A stretch of DNA of 64,000 bases, taken from contig CAIIXF020000006.1 in NCBI GenBank assembly GCA_903813345.2, forward strand, positions 1,240,001-1,304,000, given 5' to 3'. Under the pieces are notes generated by a model, which saw nothing but the letters and a program-made list of their open reading frames with translations, made no database searches and had not been told where the DNA came from. This document shows, one piece after another, positions 1 through 64,000 of this stretch; the stretch's first letter is position 1; each line of letters starts with the position of its first letter. The DNA comes from Owenia fusiformis. Lineage: Eukaryota; Annelida; Polychaeta; Sabellida; Oweniidae. The position numbers were made by a program, and so were the translations under genes.

Positions 1-104
1 TGCCTGAAATTCATTCTTACAACCATCAACTTTTTTTACATACATTACACTGTTTGTATATAACTAAACTAAAAGAAGAAGATGTGAGAAATCAAATGGT
101 GGTA

Positions 105-615
105 CAGGTTGAGCCAAAAAAGGTAACCCAAACAAATGTTAATAACTCAGCCATCCAGTAATTGGTTTTAAGTCATATTTGGCTCAATTGAAGCTTGTTC
201 AATTTTCTTTCATTCTTCCAAGTTTCAAAGGTCAATTTCCAACTGTCCCGATTTCATGGCCATTTTACAAAACATTATAAAAATGCCAAAACATATCTGT
301 ATCACCATATGAACCCCAAGAATTTTACCTTTTGGACTATTACAAAGATAATGTGTATAAAAACAACCCTGGAAGCATGAGAGTTAAAACAGAAGATTAG
401 AAAGGATATTACAGCCATTAAACAAGATATCTGTGAGTATGTAGTTTGTTTTGTAAAATGGCCATTTAATCGTGATCATTTGGGATAGACAAATGAAACT
501 TGGTTGAGTTGAAAAACATTGAACAAGGTTCAATTGTGCTGAATATTCCTTTAAACCCATAGTGAATGACTGATTTATTAAGATGAGTTTGGTTTACCTT
601 TTTTGGCTCACCCTG
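105..615. mobile_element. Tc1/mariner-like MITE, 511 bp
   Basis: The ends are inverted copies of about 28 bp: CAGGTTGAGCCAAAAAAGG on the left and CCTTTTTTGGCTCACCCTG on the right. Both are flanked by the dinucleotide TA (103-104 and 616-617), the target duplication of Tc1/mariner elements. No transposase reading frame is present, so it is non-autonomous. It lies downstream of the FAM78 gene. Confidence 0.75.
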
Positions 616-942
616 TAGTTACATCATATTTATCCTATGGATACTAAATATATATGGGGATAATTTCGGCATGGGCTACTAAAATCATATCTAAGTGATA
701 TGATAGTACTATAATAAATATGTTATCCCATGACTTTCTCAGGCTATCATTTATATCCACTCATGAATATCACCACTCTCTTGCTACGCTAACTAGTAGA
801 GATGGTCGATATCCACTCATGGATAAAAATGATATCCTTCAAAATTCAGGACATCCTATATCTCCTTTTCATAATTCATATGTCTACCCCTGTTATCCTG
901 TCATAATTTATGTAATATGTACTACTATTAGTATAATATGCA

Positions 943-3900
943 CTATGCACTGCATGCGGTATCACGAGTCTGGTTAGCTACACTTGAGCGAGTCTTGACT
1001 GGCGGAACAATGATTTTCCATTCCCCAACAGTTGGTTTCCAGATGAGCATTTGTGCATTGTTCGCATTTGGAGCAGTGAGCGCATATAAAGGTATTAAGA
1101 TATTATTGTCTAGTATAACTGGTTGTCCCGGATCTGCTCCTGTGAGCACTGTTGCACGACTCCCTAATGGCCTCTCGGGCGACACAGCTATTTCTAATCC
1201 AAGTGACCATTCTATGGTTTTCAGAATAAAATATTGCCCCGTGTTGACTCGCTTAGCAACAAGCCAGGTATAGAATGACTGCTGACGATGAATGTGTGTA
1301 AGACCAGGAGGTCCATTCATATCTGTTTTGTATGGTACAGTCCATGTAACATGAGGATGAAAATTGTCATTCATTGACACTGTGATCACCTTGTAATCTT
1401 GGATTGGGCCTTCTAGCGTGGTCAACTCATTCCTTGAGCCATACCATGGGAATGTTTTTCCATCAGAATCACTGATCATTTTATAGGCACCAGAGGTAAG
1501 TTCTGGGAACTCCCAACTTGAGCTGAAAATCAGATAGGTCATTCATATTAAATAATGTTATAAATAATGTTCCATAACGTTTATTGATAGAATTATAGGA
1601 TATCAATAATAGGTAAATATGGGTACAAATATGTTCTAACAAGCGAAGTAGCCATGCCATTTAAGGTTGTCAATGTATTTCCCCTCAATCTTTGACATTT
1701 ATAAAAATTATTTAAAGAGGTAATGCATACTCATTTACATAAAAATCAGAATAATCTTTGAAATTCGTAATGTCTATATGTAGCTCTAATAAAACGAGAT
1801 TCCAGATGCTAAAGAATAAACATGTTTTACAAAATTGTAACCCATGCGAAGAAGATTTGTATGGATTGGGAAATTCTATTTTTTATTTTTATCAAAGAAC
1901 CTCAACTTCTCATTTAACAGTTTGCATATTGTTGTAAAATGAATAGTGATTTTAATATTTGGTTATTTTTACTCCCCAGAGTTACAAATTAGGCCTAATA
2001 TGAAACTGAGATTTAATGATGGTTTGTTTTAAAATAGAAGCTAATTGTCTCTTTAATAAAAATTCACATGATTAAATGTATGAAGACTGCTGATTAAATT
2101 ATTTAACCTTCGGAGCCAATGCAGTCATGATAAAATGTGCCATCATACATACATATACTCCTGTATGAACATCAAAATCATAAGGATACTCCATAAATAA
2201 TATGAACTTTAAAGATATAGGCAGGGCAATAACAAGGCATTAACATGCAAAATGTCACCACCTGCCAATTGTTACAGACACCAAACAGTGACCACCAAAC
2301 GCTGAACACAAAAAAGTTGGAGACTATAACAATATGTTACCACTCGTGGTGTTGACATAAAAAATATTTTGACTCTTTTTGAAAAACTAGCCAAATATGT
2401 TTGAATATCCCTTTAATAGATAGCATGCTATCAAAGTGCTTTTAACCTTTTGGTGAATAGTATAGTTTCCATATAGCTTTTGAAATCTCGCTAAATCTCG
2501 TTTTTCGTGAGATTTTAAGAGACTTGCATATTAGACCTCTAATGACTTACATTACCTTCTTTTAAATGGCATATTTGAATTCAGTGAAATATTTTCTCCT
2601 TTAATAGCTTTGATTTACACAGTTATGTAATTTGAATAATTTTCTATAACAATTTAAAAAAACTTGGGCCAAATGTCCATAGATGCAATGCTAAAATTCT
2701 TTAAATCCATGGATTATTTGTATGTCAATCAACATTTGCATGTTTAATCACATCATGTACATAAACAGGGTCATCATGTGGTATATCATTCAAGTTTTAT
2801 ACAGATTCAACAAACACACTTTGATAAATCATGAAATTAAGCCACTTTTCCAAGATTTTAGCATGTAAATGAATGGAGCTCTAGCCCGAATTAAAAGCTG
2901 AATAAAAGATGGCAGCACGAGATTTCATTGACTTTTCTGCTATTTAGAAACTATCCTATTAAAGGGCAACTTTATATTGAAAAATAAACATGCACCCTTT
3001 CTAGAATTCATAACATGCAATGAATATGTATGAAATGTACAAAGAATTAAATTAAATTTCAAAAACACTGACGTATTTCTGGAGGCTGATGTAAACTGCA
3101 ATAGAGATGGACTTTGTTTTGAAAAGTACTTGCAAACTTAGCCACACCTTTTAACCCTTTTAAGTATTAAGTACTTTTTTTGATCATGCGTTTGATAGAT
3201 TACTAAAATAGTAATATATGTAAACATGACATACATAAATTGGCATGTAGGTATGTTTAAGTAAAATCAAAATTAAATTTACAATCACAAAAGATTTCTA
3301 ATATTTAGGATGCCTACGAAAACATATAATATATGGAGGCTATTTAATGGGATTGATAGAATAGGAGGCTATTTAATGGGAGGGATGGAATATTAATTTC
3401 ATTATGAGGGAAAATATGATATTGGCCATGGAAAATATCATATTGACCGAGGTTGACAGCCCAAGTGTCAATATACTTGTACTATTTTCTGAGGACAATA
3501 TCACATTTTCTTGAGGAAAAAAATCATATTCCATCAAGACCATCAATAACCTATTTATTCATTAATATTTTTTTGAAACTCATTCATTTTAAAGTTTGAT
3601 TTGTCATCACCCAAAGATGGTGACATAAAGTGATACAACATTTTCTACTTTCTTAATTTGTTATTGTTCCCGATGGCGATTTGAGGGATAGAACTTTTCT
3701 AAAAAAAATTTAAATTGCCAATGAAGGAAATTTTGCTCCTGTCACCATTTGGACTTTTTTACTTTCACTAATTCCCACCATTAAAAGTCATTTTTTCCAA
3801 GCTATAATTTTGTTCATTTGCACTTAATTTAAGAAGTCAGGTACATACATCTGGATTGGGCATTTGAAATATAAAGTGAAACTGATAACAGTCACACACA

Positions 3901-6900
3901 TTTTCAAAACATGATGTCATGCCAATAGATAAGTTCAACTGAATGTACCAGCCTGAGTATTCTGATACTCCAACCCTCCTTTTGTCTTACAATGATACAC
4001 AAAACATGAAGGAATGGACCGAAAAGCAAGATATCTTGTAATGAGAGATTACAGCAGCAAACACAGGCAAATTACATCGGACCCCATAAAAGCCCGTACA
4101 GAGCTCGTTAAGTCAATGGGCCTTGTACAACCTCGTACAGGCCTGTACGAGTCTCGTCACGGGCCTCGAAAACGAGCCCGTATGAGGATCGTGCTCCTTT
4201 TTGCCCGTACTGACTCGTAAATCTTGAGGCTCATACGAACTCGAACGAGGCCCGATGTAATTTGCGTAGAGCATGTTGTATCAAAATTGAGTAATGAGAG
4301 AACCTTAGCCATTTTTGCCTCAAATAAAAGGATTTCTTCATTTTTCACCTCAGTCGCAAGTAATATATCATGAAATATACTTCTATGATATAGTTTGACT
4401 TACCAGCCTTCACTGCCATATGTGTTGACAAATTCCATGTGTGTACAAGCTTGGATCCAGCCTATCTGCCATGTTTCCCCTGAGGGTACAGGAGGAACCT
4501 CTAAAGTAGCTGATGCCCTAAAATAATACATAACTCAATATATAAGCAATTTATACTCCATTGAAGGTATAGGTAGAACCTCTAAAGTGGCTGATGCCCT
4601 AAAATAATACATTATTCAATATATAGGCAATTTATACTTCATTGAAGGTATATGTGGAACCTCTAAAGTAGCTGATACCCTAAAATAATACATCATTCAA
4701 TATAGGCAATTTATACTCCATTGAAGGTATAGGTAGAACCTCTAAAGTAGCTGATGCCCTAAAATAATACATTATTCAATATATAGCCAATTTATACTTC
4801 ATTGAAGGTATGGGTAGAACCTCTAAAAGCCTGATACCCTAAAATAATACATTATTCAATATATAGGCAATTTATATTTCATTGAAGGTATAGCTGAGAC
4901 GTTTAATAGTAATGCCCTCAAATAATATGAATAGTATTCAATGTACAGATATACAGTATAGGCAATATACCCCCCCCCCCCAAGGAAATGACATAAAATG
5001 CTCTAACCATGAAACAAAATGATTAAATATTGATTGTGCGTCATCATAATAAGATCATGATTTCCTGCTTTTTTATCTTGCTAAAATGTCATATTGACAT
5101 TTGAAGTATTCAAAATAGCTACATGTACTAACTATCCTGAAGGTAACAGTTATTATAGGAGAAAACACAAATTCTCATTTTTTCATGAGATTTTAAGAGA
5201 TTTGCACTTTTAACCTCTTACAACTAAATTTTCTTTCTTTTTAATAGCATATTTGGATTCAGTGAAAAGCTTTCCAAAATAATAACTTTGACAATTTTTC
5301 AATTGACGAGTGAGGGGATCACATTGAAAGAAACGGTTGAACAGATAGGATATCCTTATATCAAAGTATAAATATATCTTAATGAATGTATTTTTATATA
5401 CTTTTAATACTTTATTATTATTTCTTCTGTAATTGTAAAGTTGTAATATTTTATTGTTTGATGTTCATTTGGCCTTAAGGCATCAGTACAAATAAATAAA
5501 TAAATCCTATAGTTTATCCAATTCCCTCCACACGATCCCCTCCATGTGCTGCACTTTTGATTGCATCACCAGCTATAATACGTACCAAGTCATTGATTGA
5601 TTGAATTACAGTTCAACTTTTGCACACTGCTGATATTGTGCCATACTGTATTCAATAGATCAAAAAACTCATACAAAAATGATACACTGTTGGACAATTC
5701 AACATACCATGGGCTTATACATTAAACAATTCAACATACCATGGGCTCATACATTACACAATTCAACATACCATGGGCTTATACATTAAACAATTCAACA
5801 TACCATGGGCTCATACATTAAACAATTCAACATACCATGGGCTTACACATTAAACAAGTCAACATACCATGGGCTTATACATTAAACAATTCAACATACC
5901 ATGGGCTCATACATTAAACAATTCAACAAACCATGGGCTTATACATTAAACAATTCAACATACCATGGGCTTACACATTAAACAATTCAACATACCATGG
6001 GCTTATACATTAAACCATTTTTTAAACTTTCTAAAAAAATACCTATCTTGTGGGCATATGTCTTAGAGAGTTCGTTTCAAAAATTCACAATTTGATATAA
6101 TACAATATTGCTTTTATATTCTATAGTTTTAGCTGCCATTTAAACATTTCATGCTTTCTAAATTGAACAATGACATAATGTCAACTAAAGCTGTATTAAC
6201 AATTTGAATATTGATTAGACTGGCTGTTGAAGAATACAGGGTGTCTCAAAAAATATAACCAAAAGTATGTCAATAGCACGGATAAACCAATCAATATTTT
6301 TGGGTATATTTTGAGACACTCTATAAATATTACTAATGTCCGAAGTACTTCAAGAAATGGTCAGATAATAGGTAGTGGTAGGGGCAATATTGAGTCTTGC
6401 CTAAATTAACAGTAAAATAAAATGCAATTTGTACATTTTACACATGAAATAAAAACAGGTATTATTTGCACAAAGATTAATTTGATTTGTAGTTATGATT
6501 TAAAACAAATTTGCTCTGGTTTAATTATTTAGTAGGCCATTTGACATATTTCCTGAAGAACTTTAATACTGATTGTGGAGTTAATAAACTCAATTTCCAA
6601 AATTTGAAATGGTTAAACGAGGCTTTAACATGCAAAATGTCACCACCTGCCCTTTGTTTTAGACGCTGACTGCTGACTTCTGAATGCAAAACGCTGACTG
6701 CCATCCACAAAAAAGTTGGAAACTCTAACAATATGTCACCAACTCAACACTTCTAGTGGAGACATCACAAAAAGTGCCAGATTTGGTTGTAGGAAAACAC
6801 TTTTATGGTTGGAATATGACATGTATGACTGTGAAATGGATCAACTTGGATTTAATGGTATCATCATTATTTTGAAAATGTCATTCATTCTTAAACTCAA

Positions 6901-8592
6901 AAGACTGATGATAATTCAGCGGCAGATCCAACAATTAACAAGGGGGGCCAGAATTTTGAGTCTGGAAAAGAATGTCCGGACTAGTTTGCAAAAGATTTTG
7001 GGCCCCTAAAACCAAAAATTGAGCCCAAATTTTGAAAAATCAAGGCCAATTTTTTAATAAATTGGCCCAAAAAGGCCAAGTTACGTCCAAAAAGGCCCAT
7101 TTTTTCAATACCCATCCCCTTTTCAGAAGATTAATATAATGTAGAAGAAACTTTTCATACATTCAAATTAAGAAAAACAAGATCCTCTTTTTAGAAGCCC
7201 TACATCTTTAAAAAAGTGACAAGTGACACTTGCCATACTAAACATGGACCTTTACAAGCATATTTGCACCACGCAAAATACCTAATTCAGTAATTGACTT
7301 AATTATCATTTGTATATACATTTTCTTCGGATAATGAATGGATCTTAAACCTGCACATCGCTCCAAAACGCAATATGTTGACATATATTGTTTTTACATT
7401 TTCAAGCTCTAATATAAAGTTTATGTAAATAAAAATTGTTTTTTTCTGCGTAATATCAAAGAACAATCATTTAGTTAAAATAATAAAAAGGCGAATGCGG
7501 GATTCGAACCCGGACCTCCCGCGTGCTCGGCAGGGATTCTACCGCTACACCACCATATTATTATAAATGGTGGAAGTAATTAAACGCTACTTATTTTGAA
7601 TGCTATGATTCGGAAGTGACGTCACGTTCTTCATTTAGAAACCTTTCCAAAATCATATCGCCGGCTCCGATCGAAGCAAATTCAATGAAAAATCTTTGAA
7701 ATGACACATTTATGGTAAGTATTTCTACACAAGATTTGCCCCATTTGTTCATCATTCTATAATGTTTCATTAAGCTCAAAATGATAAAGTTCACCCCCGA
7801 AACAACCCAAGATTGCGTTTCGGAGCGTAGTCCAGCTTCAAAGATATGCCTATCTCTGAAGTCAGCCTGAGCGGTTGAGCGTTTTAATCCAAGAACTGTC
7901 TAAAATTGTTTGCAATAACCTACATGTATATGTCTTGCAAATTTTGCTGCAATATTAACTTTTATTTAATGTCCATTAAGTTAGCGTTTGTTTTTGTCAC
8001 TAGTATGTCAATATGGGCCAAGACTCAGCACGATCAATTATTGATCATAAAAGAGTATAATGTTCCATCATTTCTTTTTTTAATTGTTATATGTAATCCA
8101 GTTCATTCTGACACTTATCTTTTTTTATGATTTTAAAAATACATTTCATTATAAAATATTGATTCTAAGATACAGTACACTACACTGTTGCGTCTTTGTG
8201 ATTTCGTAACCTTTCAGAAAAAATATTATTAAAAATTGAATTAAATGGCCAATTATTATTAAGCTTACTATAGAGTAATATTCGGATGAAATTAATTCGT
8301 AATCATATTCCCTAGGATTAGTAGATCTATCTTTATAATTATTAGTAAAACTATACCTTAAATGTGGAGTTTTATATTTTAGAACAGCAGAGCATTCTTC
8401 AACCTCTGTCAATTTCTTTTCAATAATTGCATTAATTTTGAGAATCTGTACATTTTGCTCAAAACAGTAGCAATTTCCATTTCCATTGATGTTTTTGTTC
8501 TGACAATATTGATTTGTTTGTCTCATCTTGTTGAACTTTCTCCAAGCTACTTTCTTTCCAGCTTGTCTAGGAAGACTATGGTTTGCACCCAT
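943..8592 (-). CDS. FAM78: FAM78 family protein, 3 coding exons
   Basis: Coding exons on the minus strand are 8592-8357, 4517-4404 and 1522-943, giving 309 residues (vertebrate FAM78A and FAM78B are about 260-285). Phases agree at both junctions and all introns are GT-AG. Recognisable family blocks are YKTPHLR at the end of exon 1, GETWQIGWIQAC and NTYGSEG in exon 2, then SSWEFPEL, ISDSDGKTFPWYG, SMNDNFHPHVTW, TWLVA and PNANNAQMLIWKP in exon 3. I chose the ATG at 8590-8592 because it gives an MGANHS start, a good N-myristoylation context like the MGCIQS start of vertebrate FAM78A. The family is conserved in animals but has no established biochemical function. Intron 1 (4518-8356) begins with a tandem repeat that copies the exon 2 acceptor. 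The gene is head to head with the PLPP6-like gene. Identity is by remembered family sequence, but matches span all three exons. Confidence 0.92.
2233..2345 (+). repeat. Dispersed repeat family R1 (SINE-like), copy 1
   Basis: Typical blocks are ATGCAAAATGTCACCACCTG and AAAAGTTGGAGACTATAACA followed by ATATG. Other copies occur near 6625-6735, 49584-49695 and 52830-52925 on plus, and 16749-16815 on minus. Copies differ by point changes and by loss of the middle part. No coding potential is visible. I cannot tell whether this is a SINE or the body of a short DNA element because the ends are unclear. Confidence 0.6.
4068..4266. mobile_element. Short foldback element in FAM78 intron 2
   Basis: GCAAATTACATCGG at the left is matched by CCCGATGTAATTTGC at the right. 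The interior is rich in repeats of CGTAC and ACGAG in both orientations, unlike the AT-rich surroundings. No target duplication is clear. Confidence 0.5.
4481..4966. repeat. Tandem repeat of ~80 bp copied from the FAM78 exon 2 acceptor
   Basis: Units start near 4481, 4562, 4643, 4722, 4803 and 4883, spacing 79-81 bp. The first unit overlaps the true start of exon 2. Later units carry variants of CCTCTAAAGTRGCTGATGCC followed by CTAAAATAATAC, which on the minus strand is the acceptor (TATTTTAG) plus the first codons of exon 2. The last unit is strongly diverged and ends at a run of C. Confidence 0.85.
5696..6020. repeat. Minisatellite, 32-bp unit, ~10 copies
   Basis: The unit begins AATTCAACATACCATGGGCT and ends TATACATTAAAC. 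About ten nearly identical head-to-tail copies lie within FAM78 intron 1. A few units have C for T at one position. There is no spacer diversity. Confidence 0.9.
6237..6323. mobile_element. 87-bp Tc1/mariner-like MITE
   Basis: The left end CAGGGTGTCTCAAAA and right end TTTTGAGACACTCTA are inverted copies, flanked by TA on each side (6235-6236 and 6324-6325). Very short, non-coding, in FAM78 intron 1. Confidence 0.65.
6928..7110. repeat. GGCCC-rich dispersed repeat R2, copy 1
   Basis: Contains GGGCCCCTAAAACCAAAAA followed by repeated AAGGCC words. Longer copies are near 35866-36106, 54904-55212 and, reversed, 61905-62105. The 54904-55212 copy ends in inverted GGCGGATCTG and CAGATCCGCC, which suggests a non-autonomous DNA element. 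The apparent reading frames inside it are composition artefacts. Confidence 0.6.
7490..7559 (-). pseudogene. tRNA-Gly-like pseudogene or tRNA-derived repeat
   Basis: Read on minus it has a D-arm block (TGGTGTAGCGGTAGAAT), an anticodon stem CCTGC/GCGGG with loop CGAGCAC, and a T-arm GGTTCGAATCCC that serves as box B. It aligns best to glycine tRNAs. The acceptor ends do not pair, position 33 is G instead of T, and one T-stem pair is broken, so it is unlikely to be a working tRNA. It lies in FAM78 intron 1. Confidence 0.55.
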
Positions 8593-9271
8593 ACCATTGT
8601 TTTTGTTACTGTTTCTCCCAAACAAGTTTCTCCTCTGCTCCAAGTTGGAATGGAAGTGAAGTGATGGCTCAATTTTGGCAACTCAATTTTATTGCCTATT
8701 TGAGAAGAGCAGACGAGAAATTCGCTATTCGTTTATCGCATCGAAACCGCGAAATCAGTCCTGATATTACTTTACATCATGTTTGGCGTTGCATACACAT
8801 AAGCCATGTTTATATAATATCCTAAATCGTTGTGAAAATACGGCTAAAACTTTAGAAATGACGCATCCAAGGACACAGCAACCAATCGTTTATTTATGTG
8901 TTCTCGAGAAGTGACCTGTATTCTGAGAAATAGGGATGACGTCACTGAACTACATTATCGAATTCTAAGAAATCGGGCAGTCAAATGAATACGTCAGGTC
9001 AATCACTATGGTGATTCAGGATGAGCATGTCACAATAACCTCTCCGGCGAACGAATGGGTCAGTATGACCTGTATTTGCTACTTTTGACAGGCCACGTGC
9101 TCAAAACTTCCGGTGTAAACAAAAAGGTTACGGCCTTGACCTTAAAATAATTAATTTGAATAAGCGTTAGAAAGAAGTACATTTGACTGTGACTAAAGTT
9201 CAATATTTCTCGATTAGTCGACTTTATATCATACTAAAAATCTACAGATACCGCTTGTGAATACACCAAGC
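8593..9271. promoter_or_regulatory. Divergent promoter of FAM78 (-) and PLPP6 (+)
   Basis: This 679-bp interval separates the two start codons. It contains a CCAAT box at 8882-8886, a perfect CRE palindrome TGACGTCA at 8937-8944, an E-box CACGTG at 9094-9099 and an ETS-type ACTTCCGG at 9106-9113. No TATA box is obvious. Such a mix is typical of broadly active TATA-less bidirectional promoters; its use here is inferred. Confidence 0.6.
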
Positions 9272-11595
9272 ATGAGGAGGACTAATCAAGGACGCAATCA
9301 AAACTCTAAAAGTGAGGATATCAACGATGAAGATATGAGAAAATGTTCCAATGAAAAAGAACGTGGTGGAAGTGTACAGAATCAGTTTGGGGAGGTAAAG
9401 ATTAAAAGGTGGATTGGATCGAGTGGATTGGATTTATGTAAAAGGTGGATTGGATCGGGATTCTTCAAAATATGGATTTTCCTTAAAAAAATTATATTGA
9501 TCTCCCATCAAACGATTAATGCTCTTCTCACTTCCACAATGTCAAATAATAGATGTTATATCATTTTGCTTGGGTAGCCTAGAAAGGTGACCTGATACAC
9601 AATCTTATTCATTCCAAGGGTAATTTTAGACATTTCACAAATCATAAGGCAGACTTTTCAAGTCGAAGATCCATATCATCTGTTTTAAATTCAAACAGAA
9701 CATGGCAGAATGTCTTGGGAAGACCCACACATCAATTTGAATGACAGCTTTTATCTACCGATCTATGTTTATTATGTCTTACTAATGTTGATTTACAAGG
9801 GAGAGCAGTTAAATGCTTTAGAGTATCTATCAACTAATTGAAGTATGTATTTGTCATTGCTTTGTCAATTCTTAAAGGGACCCAAGTAATCACAAAATAC
9901 TTTAGGCCGGAGGAAATTGCTTAGAGGGAGATCAACTAAAAAATCCATATTTTGAAGATTCCCAATCCAATCCACCTTTTACATGAATCCAATCCACTCG
10001 ATCCAATCCACCTTTTAATCTCTACCTTTGGGGATGGAAATCAGTTTGGATTGTTAGTTTGGGACACAGAGCTAAGCAGAAATTTCGCTGTTTGTGCGGA
10101 TTCTGGCTCTAAATATGGTTATCTTAGACCAGTGATGAAATGCTTAGAGTATAGTGGACATGGAGTACCATGGATAGCTGGGACAATATTTGCAATTTTA
10201 GCCACTCATCAACTGAAGCTTCATGTCACACTAATTAACTTCCTTGCAGGTGAACACTTTATTGTAATAAGCTGATAATTGACATGATTTTTACGCAATT
10301 TGTTGAGTCAAGAGCTTGGGAGAGCGTACCTTAGTGGGGAATAATTGTGCAGGCGGATCTCACTTGTGAAATGTTCCAATTCAATTTCAATTTAACACAT
10401 GTTTTAACAGCAGCATTTAGATGAATATGGACTCTGATAAGGGGCTGTGTCAATATTTCAATGTCCGTCAAAACATAATTAATTAGGCTAGGGGGAGGAT
10501 ATTTAATTAGGGGACGTACATTGAGGTTTAGTTTACTAGGATTTTGTCTTCTGCAATTTCTGGTTTGACAGCCATGATATCATGATCATTAAAATATACG
10601 TTCAGAACTTCAGATATGTAGAAAGAGAATTTGAAATGTGTTGTTAACAGCAGTAGCAGATATTGTATGTTGTTGTGTTGTACGTACTTGTACACTGCAC
10701 GCAAATCAACATTTGACTCATTTACGCCACACATGGATTCCACATTTTGACTTTAGTTAGAAGGAGTAGAAGGGTTAAGACCTGCAAACTAAATTTATTA
10801 CATTTTTGATGGACATTGAAATATTGACTCAGCCCCTAAACCAGAATGCAATAACCATATGCAACAAATATTTTTGAATAATATTTTCATGTATTCATAT
10901 TTAGATGGCGCCTTGATCTATGTTATGTTATGTTATTTTATTTATTATCTACAAGATGAGTACATATACATAAATATGTTACAAAAATAAATATACGAAA
11001 AATACTACAAGTTATATGTATGTTAGATGAGCAAAATACTGATATGATCATAGCAGTACACTATCCATCATTCATTTAGGAATTCATATACCATTTATAC
11101 AGTGATTAAGCAAACGTACTTGCATTTCATGTTGCAAACTAAGGAATGAAATCAGACAATTTGAACAAATTTACAGGTTTCAAATGTTTTTATTATTGTA
11201 TTATTCCAGCCCTTTTTGTGGACCTCTTTATAGTCGGTGTATTGAAGGGCATTGTTCGTCGACCCAGGCCGACATACAACAAAAAAGAAGATATGATGAC
11301 AATAGCAACAGATGTATTTTCCTTTCCATCTGGGCATGCAGTGAGGGCCGTGTTCGTGACTATTTTCTTCATTTCATACCTTGGATTGCCGTTTTATTCA
11401 GCAATGGTAATGATGTTATGGTCAGGCTGCATCTGTCTTTCACGTATATTACTGGGACGGCATCATATCAGTGACGTTATATGTGGTGTCTTGATAGGCT
11501 ACCTAGAATTTATTTTACTTCAGTATTACTGGATCTCAGCGGACACATGTGACAAATATGTAGTTAGGCCAATCCAAGAGCATATCCATGTTTGA
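9272..11595 (+). CDS. PLPP6: PLPP6-like polyisoprenoid diphosphate phosphatase
   Basis: Coding exons 9272-9394, 10045-10249 and 11210-11595 join in frame to give 237 residues (human PLPP6 about 295). The PAP2 catalytic motifs are complete: K122-x6-RP130, PSGH at 149-152, and S187-R188-x5-H194-x3-D198. A block resembling human PLPP6 (RPVMKCLEYSGHGVPW) precedes the first membrane segment, and hydrophobic stretches cover about 70-120 and 155-220. Human PLPP6 hydrolyses presqualene and other isoprenoid diphosphates at the ER/nuclear membrane, so the same is inferred here. Vertebrate PLPP6 is intronless as I know it; here the first intron is almost entirely a transposon with an 8-bp target duplication (9394-10026). 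The ATG at 9272 is the first in frame after a likely 5' UTR; an earlier GTG was not used. Confidence 0.92.
9394..10026. mobile_element. Foldback transposon forming PLPP6 intron 1 (introner-like)
   Basis: The element is 633 bp and flanked by the direct repeat TTTGGGGA (9386-9393 and 10027-10034). Its TIRs run about 85 bp with roughly four mismatches, starting GGTAAAGATTAAAAGG on the left and GGTAGAGATTAAAAGG on the right (reverse complement). Each TIR contains AAAAGGTGGATTGGAT twice. Removing the element and one TSD restores an open, in-frame codon series across the site. The first bases of the element give the 5' splice site (G|GTAAAG at 9394-9396); the 3' splice site (AATCAG) is host exon sequence at 10044. 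The 8-bp TSD fits hAT, P or Merlin classes. Confidence 0.88.
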
Positions 11596-11801
11596 ATTTA
11601 GAACATTCACATTGATGGAGCTTGTTTCTTGTGGACCAAATGATAAAAGAACCCCAAGAATTGAAGGAATCTGAATTTGGCAGTCTAAACTTTTTGATCT
11701 TGTTTTGAGATCACAGATTTTGCCTGATATTGGACATGAACTTAGAAGTGTTGTAATTGGGTCACTCTCTAAAGCAATGGGAAAGGAACATTTATCATTG
11801 C

Positions 11802-12176
11802 TAGAGATGTCACGGAACAAAAAAAAATTGGAACGGTTCAGTTCGGAAGATTTTGCTTCGGAACGGAACAATTTCGGAGTGGTTCGGAACAGAGTGACTG
11901 TGTGTATTAGATTAAAATAATTTGATCATCCAGGTTTATTTGGTAGCGAAAAGCTCTTCAAAACTCTTCAAAGAGAAGGAGTAAAAAGAATGAACCTCTT
12001 TGGTGCAAAATATTGAAAGAGAAATGCTGTTTTGTGGCGTTTCAAGAGCCAGAAGTTGTGAAAGGGTAAAATGTTCTTGTTCCAGAACCGAACCGAAATT
12101 CATTTTTGTTCTTTGTTCCGTTTCGAGGGCATAATTCCGAGGATCGGAACAAAATTGGGTATCCGTGACACCTCTA
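11802..12176. mobile_element. hAT-like MITE, 375 bp
   Basis: Flanked by the 8-bp duplication ATCATTGC (11794-11801 and 12177-12184). The ends are inverted: TAGAGATGTCACGGA on the left, TCCGTGACACCTCTA on the right, resembling TAGRGGTGTCA hAT termini. The interior carries repeated GGAAC/GTTCC words and no transposase. Confidence 0.85.
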
Positions 12177-12184
12177 ATCATTGC

Positions 12185-13495
12185 CACTTTGAATTATCAT
12201 AGATTTTATGAAGATGTGAATATTGTGATGTGGGTTCATTTCACACAGCCAATATCATTTGGTGAACTTGTCAATTTTTTTGATATTTGACAGATTGGTT
12301 TGGCTTTGGTTCATGTAACTGTATTTTTATTGACATTCAAGAGTATGATTCTTTCTTGTTCCCTCAACCTTAGGGTTGGTTGTAACAAGTACTCTGTTCT
12401 ATCATATGTATATTGTATTATATGTTGTATATTAGGTGTATATTTCACAATTGCACATTTTGGTAGAACTTTACATTTGAGAGTTTAGGTGTTTCAGGTT
12501 CACTACATGATTATTAATATTCGCAAAAAGGGAGGAATTAGGTCAACATAGAGATGGATCATATCAGAAGATTGACCCGTTGGCTGTTAACACATAATCA
12601 CTGTACAGGGCTACCAACTATTTTTGATATTTAATATACAACTTATAAGCACTTTTTCTAATCAGATTGCATTCATGATATATTTACACAATCTAAAGAA
12701 TAAAAAAGGTTGGTAGTCCTGAGTCCCGCTTCTTTTAAGTCCTGAGATGAGTCTGAATATTTCAGATGAATTGTATTTTTTTGTTAAAGATTAAACTAAT
12801 CATAAATTAGTGAGACAATGCATGCATAATACAATGAACATAAAGCATACATTAGAACTAATGCATGATTCCATTGGGCATATGCAAGTAATGCATGTTC
12901 AAGCTGTATTCTGATTGGTCAGAAGTGACAATGCCTATATATGTGAGCCATTATCATGTTTTCTTGTGTTGCTTTCTAGTCATTAGATTTGTTGTACAAA
13001 GCAAAAATAAGTCATCAGTATTTGAAGCATTAGAAGAAACACATTCACGGGAGTTATCACTTAAGTTCTTTCATTAATTTTTTGTGTTATGTTGTTTAAT
13101 TTATTTATATCAAAATCACAAAATAATTAATATGAAGTGTTGTAATTTTTATTTAATGTGTGTTTAATTTACTTGTATGTCTCAGTCATAAAATAAATAT
13201 AACATTCAAAATAAAATTGAAATTTTAGTGAGTTTGCAATTTGTATTGAGTTATTTGGACAGCTGGTATTGTTTTGGGTGATTTTTGAACATGTTGCACA
13301 TTTGAAAGGTCACACCTAAACCATGTGTCATATCACACTCCCTACACAACAAAGGACTCCAGGGGTGTATGACTTAATGGAGGATTTGTAATTAACTAAT
13401 ACTGGATTCTATTGTTGCTGCCATCTTTATATTGGCCCAGAACCTATGGTCACAATTGTGAATTCAGTTGCTCTACTCGCATTATAATTTGGAGA
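12185..13495. other. Intergenic, no gene seen
   Basis: AT-rich DNA between the PLPP6 gene region and the 2.5 kb transposon. It shows no convincing exon, long inverted repeat or tandem array. Short open frames here have no recognisable protein features. Confidence 0.5.
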
Positions 13496-14239
13496 CTTAT
13501 CACTGGGGGTATCGTGATGCAACAACACCGTGTTGTTGCATCAAGATGGCCAGACTTCCGGTGATAGATTTTCGTACGATATGTTGTTTCCCCAATTTAA
13601 ACCCATTTCTAGGACGAGTTTCTCAATAACCATACACGTGAAGTTAGCGCACGATCTATATTTAAAGAAACTGTCATTAGTATACATGTAGCATCATCAA
13701 GAAGCAAGAAGTTCACGGTTTTAGTTCCTCACTATTGATGCAACAACACCAAACCGAAGATGCAACAACACTCCTCTAGATTTGAGCAATGATGCAACAA
13801 CACCAATTAATAGTATAATTTCAGAAGACCATAAATCTCGAGAGGAACAGATTTTTAAATGCTACTGTTGCAACACCGGGCCAGTACCCATTTGCGTTCT
13901 TCTCAGGCATTCAAAATACACGTCCTGTGGGCGAAGATTCTTTATATGTATTTTCAAAAATTTATACTTTTAAATATCATAATGTACTGAAAGTTGTTTT
14001 ATAACATAGTTCAATCGCCTTTAACATACATTGCAAGCTATAGTAACCCAATCTATTATCATAAACCCCTGTTCCATAGTTTGATGACCCTGATACCAGT
14101 TAGTATCATTCAAAATGGTGGGCAAACATCTTTCGTTCTCGGTAAACACGACGAGCTATTGGAAATCTTGCACGGCGCACATGTAGAAGTATTGTTCTCT
14201 TTGGATTCGTTCTCCCCGATTGAGTAAAAAGGTAGGTAA

Positions 14240-14390
14240 TAGGATTTAGGTCCCGAAAAGGTAAATTAATAGGGGTACAGTAATCCCAGATTCCCCCTGG
14301 GCCCTCGGGAAATATCATAATGTGTCCCGGAATAAAACCAATATTGAATCCCTCTCGGTAAATAACCTCTATATAATAGCATTGTATAAC
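14240..14390. repeat. Foldback family R3 copy (CCCTCGGGAAATATCAT type)
   Basis: Carries GGCCCTCGGGAAATATCATA and a CCCGGAATAAAACC block. Related copies are at 3345-3460, 39950-40030, 40085-40215 and 48320-48375. More distant relatives with the same order of blocks lie at 47380-47520, 47690-47790 and 47870-48010. Complete copies are self-complementary around the centre. Confidence 0.65.
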
Positions 14391-14984
14391 TGCAATATCA
14401 TTAAACCTACACTCATCGGAAGTTATGGCGTTTTGAAAACTCAAAATCGCTAAATTTGGTGCCCCATGTTAAGTCAAAGGGAAAAAAAAAAATTTTTGAA
14501 GTGTAAAATACGACATATATACGACCGAGTACAGCTTAATTTAATGAAAGCCTTTAAATGAAGGGTACCTCAAAAGCAATCTAGCTTCAAAATTTGGACA
14601 CAAAAATGTCTAGGTCAAAATCTAGGTCAAATTCAAAAGTTTTCCTTATTTTTGTGATTCTGACACTACACTTCAATTATATTCTTCAAAATTGTGTATA
14701 CATGTAGCCAAGAGTGTACTAATAGTGTTAGCCCTTTGCCGTCAGAAAGTATTTTAACCCACTTTTGAGATATGGTGTCCAAAAAGTAGGTCAAAATAAA
14801 AAATTCACCAAATTTAACGTTTGAGTTATGAATGAAGAATAGAATTTTCTCAGGAATCAGAATCTGCAAACCAAATTTCGATCCGACTTCCGGTTCGGAA
14901 ATTATGGCGTTTTGAAATTTCGAGAAAAATCGATCTGATGGTATCCTGATAGAAAGTCAAGGGTTGCCAAGAAAATGTCGAAAA

Positions 14985-15305
14985 ATCCGTCCATCCTTCC
15001 ATCCATCCTTCCTATCCTATCCTATCCTACTATTCTATCCTATCGTTCCTTCTTATTCTATCCTATCCTTCCTATCCTATCCCTTTTATCCCTATCCGTT
15101 CCTTCCTATCTATCCTTCATATCCTTTCCTTCCTATCTATCTATCCTTCCTATCCCTTCCTTCCATTCCTTCATATCCTTTCCTTCCTATCCTTCCTATC
15201 TCATCCTTCCTTGCTATTATATCCTATCTTTCTTCTTTATTCTCTCCTATCGTTCCATCCTATTCTGTCCTATCCCTCCTTCCTATTTCATCCATCCATC
15301 CATCT
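14985..15305. repeat. Pyrimidine-rich low-complexity tract
   Basis: Irregular repeats of CCTAT, CCTTC and CCATC on the plus strand. The long serine/proline/leucine reading frames across it are a composition effect, not genes. Confidence 0.9.
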
Positions 15306-16054
15306 TTTTCTGGATGACTCGGCTTAAAAAAGTCCAAATCTGGAGTCTGAAATTGAACTTGTTCAATTTCCAAAGTCTAGTTATATTAGTTCTTTGTAAA
15401 CAATTTCCATACGATACGGTAAATCAAGGGGATTTAATTTAGAAAATGAATAATCTTTATTTTTCAGATACAATATCAATGAGGTTGGCTCCCGGGGATT
15501 CAATACTTAGCCTATGTATTTAGTTTACCTTGTATATCCTTTTAACTTTGATAACATAAAGACAAATACATTAAGGAACCAAACAAAATACGTTTCATTC
15601 ATGAACCACGCACTCACGCGTTTTATTCATGTCCCGACCAACACCTATGATATAAACAGAATGTGAAACAGTTTCGCTTGATATTCAATGATACATTATA
15701 TTGGCGTTTTTGCATCAGCACATTGGTGTTGTTGCATCATCGATGATAAACAGAGTGGTGTTGTTGCATCAATAGTGAGGAATTAAAACGGCGAATTTCT
15801 CGCTTCTTGATGATGGTACATGCATACTAATGAGAGTTTCTTTAAATATAGATCATGGGCTAACTGCACGTGTATGATTATTGAGCAACTCGTCCTAGAA
15901 ATGGGTTTAAATTGGGAAAACAAAATATCGTACGAAAATCTTTCACCGGAAGTCTGGCCATCTTGATGCAACAACACGGTGTTGTTGCATCACGATACCC
16001 CCCAGTGCTTATGCAGTATAATTTTCCACACATTTGACATGATTGAATGGAATG

Positions 16055-16740
16055 TATCTTTAAAGGCCCCATATAAAGTTTAAACCAGTTTGGCTTACAT
16101 TGTTCTCCTTCCCTACCCAATGTTATCAAAATGTGTTAAGTGAAACTTTCAAAAAATTGATTTTGAGGGACTATTTTGTAAAAAATAAAATTTTAGTTTC
16201 ATGCACATTGTTTAGTAATATTTACACCAATCCTTAACATACATCCCAACCTATTTTGTGTTTAAAAAATTAAGAATATTGTTTAAAAATTAAGCAAGAA
16301 AACTCATAAGCGCAGAAAAGTGATTCCGATTGAATCCCATGATAAATGATAAATAAATACTTAAAACATAACAAAACTTATTTTCGAACTAGATAGGCCA
16401 AGAATATTGTTTTAATAATATGTCTGAATGAGAAAAATTGAAATTTTTAAAAAAGTTTATATTATGCATAAAGTCCTAGATTTTATGATTGAAACGACCT
16501 TTACCTGATTTATTCAATGGAGTAGAGAAACTAATGAGTTTTAAAGTGTTAAGTCTTATATTTGATGATCTAAAAATCTAAATGGCATAATATAAGATGA
16601 ACAATTTTTTCCCCAAATGTTATATTTTACAAAGAATGTCTCAAATAGTTTTTCAATTCCTGAAAAGTAATATTTGAATTATCAAACTATATTTTCAAAC
16701 TTTACACAGTCTACAATACAGCTGTTTTTTATTATTATTT
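16055..16740. repeat. Dispersed repeat R4, copy 1
   Basis: Starts AAAGGCCCCATATAAAGTTT and includes ACCCAATGTTATCAAA. A second diverged copy lies at about 28758-29600, inside the 1.9 kb hAT-like element. No coding potential was seen. The class is unknown. Confidence 0.6.
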
Positions 16741-17777
16741 ATATAAGCCTACAGGAGTATTTTGTTACAGACACCATAAAAATTGGAGACTACTGGTGGT
16801 GACATGATCAGAATTTTAACTTTGCGATTTGACTGTAAACCATGCATCACACACTCTATTTCAAGTATTTTAAGGTATAAACAGGAACGGAAAAAAAACA
16901 CCTCATAATTTGGACATGTTCCCCAATCTTTGAAGGTCTTATAGACTGGGATAAGCAGAATAGGTTTGACATTATGGCAACCTGGTTGAGGACTTGATGC
17001 AAGAGTCAATATATTTTGTTTAACAGTCACGAAGAAAGAGTATATAACTCGTGTTGTATAAAAGTTAAAAATAGGATTTTGGCAGCTGGGGAAAAGTAAT
17101 TTAATGCACTCAATTCTTGTATGGTTGCCTTAAAATTCTGACTTTAAGCCCTCGCTTTGAACAGCAAACACAAATCTCATGGAATAAATCAGTCCACAAC
17201 TTAAATCTTTAAGCATTTTCTAATAAATACACTTAGCATTTTTTCTCATTGATTTATTTGGACACAAACTGCGAACATAAGATATAAATAAGTTGTTCAA
17301 AAATAGAGTTATATATTTATTTAATTCTTAACAACCACAACCAATAACTACACTAGCAGTAGCAGAATACTTTTAGCAATGTATTTGAAAGGAATGTGTA
17401 AAAATAGCACAATGTAAAGATCTTTCAAATATCTGCACTGTTTCTCATCTATTGCATATTATATTCCTAACCTCTTCATACATCAATAAAATTCGACAAA
17501 TACACATCTACAAATAACAAATGTAGGAATAACACAATGAATGCTGAATGTTCCTAATGTAATTGAAATGTATCTATTTCGAGGGTGTATGAGTGCACTA
17601 CAGGATTAAGCTGTATACTTTGAAATCATAGAATAATCTTCTATCAACTATGACAATGTATGCCTTATCATAGTCCTACATAATGATAATGTCCAGATGA
17701 ATGTGTATATATGCTATTGTTAGTAATGTATTATATATAGCTTGCACAGGGTTTGGACTTCGATTCATACACTGGGT

Positions 17778-20700
17778 TTAATAATCCGTTGTAAATCGAA
17801 GGTATTGTTTGCCCGAAGGAACAGCCTGAACACGTACACCTTTAGGAAAGAGTGTGGCACAATCTTCAGGCTTTACAGATGGGACAACCATTGCTTCATC
17901 TCCTTGCTGAAATGGAATAATAAGTTCATGAACATTTATGATTTTTCTAGTACAATCAAAGAAGGTTCGTAACAAAATCTACTGATTTTGTAGATTGCAT
18001 GCTATTCTCCTTTTGCTGGTGTATTTTAAGATCACAAATAAGCACCAAAGCCCTGTAATACATAAACTTACAGTAAAACCTATGAAATAACCTATAAGTT
18101 GAACACCTTTGGTTTACCTTTAAAACATGTTCCAACCTGGGAGATGTTCCAGTTATAGAGGTTCATTTATCATTAGTCAATTGGTCGTGGGACAAATTGA
18201 CACAACGTGTACTTAAGAAGGTGTATCACTTACAGAGGTGTTCTACTTAAGTTTTATTGTATCTATATTCCCAGCTAAATTGAGGATGTAAGAACCATGC
18301 ATGTTTCATTTTTGAACCATGGCTTCTGATTCATTTTCACAAGGTTTCGAGACTTGGGACATTGAAAATCCATTTTGGTACTTTCTTCCTTTGTTTTTTT
18401 TGTTCTTGAGCTGTATGTACAGGGTGTCAAATAAATATGTTCTTCCCCGTTCAACCTCAACATCCACATAATGTTGCATAACTGTTTTGCCTGCATGATA
18501 TCTGAATTGTTCTTTAGCACATTAAAAGTAGGCTTCATGGAGCAACACTACAAAACGTTTCAGATGACTAGCTGAACTAGATGCACTTTTATGCCCAAAT
18601 GTTTATATTATTGAAACTAGGGAGAGAACATATTTATTTGACACCCTGTATAATCTTCATCACAGGAAGATGAGCTACCATGTGATAGATGAATAGAAGT
18701 AGTCTAAAATATGATAATTATTTCTGAAGTGATTGAAATTATTTTTAAAGTGATTGAAATTATTTTACCTTCCAGTCTACGGGAGTAGCAACCTTCTTGG
18801 TAGCTGTCAACTGAAGGGAGTCTAGCACACGGAGAATTTCACTGAAAATAATTTGATTATATAAGGCACAATAAGATCTACAAGTTAGCAGCCTTTCAAA
18901 AAATTCTTTCAATCTTTCAAACTGCCAAACGTCATGCTTCACACAACTAATATCAGATCACATTTCCTAAGATATAAGGTATTAACAGGTATTAAGTCTC
19001 TCTAATATCAATACACACATTTAACAATACATATTCATTTGTGAAGATCAAGACGTATGTTTGATGAAAACAACAATTTTCATTTGGGAAAATCTAAAAA
19101 TATCTGCACATTGAGTCTTACATAATTTCAATGAGATGTTAATACTCATTTGGGGGATTATTTGGTATTGCAAGGAAAACATTGCAATGTCAATTGTAAA
19201 TGTTGTTTGTGATTTCCCCCTCATCTCTTCAATGTTCAACATCATCTAATAAATACACTTCACAAGTTTGCAGAGTTAAGGAATTCATGCTTTACTTGAG
19301 TTGATTGCCAATATGTTGATTTTCCCCCAACGTGCAATAATATTTCAGATGGACAACTTCTCCATCTAGAATTTTATTTTTCAAACTAAAAGTTCTTAAA
19401 TCTAAAAATCACTGAACACTTAATGTAATGGACCTTTACCCCTTCAAAGTTTAGCCACTCTGAATAAACTCCATGTAATATTTGTTAACCAAATTGTTGA
19501 ATAACTCTTATGTGTGTAATAAGACTAAATGCGCAGTGACTCAAGTACACGTTTGTTATCAGTGCTTGAACCACATGTTTGGCATAAGTGTATGTAACCC
19601 ACAGAGACCAATCTGTACGGGTATATTGTACACTTCATGTATCATCATTTAAAGACAACAAATTATAGTGTTGTGAACATAAGCGTAGCCAAACATGAGG
19701 CAGGCGAGCCAACTGCCCCACCAAGTTTTTAGAGAAATATATTGATTCAGATATTTTTTGAATGATTTGAATATGCTTGAATATCTTTTCCTAACTGTGC
19801 TTGGTACGCAGGCCTAGACATTAATGTAATGTAAGACTTTGCTTTGAGTGTAAATTAACACATTTAATTGTAATCCTCACTGGATATATCTATATATCTT
19901 TGTTAGGAAATATTTTTTTATATATTTGACTCTCACATGTATTGCAGAACATTTCCTACTTGTACAAATGTACTTATTTGTTTATCTCCATGTACACGAA
20001 AGTATTTTGCAGGTCATGGCCTATGTTCATTAAGTTGGAATTGCAATTGACTGAGGTTTGATTGACTGAGGTGAGGGCTTAAGAAGACTGTGACAATCTT
20101 CTTTGATTCTATGTGGCCAACCTAAATCTCACAATTTTGCCAACATCACGTTACCAATTTGTATTAAAAACACAGCAAGAAACAATTATAATTTTATGCC
20201 TATGTACTTCTACCAATTTTTCCATTGTAAAGCAAAATTTGATCAATTGTTTTATCTGATAGGACTCCTTACAATCCCCCCCTTGTGAACTTGATCTTTT
20301 TCCATCTTTGTGGTTAATCTTGTGCTATTCTATGAATTGGACCACTGAGTACTAGTAAGTCAGATCTTGATTGTAGGACAAGGCACATTTAAATCATGGT
20401 TACTTACTTGAAATTTCTTCCAGTGGTGGCTGGGTAAAGCATGGACAGTTTGAGTTTCTTATCTGGTCCAATGATGAATACCTACAACAGAATACACATA
20501 GTGCATACAATTGTCTCAAAACCTGCATTCTCTAGTCTGCATTCTACACTAATGTCAGACAGCTATGAAACATGAATAGCCTTGCAGAATCCTAATATGT
20601 AGAATTTATATTTCCCATGGAAAGCAGTAAAGGATTTCCAATTTTTTGTCCTTTAGAATTGGCATTTTTTCTTCGCAGAAAACAGAAATATTTGATAAAC

Positions 20701-23700
20701 TGTAGTACATGTATATTGTTAAAGGATAAACTGTTACTATATTCAAATATCTCTTTTGGCACAAAACTCATTTTACATTCCAAATATTTTCCCAGTCAAT
20801 CATTAAATGCATAGGGATCCCTGGAAACACATGTCGGATTTAAAAACCAACTCAATATATTTATCTTGGCCAATAAAAGTAAATAATAAATAAATAATTA
20901 TGGGATAGAATTACTAGCAAAGTAAAGATTAGGATAGCATCAATAAATCGCTTTACTATAAAAATCACAATTCATCAATATTGCATGTTTCCTCTTCCTT
21001 AGCATCAATGACATTGTCAATGTCTTTGTCAATAGTACTATGTACATAAAATAAGGAACTTCAGCGTGTTTGACAAAATTATTCCAGAGTATGTATACAT
21101 AGATTTGACATATTTTTGTTCAATCCAGTAACTAGTGGTGTCAATTAACCGCTTGAGCATTAACCGGTTAACCGGGGGTTTTCACCGGTTAAAGTCGGTT
21201 AACCGGCGGGAAATTTGAACTGATAATTTCAAATGAAATCTTCAGCTTCGATCTTGAAAGTTGAAAAAAATTGGAAAAATGATATATCGGCGTTTATTTT
21301 CTACGTTCGTCAAGCTTTACTCTATTCTATGTAAGTAAGCGCGGGAAAGCAATGTGGCAGGGATTAAAGTTGCTGATTGGATGTTTGTAAGGAATTATCG
21401 GACCTATTACATGTATGAGTAGCTCACATGAAACTGACGCTTGAAAAACAAACCGATTAAAATGCAAAGTAAGCGCGGGAAAGCAATGTGGCAGGGATTA
21501 AAGTTGCTGATTGGATGTTTGTAATGCGTTATGGGACTTATGACATGTATGAGTAGCTTACGTGAAACTGACACCATAAAACCAAACGGATTAGCATGCA
21601 AAATAAGGGCGGGAAATAACAGAATTATACACGGTCAACTAACCGCCCATAAAAACACAGACCGGTCAAGGCATTATCGGCGGTTAACCGGTTAACCGGT
21701 TAATACTTGACACCTCTACCAGTAACTACTAATATAATGGTGAGAAAATTGTATTTTCAATGCTTTTGGCTGAGATTTTATAACAGAGCATTGATTTAAT
21801 GGTAATTGTGATTTGCCTAAATCTCAAACTCTTTGATGCTCTGTTTTAAAGACACTAACTTTTTGGAAGTGTGAATTCAGGAAAAAAAGAAACACATATA
21901 CTTAAAAAGAGCTTGCTTCAAGCCCCTTTGACTCCCCTAAATATTATGCAGTGTAGTTAGGGGGATCCAAAGACTTGGTCTGTGACTGGTGAAACATACA
22001 TAGATAGTAAAACTCTGAGATTCCGCGTTGATGCAGATAAATCGCAGAATTTGGGTTTTCAAAAATTTTGCAGAATTTGAATTTTTTGCATGGCATTTCA
22101 CAGAAAACATGATTTTTCCAGTCAAGCAACTCATCTCATCTTTGTCACTCACCTTGACACTTTAGACAGTCATTTGTCACTAGAAACTGGTGTTATGAGG
22201 ATTTTCGAATGGAAAAAGTGAAATCTGTTTAAAATTCTCAAACTTCTGGCTTTTGCACTTGAAGGCTACGTCTAATATGTAACGAAATTTGAATTCCCTG
22301 CAATTTTTCTCATGCAGAAAACTAGGATGTGTGAACATATGAGACGGTGCATTAGTGTTTACTTACTGCTCTGCAAGTGAGTGGAAGACCAGCTGCATCT
22401 TTCTCATCTGGATCTACCATACCAAGCTGGACAGCCAGCTCACGGCTGGGGTCTGCAATGATTGGGTATGGGAAACCTTCTTCATTTTTCACATAGGATT
22501 TTATGTCCTGAAAAGTAACATGTGCTCTGTTATACGTGTTTTCAAATGATTCGAGTAAGGGCACATTATTGTAGTCAATGATATTGGACATATATGGTGT
22601 TTCAAAGTTGCTTTGCAACAGAAAAGGAGGACTCCAAGTGGTGGTGTCAAAGTGGGGATATCATGAATTCCGTATCCTTCAAGTAGAAGAATACAGGATC
22701 ACATCGGTCAATCATATTTCAACATCATTGAATAAGAGATGGTGTCAACAGTCATGAAAAAACGAAGTTAATTTCATTATGGTTTGCCCACTTTGCTCGT
22801 AAAATGAAATTTTGAAATGTTGATTTGTCCTTCAATTGAATTTTATGAATATCAACATTCTTCTATAACAAAATCTTTAACCCCCAAATAAAATTAACTT
22901 TGTAATTCCACAACTGGTGATAATTAGACACTATCCCTTCATGTGTATGCTTCTCATGGTTGGACATGGAGGTGGACGAACGTATAATCACAGCCCTACA
23001 GATTCAGGAAAAATACGATACCCTCTGGGAAATATTAATTACTAGACGAGATACAACAAAAAGAGTGACAACAACAGGTGAAATTTTTCAAAATTCTAAT
23101 TCTAACTTGATAATTCATGTACAGTAAAACCTGTCATAGTAGAACACCTTTGGCTTCTCTAAAAGTGTTCTACATGGTTGGTGTTCCACTTATAGGGGTT
23201 CATTTAATATTTATTCAGTTGGTCTTGGGAAAGTGTTCCACTTAGAGAGATGTTCTACTTTACAGGTTTCACTGTAGTTGCAAAATTATTCTAAACAGGT
23301 ATTTATTCTGCAATTAATAAGAAAACATGCCAGAAATAGAGGGGACTTTTCTGTATATTCTGCCATGTTTTGTACATGGGAAACCACTTGAAACAAGATA
23401 TGTGTAGAATCTATTTCTGAAAAAGTGTTACGTTTCCCTTACCTCTGCCCATCCCTTGTGGCTCTCTACATCGTCACATGAGAGAGCAGCAAGTTTCACT
23501 CCACGTTTCTTAAACTCTGGCACGAGCTGAACAACACGTCCTAACTCTGTGGTACACACAGGGGTGTAGTCAGCAGGGTGAGAGAACAAGATAGCCCACC
23601 TGGAATAATAATACATGATTAATAAGTGGTTATAGTCATGACACATGCATATAACCAACTTTCATTTGGGGCGGGGGGGTTCAAATTTCTATATGCTAGA

Positions 23701-26700
23701 AAATGTTTCAACTAGCAGCGATATAATATATTTGATGTACATGCTGTCATTGGTATTAGTTTAACATGGTTATCATGCAAATAAACCATTAAAGCAACAT
23801 AGTCCAGGATAGTCTATTGATATTATGAATGATAACCCACATGCGTAACCACATTAAATCATTATTTGGGTCAAAAGTTGGTCCTCACCTGGCAGTTTCC
23901 CACCTCAAAGAGTGTGAGGCAATAAAGTAAAATGTTAATTGGGACACTTTTTATTGGGTGTTCATTATTATTTCAGGTGACAAATTTTTCATTTGGGATA
24001 TAACAAATATATACAGTACTGAGCCTGTAATTTGGAACTGCCAGTCGAGGACCAACTTTTGACTTAAATATTAATTGTTTACTCATGTTGCTTTAATGAC
24101 TTATTGTCAAAAAATTACAAAAATTACTTATTCCAAAGCAACAAGCATTACTACTGAACTTACAAGACTGGTCACTGTGTGGATCAGAATATAATAGATC
24201 TAATTGAGCATCGCTCCTATACTTGTTTATTTTTTATAAATATGAAGAGATGTCTGTTCAGGTCATTGAACTACTGGAATGTATGTACAGGTACAGTATA
24301 AAGGAATATTGATAAAATATAAAAATAATGTAAAGGCCAGTTGATTCACACTCAAATCTTGCTTGCAAATGATATACAAAGATGCATGTTCTGGGGTGAA
24401 GCCTTATAGTATATAAAAACTCTTATATGCCCTTATACTGGTGAACTATTTATTCCATTCCATATCCATATATTTATTTATTAGATATTTTTAATTCTTT
24501 TGCCAATATAAATATATAAAAACAACATGGTTGGTATAATTCAGTGACTTTGTTTTCAACATTATATCAAAAAGTATTAGACCTTTTACTTGAATAACAG
24601 GTTACAACCTTAGAAAAATATTTATTTTTCTGTAATCTTATGTATTAATTCCGTATTAACCCCTGTTTGAGTAAATAGAAAGGGGGTATAGTTTCACTTT
24701 TGTTATAGTGCTGCCCAAGGTACTTTCATTATGGTTTGATCCAAAAATGTAACATTACCATAACAGTTTTTTGACTTCATATACTGATTGATAATATGGG
24801 CTTGATCATAATAGTACAAACAATGCTGCAGTTTTGTCAAAGGCTGCTATTGCTAAATGTAACCAAAGGGAGAAAAAACAACTTTGTTTTCTGAATTATA
24901 AAATCAAATTAAATTTATGGTCACACTGCATGCTACATACTTAAGGCTCTAGATGATTCTAGAAAATTTAACTATTACAAAGGGATATGTACATGAAATG
25001 AAAACAGTTCACATTTGTACAATTATTAACTTCATACTATCTAAGCAGTCAAAAGGTTGAACATGTAAGATTTGTTTGTTTAACGTATTGCATTCCCTTT
25101 GGCAATACAGCGTACCAATGATAATCTTATAGTTTACAGTCCAAGTTCTGATCCGAGTTATATAAAATATCCTAAGTAAAAGAACTTTGGAGTTCAAGAA
25201 CAATATTGCGAAATGCAACAAAATTGAAATGCTAAATATACTAGTGCAACCATGTTATTGATTGTGTCCAGTTTTGGAGAACCAACAATTCAGTTGGCAA
25301 TAAGAATTGTTGTAAAATACTAAATGTTACTGAACATTATTTTACAAATTAAGTTTTTCTTAAGCGAAAAAGTTCTAAGATGTTTGCACTGGGTAAATTT
25401 GTTTGTAGAGACACAATAAATGATTTCATTTATTTTCATTTGATTTATTGGTCTGCAAGTGTGAATTTCATGGTAACTTATACCCCCAGACAAGCTATTG
25501 TATTTTTAACGACCTTGGCATTGAGCATAAGTAACAACTGAATTCAAATACCTGTAAATACTTGTGTTGTCAAAAACACCTTTAAGAAAACAAATTGTGT
25601 ATTGATTGATCCTGACGCTGTGAAAAGTTTTGGAAATTTATTGAAGAACACAAAATATGACATTATAACATTATAACTAGTGATCAAGTTGAAGGACACG
25701 AATGATCCCAGTCACGTTTTTACTTAAGTAACAATAACAGTGAAATCATGATCATAATATAAGCTAGCTGCAGTATGACTTAAACCTAGACTCATCATTT
25801 CTGTTTTGTCAACATGTAATAACACGGGGTACCATCGAATAATTTTGGCAACGTACCGGAGAACGACATTTTACTAAGAAATGACAATAATTTAGCACAA
25901 TATATTTTTTAGCTAGAGTTCTATTTTGATTTTGACAAAAGTAAGTATTCCATGCAATAACTATTTCATTCATGAGTTTGTAGGAATTCTGTTGGAACCC
26001 AGTTCTGATCAAGTACGAAGTTATTGAAATCGGTGCAGACGGATTTTACTCCGAAAGATGGTTTTTCGATTATAACTTTTCACAACATTTAAGTATAGAC
26101 TTTTGAAAAAAGTACAGAATAGTCCTTATACTTTTGAATAATTCTGTTATTTCTGATTCAAACGACTCTGATTTGTTTAATTAAAAAAAAAGTTTTAAAA
26201 ATATTACTTAGGAACATAACCGGAGCTGGGAACGTAACCGGAGCAGATCAGTTGAATTATTTAATCAAAAAAATTAAAATATATGATTTAAAGCACATAT
26301 ACTAATTTAAAAACATACGGGATTGTTCGAATGCGTATTTATTAATATATATGCTTTAAATCATATATTTTATTTTTTTAAATTATATAATTCAACTGAT
26401 CTGCTCCGGTTACGTTCCCAGCTCCGGTTACGTTCCTAAGTAATATTTTTAAAACTTTTTTTAATTAAACAAATCAGAGTCGTGTGAATCAGAAATAACA
26501 GAATTATTCAATAGTATAAGGACTATTCTGTACTTTTTTCAAAAGTCTATACTTAAATGTTGTAAAAAGTTATAATCGAAAAACCATCTTTCGGAGTAAA
26601 GTCCGTCTGCGCCGATTTCAATAACTTCGTACTTGATCAGAACTGGGTTCCAACAGAATTCCTACAAACTCATGAATGAAATAGCCATTGCATGGAATAC

Positions 26701-29700
26701 TTACTTTTGTCGAAATCAAAGTAGAACTCTAGTTAAAAAACATATTGTGCTAAATTATTGCCATTTCTTAGTAAAATGTCGTTCTCCGGTACGTTGCCAA
26801 AATTATTCGATGGTACCCCGTGAATAAAACACAATGAAGTTTAATTACAATGTACTGTGTAAAACGAGTGTTAATTTATGAGGGTCATGTTGCCCTTTTT
26901 CATTTCCTCAATTCATTAATGTTATGTATAATATTATAAAATCATCACAATTGAATCCTGGAATTAGACCCTATAGCCATTCTGATACTCATCACATCTT
27001 TCTACCTTCAATTAGAAATAAGGTACAAGAAGGCCATGATTTCTCATGATGCCCTCTAAGCAATAGAAACAGATAGAGCAAAAGGATAATTTGAATTTCA
27101 TAGAATTATTTTCAATTTATCTCAAAGTTCAACTCTTTATGAAGAATATTTCTGTCGGTAGTAGTGTTGTATCGCTCTTGTATTTTTTTTTATATCACGC
27201 TGATTTTCAAGGTGAAAGATATACTGATGCAACAAAATATGTGAAAACAGATGAATTCAGAATAAAAAAACACATGGTCATTAACATAAATTGTCCCCAC
27301 AATGCATCACATTAAGGGCAAATTTTCATTGGTCTGTTGATCGATCGTTGTAACACAGAGCAAAATGGTGGAACAACAAAGCTTGGGAGAATTTCCCAGA
27401 GAGAATTTGGGTGTATTTTAAATTTATACTTGGATTATCAATGGATGGACTCAATATAACAAAGCCTCAATGTATATGTAGATGCATGGTATAGTAAGCT
27501 CTCAAAATCGTATAGTACAATAATTGTAAAATGGTATTTTGAGATCCAAAATGATGAAATGGAAATTGGATTTTGAAAATGTCTATTGATATCATTTTAG
27601 ACAAGTACCCAGATTCATCACAGATTCCGAAATCTATGTTATATCTGCTGTGGATAACATATTTAGTTATTTTACTCTAATTACAAGTCATTATAGTGAT
27701 AAAACATGAATATATAAACCTAAATGTGCACTGAGCAGTATGTCACCACACTCACATACCTCAGAGTAGTTCCAGATGTTTAAGCATTAAAACCATATTT
27801 TTGCATATTGTTACCGACCTCAAAATTAAAGGTGCAACAATGAGTGCAAGACTTCAGGGCCGTCAGATGGGGGGGGGGGGGGGGGGGGGTGCGATTGGTG
27901 CGACCACAACCCCCTTTGACACCCCCCAAAAAAAATTTTAAAAAATTTAGTAGACAGTGAAATGAAACTTTCCTGAAAAAAGCAAGGAAATACATACATG
28001 CCTTCATACTTAATTTTGTACCAGAAAATAACATGTGCAGATATAGCAATTTTTACCAAAATGTTACTTTCCAGCTCAAGCATCCATTTACTCAAACACA
28101 TTAAAAGTGCTCAGAACTAACCAGACAGCATCTTGAATTAGTAAAATTTTCCTTGCTGCCCCCTTGCTCCCCTAAGAAGAATATGATTGAAAAAATCTGA
28201 ATTTCTTATGAATTGATTCTTTTTCAATTAAAACACTTATCACTGAATGTGATCTTGAACTGGTAAAAGTTCTCAGGCATTTATGCCCTTCAGACCCTAA
28301 GATTCCCACATGCCAGGATGCCAGCGGCGCCTAGTTTTAGTGGCTGGCGTGCTTCGTCACAAAATACAAGTCCCCCTGGCGTATTTCAAAACGACCTATG
28401 AGCTTAGCTTGATTGACTATATACGTCATTATTGGTCATGGTTTCCCTGATCCGCGGTAATATGAATAAAAGTTTGAAACTTCAATTTCATTTTTCATTT
28501 TGTTTTTCCGTGGATGCTGATCCAAACAGGTAAGTAAGTCGCATCCTCATTGGTTCAAAATCAAAAATTTGCTTACTTCCGCTCGCACACGTCAGTAAGG
28601 CGTGATCTCATTGGCTTATATGCCTAACTTCAGCTCGCAATAACCAATTAAATTTGCTGCCGTTTGCGCAAGTTTTTTGCGCATGTGAACTTGACGGTCA
28701 AGGTCATGAACTTTAGAATAAAATTTTCTTTCTCTTTTTAACATTTCTCGATATTCTTAAAGGCCCCATGTAAAGTTTAAACCACTTTGGCTTATATTGT
28801 AGTCTTACCCAATGTTATCAAAGTGTGATATGTGAAACTTTTTTTTTAAATTTCAAAAAGTGGTTTTTGATCGACTTTTTGTTCCAAAATTTGTGAATTT
28901 ATTTAAAACCAACTTTTAGAGGTCACTCATATCTTCTAATTAGCCACAATTCATACCAATGCATAGCATTCATCCTCCCATGTTTTTTGCCAAAAAATTA
29001 AGAAAATCGGTTGATAAACAAGCGAGAAATGAACTTATCAGTGCATGAAAATGGTTCTGAGAAAAATGCATTTCAAAATTATAGTTCTCATAGAAACCAA
29101 TGGTACAATGATATCTAAAACATAATTTATTCTTCCTTTTAACCTGGTTAGACAATCAACATTGTTTTTTATTAAAGTCTAGCATATTTAGAAAAGATTG
29201 ACATCGAAAAAAAAATTTCTTTCAAAAAAATTTTTTTCAAAAAGTTTTTGTTACCTTAGTGACATCACTAATGTTTCAAAATAATTTTGATATGCTAAAA
29301 CATTGAAGTGGCCCATTAAATATGGCATTTTATTATTGAAATAGTGTGTCCTTTGTTCAATCTTTGCATTGGTGTTAAAAAGATAATCTTTTTTGAAATG
29401 CATTAAGAAATATTTGATGATTAAGAAATTTCAACTTTTTTTGAAAATTGGCGGGAAATTTGAATATTTGAGAAATGAAATGCTCACAACTTTTTTTTCA
29501 AAAATTTTTTTTGTTCAAAAATCTCTAAAATCACTTTTAAGTCCTGACAAATAGTAAATGAATGATAAAAAAATATTTTCAAACTTTAGACAGGGACTTT
29601 AAGACTTTTACACGGAAAATAATGATCGATCGTTACAGTTAACTTGAGTGTGATCTTGAGGTATAACACTAGATAAATATCCGACGATCTTTTGCGGAAA

Positions 29701-32700
29701 TGATAAAGATAATCGGGGAAAACTCTTCATTCAATTTGCAGGGCTCTATTGGGAATTTTTGCAATTGATTCTTGGTTCATTTAGCAATCTTTACGGTAAA
29801 CTCTCCAATAACAATCCATGCCATTATTGCAGGGATATGCATACCCCGTTCTGATGTTTCTGATTTTTGGGAAGAAAACTTTACAAGCCTCATGAAATTC
29901 CTGTTTTTCTTCTTTCATATATGGGCACATTAAAAACACAGATGGTTGGTGGGGGAGGGGGTCTTCAGGACCAAGTACATATAGAGCTCAGTTGGGGGGG
30001 GGGCATTTTCTTTAGGACAACTCTATTATTCTGATTTTTCTAAGCGCCCCTAAAGAATACGGTAAGTGATTTATTGGATTTGTAACGTTCAGATTTAAAT
30101 GTCCTTTTTGGCTTGTATTTTTTTGGATGGACTTGTAAAGTTTTGACTTACAAGTCCAAAGGACCTGTATCAAATATTCCGAATCTTAGGGTCTGATGCC
30201 CTTATAGTACACCCTCCCCCTATTCCAGTGTTATTGCTCATACAATATTTAGTCTAAAAACAATACGAAAACAATAAAATACTACAAAATAGGCTGAGTG
30301 GCCCCAATATAGGGAGCAACTGACCGCCCCCCCCCCCCCGCCTTTGACTTACGCAATTTGATTTACGTGGTAAAAAAATGGACAATTTTATTTTCTCTAG
30401 TTAAAACCGCAACCCCCTTGGAGAAAAGTGTCTTACTGGACTTATATGTATATCTTCAAAGAAACCCCCTAGATGAACATCATTTCGGCTGATATTCCTC
30501 TTGAAACATGGTGGATCTTAAAAATCTATAGTTGGGACTCCCTTTGTAGAAGCTTTGAACTGAATTTACATTTCTTAACCTTTAGCATGCTACCGGTCAA
30601 CACAGTTTAAACTTTTAAAAACTTCACTTCACTTTTTCGCGCCATTCTTATTATCCAATAAGATTGCATGTCTTATTCAGTGCCATACGTGACCTCCGGG
30701 TGACTTAGAAATGGTGATGTTTTGAAGACAAATTGTCAATTCAACAATTTAAACGGTGTTTTAGTCGAGAAATGTAGAGGAATCTAACAAAATGGCCGCT
30801 AATTAAGATCATAATGAAATTGTGGAGGATTTTGACTGAGATTTTGAGCTCTTTAGGCTTTTCGAAGCCACTAATGGACATCGAAAATAGAAACACGAAT
30901 ATTTTCTGAACTGAAAAGTTGAACATTAGAGCGCTGCAAATTCAGATTTGGATTCTGACCCGACATTGAGTCTTCCAAGCGGTGTAGCGGTGGTTTCCGG
31001 AGGTGTATTCATAGTTTAGTATGCACAGTTGTGTTTAAGTATTAAAAAATAAATCAAAAATATATGAACACAGTAATACGGACAATGTATCTTCCTTTTG
31101 TGAAAATTTTATCCATATTCATTTAGTAGTAATCAAGATATTTATCATAAGTCCAGTTAGCCTAAAGTATAGTATCATTTTCTTGCAAAATAAGTCAGTC
31201 ACACGCAATGAAATGGACAAATTAAGTCGGCATGCTAAAGGTAAACGCTGAAATTGATATATTTATCCATACATTTTAAGAAAATAGGTATGTCAAAGAA
31301 GATGTCCAGCCAAATATTGACCCAATATTTTCTCTCTACCACGCGGTCCTAACTTCGACCGTTAATTTGAATTTTTAACCTACCAGGTGCTTGAAAATCA
31401 AGGATTGCGAGTCTCATACTGCACCGTTTTTCTTCAAACTTATACCATTAAAAGCAGAACAAAATTGCCTTTCTGTCGGTGCATTACTTTATTGTAAAGA
31501 GTCCCTCGTTCTAGCAGCGTTTTGGTCCCCAGCTGTTAGAAGGCCTACTTACAGCTGGGGACCAAAATGTCGCTGGAAGTAGGGACTCTGTTGAAGAGAA
31601 TAATGTACCATCAGAAAGGGGTTTGTGTTATGCTTTGAATGGAACAAGTTTAAAAAGAAACAGTGCAGTATGAGACTCGTAATCCTTGATTTTCAAACAT
31701 CCGGTAGGTCAAAAATTCAAATTAACGGTCGAAGTTAGGACCGCGTGTCTACAGTCCTTGTTGCCCCTTTAATATTTTTATATAATATCAAACCCATGCA
31801 CTTATATATTTGATAGCTTGCTTCTCGTTTCCCCGGGGGTTCCCTGTAAGTAAAATTTCTGCGGGGTCCTAGGCTGAGCCCTCAGATATCAATATGTTCC
31901 CATACCAACAAAAAATAAAGCCCAAAAGCCATGCCAAACGTCCAATTCAAATGTGATTGTATTTACCCCTTCTATACACTGTGAACAAAGTCAATATTTC
32001 ACCCGGGTTATATTCGCCAACAGCTAAATAATAGTGACCTTTGAAACACAAATGAAGTTGATCCGCGGCTTACCTTTGACCTCTAACTATGTCATACATC
32101 ATTATCATCCTTCCCTGCAAGTATTGGAGCGCTGAAGTACTTCCTTTTCGATCGAGACTTGTAATTGCTAGTCGAGTGAATGTTTTTTCTGCCAAATTCT
32201 AATATGGCGTTTTCTGCTCAGACATTTTCGTAACTCTCCGGAGACTGTCCGAACCTAACTCATTCTCAAAATTCATTTCGTTCGTTGCGTATCTCGCTCC
32301 AAGCAAACTGCCATATTGGAAATGGGTCAAAAAACATTCACTCGATGAACAATTTACAAGTCTTGATCGAAAAAAGAAGAATATCAGCGCTCCAATACTT
32401 GCCAGGATTGATGATGCTGATGTAAGACCCCGGGGGGTTCACTATATATAAACCTTGACGGGGATCCTCGGCGCATGTGGGGTACCTTTTTCAACGTTTG
32501 GTATGGCAATGGATTTTAATGGAAATCATTTTAGGATTTGGTATGGGAATGCCCGGAAATTTCTGACTTCTGAGGTATGGCAATGGTCGGACATTTGCTC
32601 TTCTGGTATGAGAATGGTCGTTGTAGATACGTTACCTAACATTCGTGGTATGGCATTGGTCCAGTAGTTGCAAATTTGAAGTTGTTTTGGATCGTTTCCC

Positions 32701-34960
32701 GAAGTATCTTCTTTTCCAGGGCCTTCTTCAATTTTTGAATTTTAGCCCTTGGTCCCATATTTGGACATTTGGTATGGCATTGGTCCTACATTTTAACATT
32801 TGGTATGGCATTGGTCCCATAATTGGGCATTTTGTATGGCATTGGTCCTATATTTGGACATTTGGTATGGCATTGGTCCTATATTTGGACATTTGGTATG
32901 GCCTTTGGGCGTTATTTTGGTTGGTATGGGAACATATTGAAATTTGACAGATTGGTATGGGAACATATTGATATTTGAGGCTTCAGCCTAGGACCCCCGT
33001 CGAGTTTTATATACAGGGGGGGGGGTGTAAGAGACAGTAGAGACCAAAAGTAAGCCGCGGATCTCATTATTCATGTTTTAAAAGTAACTTTTATTCAGCT
33101 GTCCAAGTGTGCCGTGGGAAAGCTATTACATCAAAATCCACATAGCTTTCGCAGGAAGTAAGTATTCTGGATTTTGAAGCCCTGTGAGGATGTGACCTGG
33201 GTCAGCATTGGTAAGATTATAGCCACATGGGTTTATTTACAAACAAGAGCTTAAAACATGTGGTCACAAATTATTTGAAAAAAAACACAGGTTGATTTGA
33301 AGCATTCAGCTTCAATAATTGCAAGCTACAGTTGACAGGTGGATTTGCTGAAGTGAGGATTTCCCATGTTAAAAATAAGAGAATTTACAAGAGGCCATAA
33401 ATCAGTGGATGCGATTATACAAAATGTAAAATATACAAATTTTAAGGGATATGTATCTAGACAATATTGGAAATTATGGGCTTTCAGACCACCATAATTA
33501 GGAAATGGTGATCGAAAATCGACCTGTCATTTATTTTTGTCCCCAACTGTAAAGCTGAACCTGATAATTGAAAAGTTATAAAAGTTTACCTTCTTCTAAG
33601 GCCCGGGGGGTTCACTATATATAAACCTTGACAGGGATCCTCGGCGCATGTGGGGTACCTTTTTCAACGTTTGTATGGCAATGGACCCATATTTTAGGAT
33701 TTGGTATGGGAATGCCCGGAAATTTTTGACTTCCGAGGTACATGTATGGCAATGGTTGGACTTTTGCTCTTCTGGTATGAGTAATTAGAATGGTCGTTGT
33801 AGATATGTTACCTAAAATTCGTGGTATGGCATTGGTCCAGTAGCTTAAATTTGTATGACATTGATTCTATATTTCATTTACTTTGAATTAAGGTATGGCA
33901 TTGGTCCCATATTTGGACATTTGGTATGGCGTTGGTCCTACATTTTGACATTTGGTATGGTATTGGTCCCATAATTGGGCATTTGGTATGGCATTGGTCC
34001 TATATTTGGACATTTGGTATGGCATTGGTCCTATATTTGGACATTTGGTATGGCATTGGTCCTATCATGGGCTTTCAACTAGCTAGTTGAAAGCCCATGG
34101 TCCTATATTTGGACATTTGGTATGGCCTTTGGTTATCGCATCCTACGACCCCTTTAGATTGTGGTCGTAGGCCCGTTTCATTCGTAAGCCTGTCTTTCTA
34201 CAATGTCGGAGAATGAACTACGCATTGCGCTATTAAATGACCTACCTCGATACATTCCAGAGTATTTTAAAATTCTTTTTATGTTGTTAAATCGCCAATT
34301 GTATGGGTTTATCGTCAGAACGAAGAGATTTTAGTTTTTACATCGGAGATATCTCAGCAATTTTCAAAATGTCGGAAGGGGAATTCCCCAGGGATTTCCC
34401 TTATGACTGGTGCATGCCGGGAACTGAATGGAGGAATTTGACGGTTGAACCTACACGCAAATATTGCTATCAAAAACGAAAATATCTTCGTTCTGCCGAT
34501 AAACCCATACAATTTGCGATTCAACTATATGAAAAGAATTCTAAAATACTCAGGAATGTATCGAGGTAGGTCATTTATGTGTGCAATGCATAGTTCATTC
34601 TCCGACATTGTAGAAACACAGGCTTACTAATGAATCGGGCCTACGACCACAATCTAAAGGGGTCGTAGGATGCGATAAGCCTTTGGGCGTTATTTTGGTT
34701 GGTATGGGAACATATTGAAATTTGACAGATTGGTATGGGAACATATTGATATTTGAGGCTTCAGCCTAGGACCCCCGTCGAGTTTTATATACACTGAACC
34801 CCCCGGGTTCTAAGGCCACTGTATTGGCTAGAGACTCGAGTAAATAAAAGTAAACTAAAAAGTTGGCTTACGAGTCTCCGACAAAATCGTAGAACTGCAT
34901 TTCACCGGCAGTTGTCTGCGCTTTGAAGTTTGGGAACGCATCTCCGAGGTTGATACCCAT
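17778..34960 (-). CDS. PRDX6: Peroxiredoxin 6 (1-Cys Prx), 6 coding exons
   Basis: Coding exons on minus are 34960-34872, 23599-23443, 22507-22367, 20481-20408, 18841-18769 and 17906-17778. All have GT-AG borders and matching phases, giving 220 residues (human 224). The protein reduces H2O2 and lipid hydroperoxides; the peroxidatic cysteine is C45 in PVCTTE, with the conserved H37. The C-terminal Prx6 extension is present (ATPVDWK, LFPKGV, LPSGK-like [10 protein letters not shown]). In human PRDX6 the phospholipase A2 site uses H26, S32 and D140. Here the Ser (S30) and Asp (D136) positions are kept but the His position is Y24, and the GDSWG motif is GDSWA, so phospholipase activity may be lost. 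Intron 1 is 11.3 kb and packed with foldback elements; introns 2-5 are 0.9-1.9 kb. Identity is not in doubt. Confidence 0.97.
18071..18259. mobile_element. TA-flanked MITE (CAGTAAAACCT ends), copy 1
   Basis: Lies in PRDX6 intron 5. The left end CAGTAAAACCTATG is matched by a decayed right end. The interior shares GAACACCTTTGG and AGGTTCATTTA-type blocks with the better preserved copy at 23122-23274. Confidence 0.6.
18420..18648. mobile_element. Tc1/mariner-like MITE, 229 bp
   Basis: The ends CAGGGTGTCAAATAAATATG and CATATTTATTTGACACCCTG are perfect inverted copies. TA flanks both sides (18418-18419 and 18649-18650). In PRDX6 intron 5, close to exon 5. No coding sequence. Confidence 0.85.
21133..21718. 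mobile_element. hAT-like element with AACCGGTT arrays, 586 bp
   Basis: The TSD CCAGTAAC is at 21125-21132 and 21719-21726. Termini are TAGTGGTGTCAATTAACCG and, reversed, TAGAGGTGTCAAGTATTAAC. Sub-terminal regions carry multiple AACCGG/CCGGTT words, including AACCGGTTAACCGGTTAA at the right. The middle contains a direct duplication of about 130 bp, each unit starting near GTAAGCGCGGGAAAGCAATG. It lies in PRDX6 intron 3. Confidence 0.87.
23122..23274. mobile_element. TA-flanked MITE (CAGTAAAACCTG ends), copy 2
   Basis: Begins CAGTAAAACCTGTCA and ends ACAGGTTTCACTG, with TA at 23120-23121 and 23275-23276. It is 153 bp, in PRDX6 intron 2. The ends fit Tc1/mariner-type non-autonomous elements. 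Confidence 0.8.
23683..25817. other. PRDX6 intron 1, proximal part, nothing recognisable
   Basis: AT-rich intronic DNA between exon 2 and the 1-kb palindrome. I see no exon, no long inverted repeat and no tandem repeat. Confidence 0.5.
25823..26822. mobile_element. 1-kb near-perfect palindromic element (CAC...GTG)
   Basis: The TSD is AATAA (25818-25822 and 26823-26827). Termini are CACGGGGTACCATCG and CGATGGTACCCCGTG. The two arms are nearly 470 bp each with few mismatches, around a centre of about 60 bp near 26310. The small reading frames in the two arms are the same sequence in mirror image. Located in PRDX6 intron 1, so the pre-mRNA would fold into a long hairpin. Confidence 0.87.
28291..30195. 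mobile_element. hAT-like element, 1.9 kb, in PRDX6 intron 1
   Basis: TSD ATGCCCTT (28283-28290 and 30196-30203). Ends CAGACCCTAAGATTC and GAATCTTAGGGTCTG are inverted copies. It contains R4 copy 2 (about 28758-29600). No transposase frame is visible, so it is non-autonomous or an eroded autonomous copy. Confidence 0.8.
31340..31747. mobile_element. 408-bp CAC...GTG foldback MITE, copy 1
   Basis: TSD TCTAC (31335-31339 and 31748-31752). Ends CACGCGGTCCTAACTTCG and CGAAGTTAGGACCGCGTG, with inverted arms continuing inward including AATCAAGGATTGCGAGTC. The centre is an inverted pair around GTCCCCAGCTG. A second copy of exactly the same length is at 51153-51560. Lies in PRDX6 intron 1. Confidence 0.88.
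32060..33065. mobile_element. Foldback element hosting a nested 31-bp-repeat element
   Basis: GATCCGCGGCTTAC at 32060 is inverted at the right end (GTAAGCCGCGGATC, to about 33063). Internal inverted blocks such as GGAGCGCTGAAG and ACATTCACTCGA pair across 32125-32395. The minisatellite-bearing element at 32429-33025 is inserted inside it. No clear target duplication was found for the outer element. Confidence 0.6.
32429..33025. mobile_element. GGTATGGCATTGGTCC-repeat element, copy 1
   Basis: Starts CCCGGGGGGTTCACTATATA; the right part reads CCCCCGTCGAGTTTTATATA and ends in a run of G. Flanks TGTAAGAC and TGTAAGAG match at 7 of 8 bases. The interior is a decayed minisatellite with unit near TGGTATGGCATTGGTCCTAT followed by ATTTGGACATT. 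The fuller copy is at 33602-34807. Confidence 0.7.
34066..34098. mobile_element. 33-bp palindromic insert with 8-bp TSD, example 1
   Basis: CATGGGCTTTCAACTAG and its complement form a 32-bp perfect palindrome plus one base. It interrupts a minisatellite unit and duplicates GGTCCTAT on both sides (34058-34065 and 34099-34106). The neighbouring uninterrupted units show the empty site. Confidence 0.8.
34133..34678. mobile_element. Nested foldback element, 546 bp, 8-bp TSD
   Basis: TSD GCCTTTGG (34125-34132 and 34679-34686). Ends TTATCGCATCCTACGACC and GGTCGTAGGATGCGATAA are perfect inverted copies, and the inverted similarity continues for over 100 bp. The restored host reads through the repeat element at 33602-34807, proving later insertion. 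The reading frames inside are not recognisable. Confidence 0.88.
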
Positions 34961-37084
34961 GACAACGATTATTTAATGCGAGAATTGAAGCAAAAGTTAA
35001 AAAGTTTTAAACACGTCCTCCCTTTGCAGCTTCCTTCCAACAAGAGGTGGATTGTGGGTAATCTACTTTGGACAGAGTTTATGGCGCGAAATTTGAAAGT
35101 TACAAACTTTAAATAGTAAGCATTCGACATCTAACGAGTCCTTCGATCTTTCTAGCTACGGACGTGGACCTCATTTAACTCTTCCATAACAATGTTTTAC
35201 TCCGTTGCAATGTAATTATGCAATTCATCTCTTTTTATCTTACAACTTACGTAATCGGTCCGGGAACGTAACTAATCTAGCTATTTGTTCGGTGTCCACG
35301 GCCTGTGCTATTATTCCGGGCGATTATAGCACAAGCCGTGGAAAATAAGCATCACGAGAACATATGAGCGGCATTGAAACGAATATATGGATACAAACAA
35401 ACAAACAAACAAATACATAAACAAATAAACAACACCTACGGTCTGTCATACACGTTTGCATCATATCGATCGATTCTGAGTTTTATCCCCCCGTCGTGAA
35501 ATTGTCTCAAAAAATCATTCTTGTAACTTTATTTTACATACGTAATTTGTCTCTACTATTTATTAATATAATGCTTTTACTGGTTTTTCTCTTTAATCAT
35601 TTTCCATTTGTGATCCTGATCAAGTGAATTGTCGATAATTGCGCCATCTTTTATATATGTCATTGGAAAATTATTCATAATTTATTCATAAAACATGGAT
35701 GTATTTAAGAACTTCGGAAATCAATTACAGTTCCCAGATCAGACTACGTGGTCTTAAACTCTGCAATATATTTTAGCACGATAGCACTACCAGTTTATAA
35801 ACATGGCTGAATATAATTGTATCAAGATTATTATCACACACCATTATTAACACATCGTAAAAAATTTTGGGCCCCTAAAACCCAAAAATGGGCCCAAATT
35901 TTGAAATTTCGAGGCCCATTTTCTTCAAAATTTGGCCTGAAATTAAAAAATAAGGCCTTAAAAGGCCCAGTAATGACCAAAAAGGCCCACTTTTTGGGGC
36001 CTGAAGGCCTTTTTGGGCCCAACATTTTTTTTGGGCCCAATTTTTGGGCCCACCCAAGGGGGGGGCGGGCCCCCAGGCCCCCCCCCCCCTAATCCGCCAG
36101 TGCAATCTAGAACTTCCCATCAAATCGTCTAGAAACAACGACAATACCATCAGCAGGAGTATGATGGTATTGTCGTTGTCGTGTAGTCTATGATCTGGGA
36201 ACTTTAATTGATTTTCGAAGTTCTTACGCTATATACATCCATGTTTTATTCTCATAAATTGTTTATAATGTTTACAGTAGCAGGCCCGTAGCCAGGGGGG
36301 GAGGGGTGGGCTCCCCCCATATATCTCCAAAAATGTGGACCTACCTTTTTGCTTTCTTGAAGATTTTCTTTCATTTCGAGGTAGATGGTAACATTTGATG
36401 ACATATGTAAGGTGCATTTTGATGTGATATTGCCAATTTTTTTAAACAAATCCAAATTAACATTTGGTGACATTATGTACGCCGCATTTTGATGCAATAT
36501 TGCCAATTTTTTTAAAAACAAATCCAAATTGAGTAGACTATACTAGTCTGTATAAGGTATTAAACAGGCTACTAGTACTGCGTTTTTGAACTGCTCGTGG
36601 CGCAAGTATATTGTTATTATAATATTTAGTTTTCCCCAGAGGACACATGAAAAAGAACAACGACGAGCCCCTGCGTTGCAAATTACATGCCCACACGTTT
36701 TCAACAAGAACGACGCATTCAAGCGCACTTACTCCGCCAATATTATGTGTATTTGCATTGCAGAGCTTATTGTTCTTTTTAGTGATATCTGGGGCGAAAA
36801 CTCATAAAATAAAAATATTACGTAATTCACGAGCACCGAGAGCATACAAAATACAGTCTAAATGATTCGTTTGTTGTATTAAAAGTTCGTTTTTATCTAT
36901 GCATGGTGTGTGTTTAGTGCAAAATTACTGTCTCGCTGATAGGTATAAGGGGATTAAGCCACCCCAAATTAGTCTCCGAAAAAATTGAAGCCCAAAAATG
37001 ATTAAAACTACAAAATTAGGGTAGCTATATTATACACGCAGAACATGCAGCAATGTACTATTCAGAGTCAAGACCAAAGTGTAA

Positions 37085-37565
37085 ATTGAAATAAATCATA
37101 TATTTTGATTCTTGATATGCTAAGAATGCGCCAAATAGGCCCGAAAATTCAAATTTTTAAAAGTAAATCATACATTTTGATCGTAGAATCGCTCAGAATG
37201 AAGATAAAAATTCTAAATTTTCCGTGGGGACCACAGTCATGACCGAAATGTAAATTGAAATAAATCATATATTTCATTCTTGAAACGGTCAGAACGCGCC
37301 AAATAAGCCTAAAACTCAAATTTTTAAAATTTAAAAACATTTATGATTCTTGAAACGCTCAGAAGGCGCCAAATAAGCCAAAAACTCAAATTTAAAAATA
37401 AATAAATCATATATTTTGATTCTTGAAACGCTCAGAAGGCGCCAAATAAGCCCAAAGCTCAATTTTTTTCAAAAATAAATCATATACTTTGATTCTTGAA
37501 ACGCTAAGAACGCAACAAATAAGCCCAAAAAACTCGAATTAATAAAAAATAAATCATATATTTTG
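37085..37565. repeat. Diverged tandem repeat, ~75-80-bp unit, ~6 copies
   Basis: Units contain AAATCATATATTTTGATTCT followed by TGAAACGCTCAGAAGGCGCC and AAATAAGCC. The copies are diverged but in register. No coding frame. Confidence 0.8.
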
Positions 37566-37594
37566 ATCCTAAATTTGCTCACTATGGGCTAAAT

Positions 37595-37627
37595 CATGTT
37601 CTTTCAACTAGAAAATTGAAAGCCCAT
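37595..37627. mobile_element. 33-bp palindromic insert with 8-bp TSD, example 2
   Basis: Begins CATGTTCTTTCAACTAG and ends TTGAAAGCCCAT, an imperfect palindrome. The 8-bp flank GGCTAAAT is duplicated (37587-37594 and 37628-37635). It has the same length and sequence type as the insert at 34066-34098. Confidence 0.75.
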
Positions 37628-38037
37628 GGCTAAATCAGTAGAAAAATTCTAAATTTTCACTAGGACCCCCTAGTTTTGCTCGGTCGTAAACAAGCTTTTT
37701 TTGCAAACTGCCCCAGTAATTTGGCTCGAGTTTTGTTCCTTCTGAATTAACCAAATAAAAAAATTTGGGCATTATTATTCAAAATTTTGGCCCTAATTTT
37801 CGGAAATCCTTGGAACCCCTCCCTTATTTTCAAGAGGACCCTGGTGTCTTCTTAATAACACCCTTATAATTACAATGCGAAGTTTGTTAAGCATGATAAA
37901 AAAATTACGTGTGGATGGGGGGGGGGGGGGTCGGTTCGAGCACCCCCCCCCCTTACCAAAAGCTGGCTACGGGGATGAGTAGAATGTGCTGATACTAAAT
38001 GTGACCATGTCAGATCTGCAAATCCATCGCAAATTAC

Positions 38038-38067
38038 CATGGGCTTTCTTCTTTCTTGAAAACCCAT
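38038..38067. mobile_element. 30-bp palindromic insert with near 8-bp TSD, example 3
   Basis: Begins CATGGGCTTTCTTC and ends TTGAAAACCCAT. The flanks are CAAATTAC (38030-38037) and GAAATTAC (38068-38075), matching at 7 of 8 bases. Confidence 0.65.
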
Positions 38068-39089
38068 GAAATTACCAAAAAGCAAACATCATCATTTTAT
38101 AACGTTTCGGCCAATGATACATGTAATTCTCTCAATATCCGAAGTTCTGAAATTTTTGCTCGAAGTCAACCCGATGTTTAAAATGTGTAAACAAGAATCA
38201 CTTGTATTTTCACAATTATGAATATATGATAACCGGAGACTAATTTTCATACTTCGTAGCGCATCCATACAGTTTTCATGAACACCGTCTCTGAGCTTTG
38301 AGCACAACCAAATCAGTTAGAACGCAATCGGTACTCAAAATACCTGAATTCCTAAAAAGTGTTGCCTAAGGGTCACCTCCGATGTTTAGAATACACAACA
38401 AAGTATAACTAACCATTTACAGTGTCATGATATATGGATGGGTTGATATAAATATGTGATTTTGTCTCAAATAGTTATCATACACACAAAGAATTATTCT
38501 GACCTACATAAATGGAGATCTTCCATAATGCATTTCAATGGAGGAAAACGTTGTCTGTTATTTTGAGTGTTTCCCTCGATATAAACCGGTATTTCAAACT
38601 GTTTATTAAAGCTTCAATATGTGTTCGTTGTTTTATAATAGTTTTGTGATATTCATTCATGTAATTCCATCGCATTTGAACAGGAAAATATCTGATATTT
38701 TACGATGTCAGTGAGACCAAAATGGCGGCCGATTGAAATAAGGGTGTGTTTGTTACCTACTTTCAATAGATATTTTCTACTCTTCTTTGACATCTAGTGC
38801 TCGTTAATATGGTTTTCCTCAATAGAATACATATTGAAATTATTGTTTATTATGAAAAGTTAATGTCCTCTTTTGATTTCGTTGCGATAAACTCTTGTAA
38901 AGGTAAAATCTCGAAGATTATTAGACGGACAAATGGCATTCGAACAGTAAATTTGGTACTACAAAATCAATGCAACTTAATTTTTTCTATCGAGAGATAA
39001 AATTTAGTATAATAGCTTTTGATATAGTCCAATAAGTTATATACATTTAGGGTAAGTAATACAGAAATTAATATTTGAAATAAGTCGAC

Positions 39090-39180
39090 AAACACACATT
39101 GAAAATCACATCGGACATTTTGATTGTTAATCAGTACAAACCGGAAGTTTGTTCTCTAACGTCCGCGCGATTTGTATAAA
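39090..39180 (+). promoter_or_regulatory. Histone H1 promoter: H1 box and TATA
   Basis: An AAACACA H1 box lies at 39090-39096 and a TATAAA box at 39175-39180, with a CCGGAAG ETS-like word between them. The H1 box is the known histone H1 gene promoter element; position and order match expectation. Start of transcription would be near 39205. Confidence 0.75.
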
Positions 39181-39272
39181 ATCATAACACAGTGATGCTT
39201 CGATCATACATTCAGTTTCATCTGACCATACAACTTGTATTTAGTACAACTAAGCCTAAACAACTTTCAACG

Positions 39273-39833
39273 ATGACAGATGCAGCAGCTAAAGTAGCAA
39301 AGAAGGCAGCCAAGCCTAAGAAGCCAGCAAATCATCCCAAATATATTGAGATGGTCACACAAGCTATCTCGGCTCTGAAGGAACGCTCAGGATCCAGCCG
39401 TGTTGCTATCATGAAGTACATCCAGGCCAACTTCAAGGACCTTGGCGGTGACGCATCTGCCAACTCTCACCTCAAGATGGCTCTCCGTGCTGGGGTAAAG
39501 AGTGGGGCTCTTAAGCAAACCAAAGGAACTGGTGCATCTGGCTCCTTCAAAATCGGCAAGGTCGAGAAGCCTAAGAAGGTCAAGGTAGTCAAGAAGAAAC
39601 CCGCTGCCAAGAAACCCAAGGCAAAGAAACCAGTGGCCAAGAAAGAGAAGAAAGTAAAGACCCCAAAGAAGGCAGCAAAGAAACCAAAAACACCCAAGAA
39701 GGCAGCAAAGAAACCAGCAGCAAAGAAGGCAGCAAAAAAGACTCCAACCAAGAAGGCCGCCAAACCAAAGAAGGCAGCTGCAAAGAAGTCTCCCAAGAAG
39801 AAGGCAGCAGCAAAGAAGCCAGCCAAGAAATAA
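39273..39833 (+). CDS. H1: Linker histone H1
   Basis: Intronless, 186 residues. It has a short basic N-terminal tail (1-20), a winged-helix H15 domain at about 21-95 ([20 protein letters not shown], then [14 protein letters not shown] and a GTGASGSFK end), and a long Lys/Ala/Pro tail with TPKK and SPKK motifs, which are CDK phosphorylation sites in the family. It binds linker DNA at the nucleosome. I chose the ATG at 39273, which begins MTDAAAK; upstream in-frame ATG and GTG codons would add about 27 atypical residues and overlap the expected 5' UTR. A replication-type 3' end follows, so mRNA is probably cell-cycle regulated. No core histone genes are in the window. Strong tail bias produces false antisense frames. 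Confidence 0.97.
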
Positions 39834-39857
39834 ACGTTAGCTCAACAAAAAACCAAA

Positions 39858-39895
39858 GGCCCTTTTCAGGGCCACCCTTTACTTACAAAAGAGAT
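39858..39895 (+). terminator. Histone 3' end: stem-loop and purine-rich HDE
   Basis: GGCCCT-TTTC-AGGGCC (39858-39873) followed by ACCC is the canonical replication-dependent histone stem-loop bound by SLBP. An AAAAGAGAT element at 39887-39895 fits the U7 snRNP downstream element. It lies 25 nt after the H1 stop codon. Confidence 0.95.
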
Positions 39896-40084
39896 TTTAG
39901 GTTTTTTGAATATCTTCACGCTACCATTGGTTAGATGCCTTAATATAGGTTATTTACTGGTCGGGATTGAATATGGGTTTTATTCCTCGGAAAATATGAT
40001 ATCGACCGAGGGATAAACGGACAATCCTATGGTTTTTCAAAAACTATCAATTATATCCACTCATGGATATCAATTCATGCTAAT

Positions 40085-40215
40085 TATTTACTGGTCGGTA
40101 TTCAATGTTGGTTTATTCCTAGACTCGTAACAAGATGATATTTCCGTCTGGCCCTCGGGAAATATCATATTGTCCCTCGGAATAAAACCCATATTGAAAA
40201 TAACCTCTATAACAT
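40085..40215. repeat. Foldback family R3, good copy
   Basis: Runs from ATTTACTGGTCGG to AATAACCTCTAT. The centre GGCCCTCGGGAAATATCATA is followed by TGTCCCTCGGAATAAAACCC. A reverse-like half copy lies just upstream at 39950-40030. Confidence 0.65.
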
Positions 40216-40447
40216 TCCATTTAGATATAACAAGTAGTGAATGGAGGCTGAAATTCCCAGGGGTATATAACAACAATACAATACCATATATTGGCTATCT
40301 ACCCATTATGGGCATAATTTATTAAATACATTTAAATTGTGTATGTTTCTCTAAACTACTTTTGCAAAAGTGTGGTATCACAAAATGTATATATGCAAAG
40401 CCTACCACTCGTCTATAGCATGGAGCCAGTGGCATGAATAACTACTT

Positions 40448-40972
40448 CACTGGTGATCCACTCGATTACGCTGGTTACCGAAACGGTTCGTTTTGGTAAC
40501 AAAATGTCGGAACGTCGAAGGTACGATTTTTCTCTTTTCCTTATTTCACACGTTGTAAGCAGAATTCCCACGACATTTTTTAACACAAACGTGTATCAGT
40601 ATCATATGTTTAAGAAATGTACATATGTGCAAACAAATAGTTCAGAAGACAACAGAATCGTCGATTTAATTCTTCACTTAAGTTACACAAACGGTTTTTC
40701 GAAAAAACAGTTAAGATGATCACGTTTAACCAAAACCGTTTATGTAACTTAAATCGACGATTCTGCTGTCTTCTGAGCTATTTTTTTCGCAAACATTAAC
40801 ATTTTCTAAAACATATGATACTGATATAAGTTTGTGAGAAAAAACGTCGTGGGAATTCTACCTACAACGCGTGAAATAAGGAAAAAAGAAAAATCGTACC
40901 ATCGACGTTCCGACATTTTGTTACCAAAACGAATCGTTTTGGTAACCAGCGTAATCGAGTGGATCACCAGTG
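40448..40972. mobile_element. 525-bp CAC...GTG foldback element
   Basis: TSD TACTT (40443-40447 and 40973-40977). Ends CACTGGTGATCCACTCGATT and AATCGAGTGGATCACCAGTG are perfect inverted copies; the arms pair over about 240 bp each with several small differences. It ends 23 bp from the stop of the minus-strand olfactomedin gene, so it probably lies in the 3' UTR. Confidence 0.88.
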
Positions 40973-40995
40973 TACTTTAAACTCGATCGATGCCA

Positions 40996-42504
40996 TTAAT
41001 AATTTGATTGAAACGTGATATCATACTTTTCCATACGTTTACAATTCCACACGTGTAGCTTCTGTTCTCTGTTGCTGTATTCCACCATAGTAATGTCTCC
41101 ATACAGGTTATCACATTCAGCGTGTCTTAGATGGTGAAATGGAATATCGTTGGGCCCTAAATGTTGTTGAATGTTGTTGTTTGTGTCAAATGTGTATCGT
41201 ATATACGTATCGACGTCTGTAGCACTATCAATGACATACATGGCACCACAGCTCATGAAAGCATTACCGGCTAAGTTGCGGGTGAAATCAGTGAAATAGT
41301 AACGGGAAATGTTCATAGCTACGGGGTCTAGCTTTCCAATGGATATTTCATGTTGATCTGCTACAGACGCAAAAAGTACCCAGAGTCCATTCTCATCAAC
41401 TGAGAAGTCCATGTATCCACCGCCATTGGAGTACTCATCTTGTCCAGGCGTAACACCAGCATCCGGCAACTCCACCAGTCTTGCCTCTTGGGTGGATAAT
41501 TTGAATTTCATAACATACCTAGTGTTATAGACATTACAAAACAGCGCATTCTGATAAACGACGTTGTTGGTACCTTCACATGTGTATGGTAGGCTATAAA
41601 CCATAGCGTTGCCAGCGTCGACAGCGTCTTCGTTGGCGTACTCGTACAATGTGTTCGACGTTGCACCATCGAGTACCCAGACCTGTGGCGACAGAACGTC
41701 AATGCGGTCATCTTTCATCCACTGCCCTACTTCGGCTTGGAGTCTAGTTGCAAAAAAACTCCCATCCGTTATACCTGTCACGTTCCTTGGACACGCTCTG
41801 CCTAGGAAAATGAAACAAAAGAATTAATATAGACTCTGTAATACAATTGCGTTATTCAACCTCACTCGAAAATGTTCTGCAAATGTGTTATATTTCTTAT
41901 TGAACAAATATTGACAATAGTAGCCTACCATTCCAAGGATCTGGGAATCATTCTGAGGAATCATGATTATTGAATACAAAAACTCGACGACATAACGTTG
42001 CCATCTTTTGACAGTCATTGCTGATTTTAAAATCGACTCGCATTGGTTAAATCATGGGATTTCAATAGACTCCATAATAGAAGTATCTCCTACTTGTGCA
42101 GTTAACATTGTGGGGATAATCGCAAATGTTTGTGATTGGGTTGAAATGCAATCCACCAGGACATTGCTGAGGGTAAGCGATTCCATTTGAACACTGCCAA
42201 TAACGTGTGCAGTTAGCTCAGCAAAGAATCCATCAATAGGCGCTTCGTTCTCATCCCTTGGACATTCGAAAGCAACAGCGGCTATGATTGACAGTGGAAC
42301 ACCTAAAATTCAAAAGGTATAGTTGAAACAAATAACGAATGTATATTGCTGAACTTTGACGAGCAAGAACGCAATTTATGACCTGATTTAGCTCGAGATC
42401 TTACAGAAATCACTTTCCATCAGATTTATGCCTCGACCATGGGCTTTCAACTGGAGAAAAAACTTACCGACAACCACGATAAGACAAATCGACCATGAAT
42501 TCAT
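40996..42504 (-). CDS. Secreted olfactomedin-domain protein A
   Basis: Proposed coding exons on minus are 42504-42468, 42302-42195 and 41801-40996, giving 316 residues. Exon 1 encodes a signal peptide (MNSWSICLIVVVG...). Exon 2 begins with the rest of the signal and FECPRDEN. Exon 3 carries a full olfactomedin domain: ACPRNVTG start, VGQWMKDD, TNNVVYQNALFC, MDFSVDENGLWVLFAS, NAFMSCGAMYVI, and the LHVWNCKRMEKYDITF end. Olfactomedin domains form beta-propellers in extracellular proteins that bind matrix or receptors. The exon 2 donor (A|GTGTTC at 42195) is weak and chosen because it restores phase; an extra small exon cannot be excluded. Head to head with olfactomedin gene B, with equal first-exon length and phase, so the two are likely duplicates. 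Confidence 0.83.
42437..42453. repeat. Half copy of the CATGGGCTTTCAACT palindrome
   Basis: CATGGGCTTTCAACTGG matches the left half of the 33-bp palindromic inserts at 34066 and 37595. The right half is not present. It sits in intron 1 of olfactomedin gene A, about 15 nt downstream of the splice donor. Confidence 0.4.
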
Positions 42505-42766
42505 AATATCGAATAAAAATACTCGTTAGGCTAAAATGAACAAGTCCCAAAGTGAGTCCGCTCATTAAAAGTTATTTCAATGGTATCGTGTGATCAGGAC
42601 ATATGTTGCTATTTGATAGTGTTGTTTACGTTGTTTCTTTTAAAAAAAACGTCTGTGCGTATACAATCAGTTCAATCATGTAAGCTGAATATAGGATACC
42701 AGGTCCCGTCACGTTCATTAACCGATTGCTCGAAGCTTCTTTTTGAGAAATTGTTTGTAGGTTGTC
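42505..42766. promoter_or_regulatory. Divergent promoter of the olfactomedin pair
   Basis: Only 262 bp separate the two start codons, so both transcripts must start here or in overlapping leaders. No clear TATA box or CpG island is seen. Role inferred from the head-to-head layout. Confidence 0.55.
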
Positions 42767-45700
42767 ATGGTGATGTCTGTTTTTGCTCTTTTGTTATATA
42801 CAGGTGAGTGATACAGTACGACAGATTACAGCCAGACTGCGGAAAATAGAATTAATTTGCAAGGCACAGCTGGTTGAACAATATGCGAGAAGTAACAACC
42901 TTGCTTGTTCATGTCCTCCATTACCACCCTGGGTATAGTCTGTCACGTGACTTCATGGATGACGTGTGCGCGAGTGATTCGCATTTTATTTCGCTTGAGG
43001 TTTGTAATCACACTTTTTACATGTTTTAAGATTTTGTATCTCTGTGAAACTTGTCCCGTACCATCAATGTCTGAAGACGATCTAATTCACCAAATATCTC
43101 ATCCAAGCGTGTCCCGGTTAAAGAGAAATTCGCACTTTTGTGTCTCGCAAAATGACGTGTGCGCGAGTAAATCGAATTTTACGAAGGATGGGTGCGCGAG
43201 TCTAAAATATTTTTATTCACTTGAGACAATTCTGCAAGCTAAGGCAGAATTCAACTCACGTGACATTTGTTTTTGTCATCTTAAAGTAGTATGTTAAAGA
43301 ATAGTTTGCTATTTTGTAGATGTTTCATGTATGGCACATACATACATGTCTACGTTTAATGACAATAAATGTTTTGAAATAGCTTGTAGGGCTGTCCGGC
43401 ATTGCAGGTGAATTAAAATTTGAACCAAAAATTGAATTAAATTTTTGGCGGTCTCATAAAACCGGCAGCATATTCATTTATTGACATCCCATACAAGGGG
43501 GGGGGGGTTAGAGTTGTTATGTGGTTACTCGGCATCCGCCACGATCAGAACCATGTAAGGAATAGTAAGGGGAAGCCCATGATACCAAGTAATATCAAAT
43601 AATTATAGCAGCTTCTAACTTCTTCCGCATCCCCACCCTTGGTATACGCAGCTGACAAAATGGATCGGTACGGGTCAAAAGCTGGACCGGTACGGGTTAA
43701 CGGTTTTATTTGAATTTAAAACAGCTATAACTTGCTCAATATTGACTTCTTCGTATCTAAGTTGAAATATATGATCCCTCCGAATGAATTTAAGTACCCC
43801 CAAAGTTCACCCGTACAGGTCCAGCTTTTGACCCATACCGGTCCATTTCGTCAGCTGCGTATACCAAGGGTGATCCCACATACTTTGTTTTTACAGACTC
43901 AGAAATCAATGTTCGCTATAAATGTAGCAATATAATATGAGCTTTCGTGTACTCAGATCCTCCATTTGTAAAAAAACAATTGAAGAACAGCATAATAGAA
44001 AGTCAAATACAAAATTGATTTGCGCCCAAAATAGTTTGGGTAATGATTCCCGTCACTACCATGCATTTGTCCCCAAAGCAAGGTATTCTGATGGGTAAAA
44101 TCTTGATACCTCCCCCTCCCCTACTAAAAATGATTTGAATTTGGTTTAAAAATATATACCCCAAGAACACTTTAAGGTATCATAAATTATTGAGGTAGTT
44201 ATTAGTTAGAAAACACCGTGCCCTTATAGTATTTATTACAATTCTAGAACAATTTCATGAAACGACTCATAAGGAAATTGTTTTTGTAACTGTTTATACA
44301 TTTCACTTGTTATTATTAGTTTCAGGTATTTAATATGGATAGCCCAAGCACGAGTGGTTTAGAAACTACTGTCAGAAGTCTAGATGGGCTCTCTTTTTAC
44401 ATTTGCTTTAGCCTCTGGGGTACATAGCATAGTTTTCTTTGTAATGTGGTCGTGTGGACTATCATGTTCAGCTTTAATCAATTTTATTTTGTTGTTTATT
44501 GAATCAATCTGGATTCTTTCGTTTGATAGTTCTTTTTCGAATGGAATGAAGCCATACCGTTTAGACATGTATGACATAAAACCATTTTCGTGGTTTAAAA
44601 CTCTTACATAAAAACGAAATTCGTCATACTTATGTTCTTCCCAGGTATGAAGGGCTACACCCTCTAGGCCTTCGAACCTTTGAGTTCCTGGTGGACAGTG
44701 GTAGCAGGCGTACATATTTCGTGCAAAGGGAGAAAGGTATGCTTTTCATATGTTATTAAATCACCTTGTAACAAAATCAATATTGTGTCTAGCTTGCAGA
44801 ATTGTTTAAAATGAATATAAATATGTTAGACTCGCGCACCCATCCTTCGTAAAATTCGATTTACTCGCGCACACGTCATTTTGCGAGACACAAAAGTGCG
44901 AATTTCTCTTTAACCGGGACACGCTTGGATGAGATATTTGGTGAATTAGATCGTCTTCAGACATTGATGGTACGGGACAAGTTTCACAGAGATACAAAAT
45001 CTTAAAACATGTAAAAAGTGTGATTATAAACCTCAAGCGAAAGAAAATGCGAATCACTCGCGCACACGTCATCCATGAAGTCACGTGACAGACTATACCC
45101 AGGGTGATTACTCTTTGTAGGAATACTAACAACGGGTTTTGTTTCTGGACAATTCACTTGTCCCGGAACAGTAGATGACAATTACCCCAACCCTAACTCA
45201 TGCAGATCCTACTGGAGATGTAGGAACAATATAGCTACTCTTGTAACATGTCCCACTAATAGTGATTCAGGTCCGCAACATTTCGATCCTAACCGAAAGC
45301 TATATGTGATTTGGCGTATAGAGCTGGATGCATTAGTAAGAAACTATTCTCAATTTCGTCTTTGGTCTTTGGGCATTATTGTAAAAATGCGATAGAACTA
45401 GAAGGAATATTTTGAAATTATGACAACTCGTCTTTTCTTCTGTTTGGTGCCATGAATATCTCGTGTTGTTCATTATCATTAACTTGTGAATCTTCATTGC
45501 TGCACATACTTAGATACTGCGTGTCAACGGCATGTGACATCCATAGGGACGCGAACATATGTAAACACACGAGGAGCCGCGGCGAGAGACGGAGCTTGGA
45601 TGACCGACCAAGTACCCATTGATGAATCATCTGTGTCAAAAATTTGGATTTTTGAAGGAACAAGGTTAAACAATAAAACAACTATTGAATTAAATAAAAG

Positions 45701-46838
45701 AAAGTTCCGATAGTATCTAAGCAGTATCTTCTTTTTAACTTATATCTTAAAATTTGATTATATAGGCAACATTGCTACATGTGTTAAACCAAATTGCCAT
45801 ATAAGCAGTGTATACTCCATAGTTTGCATTGTTTGAGATCAGGAATAAATAAATAGTACAATAACGTCATTTCGAAGGGCAATAAAGTCCCCAAGGTCCA
45901 ATATTTCACTATATTGCCCGCAGAAATGGCATCAATAGTATTATTACCACCGTTAATGACCAGGGCTGAAATAGCAAGAAAATCTTACGTACTGAACGAT
46001 ATCTAATTTCCCGGGGAAAATTACCGGTCATTAATTGCATTATTGACCGCCATTATGGACAGCCACTATGATGTCACATATTGCCCAGGTCGATATAGTA
46101 AAATGAATGCCTTCTAAACTAGCACTAAAACCCCTAGAACTGGCGCGGCAAGGTGGCAATAATACATTGTTGTACATTTTCAGATCCGACAGACTACTCC
46201 AGTTCAGTAATCTTGAAAACTTGAATAACAATATCACCGAAAGTATATTCACGATGCCCTTTGAATGCATGGGAACAGGCTCCCTAGTGGCAAATGGACG
46301 AATTTACTGTCATATCTACGGCACAAAGTACATGATGCAATGTTCTCTGAATACTGGATCATGTGTGGAAAGAGCACTTCCCGATATTGGTATTGGGCCG
46401 GATGAGGAATATTCTCTCAATGGACTGAATAACTTTATAGATTTCCAGCATACTGAGCAGGGAATATGGGTCTTGTATGCTAGTATCTTCAACAGCTTTA
46501 ATGTTATCATCGAGAGAATCGACCCAGTGAATCTAACTGTTATTGAAAGGTATGAATCAGCCATTCCAAAAAGATTAATAGGCAATGCCTTCATCGTGTG
46601 TAGCGATGTTTATGGCATCGAAAGGGCCGATGGCACCTCATCGTATGTAAGTTACAAGTACGACAGAATAGCAAATACGACTACAAGCCTCTCCAGGAAC
46701 CAGCTTCCGTTCAACCACACACTTGGGTGTGGTAGCTCTGCCTGGATCACGCAACTTAGTTACAACTGGGTTGCGGAAAGACTTCTTGTATGGAACTGTG
46801 GCATACAGGAGATGTACGACTTGACATTTGTGAAATAA
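42767..46838 (+). CDS. Secreted CBM14-like plus olfactomedin protein B
   Basis: Proposed exons are 42767-42803, 45121-45315, 45514-45664 and 46184-46838, giving 345 residues. Exon 1 (37 nt) plus the start of exon 2 encode a signal peptide, MVMSVFALLLYTG then ILTTGFVSG. Exon 2 continues with a chitin-binding type 2 (CBM14/peritrophin) pattern: FTCPGTVDDNYPNPNSC, SYWRC, TLVTC, FDPNRKL; the last two family cysteines are missing or replaced (Tyr in KLY). Exons 3 and 4 encode an olfactomedin domain: ACQRHVTSIG, DGAWMTD, FIDFQHTEQGIWVLYAS, GNAFIVCSDVYGI, LLVWNCGIQEMYDLTF. Intron 1 is filled by a 2.2 kb transposon ending 14 bp before exon 2. The exon 2 donor (C|GTATAG) is chosen for phase; GTAAGA at 45340 is stronger but out of phase. 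Other borders are firm. Confidence 0.85.
43634..43872. mobile_element. 239-bp CAC...GTG foldback MITE, nested
   Basis: TSD ATCCC (43629-43633 and 43873-43877). Ends CACCCTTGGTATACGCAGCT and AGCTGCGTATACCAAGGGTG. Sub-terminal GGTACGGGT and ACCCGTAC words repeat. Inserted within the 42925-45106 element. Confidence 0.88.
44380..44715 (-). CDS. Zinc-finger-like reading frame inside a transposon
   Basis: A 111-codon frame with ATG. The N-terminus has a C2H2-like pattern: CYHCPPGTQ, then HTWEEH, spaced Cys-x2-Cys-x12-His-x4-His. The rest (YVRVLNHENGFMSYMSKRYG, later a Lys/Glu-rich part) is not recognised. It lies inside the 2.2 kb element at 42925-45106, so it may be a remnant of a transposon-encoded DNA-binding protein or a captured exon. 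It has no visible promoter or splice partner. I do not assign a function. Confidence 0.3.
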   Translation of the reverse strand: MYACYHCPPGTQRFEGLEGVALHTWEEHKYDEFRFYVRVLNHENGFMSYMSKRYGFIPFEKELSNERIQIDSINNKIKLIKAEHDSPHDHITKKTMLCTPEAKANVKREPI

Positions 46839-46945
46839 CGTTTTTAGAAGCATAGAAATGACTAGTGACACAAAAACGCGACCCCCAATTTTGGGCTCTG
46901 TACAGTTTTAGTGAAAACAAATTTTGGGCGTCGCATCAATATTTT

Positions 46946-46951
46946 AATAAA
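46946..46951 (+). terminator. Candidate polyA signal of olfactomedin gene B
   Basis: AATAAA about 110 nt after the stop codon at 46838. Single motif in AT-rich DNA, so only suggestive. Confidence 0.4.
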
Positions 46952-46959
46952 TTCAGATT

Positions 46960-48340
46960 TTCAAATATGGTATATTTATATTTATCCCATACTTGGACGT
47001 GTTACAGGTACATAAAGCCAGTTTGTAAAAACTTATATTTTCATCAGCGGGCAGATATAGCTTTACGTCCCGCTCCGAGCGGGCAGATATAGTATATCTG
47101 CCCGCTACGTCATAATCGTCGCTCGCATATTTGTTCATAATTTGTAACGTTCGCGTAATGACTGTGGAGAAAACACAGACAATCGGGATCTGTTTGATAG
47201 CAAGGAGCATCCACTTAATCAATCAAAAATTCGAGAAAATAAATATGGGAATATTTGAGAGAACAGGAAAATCCACCCACGGCCAAGAAAACAAAACTGG
47301 ACATGAATATTCTAAAATATGTCCACGATTGAACAATTTGAACCAGATGACCAAGATTGGTATGGGATAAACATATTATCCTATAGTCGGTTCAGGATAT
47401 TGGGATTATCCCTTGGCCAATATAACATATTTTCCCTCGGGACCTGCGGCCCTCGGGCAAATATATTATATTTGCCTCGGGATAATCCCAATATCCTGAA
47501 CCTCATATAGGATAATCTCTATTTATCCTATGCCAAGTAGAGTTTTTGGGAGATAAGTTGGTAAGATATATACCGTATCCTGATTTTGAGGTTTCCATAT
47601 CCTGAACCTCCATCTCCCGCTTCGGTGCATATCTTCCCGCTTCCGGTAATTTCACTGAAAACTCTACTTGGTATAGAATAAAGCAGTTATGTACGGTCGG
47701 TTTGGATATAGGGTTCATCCCTCTTGAGATATGCACATCTCCCTCTGGATAAACCCGATATCCAAAACCTCCCAGTACATAACCCTTATTTATCCAATAC
47801 TTGGACGTGTTTCAGGTACATAAAGCCGGTTTGTAAAAACCTATATTTTCATCAGCGGGCAGATATAAGGGTTATGTACTGGGAGGTTTTGGATACAGGT
47901 TTTATCCCAAGGGAAATATGTGTATATCCAGAGGGACCGCAGGGACCGAGGGATATACACATATTTCCCGAGGGATAAACCCTGTATCCAAAACCGACCG
48001 TACATAACAGATGTATTTCATACCTACTGATGTTCTAGGTACGTCATATACCTTATCCAAATATTGAAAAATAAAATTTGAAAAAATTTTTGAAAAAAAA
48101 AGTGAAAAAAATTTTGAAAAAGAATGTGAAAAAAAATTGGGAAAAAATGGGGAAAATTTAAAAAAAATTTTTTTGAAAAAATTCAAAAAAAAGTTGAAAA
48201 AAAATTTCAGGAGCGGGACCGGGATGGATACAGCGTGTATCCATCCCGCCCCGGGCCTTGGCTAGATACAGTATATATTCCCGCTCGTTATGTACCTAGA
48301 ACCTCAGTAGGTATGAAATACATAGAGGTTATTTAATGGG
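46960..48340. repeat. Cluster of palindromic and direct repeats
   Basis: A block with ATACTTGGACGTGT and TTTCATCAGCGGGCAGATAT occurs at about 46985-47065 and again at 47790-47870. Palindromes around GCGGGCAGATATA occur at 47080-47106. Mirror blocks of GTTATGTACGGTCGG with GAGGGATATACACATATTTC occur at 47690-48010. An A-rich low-complexity stretch covers 48060-48210. No gene was seen. Confidence 0.7.
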
Positions 48341-48375
48341 AGGGATGGAATATGGATTTTATTCCGAGGGAAATA

Positions 48376-50556
48376 CCGCGCCCGTAGCCAGGCGACCCCC
48401 CCCCCTTATCAAACATTCTCTCCAAATCCCCGGTTTTTACCTTGTAATTTTCACTTTCCAAGTTATTTTGGGCCAATTTTGTCTTTAAAACACTCCTGGA
48501 ACTGAACCTCCACTTGGCAAACGCTGTCTGAAGTATCGACACACCCGATGACATAAAATCATATTCAACAGATGTTGAAATAAATACAAGTAGATAGATT
48601 GCCAATACTCCGAACAACGTTTCTAGAATAGCTCCATTTCATTTAAAGGGGAAAAATTTGCTGTTTTCATGCATTTGATAAATTATATAAAAGTGAACTC
48701 TGAAAGCCTGGCCTAGGTCGGTGTATTTTTTAAATTCTATTTCAGTTGAAAGTCAAAATAAATAAAAGATAACACCTACTTGGGCAAGGCCAAACTCTGA
48801 ACTTTGAGGAGAAAAATAGAATAGGTTCTCGTTCTCAAAAAAAATTCAAATTCTTGAAGTCACTGCAATGGCATCGATCCAACCTTGTGCCATGCGCTTG
48901 AGATCTCAAAGGTAAGCTTACATCCACCTAGAAGCCTTTTAACACCCACTTTAGTATTGAAAATGGCTTATTTTGAAAATAAATTGGTAAATGACAACTT
49001 GGACCAACTTGAAAAAGATGTTGAGGGAGAACAAATTGCACGGATTAAAATCAATGAGTTAATAAACACTACAGTAGACGTATTTGCACAAAAAGCAATT
49101 TTATTATAAACAAAGACTGCATTGAATAATTGCATAAACACTGACAAAGTGCTTCACATAATCACATTGCTCAATATTGATCAAGATTAAATAATCAGTA
49201 AAGCTCTTTACAATCACAGGCATTTGGCAACTTTCAATAGAAAAGAAGCATCAATTCAAGAAAACATTGCTTTTATTAAAAAATGGAAGAACTTGATTAG
49301 ATTAGCGATTTTGTACAGCATATGATTGGTACATCACTTACTTAGCAAAAGGAACCTTTTTATTATCTGATAATAAGCTCAACTTGTTTCATGCTCCATG
49401 GGTATTTAAATTGAAAGTTCAGACGTCCATATGAAAATGCAGGTCTTTTAATTAAGAGAGCAGACTCAATAGAGGGCATGGAAAGTGTAAGTACAACCTT
49501 CAAGTGGGATTCATAGGACTTCTACCATATCAATATACAGATATAGGAATGCTGAGAGTGGGAAACATTGTAACAATTGTAAACAAGGCATTAATAAGCA
49601 AAATGCCACCACCTACCATTTGTTACAAACACGCAACGCCAACTGATGAATTCACACCGCTGCCACATAAAAGTTGGAGATTATAACAATATGTCACACA
49701 TAAAAATGTTAACTGGTATCTTTTATTGCCCCTTTAAATAGGCCCTGAACTTGTTTTAAAAAATAAGAACATGATTTTAAGAAATCATGAGTTAGTTGAG
49801 ATCCTTATAAACATGATAAACACTTTCCCCAACTAGTTTTTGCTACACTAAAAGCTCTATTCTTGTATTGAGCCCTCGTGTAACTCCTCCTCTATCAAAC
49901 TGTAAAAGACCCACAGTTCTCTGTGGGATACTTGATAAAGGGGGATGGGGAGGAGACAAAAGCCTAAATGCAAGATACATGTAGCCTCAGTCATATTTTA
50001 CTTTATGAGACAAATGGATTTTTAAAAATCTGAAGAATCCCCTATAAAATGATATTAGTAGTATCACGTCCTGGAAGCTGCTGATTGTGTTTGCACTAGT
50101 GTTGGACCTTTTTAGCTCACAAGGGTGAGCTAGTTTGTTTAGCTACAGTGAGCTACAGTATTGTTATCACTCACTTGTCTTGTTTGTGTTTGTGATTACA
50201 GCAATTAATTTAAAAACTATTGAATTCAAATACAAAGTTTCTGCTAACGACCCCCTGGTAAAGATCTTGATATACATGAATGAGCAAAACATGAATAAAC
50301 AGGTAAAGTCTCTAAAAAACTGTCCACACACAATGGAATACTCTTGACAATTTCTTTCAGACTAACTTATAATGATGATTTGTTTCGTAAAGAGCCTTCA
50401 TCTACCACACTGGTACAAAAATGTATTACATGTACAGAACATGCAACATGAACATGTATGTCATTACATCATGTTTATTCATTATTGAGACAATTATTGT
50501 TTAATTTGGCACTTTATTAAATAGCTTTGTGAATTGGCTGTTTTGTATCATAGGTA
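48376..50556. other. Intergenic, no gene seen
   Basis: Starts with a GTAGCCAGG repeat fragment (48383-48400) and contains R1 copy 3 (49584-49695). Short open frames have no family features. Otherwise AT-rich DNA without notable structure. Confidence 0.5.
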
Positions 50557-52815
50557 CCTGTTACACTGCTGGGTTGAGTCTAACGAAGCATTTTTGTAAC
50601 GAAGGTTAGCGAAAAAATTGTGTCCACACTGGCTTTATCCAACCCTAACGAAGCAATTATTTGGTGTTACACTGCACTTAAAATGCTTCGTTGCGCGTGC
50701 GCATTACTCATCTGCCCCACCCACTCATTATGATAAATATTTTTTATTCTTTTGATATAAACCATTGATCAAACTCAAAAATCTAATTTTCAATCTCTAT
50801 TTTAACAAATCAGCACAGAAAAAGACTTGTTCAAAATTCTCGGGAAAATAAAACTAGATGAATGTGATCATTCCGTACACACGTCCATACATTTTTCCTA
50901 TCATTTCGATTTTTATATATTTCAGCTGTCAATACGATTACAAGTATTGTTTTCATTTTCTATCATTTCCTTAGGAAAACACGTGGAATAAAAATAGGCC
51001 TATAGCTAGGAGGAAATGGATTTGTGGTTTATACAGACGACTAGTATGTAATATCGTATAAAAACGTTCAATTTCCAAATGGACTTCTCAGTTATATTTC
51101 AAATAGTGTAGCCATAACTAAAATATCTCGGTGTTCGGCTGGTGGTTTAACTCACGCGGTCCTAACTTCGATCGTTAATTTGAATTTTCGACCTACCAGA
51201 TGCTTGAAAATCAAGGATTGCGAGTCTCATACTGCACCGTTTTTTATCAAACCTATACCATTAAAAGCAAAACAAAATTGCCTTTCTATCGGTGCATTAC
51301 TTTATTGTAAAGAGTCCCTCGTTCTAGCAGCGTTTTGGTCCCCAGCTGTAAGAAGGCCTTCTTACAGCTGGGGACCCAAATGCCGCTGGAAGTAGGGACT
51401 CTGTTTAAGAGAATAATGTACCATCAGAAAGGGATTTTTGTTACGCTTTGAATGGAATAAGTTTGAAGAAAAACGGTGCAGTATGAGACTCGTAATCCTT
51501 GATTTTCAAACATCCGGTAGGTCAAAAATTCAAATTAACGGTCGAAGTTAGGACCGCGTGTAACTACTATTTCATGACCAATTCATTTTAATATGAATAT
51601 TACCCGTCTCGCCAATACTCCATGCATATTTGAGTGAGTTTGACATAAATTAGTATGTTAATCCATCAGCCGTCCGTTGAATTCGAAAATGGCGCAAATA
51701 GGAAGAAACTTGAATAACAGTTGTAAGCATCGTCTTACGACACATCAATAGTGTTTTGGGCTGGCCTAAAACATGCAGCCTCTCTGTGGCAAATATCTGT
51801 CGACAAGAAACAATTTTGGCCACCGTTCCTTGTCCGCAGGTTTTACCGTATTTGTATACGGAAGTTTTGAAACGTAATTAATTCAATATATTCAAACATG
51901 AAGTTTAAATTCAATTACAATTTAAAATCGTCGAAGAATAAAATAATGGAACGACTATAGCACAAGTACATGTATTGCAATGGGGCGATAGCCAGTTGAA
52001 TACGATTTCTGAAGAGAGACATTTTCGAATCAATCAAATCGGCTATATTCCCTGATGTGATTCAACGGGAAGCAATTGTATCAGTATCATGGTATTAACA
52101 CCTTTAGAACTACATTCAAGGTATAATTATTCGAGGCGCAAGAAAAAATTAATATTAAACATGTTTGCCACAACTTTCTATTTAGTAAGCATATCTTATG
52201 TAATTTCAAAAGTTTACCCTTCCACACCGTTGAGACGGATTTTTCCGAAAGAGGGACATTTAAATATTCTAGGTTTATTCTCTAATAGATCAGATAAACG
52301 TTTCAAAACTACCGTATACATATACGGTAAAACCTGCGTTTTTTAGATTTAATACTTTTTGTCATATCAATGCGAGGAAAGGCAGGGAATCGAAAAATGC
52401 TACGAAAGACGGTAAATCACATTTGTACGTGGCGTTTAGGGCTTGAGTTAGCGTCAATCAGTGACGCAAATAGGTAATTATTTTAATCAAAACGTAGCAT
52501 TATAATAATACGTACTTAAAAACATGTTCTTTCCTGGCGATTCCTCTCATTTAATACAAAATGATGAATGCGCTCTTTATTACGCGCATGCGCAAACCGC
52601 CAACTAAGCATTTTCTAACGAAGCTACCTGTTACACAGGCCAAAAAAGCTTCGTTGGGAGCTAACCTTCGTTGAATTTTCTACTCAATTGCTTCGTTATC
52701 AACTAAGCTTTTCCAACGAAGGCGGAGGTGTTACACTGGCCCAAAATTGCTTCGTTACGAAGCTTTTTGTCAAATTGCTTCGTAACGAAGCATTTCAACT
52801 GGCCTGTGTAACAGG
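50557..52815. mobile_element. TIR element rich in AACGAAGC motifs, 2.26 kb
   Basis: Ends CCTGTTACAC and GTGTAACAGG. Both ends, and mainly the right, carry ten or more AACGAAGC/GCTTCGTT words, some arranged as the palindromes GCTTCGTTACGAAGC and GCTTCGTAACGAAGC. The 408-bp CAC...GTG MITE (51153-51560) is nested inside. I could not define the target duplication exactly. No transposase is visible. Confidence 0.65.
51153..51560. mobile_element. 408-bp CAC...GTG foldback MITE, copy 2
   Basis: TSD TAACT (51148-51152 and 51561-51565). Same length and same ends as the copy at 31340-31747 with a few percent differences. Nested in the AACGAAGC element. Confidence 0.9.
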
Positions 52816-53152
52816 GGTCATTATAGCAAAGGCAAGGCTTTAACATGCAAAATGTCACCACCTGCCATTTGTCACAGACACCTGCCACTACCGGTGGTGA
52901 CATAAAAGTCAGACTGAGTGACAAGCAAACATTTTCAATTCACCAAAACCTTATGTAAATCAACAGTGCCATATCATGTCGTAAAATAAGAGCTGGGTCA
53001 GAACAGGACTTGTCAACTGATTTTGGCAGCCAGCTCATTATTTCAGAACAAATAGCATTAGCCTATTATATGGTACAAATTACAATATATGGTATAATGT
53101 ATTGGTCCATTTATCAATTTTACTGAAAGATATTTAAATACATGGGACATTC

Positions 53153-53418
53153 TCCATGGGTGTAGCCGGGAGGAGGGGGGGGTGCAATGGGTGCGAACGC
53201 AACTACAAATAAGAATAGGCGATTCAATAGATAGAAAAAGAAAAGAGCTTCTGGCTCAATTTTGAAGGAAGTTACATCATTTTTTGTAAAATTCAAAACA
53301 AGTCTTAAAAAAAAATTTCAAGGCTTGTTGCGTATGCCACAATCGCACCTTCCTGACTGAAAACGGAATCTTTTTGGTGATCACATCCCCCTGACAGAAA
53401 GCTGGCTACACCCATGAC
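53153..53418. repeat. Foldback repeat with CATGGGTGTAGCC ends
   Basis: CATGGGTGTAGCCGGG at the left is inverted as GCTGGCTACACCCATG at the right. A G-rich run follows the left end. Related GTAGCCAGG fragments occur at 36286 and 48383. No target duplication identified. It lies directly 3' of the RNF26-like gene. Confidence 0.6.
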
Positions 53419-53452
53419 TCTCTGTATACTATAGTATGTTCCTGGGCTGTAG

Positions 53453-54658
53453 CTACACATACACATCCATGACTTCTCTAATCTGCACCCTGCACAACGG
53501 ACATATCCTTCTGTTTACCAGGCGGGAAGATACAATTGCATGGGCACATGTGACACACAGACACATATGTTTACAAGGCATAATAAGTACATTTTTAACA
53601 TTATCTTGACAGACAACACAAAGTCGTTTATCACGCTCATTCTCAAGCTGTCTTTCGACATCATTTGGGTCTTTACCGCCTGTTGGAAGAGGGGTTGCAG
53701 TTAGACGATGGCGCTGGGGATGAGGAAGCTGGACATTGATTGGAAGAACATCATCCTCATCACTAGACTCACTAGAAGATGCAATAGTTATGAGATCAGA
53801 GGCACTATCGCTGGTTGTACTATCATTGTCATCCACATCATCATCAGAACTTTCAACATCATTATGTTCATTAGGGTTCCACTGAACTTGTTCAGTGTGT
53901 TGCGTGTTTATGTTTGGAAATGTATAGCCATGTTCATGTAGATATCCAATTAGAACCTTTACACTAATGCACATTACTGGTATAAGTAACAGAGCACCAT
54001 AGGCTTCTATTGGCACATTTGTTGTTATTTCTCTATATGCTGTGTTAGCACCTTGTGACAAGTGGTTGACCGTTCGAGAATATTGTTCATTCACAGTTGT
54101 AAAAGTCCAGTGATGCATATAGTTTAGTCCATGTATGATATCTGACATTGTATCCGTAAATGCAGTTGTAGTCAAATTACTAATAGATGAGACCCCTTGA
54201 TTGATATGTAATACTGATTTTGGTATCATCTTGAGCAACGTTAACAGTAAATCAGCTAAAAATTCAGCAATGGTAAGTATGGATAACCATGAGATTTGTA
54301 GAGTTCCTAATAAAAGCTGCCAAAGTACATTCAATACAACTCCAATGCCTGCTGATGTTAGTACAATTATATTCCAACACATGCCAACAAACTTGCCAAA
54401 GAGTCTGATAGACGCACCAGAAAAATTCATAAGTTCAAAGATAAACTCCATGATATAGTAGCTCACATCGATACAGGCATTGCATAGAGACACTATAAGG
54501 ATTCTAGTAGAATTGATAGCTTCTGCTGATGATCTTACTATTTTTGAAACTATGTTGTAATTCAGTTGGAAACTTGCAGACAAAAAATTCATTGTCAATT
54601 TTCCAGAATGAATAATTCCACGAACGAAAAGTGTAAGACCTTCGACGATTGCTGCCAT
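53453..54658 (-). CDS. RNF26: RNF26-type membrane RING E3 ubiquitin ligase
   Basis: Single-exon frame of 401 residues (human RNF26 433). The N-terminal half is hydrophobic with several likely membrane helices (about 70-95, 100-125, 126-150, 222-240). A Ser/Asp-rich acidic linker spans about 265-310, and a C3HC4 RING finger ends the protein: C347, C350, C362, H364, C368, C371, C386, C389. The closing NCPLC-type block and final DVYV resemble human RNF26 (LNVYL end). Human RNF26 is an ER/perinuclear E3 that positions endosomes and modulates STING turnover; the cytosolic RING placement is inferred to be the same. The start is the ATG at 54656-54658. Nothing is truncated. The upstream 54659-54900 is probably 5' UTR and promoter. 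Confidence 0.9.
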   Translation of the reverse strand: MAAIVEGLTLFVRGIIHSGKLTMNFLSASFQLNYNIVSKIVRSSAEAINSTRILIVSLCNACIDVSYYIMEFIFELMNFSGASIRLFGKFVGMCWNIIVLTSAGIGVVLNVLWQLLLGTLQISWLSILTIAEFLADLLLTLLKMIPKSVLHINQGVSSISNLTTTAFTDTMSDIIHGLNYMHHWTFTTVNEQYSRTVNHLSQGANTAYREITTNVPIEAYGALLLIPVMCISVKVLIGYLHEHGYTFPNINTQHTEQVQWNPNEHNDVESSDDDVDDNDSTTSDSASDLITIASSSESSDEDDVLPINVQLPHPQRHRLTATPLPTGGKDPNDVERQLENERDKRLCVVCQDNVKNVLIMPCKHMCLCVTCAHAIVSSRLVNRRICPLCRVQIREVMDVYV

Positions 54659-54903
54659 GTTGTTGGTTTTCTCGTTCCTTCATATAATCAGGTCTTTATT
54701 TATCACGTTGTCATGTCCATAAAATATAGCATTGTACTCGTTAAGTAAATATATCAGTACAGTGATACTTCTTCCAAACAATTTTTGTTTTGTCGCTTTC
54801 AAAACGAGGCTCGATATGTGCAGTCTTGTGCAGCACTGAACGAAAATAGTGAAATGAAAAGTTGGAATTTACCGGGATAGAAGGGACTGTTGCTCTCGTA
54901 CTG

Positions 54904-55212
54904 GGGCGGATCTGAAAAAACAACAAGGGGGACTCTAAAACCAAAAAGTGGGCCCAAATTCTAAATATTTAAGGCCCATTTTCTGGTCCCCTAAATCTCA
55001 AAAGTGGGCCCATATTTAAAAAAATTTAAGGCCCATTTTCTCGATAACAATTTGGTCTGAATTTAGAAATAAGGCCGTAATTAAGGCCCAGTAATGCCCA
55101 AAAGGCTCACTAATTGAGCTCCTAAAAAACTTCGGGCCCAAAAACTTTTTGGGCCCAATTTTTTTCTGGGCCCGCACAAAGGGGAAACGGGACCCCCAAC
55201 CAGATCCGCCTG
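54904..55212. mobile_element. R2 (GGCCC-rich) element, most complete copy
   Basis: Bounded by GGGCGGATCTG and CAGATCCGCC. The interior alternates AAAGTGGGCCC and AAGGCCCATTTTCT words. Non-coding. It lies just upstream of the RNF26 gene. Confidence 0.65.
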
Positions 55213-55897
55213 TTAGTAATACGCGTACGGTACTAAGTCAAATTACATCTATGGCTTTCACCAGAATGTGACCTACATATACTTGCCAGTAGACCAGTAG
55301 AAGGCAAACCTTATACCGAGGGGTGCTTTTACCAAGGGGGATCTTTTTTGACAGTTTTGGCTAAAAAATCATGCGAAAAGTGCTCAGAATGGTGAAAAAC
55401 TATAAATTTGAAAGAATTTCTGGCTTAGAACGCTCGACCGGATTGAATATTACAATGTTGAGACAATGGTAAGGGAGGGGGGGGCTTGGCAAGAAATTTT
55501 CCATCTCACCTCATTTGGTGCATTCATTGTGTTCCATTTTTCCAAGAAATTATTAACCTGGGGCACTTTTAACTTGTAACATGAGTAAGCAATACAGGGA
55601 AAAATAACTTTTGGGTGAGGTGTAGGGCGTTTCAATCCAAGAAAAAACATTCTTAATTCTTTTTCATTTAACAGGGGTCAAATTGTTACATTTTATGGAA
55701 AATGTCTTGTTCATTTTACGACTAGCCTAAATGCATCATGCATCGTGTATATAGTGATATATCAACTAAATGGTTGGATTTCGAAGTGAACTTCTGATAA
55801 ATCACCTCCGAGTCCTCAGTACAAATGTCAAAGCACTGTATTATGTGCATAATAGGTCAAGTTGATACAAATGAGACAATTAACCTTGGTATACATC

Positions 55898-58800
55898 ATG
55901 GCATCTGGAACAAGCTTAATGTTTTGGATTATATTACTGGGAACCATTTATACTGCCCTTGCCCAGGAAGATATAGTTGCCGAACGTAAGTAACACAAAT
56001 ACAAAATCGTATAATAGAACGCAAACAATTTCAGACGATTTTAATTTGAATTATGAATGTTTGTCATGAACACAGGTGTCCATTCATAATCTCCAAGAAA
56101 AGTATATGTAATGATCATTAAGTTATTCAGACCAAATGATATTAAAGGGACAATAGACAAATCAACCTTTTCAAAAATGTTGACCTAATTTTCACTAAAA
56201 GAGCAATCTTTTATTATAATGTTGAATGCATAGTAAGAATGTGCTTTGTTCGATTTTATTTCCTAAAAGGAAAAGTGAAAAGTCTAAAATTGTTTGCGAT
56301 AACCTACCCGAACCTTATAATTAGTTTCGTCTGCCCCGAATGGACCTAGGATGAAGAAATTTCTTTTGAGTTGTGCGTTTTAGATATAGCCTGATTTCGA
56401 AATTATGCAATCTTCTACAAAAGAGATCTGTATTTCTTTGCAGGTTTGGAAGTTGATCCGGGTGAGTGCATTTCCTTAACTAATATGAGGTAACATTGAT
56501 GTCATCGATGATGATAATGATGATGCATGATGATGATGATGAACTGATGATACGAGTTTCATAATTTCATAATCCGAAGTAAAATTAGAATGAAACAATA
56601 AACTATTACGTAAAAGTTATCATTTTCGGAGACATTGCTTATTTTTAAAGCAAGGCTTAATTCGAAATAGTTTTCTATGGAACTATAATAAGGATTTATA
56701 ATTCTTAGAGGACTGTCTCGCCCTAGATGGGATTCTGCCGGATGAGACACGACCTGGCGGAGACTGTTGTCATTTCATACAATGCGATGCCTCAGATTCG
56801 AACAAAACTGGGTTCAGGTAAAATATCTATATCTTTGTTATTCTAAAAGTTTTAAATATTTCAGATTTACATATCTCAAAATGTACGAATTATCAACAAA
56901 ACACAGACAAAACGCTGTTCGTATCAGTTACACAATATAAAATATATATCCTGAAAATATTTTTCTAAAAATTGAATTGTTGTTATTCTCATTCAGTTTT
57001 ACCTATTCTCTGTATTGAAGAGTCTGTTATATTTCAATAAAACAAAAATTCTTACTTAAACGATAATATCAAATTGATAGTTAGCAACCGTTGTTAATTA
57101 TAACCCCTATTAATAACCGTTTCACCATACTAGTCCAGCTCTTGGCACAACACCGGTCCATTATCACAAGCTCCATATATCAAAGGTGTGCTTTTGCCAC
57201 AAAATAAAGAGATATGGAATAACTGATTGAGTGATGACAATATATTTTTAAGATTTGCCTGCATGTATCCGTTAGTGTGGCATCTAGCAATCGGCGCATG
57301 CGATGAAGACACCAACGTGGAAGGTCCCTGCATACACACAACATGTTCATGTAAGTGTGAAACAATATACCAGGAATAGGTAATCATATCCAAGCAATCA
57401 ATAAACATGACCTCATGTAGAAATGGGGAATATGTCTAATGATTAACGGAATATAAGTTTAACCAAGGGAAAGATCAATACCCGGTGATTTCAGCGGGAA
57501 GTGGCGTTTCGTTCAGTGGATGAGCTGCGCGCGCACGCATAAATGTGATTATCCAATATAATTAGGGGAGGGCTATTTGAAATAGTTTTTGGTCTCAGGC
57601 GCGACCCAGGGCTGTTGTCTTAAGGACATTTCGTTGAAAATGAGCCATTCGGCTGATAATTGGTAAGAGTTTGCGATCTTATAATGTATAACTGTAACTC
57701 AGACACATATTTTGACACGATTCTGTTGGAAATAAGCTTTGAACCGAGAGATATTCACGATTGATATGCACATTTTTGATTGTGCCATTGCTTTTCCATT
57801 GCACAATCCATGTATTGATAGAAGAAACATTAATAATGCAGATTGGTTTACCTTCAATACATGGCAGACACTACATATCGGTCTATTAATACCAGTTTGT
57901 GCCTTAAATAGTTTTATATTTCCATCCACGGCCTGGAGCCTGGGTGTGCTTGTCTCTTATGTGTATGCTTGTGCATGGACTTCTAATCACTAGCAGAATT
58001 TAACATGATGCAAACTCGACATTATAACTCATGCTGTAACATTTTGACTTCGCTGGAAAACAATAGGAATTATTTTTCTTGCCAATCAATCATGAATCAC
58101 AATCAAAATTTCAGAATGATCAATCAGGCAATGGTCCAAATCAAGTTATAACATTATATGATATTCAGCAAGAAGTCCGGTAGAAATACAGAATATTTAA
58201 ACATCAAAGCTGAAAGTTAAAAGCTAATCTGTCAATTTTCTGTCTGCAAAAGAGGGTTCACATTTGACACAATAACAGACTGAGGCTTTGAAATCTAGGA
58301 TTCCCCAGGGAAATATGACGTCATACTAATTAGCATAAGGATTTCCCTATTGGTATGGGTCGAGCCTTGTTCGAAAACACAATCCATAAATACATGCTAA
58401 TTTCTAAGGAGATAGGAAGTGTATAACGTGTTTATCGATTTTGTTTAAAGATTTAATCAATTATCAAATTGTTTAAGTGGATAAAGTGGTCACACTTGCT
58501 TCAATTCATAGCGAAATCGACGGATAGAAACTGACCGAATTCCCGATATCCTACCCCGTATTACTGTAGGCTATAAGCACAGTGACCTACAGAGGGCGCT
58601 ATCACAAACAAGTACTGCACGAACCGATAAATTCCCGGGTATTGTAACGCCCTTGGTTTAACAGTGGACTTATCCAAAACGATTGGACTCAATTTTTCTA
58701 TTTTTCTTGTAGAAAGCATAATGTCTTTAGAAATAGACATTCTAATAAACAAAACAAAAATTATTTTCGACTCTTCAAAGAAATATATATTTTTAGTTGC

Positions 58801-61800
58801 TCCTCCTCCGAAAGATGTATGTGAAAGTGATGCAGAAATAAAGGCAACTTACGGTATGGTTTATTACACTTAAATAGCCCCAAGTCATATAGTGAAGAGA
58901 ATTGCAGCACAATTTTCCCATTTCAATTGTACAATTTAAATGTGTTTACGTGCTATTTGTTATTCTACCATAGAATGTTTGCAAACCATGGACTATTATC
59001 TGAACAGTCTGATTCCGAGTGTGAATTGGCACTATCTCTAGAATAAATTCAAATGCATAACGCGCAAATGTAAAACGTACAGTTTTAATGATATTGTTGC
59101 ACTTGTTGTTCTATATTTGAAGGTATTGATTCATGCTGCATCGAGGGTGAAGATGGCGTTTATGAGGCTCTACAAGACATCAGTCCAGCAGCATATAGAT
59201 TCAGATATCTCAATGGAGAATACCCCGAGGATGAAGAGGATTACTTAAGTTGTCCAAAAGGACAGATCTTCAGTGCTAATGACTGTTGTTGTGAAAGTGA
59301 TGCACGTAGGTGGACCATGAATCCATGTTGCTTTATATTTTACAGAAACGTTATTTCTTTCGCACTTTTTTACGAGTTACTTTTTGTGTTCATAAGAAAT
59401 CCAAACGTCCACACTGACCATCAAACGCTTAACTTTATAATATAAACCTTTTAAAACCTGAAAAACTAATAAATGTGCAAAATACATATTCAGCTATTCT
59501 ACCTGAATGCGAAAGCGACATCTATTTCTCACTTCCGGAAGACGACTGTTGTACGTATCATCAATGCTATATCAACAGGACGGGCTACTTTACTGGCGAA
59601 TGTTTAGGAACGGTCTGGAACCAGAAGATACTCAACTGCGACGATCCACAGTTTGTTGAAGGATGTGAGGACGCAGACTGCCTCATAAATGGAGGTTAGA
59701 AATTTCCTTATATGGCCTGAATAGTTGTATTGCACCTAACGGTTATTTACGTATGGTGTTTATAACTTGCGATCTTCATCATTGATGCATTTTTATTTAA
59801 GATTTTATATTTAAAAAAATCAGTGCCTGGCAATTTTAATTCTTTTCTAAACTTGGTTTGCATGAATTGGTATTTAGGTAACCATGATTTTAAAGATTTT
59901 AGATTATAACTAACAAATGCATTGGTGACAAGACAAAATATTGTTTGAATTGCTTAACACAATTCTGCAATATATTTTCCAGGGCCAACCGCTCCACCAT
60001 GCCCTGTAGATTTAGATATAGATCAACAATGCTGCTTGGCTGGTATTGTATATACGAAGGACTTCAGTGGTGTACTTAATGGTGCGTCCTTCTTTATTGG
60101 AGAAGTTGATTTGGACAATATCGAGACAGTTAAGGCAACACAGAATGTAGGAGTATGTGATGAAGGACAGGACTTTCAACTTGAGTGCTGTTGCTGCCTC
60201 GGCTCCAAAGGTACTTAGTACATGTATTACGAATTATCTAGAGTTTTCAATAACTATACTTTTACTTTCACAATAAGTTTTTACCTCCCTTTACAGAGTG
60301 ATCCAGGAGTAACGCCAAAGTTGTTGCCATATGGTCATATATGGTGCCAACATATATGACCATATACCATTTTTCTAATGTACATGTACGTCAATGTGAA
60401 AGTCAATTTAAAGTACTGTGCCGAGGTGCTATGCAGGGAATAAATAGTACATACCTAGGATGAAGAACTTCATATCCTAGTGTATACCAACAGGAAAGTG
60501 GTTTGGGGTTACATTAAGCCAAAGTTGGCTAGACGATGGGGACTCATATATGTACATCTATCCACAACTATTTTTATTATATTTATATCATTCCAGACGA
60601 ATTTGTTGCCGAATGCGATTGCATTGAGTTTACATTTGAAAACGACTTGTCCCATAAAGATGCGCTCCAAGGCACTGCAATTCAACTTGGGGACGCTGTA
60701 GTTGTTCCTTATACTGGCATATGTGGAGAAGCCGCCTTGGAGTTTGCTGGTACAGAATCTGCAGTAGTGAACTTCTTTGCTAGAAAATCACTTGGAAATG
60801 ATTTCACTTTTAGTTTTGGGTAATAACTTACAGGATTATAGTTCGCAATCAGCGCTAAAACGTATTTAGATTTTTTGAGTTTTTACGAATAATCTTTGTT
60901 GCATCTAGAATACACATGTTCATATAATAGTATATATAAATATGCTTTTACTATTATAATGCTCCCCACATCTGTCTGGATTGCAAAAAGCATAAAAAGC
61001 ATTTCCATCCCAAATGTGTCACAAATAATAGCTAGTACACATTTTATACCATGGCTTCTTCCGAGTGAACCAAGAAAAATATGCCATGATTTACCAAAAT
61101 AGTATTTCAAAGAATACTGGTTCTCATAGAAAAGGACCACTTGAAGTTTTTACTGAATTTAAATGTAAATGCCTCACATGTACATGTAATATTATGTTCT
61201 TATTTGACTTATAACTTAGGGCCTCTGGTTCTGGTGTTGTAATAACAAATGGAGACAGTAACACTTCCCCGACATTTTCCGTTGACCTTAGTGGTGGTAC
61301 AGAAGTTGCCATAACTTTGGAAAGTGGAGCTCAAGTTACTCTCAATGGAGGGGTAAACAACCATAAATGCTTCGATAAATTAAACTTGGAAATTTTGATT
61401 TACAGAATATCAATTCAGCTTACAAATCATATGGAAAAATATTGATGAAATATAGGCTGAGGTTTGAAAACATTTTTGTAACTTGCATGAATGCAAATCT
61501 ATTCATTTATAAGGTAAATAAGCCATACATATATAATATATACATCACAGAAATTAAAACCGTCAGATTTACATGTAGATCATAAGGTTCTCGTGTACTT
61601 TCTAGTCTGGAACATTTGTTACTATTGTGAAAGCTGACGACAGTCTCAAACTGTACATAGATGGTAATCTTGCAGATGAGCAGGAAGCTAAGGGTTAGTA
61701 TGCATACAATTCGTCTTTACATTTGTATACACAGACATAAATTAATAAAAATCTAATTGAACAAAATACAATTGAAATCGCTATTAATCTCATCTATATG

Positions 61801-62587
61801 GTTGATGTAAACCTGGCGCTCTAGATCTGAAAATTAGAAAATATGAATTCCAGCGACAAATATGGAAGTACAATGCAAAAGGGCAACATGTAGTCAAAAA
61901 TAATTTTCGGCCTAAAACGGCCTCAAGGCCCCAAAAAGTGGGCATATTTGGTCATTAATGGGCCTTTTAAGGCCTTATTTTTTAATTTCAGGAAAATGGG
62001 CCTCAAAATTTCAAAATTTGGGCCAACTTTTGGGTTTTAGGGGCCCAAAAAGTTTTTGCTCTGACCTAAAATTTGCCCCCCCCTTATTGGTTCCCAGATC
62101 CGCCCCTCACTCCTTTCCATAAGATTGGCAGCCGGAAGTTTTCATTGGATAACATATCTTAATATTTGAATCTTCATTTTCTTCCTTAAAAACAAGCTCG
62201 ATATTGACGACATATTTGATAATTTCTTAATGTTTAATCAGTCCATAGATTTTGCCTATAAAAGAAGCCGCAGAAACTCAACAGAGCAGTTACAATTAGA
62301 AGTTATATTTGATATTATAGGAAAGGTTTTGGCCACAGACTGTCCTCTTAAGATAGGGGAAGGATACACCGGTCAATTTGATGAAGTACGTATTAAACAA
62401 ACAACTAATCTCAATTTTGTTAAAAAATTCAGAATTGCAAAAGGTTATATTATATTACAACTGATGTTATTTTCATATAACTTACTATAATTTTTCTCTT
62501 TAGCTTGTTTATTGTACATTTGCTTACAATGATGCCCAAGTGAGCGGTCTTACTTCTTGCCAGGTCGACCAGGATATTCAAAAATAA
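55898..62587 (+). CDS. Secreted CBM14-like and LamG-domain protein, 13 exons
   Basis: Exons: 55898-55985, 56444-56461, 56709-56817, 57253-57350, 58797-58853, 59123-59305, 59494-59694, 59983-60210, 60597-60819, 61220-61352, 61606-61693, 62321-62385, 62504-62587. All are GT-AG and in phase, giving 524 residues. Residues 1-22 are a signal peptide (MASGTSLMFWIILLGTIYTA). Exons 3-4 encode a CBM14-like chitin-binding module (DCLALDGILPDE, DCCHFIQC, FACMYPLV, ACDEDTNVEGPC); exon 7 has a second (PECESDIYFSLPEDDCC, CLGTVWNQKILNCDD). Exons 6 and 8 are Cys-rich and unassigned. Exons 9-13 form a LamG/concanavalin-like domain (ALEFAGTESAVVNF, SLKLYIDGNLADEQ, KIGEGYTGQFDE). Exon 2 is an 18-nt microexon. 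Likely an extracellular matrix or mucosal protein; I know no named orthologue. Confidence 0.87.
56497..56555. repeat. Imperfect (GAT)n microsatellite
   Basis: GATGATGAT units with interruptions in intron 2 of the CBM14/LamG gene. Confidence 0.85.
57351..58796. other. Intron 4 of the CBM14/LamG gene
   Basis: 1.45 kb intron. No exon or long repeat recognised. Confidence 0.5.
61905..62105. repeat. R2 (GGCCC-rich) copy, reverse orientation
   Basis: Contains AAGGCCCCAAAAAGTGGGC and ends CAGATCCGCC. In intron 11 of the CBM14/LamG gene. Confidence 0.65.
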
Positions 62588-62693
62588 ACCACAAGTAGAA
62601 AAGCTATATATGGATCTCCAACAGAAAGTATAAACTATGAATAAGCACCAACGCTTAGTTTTTATATGAATATTTTGTACTAATAATTTCGAG

Positions 62694-62699
62694 AATAAA
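62694..62699 (+). terminator. PolyA signal of the CBM14/LamG gene
   Basis: AATAAA 107 nt after the stop codon at 62587. Two TTTACGACATTTTCATTTGT-like repeats follow at about 62730-62780, outside the expected transcript. Confidence 0.65.
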
Positions 62700-63444
62700 G
62701 TGATGAAACTGTATCTGTGTGCTGTCTTTACGACATTTTCATTTGTGTTTGTGTTTTTTACGACATTTTCATTTGTGATACAATCTTTTTTATGACATTT
62801 TCATTTTGTACATCAATATCAACGGCATCATGGTGAAATGAACATTTTTGCTTATCCGTCATTCATATATAATATGTTTTGAATAGGTACTTCTTTTGGC
62901 ACTGATTTTTAAAAATAGGTCAACTTAAAATGTAGGTCAAACTATGAAAATAGATCATCGACTTAAAAATATATCATGGATGTAAGACCAATATAATACA
63001 GAAAACCCGATATGATCAATAGAATTGGCTCATGAAGAAAACATCGAGTCACATAACATAGGTTTTGCGTCCAACTTTTTGCAGTATTTATAGAGCACCT
63101 AAAACCGCAAAACCCGGGAATCTTAAACTCCCACTAGTACATCTCAACATCTGTTGCAAATATACAATAAAAGCTGATTTGAAACTATGTTTGACGATAT
63201 AATTTTTTCCGAAATCAAGCAAAGGCTAAAGCTTAGAAGATGTCATGGAGGATGACCCTCCATGAAATTGATATGATCATTGGTTCAGGCGAATGCCAGT
63301 TTTTTGTCCAAAAATTCTTTACTGACGGAAAGACTATGTGAGCAAAAAGATATGTAACCGTGTACTTTTATTGAAGAGCAAAGCAAATATACCGAAGCCA
63401 CTTTTATACTGTTAAACTTTTTATCAAGTTAAACATTACTCTTT
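62700..63444. other. Intergenic, no gene seen
   Basis: AT-rich. Contains a short direct repeat of TTTACGACATTTTCATTTGT near 62727-62775 with a decayed third copy. Nothing else stands out. Confidence 0.5.
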
Positions 63445-63531
63445 ATGTTGTACAATTTAGTAGCATATACCTTTTTATACGACACACCTCGCAACAACCT
63501 GGGAAGTCGCACAATCATATTAACATCAGAA

Positions 63532-64000
63532 ATGACTTCCACAAAGCAATATGAACAAGGCATCGAAGAAGCTCTTACCCGGAATGATAAGGCACAGTTA
63601 GAATCACATCTAACAAGACAACATTCGCTGTCAAGTGACATACTCCTATGGGCATTTGAGAATAACATTCAGCTTGATACAGAAATAGTACAACTCTTAA
63701 TAGAAAATGGCGCAAATATCAATGCATGTGATCAATATGGATGGACAGTATTAATGGGAGCAGCCTCGATGAACCAGAGTGCCATGTGCCTGACTCTCAT
63801 AGAACTTGGTGCTGACGTTAACGCCCGCGTCAGTTACGGACAGACAGCGTTGGTTATAGCTGCACAGCGAAATCATCTTGATTGTTGCTGTGTGTTAATA
63901 GAGCATGGCGCTGATGTGAACGCTACCGACCAAAGCGGCAAGTCTGCATTGATGTTTGCTGTTGAAAAAGGATAGCCTACGATCTCTGTGTCAACTTGTT
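63532..64000 (+). CDS. Ankyrin-repeat protein, partial, probably frameshifted
   Basis: Frame open to a TAG at 63973-63975. I prefer the ATG at 63532 (MTSTKQYEQGIEEAL); an upstream ATG at 63445 would add 29 residues. After a helical N-terminus come three full ankyrin repeats and part of a fourth: TEIVQLLIENGANINACDQY, GWTVLMGAASMNQ, LIELGADVNARVSYGQTALV, LIEHGADVNATDQSGKSALM. The frame stops inside the fourth repeat right after FAVEKG. Reading on in another frame gives AYDLCVNL, which is what the next ankyrin helix should look like. So either a 1-2 base indel broke the gene here or there is a sequence error. Ankyrin repeats mediate protein binding; the partner is unknown. Confidence 0.68.

Follow-up and report, generated by a model that had tools for sequence, protein, structure and literature searches.

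Transposons that are spliced out of the exons into which they inserted are known from Tc1 in C. elegans and from Ds in maize, where the splicing was shown by cDNA. The locus described here, from the annelid Owenia fusiformis, is alike in that a transposon lies in an exon with splice sites, here candidate ones, at or beside its ends, and differs in that Tc1 and Ds are of other superfamilies. For single intron gains by transposon insertion, a review counts 35 events, which come from Oryza, Drosophila, Oikopleura and Zea and are given there as indirect evidence, without in vivo demonstration (PMC3443670). Those events likewise start from a transposon inside an exon and use splice sites that the element carries or that become active nearby, with precise or nearly precise removal, whereas the present case is known from one genome sequence, and in an annelid.

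Introners share with the element described here the build of a DNA transposon, with terminal inverted repeats (TIRs) and a target site duplication (TSD), and introners that carry the donor and borrow the acceptor are described in the available text of PMC9860276, which also states that a large survey found introners, among animals and land plants, in two groups only, both of them animals. Of two other papers, one mentions introner transposons for the tunicate Fritillaria (PMC13326754) and the other, in its introner text, concerns a bdelloid rotifer gene (PMC10597677). A search of open-licence papers on introners and annelids gave no annelid case, and the available text of the Owenia methylome paper (PMC11292947) names neither MITEs nor Merlin, and neither intron gain nor DNA transposons. 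Introners are known by many intron copies in genes (PMC9860276, available text), whereas one in 113 TSD-verified copies of the element studied here lies in a recognised host exon, with candidate splicing. We read this insertion as one candidate transposon-made intron, an event of a known kind.

A PLPP6-like gene with a transposon in its first coding exon

The analysed window (64,000 nucleotides, C6:1240001-1304000 in a 498-Mb assembly of 525 contigs; all positions below are those of the window unless a contig is named) carries on its plus strand a gene that we take to be PLPP6-like, from its resemblance to vertebrate PLPP6. The 5' part of its interrupted coding exon, recognised by translation within an open frame at 9218-9577, extends from the ATG at 9272 to 9393, encodes the N-terminus and includes the left TSD. 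The remainder of this exon (10035-10249), where the PLPP6-like region begins, was assigned by translation, an NCBIfam match and a protein match in the genome; it is followed by a second, ordinary-looking intron at 10250-11209 (CAG|GTGAAC ... TTCCAG|CCC, by splice-site reading) and by the last coding exon at 11210-11595, which holds the PAP2 region and the stop (PF01569 match and protein match in the genome). The first-pass annotation describes vertebrate PLPP6 as intronless; the present gene has this second intron in any case. Removing the element and one TSD, and joining the next exon, gave a frame of 723 nt from ATG 9272 (240 codons and a stop), and reading through the element gave 101 codons before a stop within it; both the uninterrupted empty-site frame and the closure of the frame inside the element had been claimed in the first-pass annotation, and both were borne out.

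The PAP2 domain was recognised by Pfam (PF01569, E=3e-23, residues 61-170 of a 176-residue query), and the NCBIfam model NF047884 matched from residue 67 of the joined protein (E=3.7e-11, 43 bits compared with a model cut-off of 250). In a 125-residue peptide around the insertion Pfam recognised nothing up to E=0.1, and the PDB matches, which were weak, were bacterial PAP2 phosphatases (best E=7.8e-6). The upstream codons of the interrupted exon found no support in codon usage, nor did the known PLPP6 exons. The interrupted exon was taken as coding on account of its open frame, its continuity with the PAP2 exon, the sub-cut-off NF047884 match and the resemblance to vertebrate PLPP6. When the assembly was searched with the protein, four candidates were scored and this gene alone was returned, with its two exons; the PLPP6-like gene has no second copy in the assembly.

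Into this exon a 633-bp copy from a young family of non-autonomous DNA transposons (MITEs) has inserted, at 9394-10026 on the plus strand and flanked by an 8-bp duplication. The inverted arms (9393-9480 and 9940-10027) are 88 nt long and 95% complementary. Within them, inverted-repeat comparison and the genome copies delimit the left TIR to 9394-9480, with the tip GGTAAAGATTAAAAGG, and the right TIR to 9940-10026, ending in CCTTTTAATCTCTACC, which holds a possible branch site and a pyrimidine tract. The two TSD copies, TTTGGGGA at 9386-9393 and at 10027-10034, match exactly over 8 bp, and the listing of open frames gave no long frame for the element. The 633-bp length, the TIRs of about 85 bp and the 8-bp TSD on both sides agree with what had been noticed from the letters alone.

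Genome-wide copies of the MITE family

A DNA search of the assembly, in which 40 of 324 candidates were scored, returned related copies that were 85-100% identical and nearly all full-length. The 33-nt TIR tip, with at most one mismatch, occurred at 326 ends (167 forward and 159 reverse), and the reversed pattern at 0. We examined 132 loci, a non-random sample made up of the best matches to three query copies and of the places on the first contigs listed; both ends were recovered at 123 of these loci and not at the other 9. The TSD was 8/8 in 106 of these 123 paired copies, 7/8 in 6, 6/8 in 1 and lower in 10, so that 112 of the 132 loci had a TSD of 7/8 or 8/8; L140 and L141 were left out of the family copy and TSD counts. 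The excess of TIR ends over the reversed pattern, together with the perfect TSD in 106 of 123 paired copies, indicates that the repeat is not due to chance.

Flanking sequence was shared by L030, L031 and L033 (partly also L034) and by L072, L104, L105 and L111, leaving 107 or 108 independent insertions among the 113 copies with a TSD of 6/8 or better. Within each of the groups L072/L104/L105/L111 and L030/L031/L033 the TSD and the flanks are common, and these copies probably spread within a larger duplicated repeat. The 8-bp TSD was confirmed by two natural empty sites: in L141 (C6:32320097-32321390) a copy is nested in another copy with an exact 8-bp duplication, and L142, a second copy of the ORF hit in L106, is 95% identical to it and lacks the element. 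In a separate case, a palindromic-looking insert, about 600 bp long and likely another element nested within, lies in the 1,252-bp family copy at L061 (201-1452 of that locus).

With its TIRs, its TSD of constant length, its many near-identical short copies and a PLPP6 copy devoid of a long frame, the family has the characteristics of a MITE. Duplications of 8 bp are made by Merlin, hAT and similar superfamilies, and the MITEs of these superfamilies resemble the present family in the 8-bp TSD, the TIRs, the short length and the absence of a long frame. In the search for an autonomous partner, the genome gave four matches to the Merlin-type transposase profile (PF12762, DDE_Tnp_IS1595; E 4.8e-6 to 9.8e-4), and the family TIR tip was absent from the 3-kb locus of each. 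At L078, where a TIR stands alone, 6 kb of sequence contained no second TIR (the best other match had 14 mismatches of 30), and no frame in these 6 kb was recognisable by eye as a transposase.

Candidate splice sites around the insertion

The tip of the left TIR reads, together with the end of the TSD before it, as a candidate 5' splice site (GAG|GTAAAG, 9395-9400, plus strand), and the first AG past the element, a CAG in host sequence 18 nt beyond its end, as a candidate 3' splice site (AATCAG|TTT, 10043-10044, plus strand); the former was evaluated by a frame test and a donor score, the latter by the frame test and a pyrimidine count. GT-AG removal of 9395-10044 would preserve the frame at the cost of Asp-Gly-Asn-Gln, with one new Glu, and translation upheld the earlier claim of a frame-keeping splice that costs four codons. 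We combined the 29 GT and 36 AG sites around the element (1,044 combinations, those under 50 nt skipped), and found that the frame was kept in 27 of the tested combinations, while two further ones use the older donor 9312. The pair 9395-10044 brings together the element's own donor and the nearest AG past its end, and there is no AG between the branch-like motif of the TIR and 10044. As judged from these motifs, the TIR donor and the host acceptor are a natural GT-AG pair of candidate sites.

Donors were scored with a general splice-donor table. On this table the TIR donor scored 2.58, among the top 2.4% of the 6,782 GT sites in the window, both strands counted, compared with 3.42 for the donor of the second intron at 10250; three GT sites between 9272 and 10250 outscore it (9312, 9587 and 10250), and its A at +5 is off the consensus. 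The acceptor at 10044 has 7 pyrimidines in the 17 adjacent positions, the mean for the plus-strand AGs of the window being 8.35 and the value for the second intron 12; the TIR tract CCTTTTAATCTCTACCTTT sits just 5' of it. As RNA the element is predicted to form a single long hairpin in whose base the donor is paired (-239 kcal/mol; z -17 relative to 20 shuffles), and such a hairpin could help splicing by bringing the ends together or hinder it by hiding the donor. A skip from the interrupted exon to the last one was rejected for its mismatched phases (the TIR donor lies at a codon boundary and the last exon is in phase 1).

Splice-like ends and exon survey of the family

The splice-like character of the ends is a property of the family. 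Among the 112 copies whose TSD is at least 7/8, GGTARAG was present at 215 of 224 ends and TTTTAATCT at 211 of the 224 opposite ends; by these motifs, nearly every copy, in either orientation, carries a donor-like site, a branch-like site and pyrimidines, and no AG. For 185 of the 224 ends the first AG came within 40 nt, and for 53 of these 185 its distance was a multiple of three. The ends from which the element would be removable in frame numbered 43 to 53 of 224, corresponding to about one in five to one in four exon insertions. As frame compatibility is expected in about a quarter of exon insertions, it proves nothing alone for the PLPP6 copy.

The exon survey covered 113 copies (TSD 6/8 or better), for which the frames crossing the empty site were listed and assessed by ORF length, Pfam and eye. 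The Pfam scan took in 19 of the 113 copies, with 19 junction ORFs; among the frames of at least 100 residues it left out that of L121 and the low-complexity one of L019. A recognised host coding exon was found at one copy of the 113, that in the PLPP6-like gene, in a survey that could miss exons without a Pfam match. Long frames were taken as real ORFs at six copies (PLPP6, L002, L082, L058, L123 and L106). Besides PLPP6, these comprise four retroelement-like ORFs, two by Pfam (L002, RVT_1, 1.3e-21; L082, zf-RVT, 0.019, below the cut-off) and two that are reverse-transcriptase-like by eye and have no Pfam match (L058 and L123), and the ORF at L106, of which the genome has one further copy (zinc-finger-like by eye, with two weak sub-cut-off Pfam matches). 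The first AG past the element is in frame for PLPP6, L002 and L082, out of frame for L106 and L123, and absent within 60 nt for L058.

Pieces of NUDIX- and SRCR-like exons, below the Pfam cut-offs, lie beside the element at L007 and L027, and we read them as exons next to an intronic copy. L124 was considered as a second exon insertion and judged by eye to be an intronic copy, since a normal donor closes the exon 21 bases ahead of the element. Within the stretch 102-252 of that locus, the exon occupies 102-230 and is followed by the donor AAAG|GTAGGT, with the copy 21 bases into the intron, and the TSD overlaps a GGTGAAGA repeat. A coding survey by codon usage was discarded, as it ranked a wrong frame best for PLPP6 and did not include L002, L082 or L123 among the 25 best listed.

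Owenia fusiformis has 26,966 genes, according to the available text of PMC9977687. At an assumed 1.3 kb per gene, coding sequence would amount to about 7% of the genome, and random insertion would place about eight of the 113 copies in host exons, compared with the one recognised. This difference, from a survey that could miss exons without a Pfam match, points to an ordinary MITE largely absent from exons rather than to an introner family. The suggestion in the first-pass annotation that this might be an animal introner family was consequently not supported, one copy of 113 being in a host exon and five more in mostly retroelement-like ORFs; the genome-wide search for the TIR that was proposed with it was productive (326 ends), and counting copies in exons gave one recognised host exon among 113. 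Introners are characterised by many copies forming introns in coding exons, and no such set of copies was found among the 113. There is a small chance that the PLPP6 copy is the first visible intron of an incipient annelid introner family, whose ends would suit this role in their palindromic TIR, their G|GTARAG start, their TTTTAATCTYTACC end and the absence of an AG.

A candidate intron gain and its alternatives

Our preferred reading, to which we give somewhat less than an even chance, is that the PLPP6 copy of the MITE is a candidate intron gained by transposon insertion, its splice sites being candidates recognised from the letters. The earlier claim of a recent transposon-derived intron stands as regards the young DNA transposon in a coding exon and a natural GT-AG pair, while the splicing itself is plausible but unproven and the acceptor weak. 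Compared with the consensus of 14 near copies (itself included), which span 0.16-1.42% from it, the PLPP6 copy has five substitutions and one indel (0.79%), and four of the five substitutions are private among 20 aligned copies. This divergence and these private substitutions indicate that the insertion is probably not a brand-new lesion, although part of the private changes could predate it.

The element might instead be kept in the transcript, as a damaging or neutral allele of the assembled haplotype that yields a truncated product of 101 codons, with the empty site present on other haplotypes. Both the read-through frame that ends within the element and the weak acceptor at 10044 would fit such an allele, and the small distances of the near copies from their consensus suggest that some insertions of the family may still be polymorphic; however, the 0.79% divergence of the PLPP6 copy suggests persistence for some time, and the host gene is without a second copy in the assembly and otherwise has an open frame. 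We consider this account unlikely, while according it appreciable weight. It is quite unlikely, in our judgement, that transcription or translation starts 3' of the insertion, with the in-frame ATG at 10135 in use, with a shortened PAP2 protein as the product and the element merely in the 5' flank or UTR. This ATG has a G at -3, the Pfam PAP2 match falls 3' of it, and the upstream codons have neither codon-usage support nor a family match, but a start there would lose about 28 residues before the Met that are similar to vertebrate PLPP6, and the empty-site frame is open up to the ATG at 9272, which has an A at -3.

Other splice sites may also serve to remove the element, namely donor 9312 joined to 10057 or 10069, or the TIR donor joined to 10071 or to 9957, the last of which would exonise the right TIR. 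All of these pairs preserve the frame, donor 9312 (AAA|GTGAGG) scores 3.8 against 2.58 for the TIR donor on the same donor table, and the acceptors 9957, 10057, 10069 and 10071 have 8 of 17 pyrimidines each, one above 10044. Yet donor 9312 must have gone unused before the insertion if the exon was continuous, and the base at -3 is A at 9957 and G at 10071, compared with C at 10044, which is the base generally preferred there; we regard these pairs as improbable.

Under the preferred reading of an intron gained by insertion, the insertion would be tolerated most likely because a good share of the transcripts splice the element out. U1 would take the GGTAAAG tip of the left TIR, read as GAG|GTAAAG after a TSD that ends in A, the right TIR end CCTTTTAATCTCTACC would provide the branch site and the pyrimidine tract, and the first AG 3' of the element, in host sequence at 10044, would act as the acceptor. 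The protein would stay in frame and lose three residues in length, and the two ends of the element may be drawn together by the long TIR hairpin. The outcome would be one intron gained by transposon insertion, and not the product of an introner family. If spliced, the copy would represent the birth of an intron in an animal gene, in a single step that can be dated, with the element, the duplicated target and many sister copies still readable. It would then allow testing which features of transposon ends let a gene survive an exon insertion and what degree of weak splicing is tolerable in a conserved gene.

Other features of the window

A second pair of inverted arms (42925-43241 and 44790-45106; 317 nt, 98% complementary, 1,548 nt apart) encloses a minus-strand ORF that is zinc-finger-like by eye (44380-44745), and the unit is probably another mobile element. 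Minus-strand exons at 22355-22660, 23440-23562 and 34871-34960, which we take to be peroxiredoxin-6-like from their similarity, lie at two places about 11 kb apart and are perhaps paralogues.
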